Part shown: positions 1 through 57,389 of the stretch, one piece after another
How positions within the stretch are numbered: the first letter of the stretch is position 1
Layout: every line of letters starts with the position of its first letter
DNA from: Bacteroidales bacterium
GTDB taxonomy: Bacteria; Bacteroidota; Bacteroidia; Bacteroidales; UBA932
NCBI GenBank assembly: GCA_017427885.1
Contig: JAFRRW010000014.1
Span: forward strand, 1-57,389
Direction of reading: 5' to 3'
DNA: 57,389 nt
Position numbers and translations under genes: made by a program
Notes under the pieces: model-generated
Database searches by the model: none
What the model was told of the DNA's origin: nothing
Seen by the model: only the letters and a program-made list of their open reading frames with translations

Positions 1-481
1 GAGTGTTCAGATATACGAAGCCCTTGTCATTGAAGAACTTGTGTATGGCGAACGCCATCGCGTGGCGGATTCTGAGGACGGCCCCGAAGGTGTTGGTGCG
101 GAGTCTGAGATGGGCCACGGAACGGAGGTACTCCAGCGAGGTGTCCTTCTTTTGCAGGGGATACCTCATCGGGTCGCACTCCCCGTAGATCTCGATTTCC
201 TCGGCGTGGATTTCCACGGCCTGGCCGCTTCCCACCGATTCGACTAGATTTCCGGTCACGCACAGGCTTGCCCCGGTGGATATCCTCCTGAGAAGATCCT
301 CGTCGAACTTCTCCATATCCACCACGACCTGGATGTTGTTGATCGTCGATCCGTCGTTGAGGGCGATGAACTTTATCTGCTTGTTGCCCCTTTTCGTCCT
401 TACCCAGCCTTTGGCCATGACCTTCTTTCCCGCAGGGGATGCAAGGAGGTCCTTTACTTTTGTCCTTTTCAGAGTCTCCAC
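1..481 (-). CDS. asnS: Asparagine--tRNA ligase, N-terminal part (runs off left edge)
   Basis: Charges tRNA-Asn with asparagine in the cytoplasm (class II aminoacyl-tRNA synthetase). About 160 codons are present. The visible part is the OB-fold anticodon-binding domain, with [11 protein letters not shown] near the start and [18 protein letters not shown] following. It leads into the catalytic domain at [15 protein letters not shown], all characteristic of bacterial AsnS. The rest lies beyond base 1. No ATG fits. A GTG at 481 and an in-frame TTG at 502 are candidates. I chose GTG because a TAnnTTTG box at 507-514 would put the transcription start at about 502, so only the GTG has a leader. The gene is divergent from the GH38 gene at 677. 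Confidence 0.93.
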
Positions 482-506
482 TTTGATTTTGATTTGTTTC
501 AACCTA

Positions 507-514
507 CAAATATA
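507..514 (-). promoter_or_regulatory. TAnnTTTG -7 box upstream of asnS
   Basis: The minus strand reads TATATTTG, an exact match to the Bacteroidetes sigma-ABfr -7 consensus. It sits 25 bases before the GTG start at 481. No convincing -33 TTTG was found. Confidence 0.55.
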
Positions 515-676
515 ACCTTTTCCACTCTATTTTCCGCGTAGCGGAACAAAAAAGTCAGGGCCTTCGTCCCGGCCGTCTTGTGTTGGAGCGTTGGTTTTGA
601 TTATTGCCATAAGTTCACTATATTTAGTTGCTTGCGTTAAATATATGTTTTCCCGAATATGAGATGAACCTTATAT

Positions 677-3235
677 GTGATCATTGCCGTACTGGCCTTC
701 TTTCCCGCCTATTCCCAAGGGGAGAGGTATTTTGTAGACGGTTTCCACGGAGGCGTGTATGGCCACTATCCGCTTGATTCCTATACCGACTATATGATGT
801 CAGTCCTGAAGGAAAATCCTGAATGGGCCTTCGGCCTGGAAATAGAACCTGAAACGTGGGATTCCGTTAAAGTGCATACCCCTCAGGCATATAAGCGTTT
901 CGTCTCGCTCCTGGGGTCGGATTCCCGGGTGGAATACACAAATCCCACCTATGCCCAGCCGTATATGTTCAATATTACCGGAGAGAGCGTTATCCGTCAG
1001 TTTGAACTCGGCATCCGGAAACTGCGTTCGCATTTTCCCGGGATCTCTTTTTCAACATATGCCGTCGAAGAACCGTGCTTTACAAGCTGCCTGCCGATGA
1101 TCCTTTCCGGATTTGGATTCAGATATGCTTCTTTGAAGAATCCCAACACCTGCTGGGGCGGATATATGGCTCCGTTCGGAGGGGAACTTGTAAGGTGGGT
1201 ATCCAAGGACGGCAGTTCCGTGGTCGCATCGCCCAGGCATTCATTCGAGTCCCTGGGCGACAACGTATATTCGACCATCTCCAATGGAAGATTCCCGGAA
1301 TACTTTGAGAAGGCTGATTCTGCGGGATTTCCCCATCCAGTAGGTTTTACTTACCAGGATGCAGGATGGAGGCATGGACCTTGGATGACGCTTAGTCCGG
1401 AGATGTCGGAAAACATACGGTACGTTACCTGGACGGAGTATTTCGAGTCCGTGTCCGATGGCGATGAAATTGAAGACCATCCTGCAGATCAGGAAGACGT
1501 CCGGGCCGGTCTTATGTGGGGGACACAGGTCATGCAGAATCTTGCTCGCAGTGTCCGCAACAGTGAGAATCTCCTGCTTTCGGCTGAGAAGATGGGTGCC
1601 ATGGCCCGTTGGGAATGGGGCTGGAGTGGCGAAGGCCTTGGCCGGAAGACCAGTCTTGACGAAGCGTGGAGGAATCTCCTTCTTGCACAGCATCACGACT
1701 GCTGGATAGTTCCCTTCAACTTTTGCGGAGGTCTGTCAACGTGGGCTGACAGGGTCCGTGACGAATGGACGCACAACGCAGACGAGATTGCCCTGAGATA
1801 CTTCCGGAGGGCGTCCTTGTCCGGTGTCGGAGAACCCTCCAGGGAAGTTGAGGAGCCCCGCGTCAGGCTTTACAATACGCTCGGAGTCCCGAGATCGGAG
1901 GTCGTGAGCATAGCTTTGTCCTCGGAAGCTGACAGGAGGATTTCCGTTTACGATGCCTCCGGTTCAGCGGTGAATTGTTGGGACGGCCTCGTGGACGGAG
2001 TCCACACGCTCGTATTCCGCGCGGAAGTTCCTGCTTTCGGTTACAGGACATATTCATTGTCCTTATCTTCAAAGACTCCTGAAAAGACTGTCTGCCGAAG
2101 GGTCCGCAAGGTGGAGAATGGTATGTACCGTTTGGTTTTCAATGCAAGGAAGGGCGGTACTGTCAGGAAACTCATTGACAAGAGGACGGGAAGGAACCTC
2201 GTTGATGCGGCTTCGGACTTTGCTTTCGGCGAATTGAAAGGCTATTTCTATGATGAAGGACGATTCATATCTTCCGCCATGTCACCTGCGACGGTCACGC
2301 TTGTGGAAGACAATGAATTCGAAAAGAAGATAAGGATATGCGGCACCATCGCCGGCCACCCTTTCACCGAGACCCTCACCCTGAAGGAAGACGATCCGGT
2401 GATAGACGTTTCCCTGACCGTGTTGTGGCAGGCCAACGTAGGAATCGGGGCTTACCGCCAGGACGATGCTGACCGCAATCCCGAGAGGGCTTGTTACGAC
2501 GACAGGTACCATCTGAACATCTATTTCCCGGTCAGAGGAGATGGGGCATCGCTATTCAAGAACGCTCCCTTCGACGTCTGTAAGAGCTCCCTTGAAAGTA
2601 CCGCTTTCCACAACTGGAAGGATATAAAGCACAATATCATTACGGAATGGCTGGACCTTGAGATGGAAGGCGGCCCGTCCCTTGCCCTTCTGAACGACCA
2701 TACCACTTCTTATGTCAACCGTGGAGACGGCCTTCTGGGCCTCACCGTCCAGTATTCCGGAAACGGGCTTTGGAACGAGGATTACACTATAAGCGGTCCT
2801 ACCGAACTGCATTTTGCCATCGTGCCGCACGAAGGCGGATGGGAAACCGCTGAAATGGAGTCCCGTCTTTGGAATGAACCGTTGAAGGCCTGTCTGTGGG
2901 ATGAACCGGCGCTCAAGATCTGGCACGGCAATACCGAGTCCTTCTCCTGGCGAGAGATCCCTCTCAAGGATGCCTCCATTATGGATTTGAGTGGAAGCGG
3001 ATGGGAACTGTCCGCGGCCCGTATCGAAGGTGACGGAGTAATGGTACGTCTGTACAACAGTTTCGGCGATTCTTCAGAAAAGAGCGTCATCCTGCCGGGA
3101 TCCGTTGCCTCCGCCTTCGAAACCGACCTCCTGGGCAACGTGATTGCCTCGGCAAAGCTTGAAAAGACTGCTGAAGGATCCGTTCTGAAAGCATCGATCC
3201 CTCGTTTCGGAATAAAGACCTTCATCTTGAAGTAA
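677..3235 (+). CDS. Glycoside hydrolase family 38-type alpha-mannosidase, secreted
   Basis: Probably a secreted or periplasmic alpha-mannosidase of the GH38 type acting on mannose-containing glycans. The 852-residue product has a hydrophobic start, then a catalytic-domain opening with FVDGFHGGVYGHYP, and the GH38 middle-domain hallmark LLLAQHHDCWI near residue 340. A long beta-sandwich C-terminal region follows, as in the family. The annotated start is a GTG giving an unusually short signal-like segment (IIAVLAFFPAYSQG) with no basic residue. In frame just upstream lies ATG AGA TGA at 659-667, so the gene may have lost its original start to a nonsense mutation (see findings). It stands alone, with a terminator hairpin directly after it. 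The family call is firm; the substrate is not known. Confidence 0.8.
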   Translation: MIIAVLAFFPAYSQGERYFVDGFHGGVYGHYPLDSYTDYMMSVLKENPEWAFGLEIEPETWDSVKVHTPQAYKRFVSLLGSDSRVEYTNPTYAQPYMFNITGESVIRQFELGIRKLRSHFPGISFSTYAVEEPCFTSCLPMILSGFGFRYASLKNPNTCWGGYMAPFGGELVRWVSKDGSSVVASPRHSFESLGDNVYSTISNGRFPEYFEKADSAGFPHPVGFTYQDAGWRHGPWMTLSPEMSENIRYVTWTEYFESVSDGDEIEDHPADQEDVRAGLMWGTQVMQNLARSVRNSENLLLSAEKMGAMARWEWGWSGEGLGRKTSLDEAWRNLLLAQHHDCWIVPFNFCGGLSTWADRVRDEWTHNADEIALRYFRRASLSGVGEPSREVEEPRVRLYNTLGVPRSEVVSIALSSEADRRISVYDASGSAVNCWDGLVDGVHTLVFRAEVPAFGYRTYSLSLSSKTPEKTVCRRVRKVENGMYRLVFNARKGGTVRKLIDKRTGRNLVDAASDFAFGELKGYFYDEGRFISSAMSPATVTLVEDNEFEKKIRICGTIAGHPFTETLTLKEDDPVIDVSLTVLWQANVGIGAYRQDDADRNPERACYDDRYHLNIYFPVRGDGASLFKNAPFDVCKSSLESTAFHNWKDIKHNIITEWLDLEMEGGPSLALLNDHTTSYVNRGDGLLGLTVQYSGNGLWNEDYTISGPTELHFAIVPHEGGWETAEMESRLWNEPLKACLWDEPALKIWHGNTESFSWREIPLKDASIMDLSGSGWELSAARIEGDGVMVRLYNSFGDSSEKSVILPGSVASAFETDLLGNVIASAKLEKTAEGSVLKASIPRFGIKTFILK

Positions 3236-3251
3236 GTGGATTATGGAAAAC

Positions 3252-3283
3252 AAAAAAGGTGACCCGGATGGATCACCTTTTTT
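3252..3283. terminator. Bidirectional intrinsic terminator
   Basis: Perfect 11-base stem AAAAAAGGTGA / TCACCTTTTTT with a 10-base loop. A-run and T-run flank the GC part on both sides, so it can terminate both the GH38 gene (plus) and the exbB-exbD operon (minus), which converge here. Confidence 0.85.
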
Positions 3284-3303
3284 GAATTGGCAGTGTGAAC
3301 CGA

Positions 3304-3765
3304 TTATTTTTCGGCACGGCGGGCGGCATACATGATCTTCAGCGCGGAGCACCTGCGGAGCTCCTGCTTCACATCTGAAATGATACCCATCCTGACGTTT
3401 TCATCGGCCTTGATCGACACGGTCATGAACTGACGGTCAGCTTCACTCTTTGAGTCGCGCTCTGCTGCGATGAAGTCGCGGATGTCGTCCACGGTCTTGA
3501 AAGAATCGTTGAGCTGGATACGTGCGTCGGTACCGAACTGGGCCTGTTTGTCCCTGGTAGGGGAACCGATCATGATGTATGAAGCGAGGTCTTTTCTTTC
3601 AAGCTTGGCAATCTCCGTTGCTTCAGGGAGCTTGACCATAACCATATTCTCTGTCTTTCTCAACTGGGTGGTGACCATGAAGAAGAACAGGAACATGAAC
3701 ACGATATCGGAACTCGAGCCGACTTCCGGCATATCCTTTTTACCGCTTCTGCTGAATTTAGGCAT
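3304..3765 (-). CDS. exbD: ExbD/TolR-family biopolymer transport protein (second copy)
   Basis: Inner-membrane proton-channel subunit that works with ExbB and energises TonB-dependent outer-membrane transport. The 153-residue protein has a short cytoplasmic N-terminus and one membrane segment at about residues 17-35. That segment carries the conserved aspartate in SSSDIVFMFLFFF, followed by a periplasmic domain. It is the last gene of the minus-strand run exbB, membrane protein, exbD, exbD, and is followed by the terminator at 3252-3283. Its gap to the upstream exbD is 18 bases. A role in a Tol-like system rather than TonB energisation cannot be excluded. Confidence 0.9.
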   Translation of the reverse strand: MPKFSRSGKKDMPEVGSSSDIVFMFLFFFMVTTQLRKTENMVMVKLPEATEIAKLERKDLASYIMIGSPTRDKQAQFGTDARIQLNDSFKTVDDIRDFIAAERDSKSEADRQFMTVSIKADENVRMGIISDVKQELRRCSALKIMYAARRAEK

Positions 3766-3783
3766 AATTAAATCCTCCTGTTT

Positions 3784-4362
3784 TTATCTCTTGGCCACAT
3801 CCTTGGGCTCCGCCTCGGAAATGTTCTGGGGCACAGCCTTCTTGATAGCTTCCTGCTGATCCTCGTTAAGGACGAGGAAGGGCCTTCCGAACTTGGCCTT
3901 GGAAAGTTCGTCACGAAGTTCGTTGACGGCTTTCACGAGCTCGTTCTGGACGGCTATGTAGGCCTGGTAACTGGTACCGCGGTCGTTCTGGAGGGAGATG
4001 ACTCCCTTGGAAACGGGGTATGTTCCGAGACCTGCAATCTCCTTGTCTTCCTTTTCGGGGAGGCTGGGATCGTTATTGGGGTTGGAAAGGAATTCTTTGG
4101 CTTTGTCTTTGAGCTGGCTGATGTCCAGAGCTTCATTACCGGCGAAAAGTCTGTCGTTGGAGTTGATCTTCACCATAATGATGTTACGGCGATTGACTTT
4201 CTGGTCCTCAACCTTCTGATTCTTGTCAGGCATAGGCGGGAGACGGCGCTGGAGACCGCTCTGCTGGTCCATGGTGGATGTCATCAGGAAGTAGCAGAGG
4301 AGCAGGAACGCGATGTCAGCCGTCGATTGAGTGTTCAGACCCGGTGTTTTTCTTTTGGACAT
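3784..4362 (-). CDS. exbD: ExbD/TolR-family biopolymer transport protein (first copy)
   Basis: Second ExbD-type subunit of the same proton channel. The 192-residue protein has one N-terminal membrane segment (about residues 14-32) with the conserved aspartate in STADIAFLLLCYFLM. The periplasmic domain is longer than usual for ExbD and rich in charged residues. It lies 6 bases after the small membrane protein gene, so it is almost certainly co-transcribed. Two different ExbD paralogues after one ExbB is a common Bacteroidetes arrangement and suggests a hetero-assembly. Confidence 0.9.
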   Translation of the reverse strand: MSKRKTPGLNTQSTADIAFLLLCYFLMTSTMDQQSGLQRRLPPMPDKNQKVEDQKVNRRNIIMVKINSNDRLFAGNEALDISQLKDKAKEFLSNPNNDPSLPEKEDKEIAGLGTYPVSKGVISLQNDRGTSYQAYIAVQNELVKAVNELRDELSKAKFGRPFLVLNEDQQEAIKKAVPQNISEAEPKDVAKR

Positions 4363-4368
4363 AGCGAG

Positions 4369-4800
4369 TTATTTTTTTCTGAACAGCGCAAGGACCTCAC
4401 CTACGATGATGGAAAGGAGGGCGCAGCCTCCTACGATGTAGGTAATGTTCAGCAGGGCTGTCGACATTTTAAGTGTTTTTTCCGTGGGCTGTTCTCCTAT
4501 ATAGCCTACGAGCGGTTCACTGGAGGAAGCGAGGTAGACCAGATAGCAGAGCGCAAGAACCACTGCAATCCCGATCAGTCCTTTGATCAGGCTCTTTGGA
4601 TTGTTCAGGCCACTGATTACGACGGCAGCAAGAACGGCGGCGGCCACTGCGACGATGAGCAGGAAGTATGCCCAGCGAAGGAGGACGTCTACCTTGGTTC
4701 CGTCACCGCCTTCCCATCCCTTCAGGGAACCCCATACGAGGATAAGGAAGCTGATGATGATCAGTATCCACGAAATCCATTTGAAAATCTTGGAATACAT
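4369..4800 (-). CDS. Small polytopic membrane protein in the exbB-exbD operon
   Basis: I do not recognise a named family. The 143-residue protein has about four hydrophobic segments: residues 8-26, 43-66, 75-92 and 113-136. A short N-terminal stretch is cytoplasmic, and a basic tail (FRKK) ends the protein. It is inserted between exbB and the first exbD with gaps of 19 and 6 bases, so it is translated from the same message. By position it may be an accessory membrane subunit of the ExbB/ExbD channel; this is inference only. Confidence 0.75.
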   Translation of the reverse strand: MYSKIFKWISWILIIISFLILVWGSLKGWEGGDGTKVDVLLRWAYFLLIVAVAAAVLAAVVISGLNNPKSLIKGLIGIAVVLALCYLVYLASSSEPLVGYIGEQPTEKTLKMSTALLNITYIVGGCALLSIIVGEVLALFRKK

Positions 4801-4819
4801 TGGACTACGGTTCTAAGGA

Positions 4820-5599
4820 TTATTTGTTTTTCTTGCTGTACTTGGAAAGGACGTCGATCAGGGAAATCGAGCTGTCTTCCATGTCGATGGAAAGGGCGTC
4901 GATCCTGGAAAGGATATAGTTGTAGAAGAACTGAAGGATGATTGCCACGATAAGACCGGCGACGGTGGTGATAAGGGCTATCTTCATACCTCCTGCAACG
5001 ATGTTCGGGGAGATGTCTCCGGCGGACTGGATGGCGTCGAAGGCGGCGACCATACCGATGACGGTTCCCAAGAATCCGAGTGAAGGAGCGACTGCGATGA
5101 AGAGGGCGATCCAGGAGAGGTTGTTTTCCATGAGACTCATCTGGACGGAACCGTAGGAGACGATGGTCTTCTCGACGGTGTCGATGCCCTGGTCATAACG
5201 GAGCAGACCCTGATAGAAGATGCTGGCCACGGGGCCGCGGGTGTTGCGGCAGACGTCCTTGGCTTTCTCGATGCCACCCTCGTCAAGAGCCTTCTCGATC
5301 TTGTTGAGGAGCTGTTTCGTGTTGGTCTTCGAGAATGAAAGATAGAGAATCCTCTCGATTGCGAGGGCGAGACCGATGATAAGGCAGAGGATGATGAGGG
5401 ACATGAAGCCCGCGCCACCTTCTATGAACTTCGCCTTGATGGCCTGGTGCAGGGGAACTTCCTCACCGGAACCCTTAAGGATGTCAGCTGCGCTCATTTC
5501 AGTGGCAGCGGCCTGCTCGGCCGGCTCCTGAGCTGAAACTACGCTAGCAGAAATTGCCATGACGGCAACGGCTGCCAAAAACATGAAAAACTTTTTCAT
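4820..5599 (-). CDS. exbB: MotA/TolQ/ExbB proton-channel family protein
   Basis: Forms the pentameric inner-membrane channel core that converts proton flow into force on TonB. The 259-residue protein begins with a signal-like hydrophobic stretch ending near VVSAQEP, then an acidic periplasmic linker. Three membrane segments follow, with the family pattern around GFLGTVIGMVAAFDAI and IALITTVAGLIVAIILQ in the last two helices. The extra N-terminal segment is typical of Bacteroidetes ExbB. It is the first gene of the operon. The upstream region (5600-5735) is AT-rich and has no exact TAnnTTTG box, but holds a repeated 10-mer. Confidence 0.92.
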   Translation of the reverse strand: MKKFFMFLAAVAVMAISASVVSAQEPAEQAAATEMSAADILKGSGEEVPLHQAIKAKFIEGGAGFMSLIILCLIIGLALAIERILYLSFSKTNTKQLLNKIEKALDEGGIEKAKDVCRNTRGPVASIFYQGLLRYDQGIDTVEKTIVSYGSVQMSLMENNLSWIALFIAVAPSLGFLGTVIGMVAAFDAIQSAGDISPNIVAGGMKIALITTVAGLIVAIILQFFYNYILSRIDALSIDMEDSSISLIDVLSKYSKKNK

Positions 5600-5653
5600 A
5601 CTGGTTTTTGTGTGTTTTAATTAATAATGTATTAAGTAGTTATATGTTTCTGA

Positions 5654-5702
5654 ATTAAACCGGACAACGGGAGCTGGCCCGAAAAAAATCCGATTAAACC
5701 GG
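5654..5702. repeat. Pair of direct 10-mers upstream of exbB
   Basis: ATTAAACCGG occurs at 5654-5663 and again at 5693-5702, 39 bases apart (about 3.7 helical turns), within the 136-base gap between ansA and exbB. Between them is a small GC hairpin (CGGG...CCCG). This could be an operator for a dimeric regulator or chance; only two copies are seen. Confidence 0.3.
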
Positions 5703-5735
5703 TGCAATTTACTAAAAAGATTTCATTTGACAAAG

Positions 5736-6773
5736 TCAGTTTGACATTTCTCCCCTCAAATTTTTCGCTACCCGGTCCCTGATCCAGTCGGGATCCCCGC
5801 TTTTGCCGAGGAGATAGAAGAGTTTCGCGAGCATGCTCTCGGTGGTGATGTCGGATCCGGAGACCACTCCGGCCTCCTTCAGGGCCTTTCCAGTGGCATA
5901 AAGTCCCATATCCACCGAACCGTACAGGCACTGGGTGACATTGACGATGATTTTTCCTTTTTCACGTGCTTCCCTGATGATGTCCAGGAACCATTCCTTG
6001 GTGGGAGCGTTGCCCGATCCGTAAGTTTCAAGGATGACCGCCCGGGTCCCTTCACCGAGGAGGATGTCCCTCACGACGCCGGGGGTGATCCCGGGATGGA
6101 TCTTGAGGATGGAAACGCTTGTGTCGAGGGCTGTGTTGGCGACGATGCCGGCGTCCCAGTCACCCGGCTTCCGGATGAGGGAGGAGTTGTATTTGATGTT
6201 CACCCCGGCCTGGGCGAGGGCGGGGAAGTTAGGGGAACGGAAGGCGCTGAAATTCTCGGCGTTGACCTTGGTGGTGCGGTTGCCCCTCATAAGCAGGGAA
6301 TCGAAGAATACGCACACTTCGGGAACCATCGCGTGACCGTCGAAATCCTTTGCGGAGGCGATTTCCACGGCGGAAACGAGATTCTCCTTCCCGTCGGTCC
6401 TGGGCACTCCTATCGGAAGCTGGCTTCCCGTGAAAATGATGGGCTTGGTGAGGTTCCCTATCATGAAACTGAGGGCCGAGGCGGAGTAGGACATCGTGTC
6501 AGTGCCGTGAAGGACGACGAAGCCGTCGTAGTCGTCGTACCTGTCCCTGATGAGGGTGGCCAGCCTCTGCCATAGGGAGGGTTCCACGTCGGAGGAGTCG
6601 ATCAGCGGATCGAAGGTAAAGGAGTCTATCCTGAAGGCGAATTTCCGCATTTCAGGCACCTCCTGGAGGATCTGGCTGAAATCGAAGGGGGTCAGGGCCT
6701 GTTTCATCGGGTCCTGTTTCATCCCGATGGTCCCCCCGGTATAGATCATCAGTATCGAAGATTTTTCTGTCAT
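5736..6773 (-). CDS. ansA: Type I L-asparaginase
   Basis: Hydrolyses asparagine to aspartate and ammonia. The 345-residue product has both catalytic threonine motifs of the family: YTGGTIGM at the N-terminus, and HGTDTMSYSASALSFM around residue 90. TYGSGNAP appears in the C-terminal domain. There is no signal peptide, so it is the cytoplasmic type I enzyme. Its ATG overlaps the stop of tatD by 4 bases, so the two are translationally coupled. It closes the minus-strand run queA-dprA-SDR-tatD-ansA. Confidence 0.92.
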   Translation of the reverse strand: MTEKSSILMIYTGGTIGMKQDPMKQALTPFDFSQILQEVPEMRKFAFRIDSFTFDPLIDSSDVEPSLWQRLATLIRDRYDDYDGFVVLHGTDTMSYSASALSFMIGNLTKPIIFTGSQLPIGVPRTDGKENLVSAVEIASAKDFDGHAMVPEVCVFFDSLLMRGNRTTKVNAENFSAFRSPNFPALAQAGVNIKYNSSLIRKPGDWDAGIVANTALDTSVSILKIHPGITPGVVRDILLGEGTRAVILETYGSGNAPTKEWFLDIIREAREKGKIIVNVTQCLYGSVDMGLYATGKALKEAGVVSGSDITTESMLAKLFYLLGKSGDPDWIRDRVAKNLRGEMSN

Positions 6774-7537
6774 ATCTTGAAAAGTCTTTTTGCGTTTTCG
6801 GTGGTTGCGGCGGCGACTTCTTCAAGCGAAACGCCCTTCTGCCGGGCTATGAACCCGGCGATGACGGGAATGTTCGAACTTTCGTTCCTCCTGCCCCTGA
6901 AGGGGACGGGGGAGAGGTATGGAGAATCGGTTTCGAGCACTATCCTGTTGAGGGGAATGTCCGCTATGTCCCTGCCTATCCTGGAATTCCTGAAGGTCAC
7001 CACCCCTCCTATCCCCACGGAGAAATCCCCGTACCTGCATACCCTCTCGAAGAACTCCCTGCTGCCGCCGAAGGCGTGCAGGCTGCCCCTGAGGCCAAGG
7101 TATGAACACTCTTTCAGGACGGAAAGGAAGTCTTCCGACGCGTCCCGCAGATGTATGTTCACCGGCAGGTCCCATTCCGCGGCAAGTTCGAACTGGACCT
7201 TGAGGGCCGCCTTCTGGGCCTCGGGGTCGAAATCGTCGTCGTGGTAGTCCAGGCCTATTTCGCCGATGGCCACGATGCCGCGGTCCCGGTAGGGATAAAG
7301 GGCCTCGATCTCCTTTTCCCACCCCTTGACGACAGAGCACGGATACAGTCCCAGCATCGGGAGGAGCACACCCGGATACCTTTCGCAGAGGGCGAACATC
7401 CCATCCCTTTCGGAGGAGTCTATGTCCGGCTGGATCAGGTGGGTGACACCGGCTCCGAGGGCCCTGGCGATCACCTCGTCCTCTTCTCCCCGGAACGCTT
7501 CGTCCGTGTTGTGGGTATGGGTGTCGATGAACTCCAT
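6770..7537 (-). CDS. tatD: TatD-family metal-dependent hydrolase
   Basis: Amidohydrolase-fold metal-dependent DNase or deoxyribonuclease-like enzyme, 255 residues. Metal-ligand motifs are in order: DTHTH at residues 5-9, GEIGLDYH near 93, HLRDASEDF near 130, HAFGG near 156, and ETDSPYLSPVPFRG near 203. That is the complete TatD set. It sits 3 bases after the SDR gene and overlaps ansA by 4 bases. TatD proteins have been linked to DNA repair and quality control; the natural substrate is uncertain. Confidence 0.92.
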   Translation of the reverse strand: MEFIDTHTHNTDEAFRGEEDEVIARALGAGVTHLIQPDIDSSERDGMFALCERYPGVLLPMLGLYPCSVVKGWEKEIEALYPYRDRGIVAIGEIGLDYHDDDFDPEAQKAALKVQFELAAEWDLPVNIHLRDASEDFLSVLKECSYLGLRGSLHAFGGSREFFERVCRYGDFSVGIGGVVTFRNSRIGRDIADIPLNRIVLETDSPYLSPVPFRGRRNESSNIPVIAGFIARQKGVSLEEVAAATTENAKRLFKI

Positions 7538-7540
7538 AAA

Positions 7541-8353
7541 TTATTGATAGAGAATGGAAAGGATTCTCTGGATGATGGATTCGGGAAGGATGTTTCCGAG
7601 GACGTACAGGGCCTTGTAGCCGAAGCGGGGGACGCAGACCGTCCTCATCCTCCTGCGGCGCAGCTGCCTCAGCACGGCCCGGGCGATGACCTTGGGGGGC
7701 ATCCCGTTCTGTTCGTCCTTCGCCATCTTGGCTATGGACTTGGCCACCTGGTCGTGGTAGGGTGAGGAGGGGTCGTCGGAGGCGGCGGTCATCTTCCTGG
7801 CGGAAGTGAAACCGGTCTTGACGTCTCCGGGCAGGATGCAGGAGCACTGGAGGCCGAATGGCCTGACCTCCAGACGGAGGGCCTTGGTATAAAGCAGGAC
7901 GGCGGCCTTCGATGCCGAATAATAGGCCTGGTAGGGGATGGGGAAGAAGCCGGCTACGGAGGAAATGGTGACTATCCTGCCGCGTCCCTGCCCGCGGAAA
8001 TGCGGAAGGCAGGCCCTCACCACCTTGTCGAGTCCGAAGAAATTGGTCTCGAACTGGTACTTTACCTCTTCGTCGGAGCTGGTCTCGATGTCCCCTCCCA
8101 CTCCGTTCCCGGCGCAGCTGACAAGGGCGTCGAGGGAGGCCTCCCGGGACAGTATCCCATCAAGGGCCTTCCGGACAGAGTCCGGGTCGTTCACATCCAT
8201 CACGATGGGGATGATTCCCTCTTTTTCAGGGGCCCTGCCGCTCCTTGAGGCGGCGTACACCTTCATTCCCTTTTCAGCGAGGAGCAGGGCGGTAGCCGCC
8301 CCGATTCCGCTGCTTCCTCCGGTAACGAGGACCGTGTTCACTTTTGGTTTCAT
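7541..8353 (-). CDS. Short-chain dehydrogenase/reductase (SDR)
   Basis: NAD(P)-dependent oxidoreductase of unknown substrate, 270 residues. It shows the Rossmann glycine motif TGGSSGIGAAT near the N-terminus, the VSCAGNG loop, and the catalytic YYSASKAA (Tyr-x-x-x-Lys). The reading frame extends to an ATG at 8404, but I chose the ATG at 8353 (MKPKVNTVLVTGG) because it starts just before the Rossmann strand, as in the family. It is followed after 3 bases by tatD. The C-terminal basic stretch with RRRRM and a hydrophobic tail could associate with membrane. Confidence 0.85.
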   Translation of the reverse strand: MKPKVNTVLVTGGSSGIGAATALLLAEKGMKVYAASRSGRAPEKEGIIPIVMDVNDPDSVRKALDGILSREASLDALVSCAGNGVGGDIETSSDEEVKYQFETNFFGLDKVVRACLPHFRGQGRGRIVTISSVAGFFPIPYQAYYSASKAAVLLYTKALRLEVRPFGLQCSCILPGDVKTGFTSARKMTAASDDPSSPYHDQVAKSIAKMAKDEQNGMPPKVIARAVLRQLRRRRMRTVCVPRFGYKALYVLGNILPESIIQRILSILYQ

Positions 8354-8420
8354 TCCAAGGATGCTTTTAGATTGTAAAAATAGAAAATATCCGTGGAATA
8401 ACAATCGGGAGACCCCGTTT

Positions 8421-9590
8421 TCAGGTCCTCAGGTCGATGAAGCATCTCTGCAGGAGGTCGGTCCTGATCACCCCGTCCCCCTCCATCATTCCCGTCAGGG
8501 AGGAGACGCTGGCATACGGAAGCCCGGTCTTCCGGCAGATCTCATCCAGGGATATCCCCCTGGTGCGACGTATTTCCCCGGCGATCGCGACAAGATCCCC
8601 GAGGGTTTTCGGATCCACGGCCGGGGAATACCTTTCCTGCACGGTCCTCACGAAATCCCTACGCCTCTCCTGGAGGGAAGGGCCCATCCCCAGGGCTTCC
8701 ACGAGGCCTTCGGCAGACCCTATTGGCTCCGCCACCTTCTCCCTTATCAGGTCAAGGCAGCCCTGGGACCTCGCGTCATCCACCCTTCCCGGAAGGGCGT
8801 ACACCTCCCTTTCATAGGAAAAGGCCAGCCTGGCCGTTATCATACCCCCTCCTTTCCTCTTGGATTCCGTGAGGACGGTTGCACGGGACAGGCCGGCGAT
8901 TATCCTGTTACGCCTGAGGAAGTTGACTTTGACGGCTCCGGTGCCGGGAGGATAATCCGTCACGAGGGCGCACAGGGGAGTGTCCGCGATGGTGGCTGCC
9001 AGGTCCCTGTGCCTCCAGGGGTAGACCTCGTCTATCCCGGTGGCCATCACCGCTATGGTGGGGGCGCCGTGCGCCAGTGCGGCCCTGTGGGCGAAGAAGT
9101 CCACCCCGTAGGCGAGGCCGCTCACGATGGCGGGGGAAGGAGAGGCTTCCGCGAGGGCCGCGGTAAGCTTTTCGGTCCACTCCTGGCCGTAGGGGGAGAA
9201 GTCCCTGGTTCCCACAACGGCGACGCAGGGACGGGAATTGAAGATTTCGTCGGGGGAGGAGACCGATTTGTAATACAGTCCCACCGGAGGGTCGTCGCAG
9301 TCCCGGAGCATCGAGGGATATCCCTCCTCTCCCAGGCCCACGAACCCGCAGCCCTTTTCCGCGAGGCCCTCGAGTTCTTCCGCGCTGCGGTCCAGTTCCT
9401 CACGGGAAATCATTTCTCCATATTTTGAGTAGGGACCGAGACATTCACGGAGGCTCTTCCCGTCGAGTCCGAACACCGCCGAACCGCTTCCGAGCCTTTC
9501 CACGAGGACCCTTCCTATCTTGGGTTCAAACCCGAATATCCTGTTCAGGGTGCACAGGCACGTTTTCTCCCTGAAAACTTGGTTTTCCAT
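8421..9590 (-). CDS. dprA: DNA-processing protein DprA (Smf)
   Basis: Binds incoming single-stranded DNA and loads RecA during natural transformation. The 389-residue product has an N-terminal SAM/HhH-like region and the Rossmann DprA core: VGTRDFSPYG, SGLAYGVDFFAHRAAL, NFLRRNRIIAGLS and YALPGRVDDARSQG. A C-terminal winged-helix region lies around residues 325-389. I chose the ATG at 9590; an in-frame GTG at 9620 adds ten non-conserved residues. It is followed by the SDR gene after a 67-base gap. Confidence 0.92.
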   Translation of the reverse strand: MENQVFREKTCLCTLNRIFGFEPKIGRVLVERLGSGSAVFGLDGKSLRECLGPYSKYGEMISREELDRSAEELEGLAEKGCGFVGLGEEGYPSMLRDCDDPPVGLYYKSVSSPDEIFNSRPCVAVVGTRDFSPYGQEWTEKLTAALAEASPSPAIVSGLAYGVDFFAHRAALAHGAPTIAVMATGIDEVYPWRHRDLAATIADTPLCALVTDYPPGTGAVKVNFLRRNRIIAGLSRATVLTESKRKGGGMITARLAFSYEREVYALPGRVDDARSQGCLDLIREKVAEPIGSAEGLVEALGMGPSLQERRRDFVRTVQERYSPAVDPKTLGDLVAIAGEIRRTRGISLDEICRKTGLPYASVSSLTGMMEGDGVIRTDLLQRCFIDLRT

Positions 9591-9638
9591 AGCCGTCAGT
9601 TTTCCCGAATTTAACCGCACGGCCCGTCAAAAACAATG

Positions 9639-9666
9639 ATCCGCCCCGGTGAAGGGCGGATTTTTT
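9639..9666. terminator. GC-rich hairpin with T-run between queA and dprA
   Basis: Perfect 8-base stem ATCCGCCC / GGGCGGAT with a 7-base loop, followed on the plus strand by a run of T. On the minus strand, the direction of queA and dprA transcription, the hairpin is followed by CATTGTTTTT, so the U-tract is slightly displaced. It could terminate or attenuate queA readthrough into dprA. Confidence 0.5.
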
Positions 9667-9705
9667 GTCTTTCTTTCGGTTTATGGATTTTTCTTCCGAT
9701 CCTGC

Positions 9706-10755
9706 CTATATCATCAGGAGGGCGTCGCCGTAAGGTCCGAAACGGTAGCCTTCGTCCATAGCCACCTGGTAGGCGTTCATCACGTTCTGGAAGCCTCCGA
9801 AGGCGGCGGCCGACATCAGCATCGTGGACTCGGGAAGGTGGAAGTTGGTCACCATCGCGTCGGGGATTGAGAAACTGTAGGGAGGGAAGATGAACTTGTT
9901 GGTCCATCCGTCATAGGGCCTGACCTCGCTGTTGGTGGTGACGAAGGTCTCGAGGCCGCGGGTGACGGTCACTCCCACCGCCAGTACCTTGTGGCCTCCG
10001 TTCTTCGCCTTGTTGATGATCTGGGCGGCCTCGGGGGTGATGATCAGCCTCTCGGAGTCCATCCTGTGCTTCGACAGGTCCTCGACGTCCACCTTGCGGA
10101 AGTGTCCGATGCCCATATGGACGGTTATGAAGGCCTTGTCGATGTCCTTCAGGATCATCCTGTTGAACAGTTCCCTGCTGAAATGGAGGCCTGCGGCGGG
10201 TACGGACACCGCTCCTTCGTGGGCGGCGAAGATGGTCTGGAAATTCTCGTTGTCCTCTGGGGTGATCTTGGGCTTCACCCACTTCGGAACGGGAATTTCT
10301 CCGAGGTTGAAGAGGGTCTGCTTGAATTCCTCGTAGGGACCGTCGTACAGGAACCTCAGGGTCCTGCCCCTGGAGGTGGTGTTGTCTATGACTTCGGCCA
10401 CGAGGCTCTGGTCCTCTCCGAAATAGAGTTTGTTCCCTATCCTTATCTTCCTGGCTGGATCGACGATGACATCCCAAAGCCTCTGCTCGCGGTTGAGTTC
10501 CCTGAGGAGGAAGACCATTATGTCGGCCCAGGTCTTTTCCTTCTTGCCGTACAGCCTGGCGGGGAAGACCTTGGTGTCGTTGAGGACGAAGCAGTCGCCC
10601 TTGCCGAAATAATCGATGATGTCCTTGAACAGCCTGTGCTCGATTTCGCCCGTGTCCTTGTGGAGGACCATCAGTTTGCATTCGTCACGCCACCTTGTAG
10701 GCTCCTGGGCGATCTTGTCCTTGGGGAGGAGGAATTGGAATTGGGATAGTTTCAT
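9706..10755 (-). CDS. queA: S-adenosylmethionine:tRNA ribosyltransferase-isomerase
   Basis: Transfers and isomerises the ribosyl part of SAM onto preQ1-tRNA to give epoxyqueuosine, the penultimate step of queuosine synthesis. The 349 residues match the usual length. The start has the family pattern FLLPKDKIAQEP. The centre has AAGLHFS, and the C-terminus has NFHLPESTMLM with the flanking SAAAFGG. The start is the ATG at 10755. It is preceded by an 80-base AT-richer gap after the NUDIX gene and followed by a hairpin at 9639. Confidence 0.95.
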   Translation of the reverse strand: MKLSQFQFLLPKDKIAQEPTRWRDECKLMVLHKDTGEIEHRLFKDIIDYFGKGDCFVLNDTKVFPARLYGKKEKTWADIMVFLLRELNREQRLWDVIVDPARKIRIGNKLYFGEDQSLVAEVIDNTTSRGRTLRFLYDGPYEEFKQTLFNLGEIPVPKWVKPKITPEDNENFQTIFAAHEGAVSVPAAGLHFSRELFNRMILKDIDKAFITVHMGIGHFRKVDVEDLSKHRMDSERLIITPEAAQIINKAKNGGHKVLAVGVTVTRGLETFVTTNSEVRPYDGWTNKFIFPPYSFSIPDAMVTNFHLPESTMLMSAAAFGGFQNVMNAYQVAMDEGYRFGPYGDALLMI

Positions 10756-10835
10756 ATTTCAGAACACGTCAATTGAGTAAGATACTTCTATTATACGTCA
10801 GAAATACCGAATAAGTTTCAACCTGCAGGGGGAAA

Positions 10836-11447
10836 TTATACCCTTGCCTCGCGGAATACCTCCTGAATGGACGGATAGGTGTTTTTAAGGTAGGGGGGAA
10901 GGCTGGATTTCGCCACCCAGGCGGCCTGGCTGATGTCCTCTTCCCGCTGCGGGGTGAGGTCGACGGGGTTGGTGTAGAGCATGTCATACCACCAGGTGTG
11001 CTTGAGGTGCCACACCCCGTCCCTCCTGTAGCAATGGTGGGTGATGCAGATCAGGTCCCTGATCTCCAGTTCAAGCACTCCCGTCTCCTCCTGAACTTCT
11101 CTCATGGCCGTCACCCTTATGTCCTCTCCGTTCTCCTGATGTCCCTTGGGAAGGTCCCAGAGCCCGTTCCTCCTTATCAGGAGATAGTCGTTCCTGCGGT
11201 TGGAGACTAGGCCTCCCGCCGCATTGACCTCCCTGAACTCGCCGCAGATCCTCCTGAAGGCGGCCTCGGTATCGGTGTCGGGGATATATATCCTCGACAG
11301 GGTGCGGGAGGTCTCGAACATTTCCACCAGGGTGCGGACGGAAGGTCTGTCCCCGGGATGGAATTCGATCGAGTTGGGATCGGACAGGGCCTGTTCGCCC
11401 GGAGGGCAGATTATCAGGCAGCGGTTTTCAAAATATATTTTGTGCAT
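10836..11447 (-). CDS. NUDIX hydrolase with N-terminal extension
   Basis: Hydrolyses a nucleoside diphosphate linked to another moiety; the substrate is unknown. The 203-residue product has the complete Nudix box from LPKGHQENGED through REVQEETG around residues 115-140. About 60-90 N-terminal residues lie ahead of it and are not part of the fold. The frame is open to 11633 but I chose the ATG at 11447, because a TAAATTTG promoter box at 11492-11499 would place the transcript start near 11485. It is divergent from pyrE. Confidence 0.85.
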   Translation of the reverse strand: MHKIYFENRCLIICPPGEQALSDPNSIEFHPGDRPSVRTLVEMFETSRTLSRIYIPDTDTEAAFRRICGEFREVNAAGGLVSNRRNDYLLIRRNGLWDLPKGHQENGEDIRVTAMREVQEETGVLELEIRDLICITHHCYRRDGVWHLKHTWWYDMLYTNPVDLTPQREEDISQAAWVAKSSLPPYLKNTYPSIQEVFREARV

Positions 11448-11474
11448 TATGTGCGGGGACGGCGGGAAAAATCG

Positions 11475-11482
11475 TATCTTTG
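11475..11482 (+). promoter_or_regulatory. TAnnTTTG -7 box upstream of pyrE
   Basis: TATCTTTG, an exact consensus match, 32 bases before the pyrE ATG. It is 9 bases from the opposite-strand box at 11492-11499. Confidence 0.65.
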
Positions 11483-11491
11483 CAAGGACCG

Positions 11492-11499
11492 CAAATTTA
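11492..11499 (-). promoter_or_regulatory. TAnnTTTG -7 box upstream of the NUDIX gene
   Basis: The minus strand reads TAAATTTG, an exact consensus match, 44 bases before the chosen NUDIX start. Together with 11475-11482 it forms a face-to-face pair in which the two transcripts would overlap. Confidence 0.65.
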
Positions 11500-11514
11500 T
11501 GAAGTTTTTTCGAA

Positions 11515-12147
11515 ATGACAGACATTGAAAGGAATCTTGCCGGGGAACTCCTCGAAATCGGCGCCGTCCTGCTCCGTCCCGACGAGCCTTTCACCTGGGC
11601 CTCTGGCTGGAAGTCCCCCATATATTGCGACAACAGGAGGATCCTCTCCTATCCCGGACTGAGGGAGAAGGTGGCCGGATGGCTATGCGAGAAGGCCGCC
11701 CTGATCTGTCCCGATGCGGAAGTAGTCGCCGGCGTGGCCACGGGTGCCATCGCCCACGGCGTCCTCGTCGCCCAGAAATTGGGCAGGCCCTTCGTCTATG
11801 TCCGTTCAGCCCGCAAGGACCACGGCACCGGTTCGAGGATCGAGGGCGTCCTGAAAAAGGGCTCCAGGGTGGTCGTGATAGAGGATCTGGTCTCGACGGG
11901 AAAGAGCAGCCTTTCGGCCGTGAGGGCCCTTCGGGAGGCCGGAGCCGACGTTCGGGGAATGGCTGCTATCTTCACCTATTCCTTCCCTGAAGCTGAAAAG
12001 GCTTTTGCGGACGATGGAGTGAGGCTGGAGACTCTCTCCAACTATCCCGCTCTGGTCCAGGTGGCCGCGGAGAAGGGGAGGCTTTCCCCGGAAGAGGCGG
12101 AAACCCTCGGGAAATGGAGGGAAAACCCTTCTGAGTGGAACAGATAA
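11515..12147 (+). CDS. pyrE: Orotate phosphoribosyltransferase
   Basis: Makes OMP from orotate and PRPP in pyrimidine synthesis. The 210-residue product has FTWASGWKSPIYCDNR near the start, the YVRSARKDHGTGSRIEG loop, and the PRPP-binding motif VVVIEDLVSTGKSS near residues 120-133, followed by ALREAGADVRG. It starts a plus-strand run; the SRPBCC gene begins 12 bases after its stop, so they are probably co-transcribed. Confidence 0.95.
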   Translation: MTDIERNLAGELLEIGAVLLRPDEPFTWASGWKSPIYCDNRRILSYPGLREKVAGWLCEKAALICPDAEVVAGVATGAIAHGVLVAQKLGRPFVYVRSARKDHGTGSRIEGVLKKGSRVVVIEDLVSTGKSSLSAVRALREAGADVRGMAAIFTYSFPEAEKAFADDGVRLETLSNYPALVQVAAEKGRLSPEEAETLGKWRENPSEWNR

Positions 12148-12159
12148 AATGGTCAGACA

Positions 12160-12633
12160 ATGGCAACAGAGATAGAAAGCAAGCACGCAGTTGTGTCCAA
12201 ATCGCCGGCCGAACTCTATATGGCGTTCACCGATATGAGGAATTTCCTCCAGTTCCTTCCGGAAGACAAGAAGGAAGGGGTGGAGGCCGACTACGACAGC
12301 ATCAGCGCCAACGTCCAGGGGTTCAACCTTGGACTGAGGGTGAACGACCGCACGCCTTATTCCAGCATCAACTTCACGGACAACGGTTCCCCCTTCCCTT
12401 TCAGCATTACGATGCATTTCGACCCGGTGCCCGAGGCGGATCCTTACAAGACCGACCTCCACATCGAGATGTCCGCGGAAATCAACTTCATGATGAAGAT
12501 GATGCTCGGGGGGAAACTCAAGGAGGCGATGGACAAGATAGTGGATTCCCTCGCCGCGGTTTCTGAAGGGCGGATGCCCGAGGGGATGACCCAGGAGCAG
12601 ATGGACGAGATCCGCAAGAAATACGATATCTGA
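12160..12633 (+). CDS. SRPBCC (START-like) fold protein
   Basis: Small helix-grip-fold protein of 157 residues with no assigned reaction. The N-terminus has the typical SRPBCC opening (SKHAVVSKSPAELYMAFTDM). Alternating beta-strand pattern runs through the middle, and a long C-terminal amphipathic helix covers KLKEAMDKIVDSLAAVSE. The last 20 residues are acidic and methionine-rich. It sits between pyrE (12 bases upstream) and the RNA methyltransferase gene (1 base downstream). A ligand-binding or chaperone-like role is possible but not shown. Confidence 0.75.
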   Translation: MATEIESKHAVVSKSPAELYMAFTDMRNFLQFLPEDKKEGVEADYDSISANVQGFNLGLRVNDRTPYSSINFTDNGSPFPFSITMHFDPVPEADPYKTDLHIEMSAEINFMMKMMLGGKLKEAMDKIVDSLAAVSEGRMPEGMTQEQMDEIRKKYDI

Positions 12634-12634
12634 A

Positions 12635-14008
12635 ATGTTGCATTCCATCCTGGAAAGGGCTTTGGGAGCCGAAAAGGCGGAGGTGTGCCTGCCGGCCTTC
12701 TCCCTTCCCTCCTCGGTGTCGATCCGTTACAATCCTTCAAAGGTCTCCTCTCCGGAGGAGGAACTATCCTCTCTCGATATCCTGAAAAAGTCTTCCTGGT
12801 GCAGTTGGGGCCGGGACCTTTCCTCCCGTCCGGTATTCACCCTCGACCCCCTATTCCACGCAGGCTGCTACTATGTCCAGGACTCTTCGGCGATGTTCCC
12901 GGGGATGATATTCCGCAAGGAACTGCTTGAGAATCACCTTGATTCCCTTGGAAGACCTTTGCGTGTACTGGATCTCTGCGCCGCTCCCGGCGGCAAGTCC
13001 ACCGACCTGGCCTCCTCGCTGAGGGACTGTCTGGGAGACAGGTTCGTCCTCGTTTCCAACGAAGTGATGAAGGGCCGTGCGGCCGTCCTCTCCGACAATA
13101 TTGCGGTCTGGGGCGACCCCAACGTTGTCGTGACTTCCTGCGACCCCTCCGCCTTCGCTTCCCTCGAGGGCTTTTTCGACATAATCCTCGCTGACGTTCC
13201 CTGTTCAGGTGAAGGGATGTTCCGCAAAGATCAGAGGGCCCGGGAGGAATGGTCCCCCGAACTCGTGGAACTCTGCTCTTCCCGCCAGAGGAGGATAGTC
13301 GCCGACGTGTGGCCCGCGCTCAGGGACGGGGGTATTTTCATCTACTCCACCTGCACCTTCGAGGAGGTGGAGAACGACGGAATCGCCGGATGGATGGAGG
13401 AAAATCTCGGAGCCGAACCGCTGCTCGGCAGGAAAGGAGGAAAGAAGATGGAGGAAAACGGAGTCGTGACGACTGAGTACGGATATCTCCTGGTCCCGGG
13501 GCTCGTGGAGACGGGGGAGGGCCAGTACTGCACCGCCCTTATGAAAAAAACCTGCGGCCATGCTTGGAAAAAGGCGTTGAAGCCCCTGAAGGGAGACACT
13601 TCCCTGTCCGGTTTCAAGGATTATCTGAACATCGGATCGGAGGTGTTGAGGGCTGGGGACAAAGCCGTGGGCATACCTTCGGCGATATCCGGAGAGGTCG
13701 GGACCCTTTCAGCCCTGCATCCATTGAGAAGGGGAGTCACCGTCGGCACCCTCAAGGGGAGGGACCTGGTGCCTTCAGAAGATCTGGTGCTGAGCCTCGC
13801 CTATGCCGGAAACGCCTTCCCGCAGGCCGGTGTCGACAGGGAAACCGCCCTCCGCTATCTCAGGAGGGACAGCATAACCCTCGACGGCCAGCCTCGCGGA
13901 TATGTGGTCCTTATGTTCAAGGGACATCCCTTCGGGGTCGTGAAGAACCTCGGCAACAGGGTGAACTGCCTCCATCCCCTTTCGAGGAGGATATTGATGG
14001 AGATTTAG
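12635..14008 (+). CDS. NOL1/NOP2/Sun-family rRNA cytosine-C5 methyltransferase (RsmF-like)
   Basis: SAM-dependent RNA m5C methyltransferase, probably on 16S rRNA as for RsmF/YebU. The 457-residue product has the SAM motif LDLCAAPGGKSTDLAS near residue 112. The two catalytic cysteine motifs are present: ADVPCSGEGMFRKD near 188 and YSTCTFEE near 235. A C-terminal extension of about 150 residues resembles the RsmF C-terminal and PUA-like domains. Its stop overlaps the convergent TPR gene by 4 bases. Confidence 0.9.
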   Translation: MLHSILERALGAEKAEVCLPAFSLPSSVSIRYNPSKVSSPEEELSSLDILKKSSWCSWGRDLSSRPVFTLDPLFHAGCYYVQDSSAMFPGMIFRKELLENHLDSLGRPLRVLDLCAAPGGKSTDLASSLRDCLGDRFVLVSNEVMKGRAAVLSDNIAVWGDPNVVVTSCDPSAFASLEGFFDIILADVPCSGEGMFRKDQRAREEWSPELVELCSSRQRRIVADVWPALRDGGIFIYSTCTFEEVENDGIAGWMEENLGAEPLLGRKGGKKMEENGVVTTEYGYLLVPGLVETGEGQYCTALMKKTCGHAWKKALKPLKGDTSLSGFKDYLNIGSEVLRAGDKAVGIPSAISGEVGTLSALHPLRRGVTVGTLKGRDLVPSEDLVLSLAYAGNAFPQAGVDRETALRYLRRDSITLDGQPRGYVVLMFKGHPFGVVKNLGNRVNCLHPLSRRILMEI

Positions 14009-14943
14009 AGCGCCTTCAGGCGGGCTTCGTAGGAGAGCCTCTCAGCCTCGTTCTCAGTGGCCTTGATAAGGGTCTGAAGATATTTCTTTTCCAGTTTGAC
14101 ATCCTTCTCTGACCTTGCCAGGAGAACGCAGTTCTTCGCCGCGGTGTAGTCGTTGGGCGAGATCTTGAGAACCTTGTTGTAGTACTTCAGGGCAGTCTTG
14201 TTGTCCTTTTTATATACAAGATAATAGGATCCGAGGTTGGTCAGGAAGAGGGGATCATTGGGGTTGTACTCCAGCATCTTCTCGGAAAGCTGCCTGAAGG
14301 CCTCGAACGACTGGGGGGTGCCGAGCTTGAAGAAGGAATAGCAGTACTCCTGTATCGCGGCCTTGAAGAAATCCTTGTCCGCAACGTAATCGGGATAGGT
14401 CCACTGGGGATGGGAATGGTTGTCGTAGTCCACCAATCCCTTCAGGTCCGCCAGGGCCATGTCGGGGCTGTCCTTCTCGTAGGCCATAAGGGCTGCCGTC
14501 TTCAGGAACCTGAGGTCCAGGCGGTTGCGCTCCAGGCCGATGGCCTTGTCGATGGCGGAGGTGGCCTGGGCGAAGAGCTCGTCGTCGTAGGTGTTCACCT
14601 GGAAATAGTTGACCGTCTTGCCGAGGGAATCCTTGAGGGAGAGGGCGGGTTTCTCGCCGAGGTATTTGTCTGCGTCCATCACCTCCACGGAACTGGTCTG
14701 GCTCTTCGAGAAATAATAGGAGAACTTCGCCGTGAGCATGTCGATGTCGTCCGGATAGGCAGCCTCCCATTTCTGGATGGTGGTCTCGACTCCGACGCCT
14801 GCGGGTCCCAGCTTGGAAACCAGGAGGTTGTACTTCTCCCTGAACTCGTCACTCGTGGGCTTCTCCTGGGCGGCTGCGGGAAACAGGACCGCCGAGAGGA
14901 CCGCCGTGACAATTATCTTCCTTATCATTTTTATCATTTTCAT
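14005..14943 (-). CDS. Exported tetratricopeptide-repeat protein
   Basis: No enzymatic function is visible. About 312 residues with a signal peptide (basic start MKMIKMIRK, hydrophobic core, AAAQ cleavage-like site), so probably periplasmic. The C-terminal third has TPR-like helical pairs, for example around LGSYYLVYKKDNKTALKYYNKVLKI without the usual spacing being perfect. The frame extends to an ATG at 14955; I prefer 14943. It follows the symporter gene by about 26 bases on the same strand. Confidence 0.75.
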   Translation of the reverse strand: MKMIKMIRKIIVTAVLSAVLFPAAAQEKPTSDEFREKYNLLVSKLGPAGVGVETTIQKWEAAYPDDIDMLTAKFSYYFSKSQTSSVEVMDADKYLGEKPALSLKDSLGKTVNYFQVNTYDDELFAQATSAIDKAIGLERNRLDLRFLKTAALMAYEKDSPDMALADLKGLVDYDNHSHPQWTYPDYVADKDFFKAAIQEYCYSFFKLGTPQSFEAFRQLSEKMLEYNPNDPLFLTNLGSYYLVYKKDNKTALKYYNKVLKISPNDYTAAKNCVLLARSEKDVKLEKKYLQTLIKATENEAERLSYEARLKAL

Positions 14944-14969
14944 ATCGTTGATCATTTCAAAACAGACTC

Positions 14970-15938
14970 CTAAAATCGTGCCTGCCTGTGCTCATACAGT
15001 TCCCAGGAGTTGATGATGTTCTGCCAGATGGCGTACAGCCCTCCGGCGATTGATGTCACAGGGGTGAGGAAGGTGAAACAGACCCAGATGAGGAAGCCGT
15101 TGTTCTTCTGCCCGAGGGATTGGCCGGCGGTGATTTCGCAGATCCGTCCGCCCCGTTTCCCGATCTTCCTTCCGAGCCAGAACTGCAGGATGCAGCTCAC
15201 GAGGGAAATCAGCCCGATTCCGGCGATTATCCACAGCGGCAGGTGGCTTTCCACCAGGGATTTGGTGGCAAGGGCGATGGCCATCGCAAGGCATATCCCC
15301 CAGACGTAGAAGGCCCAGTCGGCGACTTTCGCAAGCCTTTCCTGAAGCCTCTTGCAGGTGAACCGGATGATCCAGGCGGCCAGGCAGGGGAGGAGGAGGA
15401 TGGAGAACACCCTGGTGAGGATCTTGAAAAATGCGGCGGCGAAGGAGAGGCTGATTGAAGGATTGACCTTCGGGAGCATAAGGGGCAGGAGGATGGCCGC
15501 CAGGCAGTTGGTCATCACCACGCAGGCCATGTCCCCGGGGAGGTCTCCTCCCAGTTTCCTCGTGATTACTCCGGAAGCGGCAGCCGTGGGGCAGATGATG
15601 CAAAGCATCGCGGTCTCTACGAGCACCTTGGTGGGCGCTTCCTTCATCGAGGCCGCCCAGAAGGCGAAGGCGAGGAAGGTCACGGCCTGGAAGAGAAGGA
15701 TCCAGATGTGCCATTTCCTCGGCCTGAGGTCGTGGGGGGAGATGAGGTTGAACTGCAGGAAGAGCATTATTCCCACCAGGACCGGTTGTGCTTCCTTCAG
15801 CGCCCTGTCGATGATGGGTTCCGCGGTGTCGAGTGTCGGAAGGAAATGGTAGAAAAGATAGAAGGCCGCCCCGAATGTCATCGCCAGCGGCAGCATCCAA
15901 TCCTTAATGAACTGCAGAAATGACCGTTTTTCGTCCAT
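14970..15938 (-). CDS. Bile acid:sodium symporter family transporter
   Basis: Inner-membrane secondary transporter of the BASS/SBF superfamily; the substrate cannot be inferred. The 322-residue product has about nine to ten hydrophobic segments and a family-like first half (IICPTAAASGVITRKLGGD) resembling the crossover region that binds sodium. The frame runs up to 16115, but I chose the ATG at 15938 (MDEKRSFLQF). The longer N-terminus would cross the promoter and 5' end of the divergent peptidase gene. Confidence 0.75.
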   Translation of the reverse strand: MDEKRSFLQFIKDWMLPLAMTFGAAFYLFYHFLPTLDTAEPIIDRALKEAQPVLVGIMLFLQFNLISPHDLRPRKWHIWILLFQAVTFLAFAFWAASMKEAPTKVLVETAMLCIICPTAAASGVITRKLGGDLPGDMACVVMTNCLAAILLPLMLPKVNPSISLSFAAAFFKILTRVFSILLLPCLAAWIIRFTCKRLQERLAKVADWAFYVWGICLAMAIALATKSLVESHLPLWIIAGIGLISLVSCILQFWLGRKIGKRGGRICEITAGQSLGQKNNGFLIWVCFTFLTPVTSIAGGLYAIWQNIINSWELYEHRQARF

Positions 15939-15973
15939 ATCCTCGAATGGACAGCAAATATCGGAAAAAATGA

Positions 15974-15981
15974 TAACTTTG
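15974..15981 (+). promoter_or_regulatory. TAnnTTTG -7 box upstream of the M13 peptidase gene
   Basis: TAACTTTG, an exact consensus match, 33 bases before the ATG at 16015. Confidence 0.6.
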
Positions 15982-16014
15982 CAAGGTTGATCCGGAATAT
16001 AAATTACTATTGAT

Positions 16015-18027
16015 ATGAAGAAGATTCTTATGATCATTTGTGCAGCGATGGCAGTCGCGGCCTGCTCGAACAGGCAGGCGAAGGTTCCCGCTTTCGACAC
16101 GGGGAACCTGGACAACAGTGTCAGCCCGAAGGACGATTTCTATGCCTATGCGGTGGGCGGATGGCAGAAAGCCAACCCCCTGAAGCCCGAGTTCGCCCGT
16201 TTCGGCTCCTTTGACGTCCTTAGGGAGAACAACGTAACCAGGCTCAACGACCTCTTCGCGGAAATGGCCAAGATGAAGGCCGAGAAGGGTACCGTGGACC
16301 AGAAGATATCCGACCTCTACAAGATGGGCCTGGATTCGGTCAGGCTCAACGCCGAGGGCGCGGCTCCGATCAGGCCCGGCATAGACAGGATCTATGCTGC
16401 ATCCGACAAGGAGGCCCTCGCCAGGGTTGTTGCCGAACTCCACGACGAAGGGGAGAGGCCTTTCTTCGGCTCATACGTCGAGGCCGACCTCAAGGACAGC
16501 GACACCCAGATCCTCTATCTCGGCCAGGGTGGCCTCGGAATAGGGGACCGCGACTATTATCTCAAGCCTGAGAACGCCGCCATCAAGGAGGGTTACTTCA
16601 AGTTCCTGAGCCGTATTTTCTCCCTCGCAGGAGCCCCTGACGCCGACAGGGCCGCTGACAACACGCTGGCGGTGGAGGATGTCCTCGCCCTCAATTCATG
16701 GACCAGGGAACAGGAAAGGGACTATATAGCCCAATACAACCCCATGTCCACCAAGCAGCTTGCCGCCGCTTACAAGGGCTTCCCCTTCGTAGCCTATTTC
16801 GAGGCCAGGGGCATTCCAGACCAGGACAAGCTCATTGTCGCCGAGCCTTCCTTTTTCAAGGCCTTCAGCGATTATTACGCTTCCGCGCCTCTCGACATCC
16901 TCAAGGACTACGTTGCCTCCAAGGTCATTTCCGGAGCCTGCGGTTCCCTGAGCGACGATTTCTATGCCGCCAGCTTCGATTTCTTCAGCGCCCAGATGGC
17001 CGGCATCAAGGAGCAGAAGCCCCGCTGGAAGAGGGCTATGTCCGTGCCCAACAGCGTCCTCGGCGAGGCCGTGGGCGAGATGTATGTCGCCAGGTATTTC
17101 CCCGAGAGCAGCAAGGAGAAGATGCTCGCCCTTGTGGGCAACCTCCAGAAGGCCCTCGGAGACCATATCCAGGCCCTGGACTGGATGGGTGACAGCACCA
17201 AGGTGAAGGCGATGGAGAAACTTTCCAACTTCACCGTAAAGATCGGATATCCCGACAAGTGGAAGGACTACAGCACCCTCGAGATCGATCCCGAAAAGAG
17301 TTACTACGACAACCTCCAGGCGGCCAGCCGCTGGTATATAGCCGACAACAAGTCCAAGCTCGGCAAGCCTACGGACAAGGAGGAGTGGGGAATGACCCCC
17401 CAGACGGTCAACGCCTATTACAACCCCACCACCAACGAGATATGCTTCCCCGCAGCCATACTCCAGCCTCCTTTCTTCAATCCTGACGCCGACGACGCCA
17501 TCAACTACGGCGCCATCGGAGTAGTGATCGGCCACGAGATGACCCACGGCTTCGACGACCAGGGACGTCTCTTCGACAAGAACGGCAATATGTCCGACTG
17601 GTGGACCGCCGAGGACGCCGCCAAGTTCAGCGAGAAGGCCGAGAAACTCGCGGCCCAGTTCGACGAGGTGGAGGTCCTTCCCGGAGTCCACGCCAACGGC
17701 CATTACACCCTTGGTGAGAACATCGCCGACCACGGCGGGCTCAGCATAGCCTGGACCGCCCTCCACAACGCCATCGACGGCCAGGAGATCAAGCCGGTCG
17801 ACGGATTCACCCCCGAGCAGCGCTTCTATCTCGGATACGCCGCCGTGTGGGCCCAGAACATTACCGACGAGGAGAAGGACAGGCTTACCAAGCTCGACGT
17901 CCATTCCCTCGCCGTGAACAGGGTGAATGTGTCCGTCAGGAATTTCGACACCTTCTTCAAGGCTTTCGGAATCGTCGAGGGAGACCCGATGTTCCGTCCT
18001 GAGGAGGAGAGGGTCCATATCTGGTAG
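16015..18027 (+). CDS. M13-family zinc metallopeptidase (PepO/neprilysin-like) lipoprotein
   Basis: Cell-envelope endopeptidase that cleaves small peptides. The 670-residue product has a lipoprotein signal (lipobox VAAC near residue 16). A large helical N-terminal M13 domain precedes the catalytic domain, which carries HEMTH at residues 507-511 and the third zinc ligand and helper in ENIAD (E568, D572). Length and C-terminal tryptophan (VHIW) match the family. The last G of its TAG stop is the first base of the next gene's GTG start, so the permease is coupled to it. Confidence 0.95.
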   Translation: MKKILMIICAAMAVAACSNRQAKVPAFDTGNLDNSVSPKDDFYAYAVGGWQKANPLKPEFARFGSFDVLRENNVTRLNDLFAEMAKMKAEKGTVDQKISDLYKMGLDSVRLNAEGAAPIRPGIDRIYAASDKEALARVVAELHDEGERPFFGSYVEADLKDSDTQILYLGQGGLGIGDRDYYLKPENAAIKEGYFKFLSRIFSLAGAPDADRAADNTLAVEDVLALNSWTREQERDYIAQYNPMSTKQLAAAYKGFPFVAYFEARGIPDQDKLIVAEPSFFKAFSDYYASAPLDILKDYVASKVISGACGSLSDDFYAASFDFFSAQMAGIKEQKPRWKRAMSVPNSVLGEAVGEMYVARYFPESSKEKMLALVGNLQKALGDHIQALDWMGDSTKVKAMEKLSNFTVKIGYPDKWKDYSTLEIDPEKSYYDNLQAASRWYIADNKSKLGKPTDKEEWGMTPQTVNAYYNPTTNEICFPAAILQPPFFNPDADDAINYGAIGVVIGHEMTHGFDDQGRLFDKNGNMSDWWTAEDAAKFSEKAEKLAAQFDEVEVLPGVHANGHYTLGENIADHGGLSIAWTALHNAIDGQEIKPVDGFTPEQRFYLGYAAVWAQNITDEEKDRLTKLDVHSLAVNRVNVSVRNFDTFFKAFGIVEGDPMFRPEEERVHIW

Positions 18028-19190
18028 TGGACGCATCCCGGTTCATAGCAGGCAGACTTCGTTTCAAGGGGAGACTGGCGATGGTGTCCATCGCCGTCTC
18101 CTTTTTTGTCATAATCACCGCAGTGTCGGTGTCTTCCGGCTTCAGGAAAGAGATCCGGGCCGGCATATCGAACCTCTGCGGTGACATTCAGATCCTTCCC
18201 GACGACCTCAACTACGCCTCCGTACAGACGCCGGTGCCGGATTCCGTATCCTGGCTCGCCGGGCTGAAGGCTTTCCCGGGGGTGAAATCTGTAAATCCTG
18301 CGGTTTACAAGGCCGGCATCGTGAAGTCGGAGGACAACATCCACGGGGTCCTCTTCAAGGGAACCGAACGGGATGATACGACCACCCTCGGGGTGTCCGT
18401 CCCCTCCGCCCTTGCCGACAAACTCTCACTTAAGGCCGGGGACGACCTTCTGACTTATTTCATAGGTGACAAGGTGAAGGTGAGGAAGTTCCGCATTACG
18501 GACATCTACAACGGCGTCCTTGACGGGAACGACAACCTCGTGGTGTTCGCGGGTATAGACGACCTGAGGAGGCTGGAAGGCTGGGAAGAGGGGGACGCCT
18601 CCTGCTTCGAAGTCATCCTGGACCCTTCCCGAAGGTCGGTGCCGAAGATGAAGGAGACGGCCACACTCGTAGGCACCTACATCCTCACCAATGAGACCGA
18701 GGACGATCCTGACGTCGCCGTGACTTCGGCCGCAGGCCGTTACCCGCAGATCTTCGCCTGGCTCGACCTCATCGATTTCAACGTCCTGTGGATCCTTATC
18801 CTGATGATCGCGGTCGCCGGTTTCAACATGATATCGGGCCTTCTCATCCTCCTGTTCCGGAACATATCCACGATAGGCACCCTGAAATCCCTCGGAATGA
18901 CCGACTGGTCCATCTCGAAGGTCTTCCTGAGGGTGGCTTCCTCCCTGGTGCTCAAGGGGATGGCCATAGGCAACGGCCTCGCCCTGGCCTTCATCGCCAT
19001 CCAGGGGACGACCAAACTGATTAAACTGAATCCGGAAAACTATTTCGTATCCTTCGTGCCGGTCAGGCTGAACCTTCCCTGGATACTTTCCTGCGACGCA
19101 ATAGCCTATGTGGCCATCATGCTCCTCCTGTTGATACCGTGTCTGTTTGTGTCACGGGTGGATCCTGCGCAGACGGTTCGTTCACAGTAG
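18027..19190 (+). CDS. FtsX/LolC-like ABC transporter permease
   Basis: Membrane subunit of a MacB/LolCDE-type ABC transporter, possibly for lipoprotein release. The 387-residue product has one N-terminal membrane segment (about residues 18-40), a large periplasmic domain, then three C-terminal segments with the FtsX-type sequence GFNMISGLLILLFR. The GTG start shares a base with the peptidase stop (TAGTG). No ATPase gene is nearby. The last 74 bases overlap the 3' end of the opposite-strand transglycosylase gene. Confidence 0.88.
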   Translation: MDASRFIAGRLRFKGRLAMVSIAVSFFVIITAVSVSSGFRKEIRAGISNLCGDIQILPDDLNYASVQTPVPDSVSWLAGLKAFPGVKSVNPAVYKAGIVKSEDNIHGVLFKGTERDDTTTLGVSVPSALADKLSLKAGDDLLTYFIGDKVKVRKFRITDIYNGVLDGNDNLVVFAGIDDLRRLEGWEEGDASCFEVILDPSRRSVPKMKETATLVGTYILTNETEDDPDVAVTSAAGRYPQIFAWLDLIDFNVLWILILMIAVAGFNMISGLLILLFRNISTIGTLKSLGMTDWSISKVFLRVASSLVLKGMAIGNGLALAFIAIQGTTKLIKLNPENYFVSFVPVRLNLPWILSCDAIAYVAIMLLLLIPCLFVSRVDPAQTVRSQ

Positions 19191-20166
19191 CCGCGACGGT
19201 TTCATATCCCTGCGGACATACAATCTTCAGGCAGGCGTAACAAGCGAGGACGCTGTCCACGTATGCCTTTCCGCTGGGTCCGGTCTGCAGGCTGTCCTCA
19301 AGTCTCGAGAGCAACTTCCCCTCACCCACGTTGTAAGCCGCCAGGGTGAGTTTCATCAGGCTGTCCCTGTCGGGGGCGATCCCTTCGAACATCCTCTGCA
19401 GCGAGGCCAGGTAGGCAGTTCCGGCCTTGATGTTCTCCTGGGGGTCGAGGACGTCCTTTACCCCGAACCTCTCCGCGGTCTTGGGTATCATCTGCATAAT
19501 GCCCCTTGCCCCTCGGGGCGACCTGGCCTGGATCCTGTACTGGGATTCGTGCCAGGCGACTGCGGCCAGGAGCCTCCAGTCCCACCCGAGGGTGGAGGCG
19601 CACTCCTTGAAGGTCCTGTCATAGGGGCTGGCGGTGGAGGAACTCCTGCCTATGGAAACCAGATTCCTCGGGTTATACATCCTGAAGAATCTGTTTTTCA
19701 ACTCCTTACCCTCCCTTGAAGTCAAGTGGAGTCCGAGCCAGGAATTGATCTCCCTCATCCTCCTGTGCCCTTCTTCCCTCACGGCCCAGACGGTGTTCCC
19801 TTCGACCGGGGAGGATAGGAGAAGACCGGAAGTATCCAGCGAATCGGACAGGGGGAGGACCAGGAGGTCGAGGGCGCCGTTCCTGAGGGAATCGAGGGGG
19901 GAGTCGTCCCTGTCGGGGACGGAGACGTCGACCGTGAAGCCGATATCCTTGGCGAAGAGCCTGAGAAGTTCGTAATTGTAGCCCGTGGAGAGGTTCTTCG
20001 TGGCTTTTCCGAAGCTGTCCAGGGCTATCGAGGCCCGGACTTCCGACCCTTCGAACCCTTTCATCTCCACCACCATATGGGAAACTGACCTCTCTGCGGC
20101 GGGTATTATCAGCAGGAGGGCCAGGATCACGACGGCGTACCGTATATATTTTTTCCTAGAGCCCAC
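19117..20166 (-). CDS. MltF-like membrane-bound lytic murein transglycosylase
   Basis: Cleaves peptidoglycan glycan strands to anhydro-muropeptides. The 349-residue product has an N-terminal membrane anchor or signal (residues 9-25) and a periplasmic substrate-binding-protein-like domain (about 40-155). The C-terminal SLT domain has the catalytic glutamate in AVAWHESQY and the GARGIMQMIPKTAERFG motif. The start overlaps the porin stop by 11 bases, coupling it to the pncB-porin operon. Its 3' end overlaps the permease gene by 74 bases on the other strand. Confidence 0.9.
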   Translation of the reverse strand: MGSRKKYIRYAVVILALLLIIPAAERSVSHMVVEMKGFEGSEVRASIALDSFGKATKNLSTGYNYELLRLFAKDIGFTVDVSVPDRDDSPLDSLRNGALDLLVLPLSDSLDTSGLLLSSPVEGNTVWAVREEGHRRMREINSWLGLHLTSREGKELKNRFFRMYNPRNLVSIGRSSSTASPYDRTFKECASTLGWDWRLLAAVAWHESQYRIQARSPRGARGIMQMIPKTAERFGVKDVLDPQENIKAGTAYLASLQRMFEGIAPDRDSLMKLTLAAYNVGEGKLLSRLEDSLQTGPSGKAYVDSVLACYACLKIVCPQGYETVAATVNEPSAQDPPVTQTDTVSTGGA

Positions 20167-22756
20167 CGCGACCTCCTCCTACGCCTCCGGACATGGATTC
20201 GCTCATCGTCTTGGTCCTGGCGGTCTGCATGTGGAACGGCCAGAACATTCCCAACTTGAGGGCCTTCTGGGTCCTGATGTAACGGTGGGCGGAGAAATAG
20301 TCAGCCTTGTCCATAGGCCAGCCCATTCCGAAGTTCTCCAGCTTGACGAAGATGCAGGCCCTCTTCCATTGCATGTTCACGAAGATGTCGAACGAGGGGC
20401 CGTTGTTGTATTTCACCTGGTCCTGGTTGAAGAATGCGCCCACCGCGGGATTCCAGCCGGGTGCATACCAGGACGTGTTCCACAGTCCGTCGGCTCCGGC
20501 CTGGACCTGGAGGACGTCGCGCACGATGTTGAACTGGATATAGTACCTGAGGTTGAGGGCAAGGGTAGGCAGGGGGACGACTTCCTGGTTGGAAGACACC
20601 TGGAAGAGGGCCCTGTTGTCCAGGTGGAGGAAGTCTCCCAGCAGCACCAGGTTCTTGGAGAGGGAGACGGTGGCTATCGACATAGGTGTGTCGTTCTGCC
20701 TGACAGTTCCCGTATTGTCGAAATAGATGTTATTGGCCAGCAGGGCGTATCCCGCCGAGAGCGAGAGCCTCCAGTAGGGGATGTCAAGCCTGCCTCCGAG
20801 CCTGGTCACTGAAATCTTGGAGAAGTCGTTGTCCCACTTGAAGTGGTTCGAGAAATAATGCTGGTGGTAGAAGTCGGGCTCCTTCAGCGAGGTGTCGAAA
20901 TTCAGCGTAAGGCTCACGGGGCTCTTCCTCGCCTTCCTGAAAGGATAGAAGGCCAGCCTCGCCGTCGCATCCACCGAGAAATCCCCGGCCTCTTGTCCGG
21001 CGAAGGTGAATTCGCCGTTGGCGTTCCAGCTGATGAATTCCCTCAACTGTCCTTCGACTCCTCCGTAGAGGAAGGAGGAGTTCCATTTCTCGTTCTTGTT
21101 CGTATGGAGGAAGGTGGGATCGGTGATGTAGAACGACTGTATCCTGTTGCCGACGCCTGCGTTGAGTTTGGAGACGATCCCGTCGTCGGCCCAGGGCTGG
21201 AGCCGGATGAATACGCGGTTCTCCAGTTTCATAGTCCTCACGGAGTCCATCGACTCGACCGGGTCGTAGTAGAACCTGTCGTGATAGAAGGCCCTTGCAA
21301 GGCTGTCTGTCTCGGCAATCTGGTCGGTGTAGAGTTTCCTGTAGGTGGAATACTCGCTGCTGTGGCCGATGAAGGCCGTGGTCACCGCCTTGTGGGCGTC
21401 TTCCACCGGGGCCTTTTCATCAAGGACGGTGGAGAGGGTGTCGGTCTCCGCCTGCTTCTTTTTCTTCAACTTCTCTATGAAATTGAAAGGAATCCTGTAT
21501 TCCTGGTCAAGGAAGACGGTGTTCTTCTTGATCTGCGTCTTGGCGTTCGAGAGGAAAACGTCGATTTCCCTCGCCTCCACCGTGGTGTCCCTTATCCACC
21601 TGTTGTCGATGAGGCCTCCGTTCTCACCCCTGTTGACGCTGTTGAAGAGATATCCTGCGTTAAGCATATACCTCTTTCCCAGATAGTTGACTGTGGCCGC
21701 GAAGTTCTTGTTCTTGGTGTTCTCGTTCTCTAGCATTCCGCCGCCCCCGTACCTGTCGTACTGGAGGGAGTAGTTCAGTCCGGGGAAGATGTTCTGGGTG
21801 GTGAGTATGTGGATGTTGTCGGAGCCTTTCTCCTCGTTGGCGAAAAGGGTGCCCCAGTAAGCCAGTTCGGTGTGGGGAACCTTGGTGTTGTAGAAGGGAA
21901 TGGTGGAAGGGGAGTGGCTCCAGGCCTCGTAAGGCTCGTAGAAACTCACATGCTCGGTGCTCCTGCGCTTGAAGTAATCGTAGGTCTGGACCGGCGATCC
22001 GGACACGCCCAGCCAGGTGGCGTTTACGTCCTCCCTGCGGAAGGGGAAGTCGTGGAACCAGTAGTTGTAGGTCGTGTCGGGAAGGAAGGCCTCCGCCTTG
22101 CTGTACCTCCTGTCCAGGGTCCAGGACACCAGCCTCTGGTACTGCATCGTGTCAGGAAGGGCGAAGGTCTCCAGGATCCTCGGGGTGCTCTCCCGGATGC
22201 TGTCCCTCACCGTCCTGACGCTGTCCTTGACCGCCATTATGCTGTCGGAGCGGCGTTTCTCCTCCTCGGCCTTGATTTCCGCGAAATACTTCTTCCTGCC
22301 GATCTTGTCGAGGGAGGCGAACCATTTGTCGAAGGCCTCCTTGGCCCTGACAGTAGAGTCGGCGACGTAGATGGAGTCAATCCTCGGCCAGATAAGGCTG
22401 TCCCCGGCCTTGATCAGGGAGTCCTTCACCCAGGCGTGGGTTTCGGGGTCGAGGGTGGCGGCGTACCATTGGAACCTGAAGGGGTCGATGAACCTCAGGG
22501 AGTCGGGGACCTTGATGGTGTCCCTCGCCAGGGTGGCCGGAATGGTGTCGAAGAGGGAAAAGGTCTGGGATCCTTTCGACGAGAAGGGATTCTTGTAGAT
22601 GATGGTGTCCTTGCTTCCGCGGCGGACGCTGTCCCTGACGACCGAAGGGGTAAGGGAGGGCATCACCGGACTCACCGTCATCCCAATGGTCTGGAAGGCC
22701 GCGATGCCTGTCACGACCAGAGGGAGCGAGAATCTCTTGAAGAAGGATTTAACCAT
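20156..22756 (-). CDS. Bacteroidetes putative porin (outer-membrane beta-barrel)
   Basis: Outer-membrane protein of the Bacteroidetes putative porin type, 866 residues. It begins with a signal sequence (SLPLVVTGIAAFQTIG). A periplasmic region rich in charged helices follows (about 100-190). The long C-terminal half has alternating aromatic beta-strands, suited to a barrel (for example YSLQYDRYGGGG and LNAGYLFNSV). It is preceded by pncB with a 4-base gap and overlaps the transglycosylase gene. Transported substrate is unknown. Confidence 0.82.
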   Translation of the reverse strand: MVKSFFKRFSLPLVVTGIAAFQTIGMTVSPVMPSLTPSVVRDSVRRGSKDTIIYKNPFSSKGSQTFSLFDTIPATLARDTIKVPDSLRFIDPFRFQWYAATLDPETHAWVKDSLIKAGDSLIWPRIDSIYVADSTVRAKEAFDKWFASLDKIGRKKYFAEIKAEEEKRRSDSIMAVKDSVRTVRDSIRESTPRILETFALPDTMQYQRLVSWTLDRRYSKAEAFLPDTTYNYWFHDFPFRREDVNATWLGVSGSPVQTYDYFKRRSTEHVSFYEPYEAWSHSPSTIPFYNTKVPHTELAYWGTLFANEEKGSDNIHILTTQNIFPGLNYSLQYDRYGGGGMLENENTKNKNFAATVNYLGKRYMLNAGYLFNSVNRGENGGLIDNRWIRDTTVEAREIDVFLSNAKTQIKKNTVFLDQEYRIPFNFIEKLKKKKQAETDTLSTVLDEKAPVEDAHKAVTTAFIGHSSEYSTYRKLYTDQIAETDSLARAFYHDRFYYDPVESMDSVRTMKLENRVFIRLQPWADDGIVSKLNAGVGNRIQSFYITDPTFLHTNKNEKWNSSFLYGGVEGQLREFISWNANGEFTFAGQEAGDFSVDATARLAFYPFRKARKSPVSLTLNFDTSLKEPDFYHQHYFSNHFKWDNDFSKISVTRLGGRLDIPYWRLSLSAGYALLANNIYFDNTGTVRQNDTPMSIATVSLSKNLVLLGDFLHLDNRALFQVSSNQEVVPLPTLALNLRYYIQFNIVRDVLQVQAGADGLWNTSWYAPGWNPAVGAFFNQDQVKYNNGPSFDIFVNMQWKRACIFVKLENFGMGWPMDKADYFSAHRYIRTQKALKLGMFWPFHMQTARTKTMSESMSGGVGGGRGGL

Positions 22757-22760
22757 CGCG

Positions 22761-24251
22761 TCAGTCTATCTTGAATTCGGATATTTCCTTGTTCAGGCGG
22801 CTGAGGATGGACATCTTGGTGTCGTAGAGGGTGTCGGAGATGTCCACCTTGTAGTAGTGGGGGTTGATGAGCCTCCGCTCGGAGGGGCTGAAATGGGCGA
22901 GGGTGTCGTTGAAGAAAGCCTTCTTTTCAAGGAGGGTATGGGAAGGTGCGCAGCGCTTCCCGTCCCTGATCACCTGGATCTGGAGGGGACGGAAGGTGTA
23001 GGACCCTGCGGGGAAGGTCTTGGTCTTGTAGGTATCGCGCTCGTCGCAGATGGTGAATTCCTCACCGCTTTCTATCTTCTTGCTCAGGGTGTCTCCCCTC
23101 AGGCAGGTCACGTCGGCCTTGTACCGCTCCGCACCGTCTTCCTTCACGATGATCCTGTAGGTGATCTGGAAGCCGGGGTTGATGAGCTTGATGCGGTCTT
23201 CTGAGCGTTTGAGCACCGGTTCCCCGTCCAGCTGGACGAGTTTGTAGACATTACCGAAGCAGGGGGCCGCCTTGCTGGTGGCTATCGCGTCTCCGACGCC
23301 GTAGGAATCGATTTTCGCTCCCTGGCGCTCGAGGTCGGAGATGAGGTATTCGTCAAGTCCGTTGGTTGCGAAGATCTTGCAGTTCTTCAGGCCGTGGGAG
23401 TCGAGGATGTCGCGGACCTTTATGGAGAGGTAGGTGAGGTCTCCGCTGTCCAGGCGGATGCCGTAGCCGTAGGGGTAGGAATCGTCGATCCCGCATTCGC
23501 GGAAAGCCCGAATGGCATTGAGCACACCGCACTTGAGGGTGTCGTAAGTGTCGATGAGGAGGATGAGGTTCTCACCCCTGTGGGTCTCGATGTAATCGAC
23601 GAAGGCCCTGTGCTCGCCTTCGACCGTGCTGCCGTAGGAGGTCACGTAACTGTGGGCCATGGTACCGGTGGAAGGCACTCCGTTCAGGACTCCGGTGAGG
23701 ATGTTGGAGGTGCTTGCGCAGCCGGCGATAATGGCGGCCTTTGCTCCGTAGGTCGCGGCCCAGGGGCCGTGGGCGCGGCGTGAACCGAACTCGCTGACCG
23801 GATGGTTGGTGGCCCTGCACACCCTTGAGGCCTTGGTGGCCACGGCCATCTGGTGGTTCATTATGCAGAGCATCGGCGTCTCAAGGACCTGGGCCTGGAT
23901 GAGCGGGGCCTCCACCGTGATGATTGGCTGGTTGGGGAAGACGATGTCTCCCTCCCTCAGGGCGAACACGTTACCGGTGAATTTCATCCCGGAGAGATAC
24001 TCCCTGAATTCGGCATATCCGTCTCCCGGAAGGAACTTTTCATAGAAATCCGCCTTTTCCTTTCCCAGCCCCTCGATCATCTGTATCACTTCCTCGGTCC
24101 CGCTCGCCACAGCCCAGTTGTTGTTTTCCGGGGCCACGCGGTAGAACATATTGAAAACGGCGGTCTTGTCCTTCTTCCCCGTTTCCAGGAAAGACTTGCC
24201 CATCGTATATTGGTACTTGTCGGAGCAATATGCCCAGTTGAGGTTGTCCAT
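22761..24251 (-). CDS. pncB: Nicotinate phosphoribosyltransferase
   Basis: Converts nicotinate and PRPP to nicotinate mononucleotide, the entry of the Preiss-Handler NAD salvage route. The 496-residue product has the N-terminal YCSDKYQYTMGKSFL, the active-site region FGSRRAHGP, and the phosphate-binding stretch IAGCASTSNILTG. A C-terminal extension follows. It leads a minus-strand operon with the porin and the transglycosylase. A TAACTTTG box sits at 24286-24293. Confidence 0.95.
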   Translation of the reverse strand: MDNLNWAYCSDKYQYTMGKSFLETGKKDKTAVFNMFYRVAPENNNWAVASGTEEVIQMIEGLGKEKADFYEKFLPGDGYAEFREYLSGMKFTGNVFALREGDIVFPNQPIITVEAPLIQAQVLETPMLCIMNHQMAVATKASRVCRATNHPVSEFGSRRAHGPWAATYGAKAAIIAGCASTSNILTGVLNGVPSTGTMAHSYVTSYGSTVEGEHRAFVDYIETHRGENLILLIDTYDTLKCGVLNAIRAFRECGIDDSYPYGYGIRLDSGDLTYLSIKVRDILDSHGLKNCKIFATNGLDEYLISDLERQGAKIDSYGVGDAIATSKAAPCFGNVYKLVQLDGEPVLKRSEDRIKLINPGFQITYRIIVKEDGAERYKADVTCLRGDTLSKKIESGEEFTICDERDTYKTKTFPAGSYTFRPLQIQVIRDGKRCAPSHTLLEKKAFFNDTLAHFSPSERRLINPHYYKVDISDTLYDTKMSILSRLNKEISEFKID

Positions 24252-24285
24252 TTCGCTTTTTGAGTATATGTTTATATATATCAGG

Positions 24286-24293
24286 CAAAGTTA
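24286..24293 (-). promoter_or_regulatory. TAnnTTTG -7 box upstream of pncB
   Basis: The minus strand reads TAACTTTG, an exact consensus match, 34 bases before the pncB ATG. Confidence 0.6.
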
Positions 24294-24348
24294 AGATTTT
24301 TTGATATTAAATCCGTATATTCGCATATCTAATCGTAAATTGTTTCAT

Positions 24349-25455
24349 ATGAAAAAGTTCTTATGGTTTTTGGTCGCGGTCCTGGCCGTCCTGCTTTTCT
24401 GCCGGACCTGCTGCAAAACACAGGTATACGACCTTGAGAATCCCCAGGTGAAGGCGTTCTGGGACCAGGTGAATTATCCTGACGACGACTATACCTACTC
24501 CCTCGTCGAGAATTACAACCTGAAGTCCACTTACAGGCTCGACCAGCCCTGGCCGGTGCAGGTCAGCTGGGAGACGGACGAACCCGTCGATTTACTGAAG
24601 GTTACCGTAAAGGAACTGAAGCCCGGGAAGAAGACCGTCATCGACAGGACCATCGACGGCCACACCTCGAGTTACCTCATATGGAACCTGGTTCCGGGAA
24701 GGACTTACGCCTATTCCGTAAAGGATGGCGGCAAGGTCCTGGCGAAGGGAAAGTTCCGCACCGAGGGTCGCAGAAGGATGATCTGCGCGCCCAGTGTCCA
24801 TAATTTCAGGGACATCGGGGGTATGAAGACCACCTCCGGCAAGACCGTAAGTTACGGGAAGATTTACCGCGGAGGAGAGCTCATCCACACCGTCGGTGAA
24901 AAAAGGGATAGAGCCGAAGTCCAGGTCAAGGACGACGACATCCGCGTGATGCACGACGACCTGGGCATCAGGGGAGAGGTGGATTTCCGATATAACAGTG
25001 AACTTGGATATGATGACGGCATCGATGGGAATGAGATCAAATATACCCCGCTTGGAAATGACGTCACCTATTACAACCTCCAGGTCCATTCCGCCGGAGG
25101 ATTCGAAGCGGAAAAACTCCACGGAGAGGTGTTCCAGGCCGTTCTCGATCATCTGAGGAAAGGGGAGGCCGTGTACCTCCACTGCGCCGCAGGTGCCGAC
25201 AGGACCGGGTTGCTGTGCCTGCTCCTTGAGGGTGTCCTGGGCGTGCCGGAGAACGATCTCCTGAAGGATTACGAACTCACGACGTTCTCGATATATGGCA
25301 CCCGTCGCCGCGACGGCGGGGATATGACGCACGGCATTCCCCTGCTGAAGGAGTATCCCGGCGCCACCATACAGGAAAAGATAGAGAATTTCTTCCTTGA
25401 AGACGGTATCACCAAGGAGGAGATAGAAGAATACAAGAGTCTTATGCTTGAGTAG
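24349..25455 (+). CDS. Exported tyrosine-protein phosphatase (Y_phosphatase3 type)
   Basis: Dephosphorylates phosphotyrosine or phosphoinositide-like substrates; the target is unknown. The 368-residue product has a hydrophobic N-terminal signal with cysteines (LLFCRTCC), suggesting a lipoprotein or a membrane anchor. An Ig-like beta region follows (about 60-140). The phosphatase domain has the opening NFRDIGG and the P-loop HCAAGADRT, with catalytic C279 and R285. The frame opens at 24301; the ATG at 24349 precedes the signal. The next gene starts 3 bases after the stop. Confidence 0.85.
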   Translation: MKKFLWFLVAVLAVLLFCRTCCKTQVYDLENPQVKAFWDQVNYPDDDYTYSLVENYNLKSTYRLDQPWPVQVSWETDEPVDLLKVTVKELKPGKKTVIDRTIDGHTSSYLIWNLVPGRTYAYSVKDGGKVLAKGKFRTEGRRRMICAPSVHNFRDIGGMKTTSGKTVSYGKIYRGGELIHTVGEKRDRAEVQVKDDDIRVMHDDLGIRGEVDFRYNSELGYDDGIDGNEIKYTPLGNDVTYYNLQVHSAGGFEAEKLHGEVFQAVLDHLRKGEAVYLHCAAGADRTGLLCLLLEGVLGVPENDLLKDYELTTFSIYGTRRRDGGDMTHGIPLLKEYPGATIQEKIENFFLEDGITKEEIEEYKSLMLE

Positions 25456-25458
25456 CCG

Positions 25459-26874
25459 ATGGAGCAGTTGAGGAGCCTTTTCGAGTCCTGCACAGGCCTG
25501 GAGGTCAGGGAGATAAACGAACTCACCTCATCGGGCAGCAACCGCAGGTATTTCCGCATCAGGGCGGACAGGCTGTCGATGATAGGGGTGGTCGGCACGA
25601 ACCACGCCGAGAACGAAGCCTTCATTTCCCTGTCCCGCCATTTCAGGTCCAGGGGCATCAACGTCCCGGAGGTCCTGTATGTCAGTCCGGACGGGATGAG
25701 ATACCTGCAGGAGGACCTGGGGGACGGCCAGCTCTACAAACTGGTGTCCCAGGGCAGGGCCAGCGGGGAGTACAGTTCCTACGAGAGGATGCTGCTCAAC
25801 CACACGATGGAGATGCTCCCGAAGGTTCAGTTCGAGGGGGCCAGGGGCCTGGATTTCAGCGTCTGCTATCCCGAACCCGAGTTCGACGGGCGGATGGTGA
25901 TGTTCGACCTCAACTATTTCAAGTACTGCTTCCTCAAGGCGACGGGCCTGGATTTCAACGAGGCGGCCCTCCAGGACGACTTCGAGAAACTCCGTGACGA
26001 CCTCCTGAAGGACAATGCCAACACCTTTATGTACAGGGATTTCCAGGCGAGGAACGTGATGGTCCGCGACGGGGAGCCCTGGTTCATAGATTTTCAGGGA
26101 GGAAGGCGTGGTCCGGTCTATTACGACGTCGCCTCCTTCGTGTGGCAGGCGCGTTCCAGGTACCCCGAGGACCTTCGCCGGGAGATGGTCAAGACCTACA
26201 TCAACTCCCTGAAGGAATATACTGACGTCGACGAGGAACATTTCAACGAGAGGCTCCGCCTCTTCGTCCTCTTCCGCACCCTCCAGGTCCTCGGCGCCTA
26301 CGGTTTCAGGGGCTACTTCGAGAAAAAGCCCCATTTCCTGGGTTCCGTGCCCTACGCCCTGAGCAACCTGCGCAAGCTCCTGGCGACCCCGTTCTCCGAT
26401 TACCCCTATCTCAACGATACCCTCGTAAAACTTACCACCCTTCCCCAGTTTAACGAACTTGCTGAAGACAAGAGACTGGAAGTCAGCATCATAAGCTTTG
26501 CTTACAAGAAGGGGATACCGCCTGATCCTTCAGGCAACGGGGGAGGCTACGTGTTCGACTGCCGTTCCATCAACAATCCCGGCAAGTACGAGCATTTCAA
26601 GAGGTTCAACGGACGCGACGCCGAGGTGATAAAGTTCCTTGAGGACGACGGTGAGATCCTCACCTATCTCGACCACGTCTATTCCCTTGTCGATCCCCAC
26701 GTCAGGAGATACATCTCCAGGGGCTTCACGCACCTGCAGGTTAGTTTCGGCTGCACCGGCGGTCAGCACCGCTCGGTCTATTGCGCAGAACGCCTCGCCG
26801 AACACCTCTCCGACAAGTTCGACATCCGCATCTCCCTCACCCACCGCGAACTCGGCCTGGGAAGGATACTGTAG
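25459..26874 (+). CDS. AmgK-like amino-sugar kinase fused to RapZ C-terminal domain
   Basis: Two-domain 471-residue protein. Residues about 1-330 are an APH/choline-kinase-fold phosphotransferase with Brenner motif YRDFQARN (near 192) and metal loop FIDFQGGRRGPVYYD (near 210). These resemble AmgK, which phosphorylates MurNAc or GlcNAc at the anomeric carbon. Residues about 340-471 match the RapZ C-terminal domain, ending in FGCTGGQHRS (near 430) and ERLAEHL. In E. coli that domain senses glucosamine-6-phosphate and controls GlmS synthesis. The RapZ N-terminal P-loop domain is absent. It is co-transcribed with the phosphatase (3-base gap). A MurU-like gene lies at 30594. Confidence 0.85.
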   Translation: MEQLRSLFESCTGLEVREINELTSSGSNRRYFRIRADRLSMIGVVGTNHAENEAFISLSRHFRSRGINVPEVLYVSPDGMRYLQEDLGDGQLYKLVSQGRASGEYSSYERMLLNHTMEMLPKVQFEGARGLDFSVCYPEPEFDGRMVMFDLNYFKYCFLKATGLDFNEAALQDDFEKLRDDLLKDNANTFMYRDFQARNVMVRDGEPWFIDFQGGRRGPVYYDVASFVWQARSRYPEDLRREMVKTYINSLKEYTDVDEEHFNERLRLFVLFRTLQVLGAYGFRGYFEKKPHFLGSVPYALSNLRKLLATPFSDYPYLNDTLVKLTTLPQFNELAEDKRLEVSIISFAYKKGIPPDPSGNGGGYVFDCRSINNPGKYEHFKRFNGRDAEVIKFLEDDGEILTYLDHVYSLVDPHVRRYISRGFTHLQVSFGCTGGQHRSVYCAERLAEHLSDKFDIRISLTHRELGLGRIL

Positions 26875-26886
26875 GGCGAAAGGCGG

Positions 26887-28245
26887 TTATCTGTTAAGCG
26901 TCCGGGAGATGGCGCCGGGGGGAGCGACGGTCAGGCGGTCCAGTTTAGGGGCCCAGACGTCGTCCAGCAGCAGGGTGCCGATGGTGCTGTCAGATACCTT
27001 AACGAGTGATTTGCCGCCGGCGGTGATGACGGCGTCGTTGATTTTCAGCAGTTCGATGTCGGCTCCGCGGACATCGATGACATCGTAGGGATAATTCTCC
27101 CCGTCAAGCAGCAGGCCGTCTATCACGAGATTCCTGATCCTGGTCGGGTGACCCTCGAAATCCTGATTGTCGCTATTATAGCGGCCGCCGATGATAAAAG
27201 GCCTGTGCGGCGTTTCGCAGCGGCCGATGTGCACGTTCTTAAGCACGAGGTTCTCCACGTTGCCTCCGATCTTGAACAGGAAAGGTCCCGAATAGTCGTA
27301 GTTGGGAGTGAGGGAGGACAGGTTGATGTTCTCGAAGACGATGTCCCCGTAATGCCCGCCTCCGGGAACGGATGCGAACCAGGGAGTGATGATGAAACCG
27401 AAACTCTTGTAGGTGCCGGTGACGTTCCTGACCGTCACCCTGTCCAGACGGCCCTCGCCGCAGCAGAGGAGACGGATTCCCTGGTCGGCGTCATCCAGCA
27501 TCACCCCGTCGATGAGGACGTCCGAGATGCTGGACTTATGGTCCACTTCGTCGGGGGCGATTGCGATGAAATCATCTCCTGAATTGCCATATATGTTCTT
27601 GAGGGTAAGGAACCTTCCGGGACCGAAGAAATGGAGCCCATCCTGGTTCTGGTTGTCTTTGCCGCGACGGCGGTCGACGTGCAGGTCCTCTATGTCGACG
27701 AACTTCCAGTTGGCCATCGTGAGGGCGAAGGTCCTCTGGTCTGCGATGGTAACGCCCTTCATCGTAAGGTGCTCGACCCCGTAGAATTCCATTCCGAACA
27801 CCCAGGACGAGAAGAAATCAACGGTCGCACGGTCGTGGACCTGGGCCGGGAAATTGTTGTTGTAAACTCCTCCGATAAGGGTTATGTTCCTGTCCAGCAG
27901 GTTGTCCAGGCTTTGATGTGCGTTGGTTATGACGCTGCAGTTCGAACTGTCGGCGAGGTAGAATCCGCAGGAACGGTCAGGGCACTCGATCGTGGTGTTG
28001 GAATGCACCCTGAGGGGGCGGCTGACAAGCGCTGCGCCGTCCATAATGAAATGGAGGCGTCCCCAGTCTTCCGCCTTGTCAAGGATGGCCTGGATGGCAT
28101 CGGTCTGGTCGGTGCCTCCGCCGTTGTAGACGTCGCTGTCAAGGGTTATGCCCGAACGGCTCGCAACGACCGTACGGTCGCCCCTGCCGGTACAGGAGAC
28201 TAGGGAAAGGGCGACCGCAAGGACCGCAAATGCAAATTTACTCAC
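26887..28245 (-). CDS. Right-handed beta-helix lipoprotein, GH28/pectate-lyase-like
   Basis: Predicted surface or periplasmic carbohydrate-active lipoprotein of 452 residues. The lipobox is LVSC at about residue 18. The rest is a repetitive right-handed beta-helix with GH28-like features: an N-terminal NGGGTDQTDAIQAILD motif, NQDGLHFFGPGR, and GDDFIAIAPDE in the place of the GH28 acidic residues. The usual GH28 G-H-G and R-I-K signatures are not clear, so catalysis is uncertain. It is third in the minus-strand run after the nucleotidyltransferase and CPBP genes (15-base gap). Confidence 0.75.
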   Translation of the reverse strand: MSKFAFAVLAVALSLVSCTGRGDRTVVASRSGITLDSDVYNGGGTDQTDAIQAILDKAEDWGRLHFIMDGAALVSRPLRVHSNTTIECPDRSCGFYLADSSNCSVITNAHQSLDNLLDRNITLIGGVYNNNFPAQVHDRATVDFFSSWVFGMEFYGVEHLTMKGVTIADQRTFALTMANWKFVDIEDLHVDRRRGKDNQNQDGLHFFGPGRFLTLKNIYGNSGDDFIAIAPDEVDHKSSISDVLIDGVMLDDADQGIRLLCCGEGRLDRVTVRNVTGTYKSFGFIITPWFASVPGGGHYGDIVFENINLSSLTPNYDYSGPFLFKIGGNVENLVLKNVHIGRCETPHRPFIIGGRYNSDNQDFEGHPTRIRNLVIDGLLLDGENYPYDVIDVRGADIELLKINDAVITAGGKSLVKVSDSTIGTLLLDDVWAPKLDRLTVAPPGAISRTLNR

Positions 28246-28260
28246 GTTACAGGTTTTTCT

Positions 28261-29244
28261 TTAATCCTCAGGAGTTTCTTCCGCCGGGGCATTTGCCTGA
28301 GGGGGTGTGGGAAGATCGACCGGAGCGGCCGGGATAATTTCGCAGCTGCCCTGGGTCCTGAGGGGCTGTACCTTGGCAATCAGCCAGATGCAGCCGGCGA
28401 GAACGGCGAGGCCGAGAACCACCGTGACCATATAGGTTTCAGGTGAAAGGATTTCCTTAAGCGATTCCACTTCTTCCAGCTGGGGGAAAGCCTTGGCGAT
28501 GATCACCGAGAAGGTGTTGTTGACGCAGTGCATCAGCATCGTGAGTTTCAGGGATCCGGTACGCCAGTACACATAGCCGAAGAGGCAGCCCAGGATGAAG
28601 GCGGCGAGACCCTGCCAGAGGTTCCCGTGTATGGCGGCGAAGAAGACTGCGGAGATGACGATAGCCCAGAAAGGACTGAGGCCGCGGGTCTCGGTGCCGT
28701 CTTTCAAAGTCCGCTTGTAGTTGAGCAGTCCCCTGAGTATCATACCCCTGCAGAGCCATTCCTCGAAGATGGGGGCGAGGATGGAAACGCTCAGCAATGT
28801 GAGAAGGATGGGACCTCCGGTAAGCTGCTTGAACGCGTTCTGCCATTTATCCGACATCGGGGGCAGGATGTTGTTCAGGGGATCCAGGCCGAAGGAACTG
28901 GCAAGCACCGCGACCGAAACGATAAGGGCGAGGGCAAGGCCTCCGAGCGGGGAGAAGTGGTTGTTATCCAGCTTGAAGCCGTCCTCGAACAAGGCGTTGC
29001 GGCGGCTTATTCCCGAACTGTATATCATAGCGGGAAGGAACTGGACTACATAGAAAACGGGGGTGGCGTATGTCATTGCCTGATCCTTGGGAAGGACCAT
29101 CATGAAGAGGCCGAGCACGATGGCGCCGAGCACCATGCCGAAAAGGAGGAGGGCCAGGAGGGTGAACATCCCGCCTATGCCGGGGACATGCCAGGAATAA
29201 CCTCCGAATGTGTCGAAATTGCGTATTGTGCGTGAACGTTTCAT
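28261..29244 (-). CDS. CPBP-family intramembrane glutamic endopeptidase
   Basis: Integral-membrane protease of the Abi/CAAX-prenyl-protease-related family, 327 residues with about eight hydrophobic segments. The catalytic pattern is visible: FEEWLCRGMILRG (EExxxR type), FFAAIHGNLWQG, and MLMHCVNN with the last conserved His/Asn. The C-terminal tail is proline/alanine-rich (ends PAEETPED). Substrates are unknown. It lies 16 bases after the nucleotidyltransferase and 15 bases before the beta-helix lipoprotein, so it shares their transcript. Confidence 0.88.
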   Translation of the reverse strand: MKRSRTIRNFDTFGGYSWHVPGIGGMFTLLALLLFGMVLGAIVLGLFMMVLPKDQAMTYATPVFYVVQFLPAMIYSSGISRRNALFEDGFKLDNNHFSPLGGLALALIVSVAVLASSFGLDPLNNILPPMSDKWQNAFKQLTGGPILLTLLSVSILAPIFEEWLCRGMILRGLLNYKRTLKDGTETRGLSPFWAIVISAVFFAAIHGNLWQGLAAFILGCLFGYVYWRTGSLKLTMLMHCVNNTFSVIIAKAFPQLEEVESLKEILSPETYMVTVVLGLAVLAGCIWLIAKVQPLRTQGSCEIIPAAPVDLPTPPQANAPAEETPED

Positions 29245-29260
29245 TGTAAACAGGGTTTAA

Positions 29261-30199
29261 TTATTTGTAAAGGGGTGAGGGATAGGTCCCGTCTTCAACC
29301 AGTGCGGCGATCTTCTCCACCACTGCGGGGCGGTCTTCCTTGTAGGTCACTCCGAACCAGTGGGAAGGGGTGGAAAGTACGTCGCAGGAGGCCTTCCCGT
29401 CGTGGATCATCCTGTCGATGGCGTAGGGGATGTAGAACTCTTTCTTGAGTTCGTCGATGTTCTTTTCGAGGAAACCCTCGAAGACCTTCTCGCTGAGGTC
29501 GAAATAGTCTGGGGTGAATCCCCACATGTTCATCGAGCAGAGGGCCTTGCTGTCGAGTTCGACGTGGACGTCGCCGGTGACGGAGTTGTCGCCGTACACC
29601 TTCCCGTCGTCCTCGCGGGCGATGTTGAGGTGCTCCTCTATGGAGGTGAGCCTGCGGGCCTCGTCATAGTGGCAGATGCCCCTGGAAACGCCTCCGCTTT
29701 CGGAAAGGGTGTGGTCGAGTTCGAAGCCGACGATGCAGTAACTGCCTTTGCCGCTTTCGTGGGCGCGGCACCAGTCACCAAGTACCTTGAATGATTCCCT
29801 ACCGTAGAAGTCGTCCCCGTTGATGACAGCGAAGGGCTCGTGGATCTCATCCTTGGCCATAAGTACGGCGTGGGCCGTTCCCCAGGGCTTCTGCCGCTCG
29901 GGGTTGAGGGTGAAGCGGGAGGGAATTTTGTCCAGTTCCTGCACCACGAACCTGAATTCCAGCGGTTCCCCGTCCAGGCACTTGACTCCCTGGTACTTGA
30001 CCCTGACGGTCTCCTCGAACTGGGCGCGGAAATATTCTCGGACGATATACACCACTTTCCCGAATCCGGCGTGGACGGCGTCATAGATGGAATAGTCTAT
30101 GATGGTCTCTCCGGAAGGCCCCAGCCCGTCCATCTGTTTCAGTCCTCCGTAGCGGCTGCCCATACCGGCAGCGAGCACCAATAATGTGGGTTTCATCAT
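29261..30199 (-). CDS. NDP-sugar nucleotidyltransferase (sugar-1-phosphate type)
   Basis: Cytoplasmic nucleotidyltransferase-fold enzyme of 312 residues. It opens with LVLAAGMGSRYGGLKQMDGLGPSG, the nucleotide-binding signature with a shortened catalytic loop, and includes WGTAHAV and FAVINGDDFYG (metal-binding Asp). The family activates sugar-1-phosphates, but the exact sugar is unknown; the loop differs from GlmU/RmlA. It leads the CPBP/beta-helix operon from the box at 30229-30236. A second ATG directly follows the first. Confidence 0.85.
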   Translation of the reverse strand: MMKPTLLVLAAGMGSRYGGLKQMDGLGPSGETIIDYSIYDAVHAGFGKVVYIVREYFRAQFEETVRVKYQGVKCLDGEPLEFRFVVQELDKIPSRFTLNPERQKPWGTAHAVLMAKDEIHEPFAVINGDDFYGRESFKVLGDWCRAHESGKGSYCIVGFELDHTLSESGGVSRGICHYDEARRLTSIEEHLNIAREDDGKVYGDNSVTGDVHVELDSKALCSMNMWGFTPDYFDLSEKVFEGFLEKNIDELKKEFYIPYAIDRMIHDGKASCDVLSTPSHWFGVTYKEDRPAVVEKIAALVEDGTYPSPLYK

Positions 30200-30228
30200 A
30201 TTTTGTTTTTCAGTGTTTTCTTATCACA

Positions 30229-30236
30229 CAAATTTA
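30229..30236 (-). promoter_or_regulatory. TAnnTTTG -7 box upstream of the nucleotidyltransferase operon
   Basis: The minus strand reads TAAATTTG, an exact match, 30 bases before the ATG at 30199. It is 2 bases from the opposite box at 30239-30246. Confidence 0.65.
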
Positions 30237-30238
30237 GT

Positions 30239-30246
30239 TAATTTTG
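30239..30246 (+). promoter_or_regulatory. TAnnTTTG -7 box upstream of the FtsB-like gene
   Basis: TAATTTTG, an exact match. It overlaps a TTG that could open the frame at 30244, which argues for the ATG at 30274 as the real start. Confidence 0.65.
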
Positions 30247-30273
30247 CGGAGATATGCGGCATTTTTGCTCAAA

Positions 30274-30597
30274 ATGGGAAAATTAAGGCAGTTATGGGAA
30301 GGAAAGAATGACGGGAGGAACCGCGAGGAGCGGTCCTTCCTCAGGTATTTCATTTTTTCCACCCTGGTTTTCATCATCCTCGTCGGCTTCGTCAACAAGA
30401 ACAACGTCGTCCGGTGGGTGCGCTCCTCGGTGCGCATCCATAACCAGAACCGCCAGATCGAGCGTCTCCAGCAGGAGATAAAGTCGATGGACCACGAGAT
30501 TGACGGCATCCTGTCCAACCGGGATTCCCTCGAGCAGTTCGCCCGCGAAAACTTCCATCTCGCCGCTCCCGGCGACGATGTCTACATCGAGGAATGA
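30274..30597 (+). CDS. FtsB/DivIC-family septum formation protein
   Basis: Small divisome membrane protein of 107 residues. It has a basic cytoplasmic N-terminus, one membrane segment (about 24-40), then a coiled coil (about 55-85) with RQIERLQQEIKSMDHEID. The tail has SLEQFARENFHLAAPGDDVY, characteristic of FtsB/DivIC. It bridges FtsL/FtsQ in the septal complex. The start at 30274 is chosen from the promoter position. Its stop overlaps the MurU-like start (ATGA). Confidence 0.88.
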   Translation: MGKLRQLWEGKNDGRNREERSFLRYFIFSTLVFIILVGFVNKNNVVRWVRSSVRIHNQNRQIERLQQEIKSMDHEIDGILSNRDSLEQFARENFHLAAPGDDVYIEE

Positions 30598-31364
30598 CTA
30601 TGAAGGCGCTGGTCTTCGCCGCCGGTCTCGGAACCAGGCTCCGGCCCCTGACCGATTCCATCCCCAAGGCCCTCGTACCCCTGGGAGACGGAACCCTCCT
30701 CTCCCATACCCTCCTGAAACTCAAGGCCTCCGGTTTCGACGGGGTGGTGGTCAACACCTTCCATTTCGCCGACAAGATTGAGGCGTACCTGAAGGAAAAC
30801 GACTGCTTCGGGATGGACGTGGAGATCTCCGACGAGAGGGGAGTCCTTTCCCCGTCGGCCCCGCTCGAGACGGGAGGGGGCATACTCTACGCCAGGCCCC
30901 TGCTCGGATCCGGCCCTTTCCTCGTTCACAACGTGGACATAGTTTCCAATCTCGACATCCCCGGATTCGTTGCGAAGGCTTCGCCTGACGACCTAGCCAC
31001 AATTCTTGTAAGCGACAGGAAGACAAGCAGGTACCTCCTGTTCGACAAGGATATGGCCCTGGTAGGCTGGGAGAACGTTTCCACCGGCGAGGTGAAGAGC
31101 CCCTTCCCCGGTCTCGACAGGGAAGGCCTTACACGCCTGGCCTTTTCCGGCATCCATCTGATCTCGGAAGAAGTATTCCGTGTGATGGAAGAGATGGGAA
31201 CGGGACCCGGCGCCCTGGGCCCCAGGTTCTCCATAATCGATTTCTATCTCCGTGCCGCCGCTTCCTTCAAGATCAGGGGAGTCACCGTTCCCGGTCTCGA
31301 ACTCATCGACGTCGGAAAACCGGAAACCCTCGCCCTGGCAAGGGAGAGGGTCTCTATGTTGTAA
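30594..31364 (+). CDS. MurU-like sugar nucleotidyltransferase
   Basis: NTP-transferase of 256 residues resembling MurU, which makes UDP-MurNAc from MurNAc-1-phosphate. Nucleotide-binding signature FAAGLGTRLRPLTDSIPKAL at residues 7-26, VVVNTFHFADKI, ETGGGILYA, and the metal Asp in LVHNVDI. It is coupled to the FtsB-like gene by an ATGA overlap; a second ATG lies two codons in. The AmgK-like fusion at 25459 would supply its substrate. Mannose-1-phosphate guanylyltransferase activity is an alternative. Confidence 0.8.
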   Translation: MTMKALVFAAGLGTRLRPLTDSIPKALVPLGDGTLLSHTLLKLKASGFDGVVVNTFHFADKIEAYLKENDCFGMDVEISDERGVLSPSAPLETGGGILYARPLLGSGPFLVHNVDIVSNLDIPGFVAKASPDDLATILVSDRKTSRYLLFDKDMALVGWENVSTGEVKSPFPGLDREGLTRLAFSGIHLISEEVFRVMEEMGTGPGALGPRFSIIDFYLRAAASFKIRGVTVPGLELIDVGKPETLALARERVSML

Positions 31365-31374
31365 ATCTTAATAA

Positions 31375-32712
31375 TCAGTAACCCAGGTAGTTGGAAGGGG
31401 AGAGGGCGCGGAGTTCGTCCTTCACCTGTTCCGACACAGATAGGGAGGAGATGAAATCCTCGATGGTGACCTTGTCCACCGCCTTTCCCGTGCGGGTGAG
31501 GGCCTTGAGGGCCTCGTAGGGATTGGGATAGCCCTCCCTGCGGAGGATGGTCTGAATGGCTTCCGCTATGACCGCCCAGTTGGCTTCGAGGTCGCCGCTG
31601 ATCTTCTCTGAATTCAGCAGAAGTTTCCCCAGTCCCTTCTTCAGGGAGTCCAGGGCGATGAGGCCGTGGGCTACGGGGACTCCGTTGTTCCTCTGCACCG
31701 TACTGTCGGTGAGGTCCCTCTGGAGCCTGGAGACGGGGAGTTTGAGGGAGAGGAAGGTGAGGACGGCGTTCGCCATCTCGAGGTTCCCCTCGGCGTTCTC
31801 GAAGTCTATGGGGTTGACCTTGTGCGGCATCGCCGAAGAGCCGACTTCCCCTGCAACCACCTTCTGGTGGAAATATTCCATCGAAATATATGTCCAGACA
31901 TCCCTGCAGAGGTCTATGAGGATGGTGTTTATCCTGCGGAGGCAGTCGAAGATGGACGCCAGGTTGTCGTAGTGGTCGATCTGGGTGGTGGGAGAGGAGC
32001 GCCTGAGGCCCAGGCCGGAGACGAAGGAATCGGCGAAAGCAGGCCAGTCGATCGAGGGATAGGCTGCCCTGTGGGCGTTCATATTGCCCGTGGCTCCTCC
32101 GAACTTGGCGGGATATGTAAGGAGGGAGAACTGCCTGAGCTGTTCCTCGAGACGGGCTCCGAAAACCTTGAATTCCTTCCCGAGGCGGGTGGGGGAGGCC
32201 GGCTGGCCGTGGGTGCGGGCCAGCATAGGGATGTCCTTCCACTGGCTGGCATCGGAGTTGACGATGTCCAGTACGGCCTTGAGTTCAGGCATATACACTT
32301 CCTCGAGGGCCTCCTTCAGCATCAGCGGCTGGGCTGTGTTGTTTATGTCCTGGGAGGTGAGGCCGAAATGGATGAACTCCGACCATTTTTCCAGGCCCAT
32401 CTCCTTGAACTTCCCTTTCACGTAATACTCCACGGCCTTGACGTCGTGGTTCGTGGTCTTCTCTATCTCTTTGACCTTCAGGGCTTCCTCAGGGGTTAAT
32501 CCCTTATATATGCCTCGCAGGTCCTCCGTGGAAGCGGGAAAATCCTTCAGTTGGGGAAGGGGAATCCCGCAGAGGGCGATGAAATATTCCACCTCCACGC
32601 GCACCCTGTATTTTATGAGGGCGTATTCGCTGAAATAGGCTTGGAGCCTCCCGGTCTTACCGGAATACCTTCCGTCGATGGGGGAAACTGCTGTCAAGGA
32701 ATTGATGTCCAT
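31375..32712 (-). CDS. purB: Adenylosuccinate lyase
   Basis: Splits adenylosuccinate and SAICAR with release of fumarate in purine synthesis. The 445-residue product has the signature GSSAMPHKVNPIDFENAEGN near residue 290 and the HFGLTSQDINNTAQ and ARTHGQPASPT motifs of the fumarase/aspartase fold. Its stop is 10 bases from that of the convergent MurU-like gene. The box at 32735-32742 leaves about 17 bases of leader. Confidence 0.96.
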   Translation of the reverse strand: MDINSLTAVSPIDGRYSGKTGRLQAYFSEYALIKYRVRVEVEYFIALCGIPLPQLKDFPASTEDLRGIYKGLTPEEALKVKEIEKTTNHDVKAVEYYVKGKFKEMGLEKWSEFIHFGLTSQDINNTAQPLMLKEALEEVYMPELKAVLDIVNSDASQWKDIPMLARTHGQPASPTRLGKEFKVFGARLEEQLRQFSLLTYPAKFGGATGNMNAHRAAYPSIDWPAFADSFVSGLGLRRSSPTTQIDHYDNLASIFDCLRRINTILIDLCRDVWTYISMEYFHQKVVAGEVGSSAMPHKVNPIDFENAEGNLEMANAVLTFLSLKLPVSRLQRDLTDSTVQRNNGVPVAHGLIALDSLKKGLGKLLLNSEKISGDLEANWAVIAEAIQTILRREGYPNPYEALKALTRTGKAVDKVTIEDFISSLSVSEQVKDELRALSPSNYLGY

Positions 32713-32734
32713 TTGTCTTCGTTTATCTGAATAA

Positions 32735-32742
32735 CAAATATA
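32735..32742 (-). promoter_or_regulatory. TAnnTTTG -7 box upstream of purB
   Basis: The minus strand reads TATATTTG, an exact match, 22 bases before the purB ATG. It lies just after the end of the preceding operon (stop at 32758). Confidence 0.65.
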
Positions 32743-32757
32743 CCCTTTTTCCGGGAA

Positions 32758-34050
32758 TTATTCGTCGTGTACGTAGAAAAAGTCCCTGGCGGGAAGGAGG
32801 GGGGAATACCTGCTGCGGAGTTCGCTGAAAAGATCTGCCGTGAACCTCGTGAAGGCCGGCCCCTTCCAGGTGCTGGTGTTGGTGACCATAACCCAGCATT
32901 CCCCGTCTGGGTAATACTTGATCAGGGCGGAGGTGCCGGAGAAGGTGCCCGTCCTCGTCCATTCCCCGGTGGGTTTGGTGTCGTTCCAGCCGAGGGAGAA
33001 GGTGTCCGGATCAAACCATTCGGTCATATCCCTCACTGATGAAAGTGTCAGTATGTCAGGAACTTCCGGCCGCCCGTCTATACAGGCCACGAAACGGATC
33101 AGTTCAGGGACGGAGCCCATCCAGGCCCCGGCTCCCGAGAGGCCGGTGATGTCGTTGCCCCCATAGCATCGGGTGACTTTCCTGCCGCTGCCGTTGTATT
33201 CCTCCACGGGAGGGTCGTTGGACTGGACGTAGTACCTGGTCTCGCCCGGGAGTTTGTCCTTGTAGTAGATTCCTGCGATATGGAAGTCGTGGCAGCCTGC
33301 GGGAAGGAGGATATTCTCCCGGATATAGTCCTCATAGACCATTCCGGTGACCTTCTCAATTATCTGGGAAAGAAGGAGAAAGCCGAAGTTGGAATACTCC
33401 TGGGAAGTGCCGGGCTCGAAGCCCAGTCTTCTTTTCAGGACGCACCTGATGAGGGTTTCCGCATCTGGGGGAGATGACAGTTTGTTCTGCTGCATCACGG
33501 TCTTGGTGGAGAACATCGGGTCGCCCAGCCTGGCGGTGAAGCCTCCCTTGTGGCGAAGGAGGTCCTCCACGGTGATCCTGAAACAGCCGGGATCTGTGAT
33601 CGCCGCGGTGTAGGTCGAGTCGGAAAGGATCCCTTCGGGACCGAAAACCCTGTCGTCGAGCGACAACTTTCCTTCTTCCTGCAGTTTCATTATTCCCGTG
33701 GCTGTGATGAGTTTGGACACCGAGGCCAGCCGAAGGAGGATGCGGGGCTCCATCTTAACCCCCTTCTCCTCGTCGGCCCAGCCGTATCCCTTTGCATAAA
33801 GGAGGGAATCGTTCCTCATAATCGCGAGGGAGGCCCCGCGGAGGTTCCATTCCTGCATATAATACTCTATGGCCCTGTCCATTCCGGCGAGGGAGGACGT
33901 GTCCGACATCTCGTTTGTAAGGACCTCGTTGAGAATGACCGGAATCAGCGGTTTCTTCGTCTGCCTTCCCGCGGCGATCGCCACCACTGCGGCTATTACG
34001 GCCAGGGCGGCCAGACCGATGACGGCTTTCAGGTTCCCTTTCAGTTTCAT
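32758..34050 (-). CDS. Beta-lactamase/penicillin-binding-fold serine hydrolase (class C-like)
   Basis: Membrane-anchored esterase- or DD-peptidase-like protein, 430 residues. An N-terminal anchor (about 10-28) is followed by the catalytic SxxK in LASVSKLITATG (near 130), the YxN in QEYSNFGFLL, and the KTG-like TRTGTFSG near 380. It is probably periplasmic and may act on cell-wall peptides rather than as a resistance enzyme; this is inference. The ATG overlaps the stop of the cytidylate-kinase-like gene by 4 bases. It is the last gene of the operon. Confidence 0.88.
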   Translation of the reverse strand: MKLKGNLKAVIGLAALAVIAAVVAIAAGRQTKKPLIPVILNEVLTNEMSDTSSLAGMDRAIEYYMQEWNLRGASLAIMRNDSLLYAKGYGWADEEKGVKMEPRILLRLASVSKLITATGIMKLQEEGKLSLDDRVFGPEGILSDSTYTAAITDPGCFRITVEDLLRHKGGFTARLGDPMFSTKTVMQQNKLSSPPDAETLIRCVLKRRLGFEPGTSQEYSNFGFLLLSQIIEKVTGMVYEDYIRENILLPAGCHDFHIAGIYYKDKLPGETRYYVQSNDPPVEEYNGSGRKVTRCYGGNDITGLSGAGAWMGSVPELIRFVACIDGRPEVPDILTLSSVRDMTEWFDPDTFSLGWNDTKPTGEWTRTGTFSGTSALIKYYPDGECWVMVTNTSTWKGPAFTRFTADLFSELRSRYSPLLPARDFFYVHDE

Positions 34051-34655
34051 ATCTTACCTCCTTCCTTGCCGAAATTTATTACCATATCTGCGGAGCCCTC
34101 TATACCCAGGACCGAACTGTCCAGGCAGAGGTCGTAGTTGGAGGCCTCGCCCCAGTCCCCGAACGAGAAGAAATTGTAATAGGACTCCCTCGTGCGGTCT
34201 TTCTTGCGGATCAGGCTCTCGGCTTCCTCCTCGTCCAGGCCCGTCCTCTCGCAGACCCTTTTCACCCTTTCCCCGATGGGGGCGGTGACGAAGACGCTTA
34301 GCCTGTCCATATCCCGCAGGATGTAGTCGGCGCAGCGGCCCACGAAGATTGCGGAACCGGCCTCGGCGATGTCCCGGATCACCTTGCTCTGCATATTGAA
34401 GAGTTCGCTGTCCCCCATATAGTTGCGGGCGTTGCCGAAACGGCCGGAGGAGAGGAAGGAGGAAAAGGAGAACAGCCTCCTCTTCTCGTCGCTTTTGCTG
34501 AACAGATCCTTCCTGAAGCCGCTTTCCTCGGCCGCCTTGGCTATGAGTTCCTTGTCAAAAACGGGAATTCCCAGCCTCTTTCCGATGGCTTCCGCAATGA
34601 GTTTGCCTCCGCTGCCGAACTGGCGTCCGATGACTATTATGGTCTTTTTATCCAT
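34047..34655 (-). CDS. Cytidylate kinase-like family protein
   Basis: P-loop kinase-fold protein of 202 residues in the cytidylate-kinase-like family, which is distinct from Cmk. Walker A is GRQFGSGGKLIAEAI at residues 9-23. FDKELIAKAAEESG follows, and DYILRDMDRLSVFVTAP lies in the middle. The substrate is unknown. It starts within the MATE stop (TAATG) and overlaps the next gene, so translation is coupled on both sides. Confidence 0.85.
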   Translation of the reverse strand: MDKKTIIVIGRQFGSGGKLIAEAIGKRLGIPVFDKELIAKAAEESGFRKDLFSKSDEKRRLFSFSSFLSSGRFGNARNYMGDSELFNMQSKVIRDIAEAGSAIFVGRCADYILRDMDRLSVFVTAPIGERVKRVCERTGLDEEEAESLIRKKDRTRESYYNFFSFGDWGEASNYDLCLDSSVLGIEGSADMVINFGKEGGKI

Positions 34656-36061
34656 TATGCCGTTTCTTCTATTATGCTGCCGATGGTGGTGGGGTTGTCA
34701 CCGTCCTTGAGGGAACGGAACTTCCTCATCAGAGGCACCAGGAGGGCCACGGTGAGGGATGCCGCAAGGAAGTCGGAGACAGGGAAACTGTACCAGACGC
34801 CCTCGATGCCCATCTGCCTGGGGAGTAACCAGACGAGGGGCACCAGGAAGAGGAGCTGGCGCGAGAGTGAGAGCAGGACGGACTTGCCGACCATTCCGAG
34901 GCTCTGGAAGAAGTTCGTGGACACCATCTGGAATCCGACGATGAAGAACACCGTGTTCATCATCCTTAGGCTCCCGGCCGCCAGTTCCTTGAGGGCGGGG
35001 TCGTTGGTGAACAGGGAGGTGACGGGGCCGGGAAGGAACTCGGAAATCAGGAATCCGATGACCGTGACCAGGGTGGCCCAGGCGGCCGTCAGATAATAGA
35101 CCTTCCGGACGCGCGAATAGAGTTTCGCTCCGTAGTTGTAGCCTGCGATCGGCTGCATTCCGTGGTTGAGGCCGGCGACGGTCATAATGAACAGGAAGGT
35201 GATCCTGCCGGCGATTCCGTAGGCTCCGATGGAGAGGTCTCCGCCGTATTTCCTGAGCTGCTGGTTGATGAAGAGTGCCACGATGCAGGATGCCGTGTTC
35301 ATCAGGAAGGGACCGAGCCCGATGGCCAGGGAGTCCTTCGCCACCCTCCAGTCAAGCCCCAGTATCTTCTTGGGGAAATGGATGAAATTATCCTTATCGA
35401 GGAAATATTTCATCGTCCAGGCGAGGGCCATGGTCTGGCAGAGGACGGTCGCTATGGCCGCTCCGCGGATGCCCATCCCGAGCACGAAGATGAATATAGG
35501 GTCCAGGATGGTGTTGCTCACCACGGTGAAGATGGTGAGGTTCATCGACAGCCGTGGATTCCCGGCGGCCCGGATCATGCTGTTGAGGCCGAAATACAGA
35601 TGGGTGATGACGTTGCCCAGTAGGATTATCACCATATAGTCCCGGGCGAAGGGGAGGGTGTTTTCGCTGGCCCCGAAGAAATACAGGATAGGGTCCAGGA
35701 AGGGGATGGTGGCGAAGATGAACAGGAGGCCGAGTATTATGTTCAGGGTGACTTCGTTGGAAAGGACCTTGCGGGCCACCTCGTAGTTGTTCTGCCCGAG
35801 GAGGATGGACATTATGGTGGAGGCGCCCACGCCTACGAGGGTGCCGAGGGCCACGGCTATGTTCATCAGGGGGGAGCAGATGGCGAGGGCGGCTATGGCG
35901 TAGGAACCGACGCCGGGAATATGCCCGATGAAGATGCTGTCCACCATATTGTACAAAGAAGACGCGGTCATGGCGATGATGCCAGGGACCGCGTACTGCT
36001 TCAGCAGGGTGCTTATCTTCCGGGTGCCCAGTTCAGTCGGTATGTTGCCACCTGATGCCAT
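34655..36061 (-). CDS. MATE-family efflux transporter
   Basis: Sodium- or proton-driven multidrug/toxin extrusion carrier, 468 residues with about twelve membrane segments. It has the family N-terminal pattern AVPGIIAMTASSLYNMVDSI, and LNHGMQPIAGYNYGAKLYSR around the second half. It is preceded by the FKBP gene with a 12-base gap. Substrate is unknown. Confidence 0.92.
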   Translation of the reverse strand: MASGGNIPTELGTRKISTLLKQYAVPGIIAMTASSLYNMVDSIFIGHIPGVGSYAIAALAICSPLMNIAVALGTLVGVGASTIMSILLGQNNYEVARKVLSNEVTLNIILGLLFIFATIPFLDPILYFFGASENTLPFARDYMVIILLGNVITHLYFGLNSMIRAAGNPRLSMNLTIFTVVSNTILDPIFIFVLGMGIRGAAIATVLCQTMALAWTMKYFLDKDNFIHFPKKILGLDWRVAKDSLAIGLGPFLMNTASCIVALFINQQLRKYGGDLSIGAYGIAGRITFLFIMTVAGLNHGMQPIAGYNYGAKLYSRVRKVYYLTAAWATLVTVIGFLISEFLPGPVTSLFTNDPALKELAAGSLRMMNTVFFIVGFQMVSTNFFQSLGMVGKSVLLSLSRQLLFLVPLVWLLPRQMGIEGVWYSFPVSDFLAASLTVALLVPLMRKFRSLKDGDNPTTIGSIIEETA

Positions 36062-36073
36062 CCGGAGCCTCTT

Positions 36074-37132
36074 TTATGGTTTGTCCACCAGTTCAATGTC
36101 GAACCTCAGGGGTGCGTAGGCGGGTATCGTGCTCCCGCTTCCCTTGGCCGCGTAGCCGTAGCTGGAAATGAAGATGCAGGTGCCTTTCTCGTAATGCTTC
36201 ATATTGAAGACCGTGTAGGCGAAGCCCCTGATGACGCCCTCGGAAGTCATGTTCGAGGTGGCGACGCCGGAATTGGATTCCGAGTCTCCCAGCTTGAGCT
36301 TGTCCACCGATTCTCCCATGCTCACCTTTATCGGTTCATAATCCCTGGAGGGTTCGTAGACGTTGTACAGTTTCGCCGTGTCTTCGATGGTGGTGTCGAA
36401 CACCTGGCCGTTGAGCAGGCGTCCGGTGTAGTTGATGTAAACCGTCGAATCCTTGAGGGACAGGTCGTCGGTAGGTTTCTGTGTCTGCAAGTAGTAATAA
36501 CCGATGCGTGCTGAATCCAGTTTGTGGCCGAAGGTCCTTATGTTATATCTGTCGATGGAATCGATCTGGTATTTTTCGATGTCTTCGATCTTCTCCAGGA
36601 GGGTGACGGTGATGATGGAGGAGGGGGTACAATCATCGGGGTCGTATTTCTTGAGGTATTTTTCCTCGGAGGAATAATCGGCGTTGGTGTTGAGCCAGGA
36701 GGGAGTGATGAACACCCGGGTTCCTCCGACCCTCATGTCCTTGATGCCATCGTAGATGCCGGCGTATGTCTCCGTAGGAAAGATCGCCCAGGTGGAGGAA
36801 CCGTAGAAATTGGCTGGTTTATAGCTTCCTATCTGCTTGGCCAAATCTGCTTCGGAGGTGGCCGTCACGTTTCCCTGCAGGTCTTTCCAGACATAGTCGA
36901 CTACGGCGAAAACGTCGTAGTCGGTGTTGAAGGCCGCTCCCGTTCCGGGTGTGTCGCTGACAATGTACACGCCCCTTCCCGTGCGGGTGGCATTGGGATA
37001 GTTCTTGGCAAGCCAGGCGTCGAACTCTCTCTTGGCGGCGTCGGCTTCCGATTCCGTATGTTCTTTTGCACAGCCGCACAGCAGGGCCGCTGCGACTGCG
37101 GAAAGGAGTATTGTCAATTGTTTGATTCTCAT
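36074..37132 (-). CDS. FKBP-type peptidyl-prolyl isomerase lipoprotein, GldI-like, two-domain
   Basis: Envelope folding factor of 352 residues. The lipobox is LLCGC near residue 21. Two FKBP-like regions occur, at about 80-185 and 230-352. The C-terminal one has TGRLLNGQVFDTT and IPAYAPLRFDIELV, which are typical of FKBP, while the first is degenerate. The family includes GldI of gliding bacteria. It is preceded by a second FKBP lipoprotein gene (15-base gap) and followed by the MATE gene. Confidence 0.88.
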   Translation of the reverse strand: MRIKQLTILLSAVAAALLCGCAKEHTESEADAAKREFDAWLAKNYPNATRTGRGVYIVSDTPGTGAAFNTDYDVFAVVDYVWKDLQGNVTATSEADLAKQIGSYKPANFYGSSTWAIFPTETYAGIYDGIKDMRVGGTRVFITPSWLNTNADYSSEEKYLKKYDPDDCTPSSIITVTLLEKIEDIEKYQIDSIDRYNIRTFGHKLDSARIGYYYLQTQKPTDDLSLKDSTVYINYTGRLLNGQVFDTTIEDTAKLYNVYEPSRDYEPIKVSMGESVDKLKLGDSESNSGVATSNMTSEGVIRGFAYTVFNMKHYEKGTCIFISSYGYAAKGSGSTIPAYAPLRFDIELVDKP

Positions 37133-37147
37133 ATTGTCAGTATGACT

Positions 37148-37705
37148 TTATTCTTTGTTGACGGCCTGCACCCAAATCTGGTAGGCCAGGGCGGAATGTG
37201 CATTAATCGTGCCGTTCCGGCTTCCGCCGAAACCATATTTCGAAGTGAAGAGGATTACGGACTCCTCCCCCCTGTGGACGCCGGGAAGCCCCCTGCGAAG
37301 TCCGGGGAGGAGATTCTTGTCCGAGGGGGACAGGACGACGCTTTGGAAAACGGTGCTGTCGGAGACGCTCCAGGAGACCTCCTCGGCGAATTCCTTGTAG
37401 TTGGTAACGAAGAGGTTCGCCGTGGAAAGGGTGGAGCCGGGCAGGGTGTAGCCTGCGTAATAGACCGTCGCCGACCCGTCGTCGGAGAGGGAGTCGGAAG
37501 GATCGCCGGGGGTCACCACAACCCTCGTCACCCCGTCCTGGTACACAACGTATGAACCCTCGACCGAAGAGAGGATGGATTCCACCAGGGCGGCGATGTT
37601 CTTTTCCTGGTTCGCCTCCGCGCTCGAGTCCTTATCCTTGGAGCAGGAGAAGGGGACGGCGGCCAGGATCAGGACCGTGAGTATGGCAGGGATCAGTCTT
37701 TTCAT
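37148..37705 (-). CDS. FKBP-type peptidyl-prolyl isomerase lipoprotein, single-domain
   Basis: Predicted envelope lipoprotein of 185 residues with lipobox FSC near residue 21 and one FKBP domain at about 75-180. The domain shows ATVYYAGYTLPG near the start, LLPGLRRGLPGV as the loop before the last helix, and HSALAYQIWVQAVNKE at the end. Canonical active-site aromatics are only partly present, so activity is uncertain. Its ATG overlaps the DHH stop by 4 bases. Confidence 0.85.
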   Translation of the reverse strand: MKRLIPAILTVLILAAVPFSCSKDKDSSAEANQEKNIAALVESILSSVEGSYVVYQDGVTRVVVTPGDPSDSLSDDGSATVYYAGYTLPGSTLSTANLFVTNYKEFAEEVSWSVSDSTVFQSVVLSPSDKNLLPGLRRGLPGVHRGEESVILFTSKYGFGGSRNGTINAHSALAYQIWVQAVNKE

Positions 37706-38751
37706 CTTCCTTCAAGGTATTCGCCGGTCACCCGGACAACATAGTCTTCGGCATTCTTTCCGGACCGTATTTCTTCGGAAAGGAAGAGTTTGCCTCCGGC
37801 GGCGAGCTCGTGGCCGCCTCCGTTGAAATATTTCATTGCCAGGGCGTTGGCGGAGATGCCCTTCTTCGATCTCACGGACACCCTGAAGAAACCGTCTTCC
37901 TCGCGAAGGAAGATGCTAATCTTCACCTTCCCGATCGACAGGGGGATGTTCACGAAACCCTCGGTCTCGGCCTCGGAGATGCCGAAATCTTCCATTTCCT
38001 TCCGGGTGAGGACCATATAGGCGGCTCCGGAGGGGGTGATGCCCAGGCGATCGTACAGCAGGAATCCGAGAAGGCGAATCCGGTTCTCGCGGTAGGCGTG
38101 ATAGACGTTGTCTATGATCATCTCCCTGTCCACGCCGGAGGAAAGGAGGTCGGAGGCCATCCTGAGGGTGCCGGGGAAGACGGAGTTCGCGAAATTGTTG
38201 GTGTCGGTGGTCATCCCTGTCATAAGGGCCGTCGCCGCGGGGAGGGGGAGGAGGGAGGCGTCGCCGTGGATCTGCACGGTGTCCGAAAGGATACGGTACA
38301 GGAGTTCGCAGGAGGAGGAGACTTCGGTGTCGCTGAAGGCGACGTCGAAGGCGTCCGTGTCGGGATTAAGGTGATGGTCTATCAGAATCTTGCGGGCTTT
38401 CGAGGAATGGAGGAAGGACTTCAGGGGGCCTGTGCGGTCGAAGCCGCTGATGTCCATTCCTATAATGAGGTCAGCCTCCGCGATGGCTTTCTCGGTCTCT
38501 TCAGGACGGGAATCGTGGACGAGGACGGAATCCCCCAGGCCTTCAAGTAGGAAGAGGAGGTTGTCGGGTATGGCGTCGGGGACGGCTAGCACCGCCCTTT
38601 TGCCGAGGACCTCGCGTATGAAATGCAGGAGGCCGGTCCCGCAGCCGATGGCATCCCCGTCGGGATGGGTGTGGACGGCGAGGACGGTTCTCCGCGACCC
38701 CGAAATGATATCGGCGAATGCGCTTCCGGATATGACGTCCTTTCCTTCCAT
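37702..38751 (-). CDS. DHH-family phosphoesterase (NrnA-like)
   Basis: Nanoribonuclease or 3'-phosphoadenosine-5'-phosphate phosphatase-like enzyme, 349 residues. It shows THPDGDAIGCG (first metal motif), MDISGFDRTG, the DHH signature IDHHLNPD near 122, and the DHHA1 signature FNGGGHELAAGG near 318. It opens the six-gene operon from the box at 38765-38772. In Bacteroidetes this gene is often next to gldI-type FKBP genes, as here. Degradation of short RNAs or of a cyclic-dinucleotide product is a family-based inference. Confidence 0.9.
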   Translation of the reverse strand: MEGKDVISGSAFADIISGSRRTVLAVHTHPDGDAIGCGTGLLHFIREVLGKRAVLAVPDAIPDNLLFLLEGLGDSVLVHDSRPEETEKAIAEADLIIGMDISGFDRTGPLKSFLHSSKARKILIDHHLNPDTDAFDVAFSDTEVSSSCELLYRILSDTVQIHGDASLLPLPAATALMTGMTTDTNNFANSVFPGTLRMASDLLSSGVDREMIIDNVYHAYRENRIRLLGFLLYDRLGITPSGAAYMVLTRKEMEDFGISEAETEGFVNIPLSIGKVKISIFLREEDGFFRVSVRSKKGISANALAMKYFNGGGHELAAGGKLFLSEEIRSGKNAEDYVVRVTGEYLEGR

Positions 38752-38764
38752 AAGTATTCCTCCG

Positions 38765-38772
38765 CAAAATTA
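38765..38772 (-). promoter_or_regulatory. TAnnTTTG -7 box upstream of the DHH operon
   Basis: The minus strand reads TAATTTTG, an exact match, 13 bases before the ATG at 38751. Confidence 0.6.
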
Positions 38773-38782
38773 CACAATTTTA

Positions 38783-38813
38783 TTGCATTTCATAAATCAT
38801 TTTCATAACTTTG
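38783..38813 (+). promoter_or_regulatory. -33 TTG and -7 TAACTTTG promoter
   Basis: TTG at 38783-38785 and TAACTTTG at 38806-38813 are separated by 20 bases. It is one of the few boxes here with a recognisable -33. The ATG at 38864 lies 50 bases downstream. Confidence 0.7.
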
Positions 38814-38863
38814 TCCGGTATCCTCCAAGTTTTTGGGTTTGTGACAAATAAATACATAAGATA

Positions 38864-39559
38864 ATGAACGGAGTATTGAAAAAGATTCTGAGCGTAGTGC
38901 TCGCACTGCTGATTGTCTGGCTTGTTTATCTCATCGTCCAGAGTGTTATGGAGCCTGTGAACTTCAACAAGGAGAAGGCCCATCGCGAGACTGTGGGTAT
39001 CCAGCGCATGAAAGACCTGCGCGACCTCGAAGTCGCTTACAAGAGCGTCAACAACAGGTTCACCGCCTCCCTCGACACTCTCAGGGATTTCTACAATAAC
39101 GGCAAGATGAAGATCGTCATGCAGGTCGGTTCCAGCGACGACTCCCTCGCCGTGGCCCACACCGACGCCGTGAAGAAGGCCCACAAGGGCAAGGTCACCC
39201 CCGAGATCCTCTTCGATCTCTACAACAAGGGCGACAGGAACCTCGTGTTCTCGATCAACCAGAACGTTGCGGTGAAGGATACCCTCTTCCACGGCCGCGA
39301 GGACTTCGACATCGACTCCCTCGGAATCATTCCTTTCAGCGGTGGCAAGCCCGTGCTTATGGATGCCGTCGTCAAGAAGGTATCAGGTGTTGACGTACCT
39401 CTCTTCGAGGCCAAGATGCCGTACGACGATTTGCTCAAGGGTCTGGAGCGTCAGCTGGTTGTCAATCTGAATTACGACCGGCAGAACCAGAACAAGTACG
39501 AAGGCCTCCAGGTCGGCAGCGTGACGGCGCCTAACAACAACGCCGGCAACTGGGAGTAA
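38864..39559 (+). CDS. Membrane-anchored periplasmic protein of unknown function
   Basis: I do not recognise a family. The 231-residue protein has a short basic N-terminus, one membrane segment (about 9-28), then a long extracytoplasmic region rich in charged residues (aspartate, lysine) with no obvious repeats. It heads a three-gene run with DUF3822 and rsmD and overlaps the next start by one base (TAATG). A role next to RsmD is not evident. The C-terminal stretch with several asparagines is probably disordered. Confidence 0.72.
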   Translation: MNGVLKKILSVVLALLIVWLVYLIVQSVMEPVNFNKEKAHRETVGIQRMKDLRDLEVAYKSVNNRFTASLDTLRDFYNNGKMKIVMQVGSSDDSLAVAHTDAVKKAHKGKVTPEILFDLYNKGDRNLVFSINQNVAVKDTLFHGREDFDIDSLGIIPFSGGKPVLMDAVVKKVSGVDVPLFEAKMPYDDLLKGLERQLVVNLNYDRQNQNKYEGLQVGSVTAPNNNAGNWE

Positions 39560-40248
39560 TGTCTGAAAGAAACATCGAAAGGATATCCATTCAAGTGACC
39601 TTGAGTGGATATTCTTTTACAGTTTCCGGCCCGGAAGGTACCCGGAAGTCAGGCTGGCTCGGTGCGGACCGCATCTTCACCACCCCTGAGTTCCAGGGCC
39701 GTTACGACACCGTCGAGATATCCCTCCTCACCCCTAAGTTCACCCTCGTTCCCGCCAATTTCTTCGATCCGGAATCGGCCCGGGCCGCCCTCGAGGAGGT
39801 CGTGAGCCTCGGGGAGGGCGACAAGGTGGAAAGCGTGGAGGTGCCCTGGCTGGATTCCGTGCTGATCTATTCCAATTCGATAGGGGAGTCCCTCTCCCGT
39901 GTCCTTTCCCAGACCGTGACCGACACCTCCGGCAACCAGGCCCCCGTCCTTCCGGAGATGTATTACATCCTCAGGGACCTTCCTTCCCTCGGAGAATACA
40001 ACAAGATCCTCGCCTCCTGGCACGATTCCACCCTCTGCCTGGCGGTCGCCCAGGGCCGCAGCCTTATGCTCTGCAACAGTTACGGGGCGGTGGATTTCAC
40101 CACGGCGCAGTATTTCATCTTCCTGGCTCTGAAGAAACTACAGATGAATCCCGAGGTGTCCACGGTGTGCTTCCGCACCCCTCTCACCGCCGACCAGGAG
40201 ATGTCGCTTTACCGCTATTTCAAGGCCGTGGAGGTGCTTGACCTATGA
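39559..40248 (+). CDS. DUF3822 family protein
   Basis: Protein of unknown biochemical role, 229 residues, matching what I know as DUF3822. It is characteristically next to rsmD in Bacteroidetes. The core has a duplicated beta-alpha pattern, with GRSLMLCNSYGAVDFTTAQY near 165 as the most family-like stretch. No signal peptide. It is coupled to its neighbours by overlaps: TAATG upstream and ATGA downstream. Actin/ASKHA-like folding has been suggested for such proteins, but it cannot be shown here. Confidence 0.8.
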   Translation: MSERNIERISIQVTLSGYSFTVSGPEGTRKSGWLGADRIFTTPEFQGRYDTVEISLLTPKFTLVPANFFDPESARAALEEVVSLGEGDKVESVEVPWLDSVLIYSNSIGESLSRVLSQTVTDTSGNQAPVLPEMYYILRDLPSLGEYNKILASWHDSTLCLAVAQGRSLMLCNSYGAVDFTTAQYFIFLALKKLQMNPEVSTVCFRTPLTADQEMSLYRYFKAVEVLDL

Positions 40249-40778
40249 GGATAATCGGGGGTTCCCTCAAAGGCAGGCAGATCGACCCTCCTCCCGGCTA
40301 CAAGGCCCGTCCCACCACGGATTTCGCCCGCGAGGGCCTTTTCAACGTACTTGACAACGAATACGAGTTTCCCGGCCTGAAGGTCCTGGACCTTTTCGGC
40401 GGCACGGGAGCGGTCTCCTTCGAGTTCGCCTCCAGGGGCGTCGGGCACGTCTGGTGCGTGGAGATGGCCAGGGAGAACGCCACTTTCATAAGGCGCGAGG
40501 CCGGCCGCCTGGGCATAAGCAACGTGACGGTCGTGAGGGACAACGTCTTCGATTTCCTCGACGTCTGCAAGGAGAAGTTCGACATCGTCTTCGCAGACCC
40601 TCCCTATGCCTTGGACGCCCTCGAGACCATTCCCGACAAGGTCCTGTCCGCCGGAATCCTCCATCCCGGCTGCTATTTCATCCTCGAACACGGGGACGAA
40701 CATTCATTCACGGACCATCCGGCGTTCAAAAAAGAGAAGCGGTACGGTCGCGTCCACTTCTCTTTCTTCGAAGGATAA
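40245..40778 (+). CDS. rsmD: 16S rRNA (guanine(966)-N(2))-methyltransferase
   Basis: Methylates G966 of 16S rRNA in the 30S subunit. The 177-residue product has the RsmD opening MRIIGGSLKGRQID, the segment PTTDFAREGLFNVL, the SAM motif VLDLFGGTGAVSFE, and the catalytic DPPY in FADPPYALDAL near residue 118. It starts on the overlapping ATGA with DUF3822. The stop is 11 bases before the palindromic element at 40790. Confidence 0.95.
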   Translation: MRIIGGSLKGRQIDPPPGYKARPTTDFAREGLFNVLDNEYEFPGLKVLDLFGGTGAVSFEFASRGVGHVWCVEMARENATFIRREAGRLGISNVTVVRDNVFDFLDVCKEKFDIVFADPPYALDALETIPDKVLSAGILHPGCYFILEHGDEHSFTDHPAFKKEKRYGRVHFSFFEG

Positions 40779-40789
40779 TTTTTCTTTCC

Positions 40790-40909
40790 TGAGATATTCC
40801 CTGAGTACCTTTCAGTGACTGTGCCACCCTCGGCAACATAAGAGGGAGGGGCCCTTTAGGGAGGGGCCGCGAAGCGGCGTCATCTGAAAGGTACTCAGGG
40901 AATATCTCA
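40790..40909 (+). repeat. Palindromic intergenic element, copy 1
   Basis: Perfect 26-base inverted repeat: arm 40790-40815 (starts TGAGATATTCCC) and complementary arm 40884-40909. They flank 68 bases with smaller hairpins, CCCTC/GAGGG at 40827-40846 and GCCGC-GAA-GCGGC near 40866. The sequence at 40809-40836 is 27/28 identical to a stretch in copy 2 (52495-52560). The right arm includes the stop codon of the HerA-like gene (40907-40909). It fills the only wide convergent gap in the window. No ORF inside. Confidence 0.85.
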
Positions 40910-42478
40910 TTTGACCAGATTTCCGAGGACTCCGCGGGTGAGTTCACGGGTGATGGTGCGGGTGGCTGCGGAGGTGGCGTTCTTGACGGCACGTCCGGCG
41001 GCGTCCTTGGTGGAAGTCTTCGACTTCTTGCCGGTGACGGAATTGGATACGATCGTGCCGAGGTTGGTGGCGACGCTGGCCGTTAGTGCGGTCACGACGG
41101 CCTTGAGCACCTTGGCCGCTACGCCTTGCTTGGCGGTCTTCTTCTTTGCCTTCTCAGCCTTCCCCTTGCCCTTCTCTTCTTCCTCCACCTGCTCCTCGGC
41201 CTGCTTCAGCAGGACCTCGAAGGCGCTCTCGCGGTCGACCATCTTGTCGTATTTGCCGTAGAGGCGGGACTGCTTGATGGCATCGAGCCTCTGGCCCTCG
41301 GTGATGGCTCCGATCTGGCTCAGCGGGAAGAGGATCTTCGCCCTCTCGACGATGTTGGGGGCTCCCTTTTCATCCAGGAAGGATACGAGGGCCTCGCCGG
41401 TTCCGAGTTCGGAAATCGCCGTGGCTGTGTCGAAGGCGGGGTTGGTCCTGAAGGATTCCGCGGCGGCGCGAACGGCCTTCTGGTCCTTCGGAGTGTAGGA
41501 ACGCAGGGCGTGCTCCACCTTGTTGGCGAGCTGTCCGAGGACGGACTCGGGAACGTCGGTGGGATACTGGGTGACGAAATAGATGCCCACGCCCTTGCTT
41601 CGGATGAGCCTTATGATCTGCTCGATCTTGGACACCATCGCATTGGAAGTGCCCTCGAACAGCATATGGGCTTCGTCGAAGAAGAAAACGAGCTTGGGAT
41701 AGTCCAGGTCGCCGACTTCGGGAAGTTTCTCGTAGAGGTCGGACATCATCCAGAGCAGGAAGGTGGAATAGAGTTTCGGCTTGAGCATCAGTTTGTCGGC
41801 CGCAAGGACGTTCATGATGCCCTTGCCACCTTCGGTCTGCAGGAGGTCGAGCACGTCGAAGGCGGGTTCCCCGAAGAACAGGTCGGCTCCCTCACTGTCA
41901 AGGGCCAGCAGGGCGCGCTGGATGGAACCGATGCTGGCGGAGGTGATGTTGCCGTAGGTCGACCGGTATTCGGAGGCGTGCCTGGACACGAAGTCCAGCA
42001 TCGCGCGGAGGTCCTTCATATCTATAAGGAGGAGGCCTTCGTCGTCGGCGATCCTGAAGACGATGTTGAGGATTCCGCTCTGGACGTCATTGAGTTCGAG
42101 GAGACGCGCCAGGAGCATCGGCCCCACGTCGGAGATAGTGGCCCTCATCGGATGGCCCTGCTCTCCGAAAACGTCGAAGAAACGCACCGGGCAGCCCTGG
42201 AACTGGGGATTCTCTATCCCGAACTCGGGCATCCTCTTCTCTATGAACGAACTGGTCTTTCCGGGCTGGCTGATTCCGGAGAGGTCTCCCTTCATATCGG
42301 CCATGAAGCAGGGGACTCCCGCCTGGCAGAAGGTTTCGGCGAGGACCTGGAGTGTGACGGTCTTTCCCGTTCCGGTGGCTCCGCACACGAGGCCGTGCCT
42401 GTTGGCCATCTTGCCGAGCATGCTGATCGGCCCGTTGTCACTGTGGGCTATGTACAGCCCTCTTTCTTTGTCAAGCAT
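40907..42478 (-). CDS. HerA-like ATPase, DUF853 family
   Basis: Ring-forming AAA/HerA-FtsK-type P-loop ATPase, 523 residues. Walker A is GATGTGKT at residues 33-40. Walker B is LVFFFDEAH near 265, followed by a VTQYPTDVPESVL sensor-like stretch. The C-terminal 100 residues are lysine/alanine-rich with a low-complexity linker (EEQVEEEEKGKGKAEKAKKK) and a hydrophobic end. DUF853 proteins act in DNA processing by family analogy, but here the gene follows cstA with a single-base gap, which is unusual. The stop codon lies in the palindromic element. Confidence 0.88.
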   Translation of the reverse strand: MLDKERGLYIAHSDNGPISMLGKMANRHGLVCGATGTGKTVTLQVLAETFCQAGVPCFMADMKGDLSGISQPGKTSSFIEKRMPEFGIENPQFQGCPVRFFDVFGEQGHPMRATISDVGPMLLARLLELNDVQSGILNIVFRIADDEGLLLIDMKDLRAMLDFVSRHASEYRSTYGNITSASIGSIQRALLALDSEGADLFFGEPAFDVLDLLQTEGGKGIMNVLAADKLMLKPKLYSTFLLWMMSDLYEKLPEVGDLDYPKLVFFFDEAHMLFEGTSNAMVSKIEQIIRLIRSKGVGIYFVTQYPTDVPESVLGQLANKVEHALRSYTPKDQKAVRAAAESFRTNPAFDTATAISELGTGEALVSFLDEKGAPNIVERAKILFPLSQIGAITEGQRLDAIKQSRLYGKYDKMVDRESAFEVLLKQAEEQVEEEEKGKGKAEKAKKKTAKQGVAAKVLKAVVTALTASVATNLGTIVSNSVTGKKSKTSTKDAAGRAVKNATSAATRTITRELTRGVLGNLVK

Positions 42479-42479
42479 A

Positions 42480-43961
42480 TCATTGATTGTTAATTGTTAT
42501 CTTCAGTCTGTGTATCCGCCAGAGGTCGAAGGCGATGAGGGAGAGAAGGAAGGTCGCCAGTCCTACGGTGAAGGTCCAGCCGGCGGGGAGGATTCCTGTC
42601 TTCGACACGAAGAAATACGTGACGGCGACGGAAGTCATGAAGGAGGCCGGAATCAGCGCCAGGAAATAGTAGAACTGCCCTTTCTTGGTCTTTGCAAGAT
42701 ATACGGTGGCCGTCCATAACATAAAGACGGAAAGCGTCTGGTTTGCCCAGCCGAACCATCCCCATACCTTGTTGAACCCCTGCGAATCGGACATATTGAT
42801 TTTCAGAAGTATGGCCACCAGAATGAAAATGGGGAGGCAGGTCAGGAGGCGGTTGCGGACCTTTTTCTGGTCGATCTTCAGGAAGTCGGCGGTGATGAGC
42901 CTGGCGCTCCGAAGGGCCGTGTCTCCGCTGGTGATGGGGGCTGCGACGACGCCGAGGATGGCGAGTATCCCGCCGAATATACCGAGCCATCCCGTGGAAA
43001 CCTTAGTCACCACTTCGGGCGCCTGGGCGCTCAGGGATGAACCTACCTCCGCGGCACCGGAATCGAAGAAGAAGTAGGACGATATCGCCGCCCAGATGAG
43101 GGCCACGAGGCCTTCCATTATCATAGAACCGTAAAAGACCGGCCTTCCGAGTTTCTCGTTCTTGATGCACCTGGCCATCATAGGGCTCTGGGTGGCGTGG
43201 AAGCCGCTCACGGCCCCGCAGGCGATGGTGATGAACAGGCAGGGGAAGATGGTCTGGCCGTTCACCCCCAGGGAATGTCCCCTGTTGCCCAGTCCCTCCC
43301 AAAGTTCAGGGATCGAGGGCCATCTCGCAATAAGGCAGACCATCAGGGAGAAGGCCATGAATATGAGGGCGAAGGCGAAAACGGGATATATCTTTCCGAT
43401 GATCTTGTCGATCGGAAGCATCGTCGCGAGGATGTAATAAATGAAGATGACGGCCACCCAGAACATCATCGAGGTTCCGGTCCCGCTGCCTGCCACCGGG
43501 GCTATGCCGCCGAGGATTATGGCGGGGGAATAGACGAACACGGCTCCGACGAGGAGAAGAAGCACGATGGAGAACGCCAGCATCACGTTCTTGGTGTTTT
43601 TCCCGAGATAGAAACCGACCAGGTCGGGGAATCCAGCCCCGCCGTGCCTTATGGAAATCATTCCGGAAAGGTAGTCGTGGACGGCGCCGGCGAAAATGCA
43701 GCCGAACACTATCCAGAGATAGGCCGCAGGGCCGAACTTCGCGCCCATAATGGCTCCGAAGATGGGCCCCGTGCCGGCTATGTTCAGGAACTGGATCATA
43801 AACACCTTCCAGGTGGGCATAGGGATGTAGTCCACCCCGTCAGCCTTGCTTATGGCAGGCGTAGGCCTGGCCGGATCGGGCCCGAAGACCCTGGAGATGA
43901 AGCCTCCGTAGAATATGTACCCCAGAATCAGGGCGAGGACGCTTAAAAGGAAGGATATCAT
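42480..43961 (-). CDS. cstA: Carbon starvation protein A (CstA) family transporter
   Basis: Inner-membrane transporter for peptides or pyruvate, 493 residues with roughly fourteen to sixteen hydrophobic segments. Family sequences are clear: TGPIFGAIMGAKFGP near residue 64, GAVHDYLSGMISIRHGG near 95, SGFHATQSPMMARCI near 253, and FGWANQTLSVFMLW near 405. It is the first gene of a two-gene operon with the HerA-like ATPase. A TAAATTTG box is 21 bases upstream of the start. Confidence 0.93.
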   Translation of the reverse strand: MISFLLSVLALILGYIFYGGFISRVFGPDPARPTPAISKADGVDYIPMPTWKVFMIQFLNIAGTGPIFGAIMGAKFGPAAYLWIVFGCIFAGAVHDYLSGMISIRHGGAGFPDLVGFYLGKNTKNVMLAFSIVLLLLVGAVFVYSPAIILGGIAPVAGSGTGTSMMFWVAVIFIYYILATMLPIDKIIGKIYPVFAFALIFMAFSLMVCLIARWPSIPELWEGLGNRGHSLGVNGQTIFPCLFITIACGAVSGFHATQSPMMARCIKNEKLGRPVFYGSMIMEGLVALIWAAISSYFFFDSGAAEVGSSLSAQAPEVVTKVSTGWLGIFGGILAILGVVAAPITSGDTALRSARLITADFLKIDQKKVRNRLLTCLPIFILVAILLKINMSDSQGFNKVWGWFGWANQTLSVFMLWTATVYLAKTKKGQFYYFLALIPASFMTSVAVTYFFVSKTGILPAGWTFTVGLATFLLSLIAFDLWRIHRLKITINNQ

Positions 43962-43981
43962 AAGAATTCCGTCAATTCATA

Positions 43982-43989
43982 CAAATTTA
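43982..43989 (-). promoter_or_regulatory. TAnnTTTG -7 box upstream of cstA
   Basis: The minus strand reads TAAATTTG, an exact match, 21 bases before the ATG at 43961. It is divergent from the GH2 promoter at 44013-44041. Confidence 0.65.
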
Positions 43990-44012
43990 TGAAAATATTT
44001 CCGGAATACCCC

Positions 44013-44041
44013 TTGGGGTGACCGATTTTATTCTATATTTG
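44013..44041 (+). promoter_or_regulatory. Promoter upstream of the GH2 gene
   Basis: TTG at 44013-44015 and TATATTTG at 44034-44041, spaced 18 bases. The open frame begins at 44044, which would leave almost no leader. The ATG at 44074 is the more likely start. Confidence 0.6.
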
Positions 44042-44073
44042 TAATGTCCGACAAACAATTAACTCTTATCGAT

Positions 44074-45969
44074 ATGAACATCAGAATTACCGCACTGCTG
44101 GCGACGGCCCTGGCATTCTCAGGCCTTGTGTCAGCGCAGAACTGGGCTCCCGCCGGAGACCATATCAGGACCAAATGGGCTGAGGAGGTCACTCCCGCCA
44201 ATGTTCACCAGGAATATCCCAGGCCGCAGCTGGTACGCGGCAACTGGCTCAACCTCAACGGGCTGTGGGACTATGCCATAGTCGGAAAGGAAGCCACCAG
44301 GCCCACGAAGGCCGACGGGAAGATCCTCGTCCCCTTCTGCGTGGAATCCTCGCTCTCCGGTGTTGGCAGGACCTTCACCCCCGACGACGCCCTCTGGTAC
44401 AGGACTTCCTTCAGACTGCCCGCAGGATGGAAGGGAAAGAAGGTGAGGCTGAATTTCGAGGCCGTGGACTGGTCGGCCCAGGTGTGGGTGAACGGAAAGG
44501 AGATAGGCTCCCATACCGGAGGATACACCCATTTTTCCTTCGACATCACCCCGGCTCTCAACAAGGGAGGTAACCAGGAACTCGTGATCAAGGTGCTCGA
44601 CGGCACAGACAATGACATACAGCCCCGCGGAAAGCAGGTTTCCAACCCTTCAGGCATCTGGTACACGGCTGTTTCCGGCATCTGGCAGACGGTGTGGCTG
44701 GAGGCCGTTCCCGACGCTTTCGTAGCCGACTACAACGTGGCTTCCGACATTGCGGAGGGCTCCGTCACCCTTGACGTCGATGTCTGTGGCGCGAAGCCCG
44801 GCGACAGGGTGAAGGTGGCCGTCATCGACGGCGGAGTGGGATACGATCCCGAGAAGGGTGCGGGTCCCGTCGTGGCGGACGCCCAGGCGGCGGCCGGCGA
44901 GCCCGTGAAGGTCGTCATCCCCGATGTTAAACTCTGGTCTCCCGACAGTCCTTATCTCTATGGCCTGAAGATCACCCTTGAAAGGGGAGGAAAGGCCGTG
45001 GACGAGATCCTGGGCTATACCGCCCTCAGGAAGATTTCTGCGCAGAAGGACAAGTCCGGACGCAAGAGGATGGCTGTCAACGACAACCTCCTCTTCCAGT
45101 TCGGCCCCCTCGACCAAGGCTGGTGGCCCGACGGCCTCTACACCGCTCCCACCGACGAAGCGCTTGAATTTGATGTCATCAAGACCCGCGACTTCGGCTT
45201 CAACATGATCCGCAAGCACATCAAGGTGGAGCCTTCCAGGTGGTACTACTTCTGCGACAAGCACGGCGTCCTCGTATGGCAGGACATGCCTTCGTTCTGC
45301 GCCCACAACGGCGCCCGCTGGGACACCCAGACCTACAACCGCGGCGAGGACGTACGCGCCTCCAGGGCTGCGAGGACCAATTATTACAAGGAATGGGGTG
45401 AGATAATAGCCCAGCTGAACAAGTTCCAGTGCATTGCCGTGTGGGTGCCCTTCAACGAGGCCTGGGCCCAGTTCAACACCGCTGCGGCCGTGGATTTCAC
45501 CCGCGAGAAGGATCCCACCAGGCTCATCAACATGGCCTCCGGAGGCAACTGGTACACCCGCAGGAGGGAGAAGGGTATGACCCGTCAGGACACCAAGATC
45601 GGCGACATCATCGACTGCCACAACTACCCCGAGCCCTGGATGAGCTTCTGGGATTTCCAGATGGTCAACGTCCTGGGTGAGTACGGCGGCATCGGCCTTC
45701 CGCTGGAGGGACACCTCTGGCAGACCGACAGGAACTGGGGATATGTCCAGTACAAGGACGGCGACGAGGTGCTCACCGAGTACACCAATTTCGCCGGCCT
45801 CCTGAAGGAACTCGTAGGCTTCGGCTGCTCCGCGGCGGTCTACACCCAGACCACCGACGTGGAGGGCGAGGTGAACGGCCTTATGACCTATGACCGCAAG
45901 GTTATAAAGATGAACGAGGCCAAGCTCCGCGCCGTCAACCTCGACGTCATCGCCTCGATGGAGGAATGA
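44074..45969 (+). CDS. Glycoside hydrolase family 2 enzyme, secreted
   Basis: Exo-acting glycosidase of the beta-galactosidase/beta-glucuronidase/beta-mannosidase superfamily, 631 residues. The signal peptide ends near LVSAQNW. An N-terminal sugar-binding jelly-roll with LNGLWDYAIVG follows, then the Ig-like domain, then the TIM barrel with IRKHIKVEPSRWYYFCDKHGVLVWQDMP split across the nucleophile-side motifs. VPFNEAW holds the acid/base glutamate and VLGEYGGIG the nucleophile side. It is a short GH2 without added domains. It is not next to SusC/SusD genes. The stop is 2 bases from the convergent CoA-transferase gene. Confidence 0.9.
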   Translation: MNIRITALLATALAFSGLVSAQNWAPAGDHIRTKWAEEVTPANVHQEYPRPQLVRGNWLNLNGLWDYAIVGKEATRPTKADGKILVPFCVESSLSGVGRTFTPDDALWYRTSFRLPAGWKGKKVRLNFEAVDWSAQVWVNGKEIGSHTGGYTHFSFDITPALNKGGNQELVIKVLDGTDNDIQPRGKQVSNPSGIWYTAVSGIWQTVWLEAVPDAFVADYNVASDIAEGSVTLDVDVCGAKPGDRVKVAVIDGGVGYDPEKGAGPVVADAQAAAGEPVKVVIPDVKLWSPDSPYLYGLKITLERGGKAVDEILGYTALRKISAQKDKSGRKRMAVNDNLLFQFGPLDQGWWPDGLYTAPTDEALEFDVIKTRDFGFNMIRKHIKVEPSRWYYFCDKHGVLVWQDMPSFCAHNGARWDTQTYNRGEDVRASRAARTNYYKEWGEIIAQLNKFQCIAVWVPFNEAWAQFNTAAAVDFTREKDPTRLINMASGGNWYTRRREKGMTRQDTKIGDIIDCHNYPEPWMSFWDFQMVNVLGEYGGIGLPLEGHLWQTDRNWGYVQYKDGDEVLTEYTNFAGLLKELVGFGCSAAVYTQTTDVEGEVNGLMTYDRKVIKMNEAKLRAVNLDVIASMEE

Positions 45970-45971
45970 TT

Positions 45972-47273
45972 TTAAACTGAGAAATTGTGATAGTTGGGCC
46001 CGAAGCGGTCGAAGGCGGCGCGGTCCAACATTTCACGGTCATCGGGATGGGCGATGCTGATCAGCAGCTTCGCCCTTTCCTGTAATGACTTGCCGTAGAG
46101 GTCCACGGCACCGTATTCGGTGACCACCCAGTGGGCGTCGGCGCGTGGCGTGACCACTCCGGCTCCGGGATTGAGCAGGGGGACTATCTTCGGCTGGCCG
46201 TTGCGGGTGCGGGAGGCGAAGGCCGTCACCGATTTGCCTCCTTCCGACATCGACGCCCCCTTCACGAATTCCAGCTGCCCTCCGGTGCCCGAGAAGATGC
46301 GGGTGCCGATGGAGTCGGCGCTGATCTGTCCGGTAAGGTCCACCTCCGTGGCCGAATTGATGGCCATCATATTGGGATTCTGCGCGATGACCCAGGGATC
46401 GTTGGTGTATTTTATATCCCTCATCTCCACCATCGGATTGTGGTCGATGAAATCATAGACCTCGTGGCTGCCGAGCAGGAAGGAAGCCACCACCTTGCCC
46501 CTGTCTATCTTCTTCCTTGACCCGTTGATGACGCCGGCTTTTATGAGCCTGAGAAGGCCGTCGGCGAACATCTCGGTGTGCAGGCCGAGGTCCTTGTGGT
46601 TCCTCAGCTGGCCGGCGAGGGCGTTGGGCAGGGCCCCGATTCCCATCTGGATGCAGGCCCCGTCGGGAACGAGTTCGGCGCAGTTCTTACCGATGAGCAC
46701 CTCTGTCGGGGTGGGCTCGGCGAAATCCTTGGTAACCAGGGGAGTGTCGTCCTTCACCACATAGTCGAACCTCTCCAGGGGGATGAGGTCGCCGTAGGCG
46801 AAGGGCACGTGGGGGTTGACCACGGCGATGGCGGTCTTCGCCATCTCGACGGCGGCGACTGAGGCGTCCACGGATGTGCCGAGGGATACCATTCCCTTTT
46901 CGTCGGGAAGGGAGACCTGAACCATCGCGACGTCGCAGGGAAGTGCTCCGCAGCGGTAAAGTTTCTGGGACTCACCAAGATGCACGGGCAGGTAGTCGGC
47001 GTAGCCGGCATTCACGTTGGCCCTGACGTTGGGTCCGATGAAAAAGCCCTGGTCGAACAGGATGCCGGTGTACTTCGGCTCGGAATAGGGGGCGGGTCCC
47101 TCGGTGTGGAAATGGTGGAACCGCACGTCCATGATCTCACCGCGGTCGGCACGGCGCACGAGGGCCACTATGAGGCAGTGGGGCACGCTGGCCACGCTGC
47201 TCAGATGGATGTGGTCGTGGGACTTTACGGCCTTTACGGCCTCGTCGGGGGTGGTGTATCGGATTTCTTTCAT
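45972..47273 (-). CDS. Acetyl-CoA hydrolase/transferase family (acyl-CoA transferase)
   Basis: Moves CoA between carboxylic acids, for example acetate and succinate or 4-hydroxybutyrate; the exact pair cannot be told from sequence. The 433-residue product has QMGIGALPNALAGQL near residue 215 and IFSGTGGQLEFVKGA near 340, both family signatures. The frame runs up to 47912 but overlaps mazG on the other strand. I chose the ATG at 47273 (MKEIRYTTPDEA), supported by the box at 47295-47302. A fermentative role is likely. Confidence 0.9.
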   Translation of the reverse strand: MKEIRYTTPDEAVKAVKSHDHIHLSSVASVPHCLIVALVRRADRGEIMDVRFHHFHTEGPAPYSEPKYTGILFDQGFFIGPNVRANVNAGYADYLPVHLGESQKLYRCGALPCDVAMVQVSLPDEKGMVSLGTSVDASVAAVEMAKTAIAVVNPHVPFAYGDLIPLERFDYVVKDDTPLVTKDFAEPTPTEVLIGKNCAELVPDGACIQMGIGALPNALAGQLRNHKDLGLHTEMFADGLLRLIKAGVINGSRKKIDRGKVVASFLLGSHEVYDFIDHNPMVEMRDIKYTNDPWVIAQNPNMMAINSATEVDLTGQISADSIGTRIFSGTGGQLEFVKGASMSEGGKSVTAFASRTRNGQPKIVPLLNPGAGVVTPRADAHWVVTEYGAVDLYGKSLQERAKLLISIAHPDDREMLDRAAFDRFGPNYHNFSV

Positions 47274-47294
47274 ACTGCTCGTCCTGAACGCTCG

Positions 47295-47302
47295 CAAAGA
47301 TA
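47295..47302 (-). promoter_or_regulatory. TAnnTTTG -7 box upstream of the CoA-transferase gene
   Basis: The minus strand reads TATCTTTG, an exact match, 22 bases before the ATG at 47273. Confidence 0.65.
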
Positions 47303-47313
47303 CGCCTTTTTTG

Positions 47314-47321
47314 TAAATTTG
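47314..47321 (+). promoter_or_regulatory. TAnnTTTG -7 box upstream of mazG
   Basis: TAAATTTG, an exact match, 18 bases before the ATG at 47340. It is 11 bases from the opposite box at 47295-47302. Confidence 0.65.
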
Positions 47322-47339
47322 CCGAAACATTCGGGAGGT

Positions 47340-48131
47340 ATGCACACCAGAAAGGAAAAACTCGAACAGTACGGCCGTCTGCTGGACATAATGGACACCC
47401 TCCGCGAGAAATGCCCGTGGAACCGTGCCCAGACCAACGAATCCCTGCGACCGATGACGGTGGAGGAGGTATATGAACTCTCCGACGCCGTCCTCAGGGG
47501 CGACGACGAGGACATCAAGAAGGAATTGGGGGACATCCTCCTCCACGTTGTCTTCTATGCCCATATCGCTGAGGAGAATGGGAAGTTCGACATGGCCGAC
47601 GTGGCCGAGAAGGAATGCGGGAAGATGATATTCCGCCATCCCCACATATTCGGAGGAGGGGCATCGGAAGGCCTTACGGAAGAGGAGGTCGCCAAGAACT
47701 GGGAACTCATAAAGACGAAGGAGAAGGGAGGGAACCGCTCGATCCTCGGAGGCGTGCCGGACAGTTTCCCGCCCGTGCTGAAGGCATATACTATGCAGGA
47801 CAAGGCCAGCGCCGTGGGCTTCGACTGGGAGAAGAAGGAGGACGTGTGGGACAAGGTGGACGAGGAGGTAGGGGAGGCCAGGGAGGCCGCTGAGGAGAAC
47901 GATCCCGCCCATATGGAGGAGGAGTTCGGGGATGCGCTGTTCGCCCTGGTCAATGCCTCTAGGCTCTATGGGATAGACGCTTCCGTCGCCCTCGACAAGG
48001 CCTGCGCGAAATTCAGGAGACGCTTCAACTATCTGGAGAGCCAGACCAAGGAAAGGGGGCTCGACCTCGGGAAGATGACCCTGGCCGAGATGGACGCCAT
48101 CTGGGACGAGGGCAAGGCGAAGGGGCTCTGA
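47340..48131 (+). CDS. mazG: Nucleoside triphosphate pyrophosphohydrolase
   Basis: Hydrolyses NTPs to NMPs and pyrophosphate; a house-cleaning enzyme. The 263-residue product has two MazG repeats. The first has LREKCPWNRAQTNESL near 20 and the metal motif EEVYELSD with KKELGDILLHVV. The second has EEVGEAREA and EEFGDALFALVN. A GGGAGG ribosome-binding-like stretch lies directly before the ATG, unusual for this phylum. The start is chosen at 47340 rather than far upstream, where the frame overlaps the CoA-transferase gene. Confidence 0.94.
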   Translation: MHTRKEKLEQYGRLLDIMDTLREKCPWNRAQTNESLRPMTVEEVYELSDAVLRGDDEDIKKELGDILLHVVFYAHIAEENGKFDMADVAEKECGKMIFRHPHIFGGGASEGLTEEEVAKNWELIKTKEKGGNRSILGGVPDSFPPVLKAYTMQDKASAVGFDWEKKEDVWDKVDEEVGEAREAAEENDPAHMEEEFGDALFALVNASRLYGIDASVALDKACAKFRRRFNYLESQTKERGLDLGKMTLAEMDAIWDEGKAKGL

Positions 48132-48133
48132 AT

Positions 48134-48164
48134 TTGTCCATTAGACGGATAATTAGTAAATTTG
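48134..48164 (+). promoter_or_regulatory. Promoter upstream of the GNAT-like gene
   Basis: TTG at 48134-48136 and TAAATTTG at 48157-48164, spaced 20 bases, both within the region between mazG (stop 48131) and the chosen start at 48191. The gene therefore has its own promoter as well as possible readthrough. Confidence 0.7.
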
Positions 48165-48190
48165 CCCGATTTATACTGAAACCCAAGCCG

Positions 48191-49312
48191 ATGCCTGATT
48201 ACAAGATTCACGAAGTCGTCTCGAAAAAGGACCTGAACAGGTTCATATCCTTCCCGGACATCCTCTATAAGGATTGTCCGCAGTATGTCCCTGCCCTTCA
48301 CGGAGGGGAACGCAAGGCCCTGACCGACGGGATATCCACCGCCAGGTACTGCCCCCATAAACTGTGGATCGTCACCGACGGTAAGAAGGTGGTCGGGCGC
48401 ATCTGCGCCATCGTGAATCCCAGGTACATCGAGAGGTTCGGCCTCAAGAGGGCCCGTTTCGGGTGGTTCGACACCATCGACGACTTCGAGGTTGCGAAAC
48501 TTCTCATCGGCACGGCCGAGGACTGGGCCAGGGAGATGGGTATGGACGAGATCCACGGCCCCCTCTATTACAATACCCTCGGGAAACAGGGGATGCTGGT
48601 GGAGGGATTCGAGAACATTCCCCAGTTCAACACCATCTACAATTTCCCCTACTACAACGATTTCGTAACCAGGCTCGGATATGAGAAGGAACTGGACTGG
48701 CTGCAGTACAAGATGCCGGCCTGCCAGGACATCCCCGAGAAGGTGGTGAGGGTGAGCAAGATGCTCTACGGCCGCTACGACCTCCACGAGGGCAGCATAG
48801 ACCGGATGAAGAAGGACCCGCAACTGGTTATGAGGTTCTTCGATGTCTATAACGAGAGTTTCGCCGGCACGGTGAACAACTTCGTGCCCTTCACGAAGGA
48901 GGAGATGACCGAGGAACTCGGTTCCGTGCTTCCTTACCTCAGCGACAAGACCTCGATAGTGATCCTGGACAAGGACGACGACCTCGTCGCCTTCGCCGTG
49001 TGTTTCCCCTCCATATCCCGAGCCCTCCAGAAGGCCAAGGGGCATCTCTTCCCCTTCGGTTGGTTCCATCTCCTCAAAGCCCTCAGGAACTACAGGGACA
49101 TGGACCTGATGCTCAACGGGGCGGTGGATAAATATCAGAACACCGGGGTTTCCAGCCTGCTGCACATCGGCACCTCCGAGCGCTGCCACAGGAACGGCAG
49201 CGTGTGGACGGTCACCAATCCCCAGATCGAGGGAATCAGCGCCACCAACACCTGGGGGAGGTACGACCACGAACCCTATATGAGGCGCAGGTGCTACCTT
49301 AAGCACTTGTAA
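48191..49312 (+). CDS. GNAT-superfamily N-acetyltransferase-like protein
   Basis: Large single-chain protein of 373 residues related to acyl-CoA N-acyltransferases; the substrate is unknown. The N-terminal half has the alpha-beta pattern of a GNAT domain, with VVGRICAIVNPRYIE near 75 and DEIHGPLYYNTLGKQGMLVEG. The second half resembles a further degenerate GNAT fold ending in WGRYDHEPYMRRRCYLK. The frame opens with a TTG at 48134, but that codon is the -33 element of a promoter. The ATG at 48191 is used. I am unsure of the reaction. Confidence 0.8.
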   Translation: MPDYKIHEVVSKKDLNRFISFPDILYKDCPQYVPALHGGERKALTDGISTARYCPHKLWIVTDGKKVVGRICAIVNPRYIERFGLKRARFGWFDTIDDFEVAKLLIGTAEDWAREMGMDEIHGPLYYNTLGKQGMLVEGFENIPQFNTIYNFPYYNDFVTRLGYEKELDWLQYKMPACQDIPEKVVRVSKMLYGRYDLHEGSIDRMKKDPQLVMRFFDVYNESFAGTVNNFVPFTKEEMTEELGSVLPYLSDKTSIVILDKDDDLVAFAVCFPSISRALQKAKGHLFPFGWFHLLKALRNYRDMDLMLNGAVDKYQNTGVSSLLHIGTSERCHRNGSVWTVTNPQIEGISATNTWGRYDHEPYMRRRCYLKHL

Positions 49313-49317
49313 GTTTT

Positions 49318-49333
49318 CCCGGAGGTCTCCGGG
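49318..49333 (+). terminator. Short perfect palindrome after the GNAT-like gene
   Basis: CCCGGAG-GT-CTCCGGG starts 5 bases after the stop. It is a strong short hairpin but is not followed directly by a T-run (CAAGACGTTTCATTTC), so it may be weak or a processing site before prfA. Confidence 0.4.
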
Positions 49334-49379
49334 CAAGACGTTTCATTTCTTTTTATAAACCTCATATAGACAATAAATT

Positions 49380-50477
49380 ATGGCAGATAACAATACACTT
49401 ATAGATAAAATCCTGAGCCTTCAGGAGAAATACCTCAAACTCCAGGAGCAGCTCTCCAGCCCCGAGGTGGTCTCGGACATGAAGAAGTTCGTCCAGCTCA
49501 ACAGGGACTACAAGCAGCTGGAGCCGGTGATAAAGACCGGTCTGGAATATAAGGGAATGGTCGAGGAACTCGCCGAGGCGAAGGATATAATGATCAACGA
49601 GAAGGACGAGGAACTCAAGGAGATGGCCCGTGCGGAGATCGCCGACATCGAGCCCAGGATTCCCGAGATGGAGCAGAGGATAAAGATACTCCTCATCCCC
49701 GCCGATCCCGACGACTCCAAGAACGCGATAGTCGAGATCCGCGGCGGCACCGGCGGCGACGAGGCGGCCATCTTCGCGGGAGACCTCTTCCGTATGTACG
49801 CCAAGTTCGCCGAGATAAAGGGTTGGAAACTGGAGATCAACGACGAGGCTCCCGGTACGGCCGGAGGCTACAAGATGGTGGTCTTCAAGCTCTCGTCCGC
49901 TTCCGACGGGGTGTACGGAACGATGAAATACGAGTCGGGCGTCCACCGCGTTCAGCGTGTGCCGCAGACCGAAACACAGGGCAGGATACAGACCTCGGCC
50001 GCGTCCGTGGCCGTTTTCCCCGAGGCCGGCGAGTTCGACGTGACCCTCGACATGAACGACATCCGCAAGGATACCTACTGCTCTTCCGGTCCCGGCGGCC
50101 AGGGCGTCAACACCACCTATTCCGCCGTCCGCCTCACCCACATCCCTTCGGGACTGGTGGTCCAGTGCCAGGAAGAGCGTTCGCAGATCAAGAACTTCGA
50201 GAGGGCCCTGGAGGAACTCCGCACAAGGCTCTACAACCTCGAGCACCAGAAATACCTCGACAGCATATCGGAAAAGCGCAAGACGATGGTCTCTACCGGC
50301 GACCGTTCCGCGAAGATCCGCACCTACAACTATCCCCAGTCCAGGGTGACCGACCACCGCATCGGCTGGTCCACCTACAACCTTCCGGGGTTCATGGACG
50401 GGAACATCCAGGAGTGCATAGACCAACTCACAATAGCCGAGAACGCAGAGCGTCTCAAGGAAGCGGGGGAGGATTGA
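49380..50477 (+). CDS. prfA: Peptide chain release factor 1
   Basis: Reads UAA and UAG stop codons and triggers peptide release. The 365-residue product has the N-terminal helical domain ([10 protein letters not shown]), the RF1-specific anticodon-like region, and the universal GGQ at residues 239-241 in [12 protein letters not shown]. Length is usual for RF1. No internal frameshift site is needed. The upstream gap has no exact TAnnTTTG box. The next gene starts 28 bases later. Confidence 0.96.
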
Positions 50478-50505
50478 CGGGCGAACCCATTAAAAGTCAG
50501 GAATT

Positions 50506-51948
50506 ATGAAAGGTTTATTGGCAATACTGCTTTCCGCGGTCCTGCCCTTGTGGGCGTTGCAGGCCCAGAACAGGTCCCTGAAGGAGGTCCAGCAGGACTT
50601 CGTCGACCTCCGTTTCGGGATGTTCATCCACTACAACATTCCCACCTACACTCCCGAGGACTGGCCGGATCCGGACACTCCCGCCGAGGTTTTCAACCCC
50701 ACGAAACTTGACTGCCGCCAGTGGGCCAGGGCCGCGAAATCGGCGAACATGACCTACGGCTGCCTCACCACCAAGCATCACAGCGGATTCTGCATCTGGG
50801 ACACCAGGACCACGGATTACAACGTGATGAACAGCCCTTACGGCAAGGACGTCGTGCGCCAGTTCGTGGACGCCTTCCGCGCCGAGGGGCTCAAGGTGAT
50901 GCTCTATTATTCCATCCTCGACACCCACCACCGTCTCCGTCCGGGATACATAGTCCCCGAGCACGTGGATATGGTGAAGGCACAGATGAGGGAACTCCTG
51001 ACCAACTATGGGGAAATCTCCGCGATAATCATCGACGGCTGGGACGCCCCCTGGAGCCGCATTTCCTACGATGAGATTCCCTTCGAGGAGATTTACGCCC
51101 TCGTCAAGGAAATCCAGCCGGAATGCCTCCTGATGGACCTGAACGCCGCGAAATATCCCGCCGAGGGAATGTTCTACACCGACATCAAATCGTATGAGCA
51201 GAATGCCGGCCAGCACATCTCGAAGGAGACCAACACCCTCCCGGCCCTGTCCTGCATGCCCATCCAGAAGACCTGGTTCTGGAAGGAATATATGCCTACG
51301 ACGCCGGTGAAGGACCCGAAGATGATCGTCGAGGACAACATCAGGCCGATGAAGGACGTCTTCTGCAATTTCATCCTGAACGTGGCCCCCAACAGGGACG
51401 GCCTTATGGACGACAACGCCCTGGAGGCGTTGAAACAGATAGGGAAGATGTGGAAGAAGGAGAAGGACCTGCCGGTTCTCGGCGAGGTTCCGGCTCCCTT
51501 CGTGTCCAGCAACCTGGCGAAGGGGAAGAGGGTGGAGAGCAGCTGGAGTTACGACTGCGACATAATGGACCTGGCCAACGACGACAGTTTCCGCACGGCC
51601 TGGGTGGCCCATCCTCTCATTGAGAACCCCTTCCTGACAGTTTATCTCGGCTCGGAGCAGGCCGTGAACGCCGTCTCGGTCACTCAGAAGGCGGGCCAGT
51701 ACGGCGTGAAGGATTATACCCTGGAATACAGGAGGGCCGGGGAGTGGCACAAGGTGGCGGACTACCATTCGGAGGGCCGCGTCAAGATTATGCGGTTCCC
51801 TGCAGTGGTCGCCGATGCGATCAGGTTCACGGTGAAGAGCGGTAAGGGATCGACCTCGGGCACCGCCGCCTCTGGCAGCGAGGAGGTCTCGGGCCACGAT
51901 TTCGTCACCGTGGCGGAGATAGGGATATACAACGAGAGGCTGCGCTAG
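50506..51948 (+). CDS. Glycoside hydrolase family 29-type alpha-L-fucosidase, secreted
   Basis: Removes terminal alpha-L-fucose from glycans. The 480-residue product has a signal peptide (ends near LWALQAQN). The GH29 catalytic domain shows RFGMFIHYNIPTYTP near residue 35, LTTKHHSGFCIWDTR near 80, and the nucleophile in IIIDGWDAPW near 185. A C-terminal beta domain from about 350 resembles a carbohydrate-binding, galactose-binding-like module. It lies 28 bases after prfA and its stop is one base from the convergent nitroreductase. The position after prfA rather than in a polysaccharide cluster is unusual. Confidence 0.9.
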   Translation: MKGLLAILLSAVLPLWALQAQNRSLKEVQQDFVDLRFGMFIHYNIPTYTPEDWPDPDTPAEVFNPTKLDCRQWARAAKSANMTYGCLTTKHHSGFCIWDTRTTDYNVMNSPYGKDVVRQFVDAFRAEGLKVMLYYSILDTHHRLRPGYIVPEHVDMVKAQMRELLTNYGEISAIIIDGWDAPWSRISYDEIPFEEIYALVKEIQPECLLMDLNAAKYPAEGMFYTDIKSYEQNAGQHISKETNTLPALSCMPIQKTWFWKEYMPTTPVKDPKMIVEDNIRPMKDVFCNFILNVAPNRDGLMDDNALEALKQIGKMWKKEKDLPVLGEVPAPFVSSNLAKGKRVESSWSYDCDIMDLANDDSFRTAWVAHPLIENPFLTVYLGSEQAVNAVSVTQKAGQYGVKDYTLEYRRAGEWHKVADYHSEGRVKIMRFPAVVADAIRFTVKSGKGSTSGTAASGSEEVSGHDFVTVAEIGIYNERLR

Positions 51949-51949
51949 C

Positions 51950-52483
51950 CTATTTGATCACCCTGAAATAGTCTTCTTTCCTCGGCCTGGGCGCCCTTGC
52001 CGGTGAGGCGGGGTATCCCAGCGACATGCTGCCGACGGCCTCGTAGCCTTCGGGAACCTTCAGTTTACCCAGAAGGGCCTTGCCTCCCTCGCTGGCGAAA
52101 ACCTCTTCACAGCGGTTGATCCAGCAGCCGCCGAGACCGATGGTCGAGGCGGCGAGGAGCATCGTCCCGAGCACGAGGGATCCGTCTTTGACGGTGTTGT
52201 GCCAGTCGGATTTGGAGAAGACAAGGATGATGGTGGGGGCGCCGTAGTAGGGGTCAGCTTCGGGATTGCCCAGCACTTCGCCGTTCAGTCGCCTGATCTT
52301 GTCGCAGGTTTCCTTGTCCTGCACGGCGCAGATGTATGAATTCTGGTAACCCATACCTGAAGGGGCCCAGGTACCTGCTTCCAGCACGGCCTGGAGTTCT
52401 TCGTCCTTAATCTGTTCGGGACGGTATTTTCTGATGCTCCGGCGCTCCCGGATGGCTCTTAAAACTTCATTGTCCATATCCAT
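51950..52483 (-). CDS. Nitroreductase-family flavoprotein
   Basis: FMN-dependent NAD(P)H oxidoreductase of 177 residues; the physiological substrate is unknown. It shows the N-terminal RERRSIRKYRPEQI, the segment TWAPSGMGYQNSYI, and the C-terminal YEAVGSMSLGYPA, all typical of the family. It is the last of a minus-strand run with menA and CPBP and is preceded by a palindromic element. Confidence 0.92.
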   Translation of the reverse strand: MDMDNEVLRAIRERRSIRKYRPEQIKDEELQAVLEAGTWAPSGMGYQNSYICAVQDKETCDKIRRLNGEVLGNPEADPYYGAPTIILVFSKSDWHNTVKDGSLVLGTMLLAASTIGLGGCWINRCEEVFASEGGKALLGKLKVPEGYEAVGSMSLGYPASPARAPRPRKEDYFRVIK

Positions 52484-52494
52484 ATTTTATCCTT

Positions 52495-52560
52495 TGATTA
52501 TTCCCCTCTCTCATCTTGCCGAGGGTGGCACTGTCACTGAAAGATATACAGGAATAATCA
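52495..52560 (-). repeat. Palindromic intergenic element, copy 2
   Basis: 66-base element between the CPBP gene and the nitroreductase gene. Ten-base inverted termini are TGATTATTCC (52495-52504) and GGAATAATCA (52551-52560). The core at 52516-52543 is 27/28 identical to 40809-40836 of copy 1, read on the same strand relative to the upstream gene. In the minus transcript it forms CCCTC...GAGGG with a loop starting GGCAA. It starts 12 bases after the CPBP stop. Confidence 0.8.
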
Positions 52561-52572
52561 TTTATTTAAAAA

Positions 52573-53205
52573 TCATAAAGGGAAAAGAATGAATGCGGCG
52601 AGGTCCCAGAGGGAATGGGAGATGATGACGGCGCCGAGGTGGCGGGGCCACATCATATAGATGAAGCCCCAAAGGGCGCCGATGACGAGGGCCGCCATAA
52701 TAAGCATAAAGTTGCCCGACCAGACGTGGACGAACGAGTAGAGGAGGGTGGCGATGATGAAGCCTTTCCAGCGCCCGAGGCGGGAAATGAGGCTTTTCTC
52801 GATGAAGCCGCGCCAGAAAATCTCTTCGGCGGGGCCTATGAGGAAAAACAGCAGCAATCCGACGGAGAGGGGATTGGCGCCGTCCTTGAGGCCGTAGATC
52901 AGGTTGACCTGGGGCCGGGCGAAATCGAAGAGTAGTTGGGAGAGTTTGTCTCCAACCCAGAAAACGCCCCAGAACAGGGCTGCAAGGCCGATTCCGAGGA
53001 GGACTTCGGAGAGGGAGAAGTGGATGTCTTCCTTCCAGGCAGGGGCGAGGAGGAAGGAGTATGAGGCGAGGATGATGCCGGCGGCAGTCATCCAGGCCCA
53101 GAAATTCCGGACCAGGTCGGCCGTCCACGGACTGAACATCCAGAACCAGAGGACGGAGGCGAGGATTATGCCTCCTAGCAGTATTTTCACATCCCTGGCC
53201 ATCAT
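52573..53205 (-). CDS. CPBP-family intramembrane protease (second in window)
   Basis: Integral-membrane endopeptidase-like protein, 210 residues with about seven hydrophobic segments. The catalytic motif is GPAEEIFWRGFIEKSL near residue 125. FVHVWSGNFMLIMAALVIG follows, with the second histidine, and ISHSLWDLAAF completes the set. It shares no close sequence with the CPBP protein at 28261 beyond the motifs. The ATG overlaps menA's stop by 4 bases. Substrate is unknown. Confidence 0.87.
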   Translation of the reverse strand: MMARDVKILLGGIILASVLWFWMFSPWTADLVRNFWAWMTAAGIILASYSFLLAPAWKEDIHFSLSEVLLGIGLAALFWGVFWVGDKLSQLLFDFARPQVNLIYGLKDGANPLSVGLLLFFLIGPAEEIFWRGFIEKSLISRLGRWKGFIIATLLYSFVHVWSGNFMLIMAALVIGALWGFIYMMWPRHLGAVIISHSLWDLAAFILFPL

Positions 53206-54107
53206 ATTCCGAAGATGGCCCCCACGATGAACCCGACTGCGATCAGGAGGCTGAAATTAAGCTGGAGACCGGCCGTCCTGACGTCGATCAGGGAGAACGG
53301 ATGTTCGCCGTCCATCATCGCATCGACGTCCTTGATGATGCCCCAGGCCTTGGGAATGGCCAGGAAGGCGACCAGGACCGTCCAGGGGAAGAGCCCGGCG
53401 ATGACGCCTGCCACGAGAAGCGCATAAGGGAGTATGACGCAGCCGTGGTAGTACCAGCGGGAGGCCTTGAGGCCGATGACCATCGCGAAGGTCTTGATGC
53501 CGGAGGCCCTGTCGGAAGGGATGTCGCGGGCGTTGTTGGCGTGCAGGATGGCGACGGTGACGGGACCTACGATGGCGGCCAGCAGGAGCACCGGCCACCA
53601 GATGCGGCCTATGGTGACGTAACTGATGCCAAGCATCGGGATCAGCGCATATTCAAGGAAGATGCAGAGGTCGCCGAGGGCGTTGAACTTGAGGAAATAG
53701 TAGAAAAAGGCAAGCAGGAAACCGGAGACTCCGAAGGCCAGCGTCAGCCAGCCGCTGCGGGCGAGTATGATGAAGCCCAGGCCGCAGGCCACGGCGAAGG
53801 CGGCGGCGGAGAACCAGGCCACCTCTTTCTTCGAGAAAAGGCCGCTGGTGAGTATCTGGACACTTTCTTCACCCGGTTTGTCCACTCCGGAGACGTAGTC
53901 GTGCCAGTCGCTGGCAAGGTTCCCTCCCGTCTGGAAGAACACCATCGCGATGAGGGCCAGCACAGCGTTGATCCAGTCGAAATGGAAGCCGTTCACGGCG
54001 GCCACCCAGAGCATCATCGTGCCGGAAGTCACTATCGACATGCTGCTTGCAGGGAACGACCACGGCCTCGTGGCCAGGAACCAGTCCTTGAATGTTTTCT
54101 TACCCAT
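53202..54107 (-). CDS. menA: 1,4-dihydroxy-2-naphthoate polyprenyltransferase (UbiA family)
   Basis: Attaches a polyprenyl chain to dihydroxynaphthoate in menaquinone synthesis. The 301-residue product has about nine membrane segments and both Asp-rich motifs of MenA: NLASDWHDYVSGVDKP near residue 65, and NNARDIPSDRASGIKT near 190. The start has WFLATRPWSFPASS, typical of the N-terminus. It is upstream of the CPBP gene. Activity on another aromatic acceptor is possible, but both motifs fit MenA. Confidence 0.9.
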   Translation of the reverse strand: MGKKTFKDWFLATRPWSFPASSMSIVTSGTMMLWVAAVNGFHFDWINAVLALIAMVFFQTGGNLASDWHDYVSGVDKPGEESVQILTSGLFSKKEVAWFSAAAFAVACGLGFIILARSGWLTLAFGVSGFLLAFFYYFLKFNALGDLCIFLEYALIPMLGISYVTIGRIWWPVLLLAAIVGPVTVAILHANNARDIPSDRASGIKTFAMVIGLKASRWYYHGCVILPYALLVAGVIAGLFPWTVLVAFLAIPKAWGIIKDVDAMMDGEHPFSLIDVRTAGLQLNFSLLIAVGFIVGAIFGI

Positions 54108-54110
54108 ATA

Positions 54111-55901
54111 TCAAATCTTTTCGTCTATCCAAACCTTCATCTTTCCGGGGGCGCGGTTGTCCCAGGCGTAATAGGGAATCAGCTTGACCCCGTCGCAGGT
54201 GATGACACCCTCATTATATTCGAATACGGGGCTGGCGGGGATGGTGATTCCGTCGAATCCATCGGGGTTGTCCACCTCCTCGATGCAATACACGAGGGGT
54301 CCACGCTGGATAGCCGTCTTCCCCTCATCTTCCTTCACCCTCGGGTCGGCCTTCACCGCCTCGGCCTCCATCTTCAGACCGAGTTCCACGACGTCCCCCT
54401 TCTTCCATTTCCTTGAGATTACGGCATATCCTTTATCCACTGTGGCATCGACGGCCTGGCCGTTCACGGAAAGGTTCCACTCCTTGCACCATCCGGGGAT
54501 TCTCAGGCGCAACTGCTTGGATTTCAAATTATCCACCGTAATCCTTACCTTCCCGTCATCGGGGTAGGCGGTCTCCATTTCGAGGGCCGCGCCATCTGTC
54601 TTGAGGGTGTTGCCCATATAGAGATTCACCCAGAGGGCGCCGTCGCCGGTGCAGTAGAGGTAATTGCCGATTGAGGGGAGGAAGCGGCAGATCTGGCTCG
54701 GGCAGCATGCGCATCCGAACCAGGCAAGGCGGTGGTGGTTGCCGTCCGATTCCAGGGGATTGACATAGAAGAACCTGTCTCCTGAGAGGGAAATACCTGC
54801 CAGGGCACCGTTATACATGGCTTTCTCAAGGATGTCGGCATAGACGGCGTCTTCCTTGAACTGGAACATCCTCCAGTTCCACAGGACCATTCCGACCGAG
54901 GCGCAGGTTTCGCAGTAGGCATCCTTGTTGGGCAGGAAGTAATCTTCCGCAAAGCCTTCATTGTTGGCGGACTGGCCGATGCCTCCGGTGATGTACATGT
55001 TGCGGAGCACCACGTCGTCCCAGAGCCTGTCGAGAGCGGCTATGTATGAGGTGTTCCCGGTGTGGGCGGCTACGTCGGCCATTCCGCAGAAAAGGTACAT
55101 GGCACGCACTGCGTGGCCTTCGATTTCCGAAAGCTCCGAGACGGGAACTGCATCCTGGTGATAGCCTTCGTTAAGGGTCGAGCCTTCCTTGTAAATGGCT
55201 TTGCCACGGCCCCTTTCTTCAAGGAGCCAATAGGCGAAGTCGAGGTATTTCTTCTCTCCGGTGACGTCGGAAAGCTTTACGAGAGCGAGTTCTATTTCCT
55301 CATGTCCGGGCACCCAGTCCCTTTTCCCGGGACCGAAGACCCCCATCATATGGTCGGCCATCCTTATGGCGACATCGAGAAGCTTGCGCTTGCCGGTTGC
55401 CTTGTAATAGGCGATGGCGGCTTCCGCGAGATGGCCTGCGCAGTACATCTCATGCATCTCCGTGTCCGTCCACCTCTTGTCCAGCCCGGTGAGGGTGTAG
55501 AAGGTGTTGATGTAGCCGTCTTCCAGCTGGGCCGCGGCCATCTTGTCTATCCACTCGTCGCACTTGGCCTCAAGTTCGGGATCGGGGTTCAGAGCGAGGG
55601 AATATGCCATCCCTTCCAGGGCCTTGTATACGTCGGAATCGTCGAAGAAGATGCCGGAATGTTCCCCCTCGCGGCGGGCGGCGTTCTCGAAATTGCGGAT
55701 GCGGCCAGTCTGGTTCTCGATCTGGTCGATGCACACCGCGAGAGTCGTGGTCTTGTGCTTCTCCAGCCGGGGGGACCAGAAGGAATCGTGGATGTCCACG
55801 TCGGTGAAATCTACGGGGGAGAGTTTCTTGATTCCCTTTTCACAATTGCAGGAAATCAGCGCCAGGGCACAGACGGCGCAGAGGAAGACGGTTCTTTTCA
55901 T
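54111..55901 (-). CDS. Glycoside hydrolase family 127-type (beta-L-arabinofuranosidase-like) lipoprotein
   Basis: Predicted to release beta-linked L-arabinofuranose. The 596-residue product has a lipobox (LISC near residue 17) and an (alpha/alpha)6 barrel. The family's cysteine-rich catalytic region is present: DAYCETCASVGMVLWNWRM near 340, and WFGCACCPSQICRFL near 410, giving the zinc-bound cysteines. C-terminal beta-sandwich domains follow. The frame opens at 55985; I chose the ATG at 55901. The promoter box at 55907-55914 leaves essentially no leader. Confidence 0.88.
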   Translation of the reverse strand: MKRTVFLCAVCALALISCNCEKGIKKLSPVDFTDVDIHDSFWSPRLEKHKTTTLAVCIDQIENQTGRIRNFENAARREGEHSGIFFDDSDVYKALEGMAYSLALNPDPELEAKCDEWIDKMAAAQLEDGYINTFYTLTGLDKRWTDTEMHEMYCAGHLAEAAIAYYKATGKRKLLDVAIRMADHMMGVFGPGKRDWVPGHEEIELALVKLSDVTGEKKYLDFAYWLLEERGRGKAIYKEGSTLNEGYHQDAVPVSELSEIEGHAVRAMYLFCGMADVAAHTGNTSYIAALDRLWDDVVLRNMYITGGIGQSANNEGFAEDYFLPNKDAYCETCASVGMVLWNWRMFQFKEDAVYADILEKAMYNGALAGISLSGDRFFYVNPLESDGNHHRLAWFGCACCPSQICRFLPSIGNYLYCTGDGALWVNLYMGNTLKTDGAALEMETAYPDDGKVRITVDNLKSKQLRLRIPGWCKEWNLSVNGQAVDATVDKGYAVISRKWKKGDVVELGLKMEAEAVKADPRVKEDEGKTAIQRGPLVYCIEEVDNPDGFDGITIPASPVFEYNEGVITCDGVKLIPYYAWDNRAPGKMKVWIDEKI

Positions 55902-55906
55902 AGTTA

Positions 55907-55914
55907 CAAAAATA
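55907..55914 (-). promoter_or_regulatory. TAnnTTTG -7 box immediately upstream of the GH127 gene
   Basis: The minus strand reads TATTTTTG, an exact match, with only 5 bases between the box and the ATG at 55901. If used, the message would be leaderless. Confidence 0.45.
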
Positions 55915-55939
55915 ACAAATCCTGCGGATTCCCGGAACA

Positions 55940-56899
55940 TTATTCCGTTTCCCTGAGGACGGGACGAAGCATAGAGACATACCACTCCGAGTCGTGAACC
56001 ATACTGACATAGCGGTGGCGGCCGTCGGGGGAGGGAACGAACCGGTCGACTCCGGTCAGGGTGTCAAGGATCACGGTGCCGCGGACGGCGTCGAAGCCGG
56101 CCTCTTCGAGGTTGTCCAGACAAGCCAGCCACGTCAGCAAAGGATCCCAGGCATAGCGCCCGTCGGCGCTCCCATGGGCTGCCAGGACCTTGTGAAGCAG
56201 GTCATCCTCAGGCAGTTTCCCTCCGGCCTTGACTTTTATACCCACCTCATATCCGAGGAAAGTAATCTCTGTGGGCCATTGGGTGCAGATGACCGATCCA
56301 GCCTTCAGGCTTCGTTCCGAGCGGATGAAATTGTTCTCCCGCCCTTCCGGGTATTGCCCGGCCATCATCCAGAGATGGCGGACCTTCCGCCGCACGAGTT
56401 CTTCTCCTGACAGGGGAGAGATGGCATCCGGGCCACTCTGCAGAAGTAGCGCCAGGGCATTGGGATAGCCAACGGCGATGATGTCCATGGGCATTTTCGC
56501 TTTCGCCAGGATTGTCCGGTAGAAAGTTGCGGCATCCTCTACATCATCCAGTGTGTTCGCTTCCCGCTGTGGATGTCCTTCCGCCAGAACTCCGTGCCAG
56601 GAAGGCGTTCCGGAATAGTCCGAGGCCGCCTTGTCGGCTCCCAGGAAGACTCCCTTGCGTCCTTCATAATCCAGGAACGAAGACAGCGACGCCACGCTGA
56701 GCGAATCCACCGCCGACAAGCAGATTCCTTCTACGGCCACTTTTCCCTCCCGCTCCGCCTGCAGCAGTGCCCTCACGGCGCAGACATCGTCCACGTCCGT
56801 CCACCAGTCCGTGTCGAAAATGACTTGACGAGGTGATGGCGCGCAGGCTGTCAGCAGGCAAAGGAGGCAGGGGAGGATTCTGTTTAATTTGGTCATCAT
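55940..56899 (-). CDS. Nucleoside hydrolase-like lipoprotein
   Basis: Exported protein of the inosine-uridine nucleoside hydrolase fold, 319 residues. The lipobox is LLTAC near residue 20. The family's metal-binding N-terminal motif appears as DTDWWTDVDD, and the C-terminal metal Asp as AWDPLLTW. Typical nucleoside hydrolases are cytoplasmic, so the lipoprotein form probably scavenges ribosides outside, or acts on another substrate. The frame extends to 57049, but I chose the ATG pair at 56899/56896. The promoter is at 56906-56913. Confidence 0.82.
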   Translation of the reverse strand: MMTKLNRILPCLLCLLTACAPSPRQVIFDTDWWTDVDDVCAVRALLQAEREGKVAVEGICLSAVDSLSVASLSSFLDYEGRKGVFLGADKAASDYSGTPSWHGVLAEGHPQREANTLDDVEDAATFYRTILAKAKMPMDIIAVGYPNALALLLQSGPDAISPLSGEELVRRKVRHLWMMAGQYPEGRENNFIRSERSLKAGSVICTQWPTEITFLGYEVGIKVKAGGKLPEDDLLHKVLAAHGSADGRYAWDPLLTWLACLDNLEEAGFDAVRGTVILDTLTGVDRFVPSPDGRHRYVSMVHDSEWYVSMLRPVLRETE

Positions 56900-56905
56900 T
56901 GGTTG

Positions 56906-56913
56906 CAAAGATA
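56906..56913 (-). promoter_or_regulatory. TAnnTTTG -7 box immediately upstream of the nucleoside hydrolase-like gene
   Basis: The minus strand reads TATCTTTG, an exact match. It is 6 bases from the first ATG, again implying a very short or absent leader. Confidence 0.5.
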
Positions 56914-57079
56914 CCAGAATATCCTTGTGTGAGCAAAACACTGTGTAAGTGTACAGAGCGTTCTGTGAGGGATTTTTCGTTTCTAGTGTGACAAAAAGTG
57001 TGTCAAAATTGCTGTTTCGAGGCCTTCTAACATGTACGTGGAGATTCACGTCTGTTGGTAGAGGTTAAAGGGAGAAAGG

Positions 57080-57389
57080 TCAGATGGATTTCACCTCTTC
57101 CAAGAGGAATTGTTCTCTTTCCTTCCACTCCTTTCTCTCCCGCCGATACTCTTCCCGCGCTTTATTTCTTTCTTCTTGGGCAGACCGATAGGCTTCTCCA
57201 TTCCGGACAATCTCACCGGCTACCCGGTCAATGGTCTCTGCAAGCTTCGCCTTTTTCAGCTCACACTCCCAGACAATGATGACACTCCATCCTTTTGCCT
57301 CCAACTTTCGCCACACCTCTTGATCCCGCTCCTGGTTCCGGGCAACCTTAGCCATCCAGAACTCAGTGTTGGTCTTGGGGACCGTATAA
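57080..57389 (-). CDS. vsr: Very-short-patch-repair-type endonuclease, 3' part (runs off right edge)
   Basis: Vsr endonucleases nick T:G mismatches that arise at methylated cytosines. About 102 codons of the C-terminal part are present. They include KTNTEFW, then ARNQERDQEVWRKLEAKGW and the family signature VIIVWECELKK. A charged, helical extension of some 50 residues (AYRSAQEERNKAREEYRRER) follows, which classical Vsr lacks. The N-terminal catalytic aspartate lies beyond base 57389. No internal ATG is the true start; the frame stays open to the edge. vsr usually sits by a cytosine-5 methyltransferase gene. Confidence 0.88.
   Translation of the reverse strand, partial: YTVPKTNTEFWMAKVARNQERDQEVWRKLEAKGWSVIIVWECELKKAKLAETIDRVAGEIVRNGEAYRSAQEERNKAREEYRRERKEWKEREQFLLEEVKSI

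Follow-up and report, generated by a model that had tools for sequence, protein, structure and literature searches.

Dispersed palindromes of about 105-150 bp, found in intergenic spacers as well as in frame within conserved protein genes, have been described as Rickettsia palindromic elements (RPEs) and as the coding palindromes of Wolbachia (PMC2229807, PMC10969869). Frequent in-frame insertion of palindromes has been described above all for Rickettsia (PMC10969869). MITEs, among which Correia/NEMIS, RUP and ERIC, are described as short non-autonomous inverted-repeat elements of about 100-200 bp with many copies and some in-frame fusions (PMC2229807, PMC10969869), and REPs as extragenic palindromes of 20-40 bp (PMC3733652). 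Long coding palindromes are reported from nematomorphs, for which template switching has been proposed (PMC6649704). According to published work, template switching between the arms of an inverted repeat homogenises the arms and inverts the spacer, coding DNA included (PMC8604942); it also builds or mends stems through two-sided changes of several bases (PMC8794818). The family analysed here is not described among the matches listed for literature on Cryptobacteroides repeats or Bacteroidetes palindromic elements.

This family was recognised from two copies in a contig of a Bacteroidales bacterium (GCA_017427885.1, JAFRRW010000014.1); the whole stretch of 57,389 nt that was analysed is called the window, and the genome to which it belongs the own genome. 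It is best read as a mobile coding palindrome that appears to work like RPEs, an analogy that carries no claim of relatedness. Two likenesses to RPEs were tested and found, namely a dispersed palindrome of ~105-150 bp with many copies per genome (copy 1 of the window has 120 bp) and in-frame copies within conserved protein genes (25 copies in 24 proteins). However, RPEs are described as encoding a conserved peptide, whereas the element uses four frames on both strands. RPE arms are reported to lose their repeat identity over time (PMC6649704), while most arms of the element keep pairing though diverging. The phylum is also a different one, and the core of the element is inverted between species. 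The RPE1 model TIGR01045, the sole RPE family compared, had no match in the own genome, but its control likewise matched nowhere; neither was it among the matches listed for ten element-bearing proteins.

With MITEs, as these are described, the element shares its small size, non-autonomous appearance, inverted repeats, many copies and in-frame fusions. MITEs mostly have terminal inverted repeats and target duplications (PMC2229807), whereas the arms of the element vary, terminal repeats common to the own copies were not found, and no duplication was recognised. The suggestion of a MITE- or REP-like mobile element in the original prediction stands as far as a dispersed, non-autonomous-looking mobile palindrome is concerned, but the target-site duplication and matching transposase were not found. 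REPs and REPINs are likewise palindromic and present in many copies, and Y1/HUH genes occur in most genomes of the genus; compared to REPs as described, the element is longer, its stem varies while its core is constant, and its copies enter genes. Arm homogenisation together with spacer inversion within coding DNA recalls the spacer inversions of yeast (PMC8604942), and stem repair recalls the maintenance of RNA stems by template switching (PMC8794818). The palindromes described in these studies, those of nematomorphs included, are inverted repeats in place, whereas the element is a mobile family that spreads the substrate through genomes.

The two copies in the window

The features of both copies and their flanking genes are given in Table 1. 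Inverted-repeat analysis confirmed that copy 1 is a perfect 26-nt inverted repeat around 68 nt, as originally predicted, and reading of both copies confirmed that their 28-nt cores match at 27 of 28 positions. Copy 1 starts 11 nt past position 40778, the end of the rsmD-like gene, and copy 2 lies 12 nt past 52573, the stop of the minus-strand CAAX-protease-like gene, spacings that had been given correctly. The predicted CCCTC/GAGGG pairing is present in the folded structure of copy 1. The RNA fold of the whole of copy 1 is far stabler than that of shuffled sequences (z -9.7 and -11.8 for the two strands), whereas the fold of the core on its own is matched by that of many shuffles (z -1.7 and -1.3).

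Table 1 Features of the two element copies and of the genes beside them (positions in the window)
Feature	Position	Strand	Description
Copy 1, whole element	40790-40909		120 bp
Copy 1, left arm	40790..40815	+	26 nt, TGAGATATTCCCTGAGTACCTTTCAG; perfect reverse complement of 40884-40909; sequence unlike the arms of other own-genome copies
Copy 1, core	40816..40883	+	68 nt; conserved TGCCACCCTCGGCA...AGAGGGAGGGG block; core-like matches across own genome and genus
Copy 1, right arm	40884..40909	+	26 nt; final 3 nt are the stop codon of the minus-strand HerA-like gene
Copy 2, whole element	52495-52560		66 bp; core on strand opposite to copy 1
Copy 2, left arm	52537..52560	-	full 24 nt, TGATTATTCCTGTATATCTTTCAG in core orientation
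Copy 2, core remnant	52505..52536	-	5' half of core, 3' half deleted; blast match at 52503-52556
Copy 2, right-arm remnant	52495..52504	-	outer 10 nt, GGAATAATCA on minus strand
RsmD-like RNA methyltransferase gene, PF03602	40245..40778	+	11 nt upstream of copy 1
HerA-like helicase gene, PF05872	40907..42478	-	convergent, abuts copy 1
CAAX-protease-like gene, PF02517	52573..53205	-	end 12 nt from copy 2
Nitroreductase family gene, PF00881	51950..52483	-	downstream of copy 2

The 10-nt termini noted for copy 2 are present as read directly from the sequence (TGATTATTCC...GGAATAATCA), but they do not represent a shorter arm type, since the left arm has its full 24 nt. What copy 2 lacks is the 3' half of the core together with the inner 14 nt expected of the right arm, which leaves only the outer 10 nt to pair; it is a truncated, damaged copy. 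No match spanning its site was found in eight relatives. In genome G216 the rsmD-HerA spacer that holds copy 1 is also occupied by a copy, in the opposite orientation. The arms of the G216 copy match those of copy 1 at 13 of 25 positions, hardly more than is found with unrelated own copies (mean 11.6, best 15); this case was therefore not counted as a proven flip and may be a second insertion.

Size, spread and anatomy of the family

In the own genome (1.87 Mb in 17 contigs, 81% complete) the pattern GTGCCACCCTCGGCAA with up to two mismatches was found at 36 places, against one for the reversed-pattern control, and the exact 14-mer core at 30, against none for its reversed control. A blast search of this genome with the element gave 44 matches at E<=10, including short chance matches and partial ones. 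The exact 14-mer core is present in 23 of 61 genomes of the genus, which may be Cryptobacteroides. The longer pattern was found in three of 295 genomes of the order: the own one, one from a different genus of its family and one from a different family. Named genome contigs hold at least 111 stretches with the pattern; the 80 records listed are Bacteroidales or Bacteroidia assemblies, one of them titled Alistipes, and many titles name ruminant gut samples. Carriage by viruses or plasmids was rejected, as no exact core pattern was found in viral contigs and an 82-nt core query had no match in plasmids.

The 172 non-redundant core hits from the own and related genomes include 143 with an arm-stem score of at least 12, a score reached by none of the 172 when the left flank was shuffled (control maximum 9). 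The median stem among these 143 copies is 25 nt, and 95% of their arm positions are Watson-Crick paired (3344 Watson-Crick, 56 G.T, 32 A.C and 70 other). For 27 of the 30 own loci a stem could be computed, the other three being without anchor; it measures 19-26 nt in 26 loci and 6 nt in one (L016). Among 29 own copies the mean pairwise identity is 0.90 for the core, 0.40 for the arms and 0.26 for the outside flank, and a weak common consensus of the arms survives. The arm identity above that of the flank, the consensus and the pairing together suggest that the arms have a common ancestry and have drifted far with pairing kept, while the core stayed similar. The observation that arms are unlike between copies yet pair within each copy thus extends from the window to the family.

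Own copies that were measured span 99-124 bp except for L016 (80 bp), with L012 at about 190 bp and copy 2 at 66 bp. Longer cores were seen in L012 and L018 of the own genome and also in L200, L209 and L189. In L012 (C6:68037) and L018 (C11:22794) the core is ~74 nt longer and includes an extra structured-looking segment (GGTGAGAGCAGTCGAACTTGTTCGGACTGC...); this form is possibly an older, fuller version of the element. At C10:12480-12667 of the own genome two tandem cores (L016 and L017) lie 110 bp apart, and the pair has matching outer arms. The L017 stem encloses both cores, and the arrangement looks like a duplication within a single element.

For 22 own copies both neighbouring genes were called: 8 copies lie between convergent genes, 11 between tandem and 2 between divergent genes, and one overlaps an ORF. 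Own copies nearly fill the spacers between convergent genes, often ending a few bases from a stop codon. The original prediction had both copies facing the same way relative to the gene. Indeed, the core lies in the gene sense at both window copies, but this is no general rule, since among the 11 own copies in tandem gene pairs the core follows the gene direction in 4 and opposes it in 7.

Empty sites

Alleles with neither arm nor core were found at five sites, for copy 1 (genome G374), L001 (L174), L130 (L134), L171 (L263 of G194) and L019 (G216 and G374). Since these five empty alleles show neither arm, their sequences point to insertion of arms and core as one unit. All comparisons of empty and filled sites are between species, with flanks about 70-88% identical and no strain-level empty site among them, so that at any single site a loss instead of an insertion is possible. 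No target-site duplication was recognisable in the five between-species comparisons. Comparisons with L156 (for L130), L200, L228, L104, L014, L142, L247 (for copy 1) and of L006 with G374 were left out, as the spacers were too diverged for confident reading. Fold-back copying of one flank at insertion was also considered for the origin of the arms; it was ruled out by the absence of both arms from the empty sites.

Copies in frame within protein genes

A stop-free frame of at least 30 codons on either side surrounds 66 of the 172 core hits, some of these frames being spurious. Of 30 element-bearing proteins submitted, 24 had Pfam matches, and these hold the 25 in-frame copies. Pfam or NCBIfam matches flank the element on both sides in 18 of these proteins and on one side in L098, L126, L138, L180, L198 and L220. 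L099, judged a chance 14-mer match from its short stem and the lack of other element sequence, was omitted from the protein-gene set and kept among the 172 and 169 core hits. The proteins are TilS, UvrA, RNase R, TruB (two), RlmI (two copies in one gene), FtsK, the acyltransferase (E2) subunit of 2-oxoacid dehydrogenase, a biotin/lipoyl-domain protein, QueH, CutC, GH3 (two), GH95, peptidase M16, a glycosyltransferase, an RsmF-like methyltransferase, riboflavin kinase, a phage-integrase family recombinase, a radical SAM protein, YhhN, a zinc-ribbon/FHA protein and FAD-dependent proteins (two). The core is in sense orientation in 14 copies and antisense in 11, and four frames are used (10 and 4 copies in sense, 8 and 3 in antisense).

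Family models are interrupted where the element lies. In an NCBIfam scan of ten element-bearing proteins the match to UvrA broke off between residues 594 and 640 (element 600-641), that to RNase R between 361 and 403 (element 366-400) and that to TilS between 183 and 231 (element 188-228); the RlmI match is likewise interrupted at the element. For TruB and CutC two stretches each were reported, with bounds given for only one. The extra segments of these proteins would be mobile DNA, and fusion proteins are expected to be made from such genes. In-frame copies have weaker stems than the rest (median stem score 14 vs 22, p=0.0015), as expected if protein constraint resists copying of the arms. 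The frequent in-frame insertion described above all for Rickettsia is matched by this family in gut Bacteroidales, whose copies are in genes such as tilS, uvrA, truB, rlmI, ftsK and the RNase R gene.

The rlmI-like gene with two copies (L076, in G008 C31) has them in opposite orientation, both in frame. At the same insertion-tolerant spot of tilS, L264 (G141) has a different, unrelated in-frame hairpin repeat (CATCCTTCGGG...CCCGAAGGATG), in view of which the genus may harbour several coding palindrome families.

Inversion of the core and paired changes of the arms

The segment corresponding to the copy 1 core occurs inverted at sites shared by other species. When two species carry a copy at the same site, the core can differ in orientation; it does so in 11 of 23 ortholog pairs and at 8 of 14 sites; the grouping into sites was done by hand, and the pairs overlap since one site gives 6 of the 23. 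Eight sites have at least one pair with an arm identity of >=0.67, at which the same insertion is likely, and six of these eight show a flip. Within genes the inversion replaces the encoded peptide inside otherwise conserved proteins. In TilS the sequence ...PAGYHPENLCHPRQHKREGP...DFQGDTRPE... of G105 stands against ...PAGYCPEN...WVPPSYDAEGGTNFQGSTPPE... of G215; the arm-encoded ends are similar, with the peptide of the reverse strand in the middle. The glycosyltransferase (GT2) pair L227/L157 shows the same swap of the middle, with the arm-encoded residues kept and flanking DNA about 90% identical.

The arms change on both sides. In ortholog pairs with an arm identity above 0.55, 427 arm positions could be compared, of which 315 are the same, 76 have changed on both sides and are still Watson-Crick paired, 4 have changed on both sides and are unpaired, and 32 have changed on one side. 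About 22 two-sided and 149 one-sided changes would be expected if the two arms changed independently at the same rate. Double changes in pairs with an arm identity of >=0.7 comprise 21 transitions and 19 transversions, and include ten runs of 2-3 adjacent double changes. The near-equal numbers and the adjacent runs are expected of copying and not of G-U intermediates. One-sided changes between orthologs (A/G 10, A/C 7, G/T 5, T/T 1) show no G-U preference. Arm mismatches, scored symmetrically for G-T and A-C, contain more G.T than A.C (58 vs 33, p=0.011; among the 143 stems 56 vs 32, p=0.014), an excess that pure DNA copying does not predict and that fits RNA-level selection or a strand bias.

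The original prediction had read the arm differences as compensatory change. Two-sided arm changes between species were indeed found, but they need not mean selection for pairing, because template switching accounts for both these changes and the core inversions. Two observations had been named as speaking against the element, absence of the core elsewhere and arm changes that destroy and preserve pairing equally often; both were checked and neither held.

Proposed mechanism and alternative explanations

The element is probably a mobile palindrome of which arms and core insert together, after which template switching inverts the core and re-copies the arms. It would be a small palindrome (own copies mostly about 100-120 bp) with a conserved core between self-complementary arms of ~20-30 nt, inserting between genes or in frame within protein genes. 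An insertion within a gene would lengthen the protein by roughly 33-50 residues, read in any frame and orientation that happens to be open. The long hairpin would then be prone to replication template switching between its arms, and each switch could flip the core and rewrite one arm with the other as template; arms would in this way diverge between copies and stay complementary within a copy. Both signatures of template switching, arm homogenisation and spacer inversion, occur together in this family, and we infer that template switching, rather than selection or recombination, is their cause.

An explanation by selection, in which the hairpin is kept as transcribed RNA (a 3'-end stabiliser, terminator or regulatory RNA) and compensatory mutations pass through G-U intermediates, would account for the G.T excess among arm mismatches, for the very stable fold of copy 1 and for the location of own copies mostly at gene ends. 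We consider it unlikely. The core faces genes either way and is inverted at more than half of the shared sites; copies lie within conserved protein genes, in which termination would do harm; the armless core folds like many shuffles; and transversions are nearly as frequent as transitions, with no G-U preference in the one-sided changes. The either-way orientation, the inversions and the in-frame copies also speak against a structured 3' RNA element as a general explanation, as had been suggested originally. With Rfam 15 no match was obtained in the window at gathering threshold, and in five element loci searched to E=5 none fell on the element, the one sub-threshold miRNA match lying elsewhere; a known RNA family was ruled out on these grounds. 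The flipped cores argue for template switching. The many natural replicates in this species-rich genus can be used to ask whether selection or template switching lies behind the complementarity of arms. The family also calls for caution, since two-sided pair-preserving change, usually a strong sign of functional RNA, can arise without selection on RNA.

Invertible switches are common in Bacteroidales, and an inverting segment flanked by 20-30 nt inverted repeats is what a phase-variable switch would look like, with the arms serving as recognition sequence for a site-specific recombinase that flips the core. Such a switch is nevertheless very unlikely, as the arms are nearly unrelated between copies of one genome and no shared recombinase site is visible, except possibly in the inner few bases. 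Least probable is that a mobile core inserts into palindromes already present in the host, terminators for instance, to which the arms would then belong. Copy-specific arms would be accounted for in this way, and the empty TilS site does have a short CTCC-ggca-GGAG inverted repeat. This reading is disfavoured by the residual common consensus of the own arms, and insertion into pre-existing palindromes or terminators was rejected on account of the five empty alleles, which have neither arm nor a comparable palindrome.

An extension of the mobile palindrome proposed above is that the element is read by its structure: the mobilising machinery would recognise the hairpin fold together with the core and disregard the sequence of the arms, in which case the arms may be any pairing sequence, and core inversions in genes would repeatedly generate protein variation by replacing ~15-25 residues of working proteins with reverse-strand peptide. 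This is put forward tentatively, as a possibility of modest weight.

Mobilisation

The element would be mobilised by an enzyme acting in trans; no such enzyme was identified and no enzyme-bearing copy was seen. An autonomous long version was searched for downstream of 23 low-scoring copies, over up to 6 kb and less in short loci, and no exact far arm match (12-20 nt) was found. The distribution of Y1_Tnp (PF01797) suggests a REP/REPIN-like population with a RAYT-type Y1 (HUH) transposase as mobiliser, a reading compatible with template switching as the mechanism acting on the arms. This domain occurs in 46 of 61 genomes of the genus, and the element is present in 21 of the 46 genomes with it and in 2 of the 15 without (Fisher p=0.033, not corrected for kinship or genome completeness).

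REP/REPIN repeats flank a RAYT gene. Twenty Y1 regions, all of which were checked for the core, do not show the element in such a position. They hold one exact core (L272 of G033), ~1 kb from a Y1-like ORF and within the frame of another gene, and one further degenerate core match (L287); an HxH ORF was detected in 15 of the 20, at least one of which (L283) is unlike a Y1 protein. By eye, several Y1 ORFs instead have their own short repeats on the flanks. With a weak genome-level association and neighbourhoods that give no support, RAYT was set aside as the mobiliser, and mobilisation of this kind is considered unlikely.

The stop-free frame that holds the core of L272 (233-1357), which looks like that of an RsmA/KsgA methyltransferase, has a repeated in-frame segment ahead of the core (STPLHPQGGLRGVPLRH twice). 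In L274, L277, L279, L285 and other Y1 regions, RAYT-like Y1/HUH ORFs have on their flanks arrays of short repeats peculiar to them, for example with CACATGT or ATGTGTCCGG motifs; these ORFs and their repeats apparently constitute a separate REP system in the genus.
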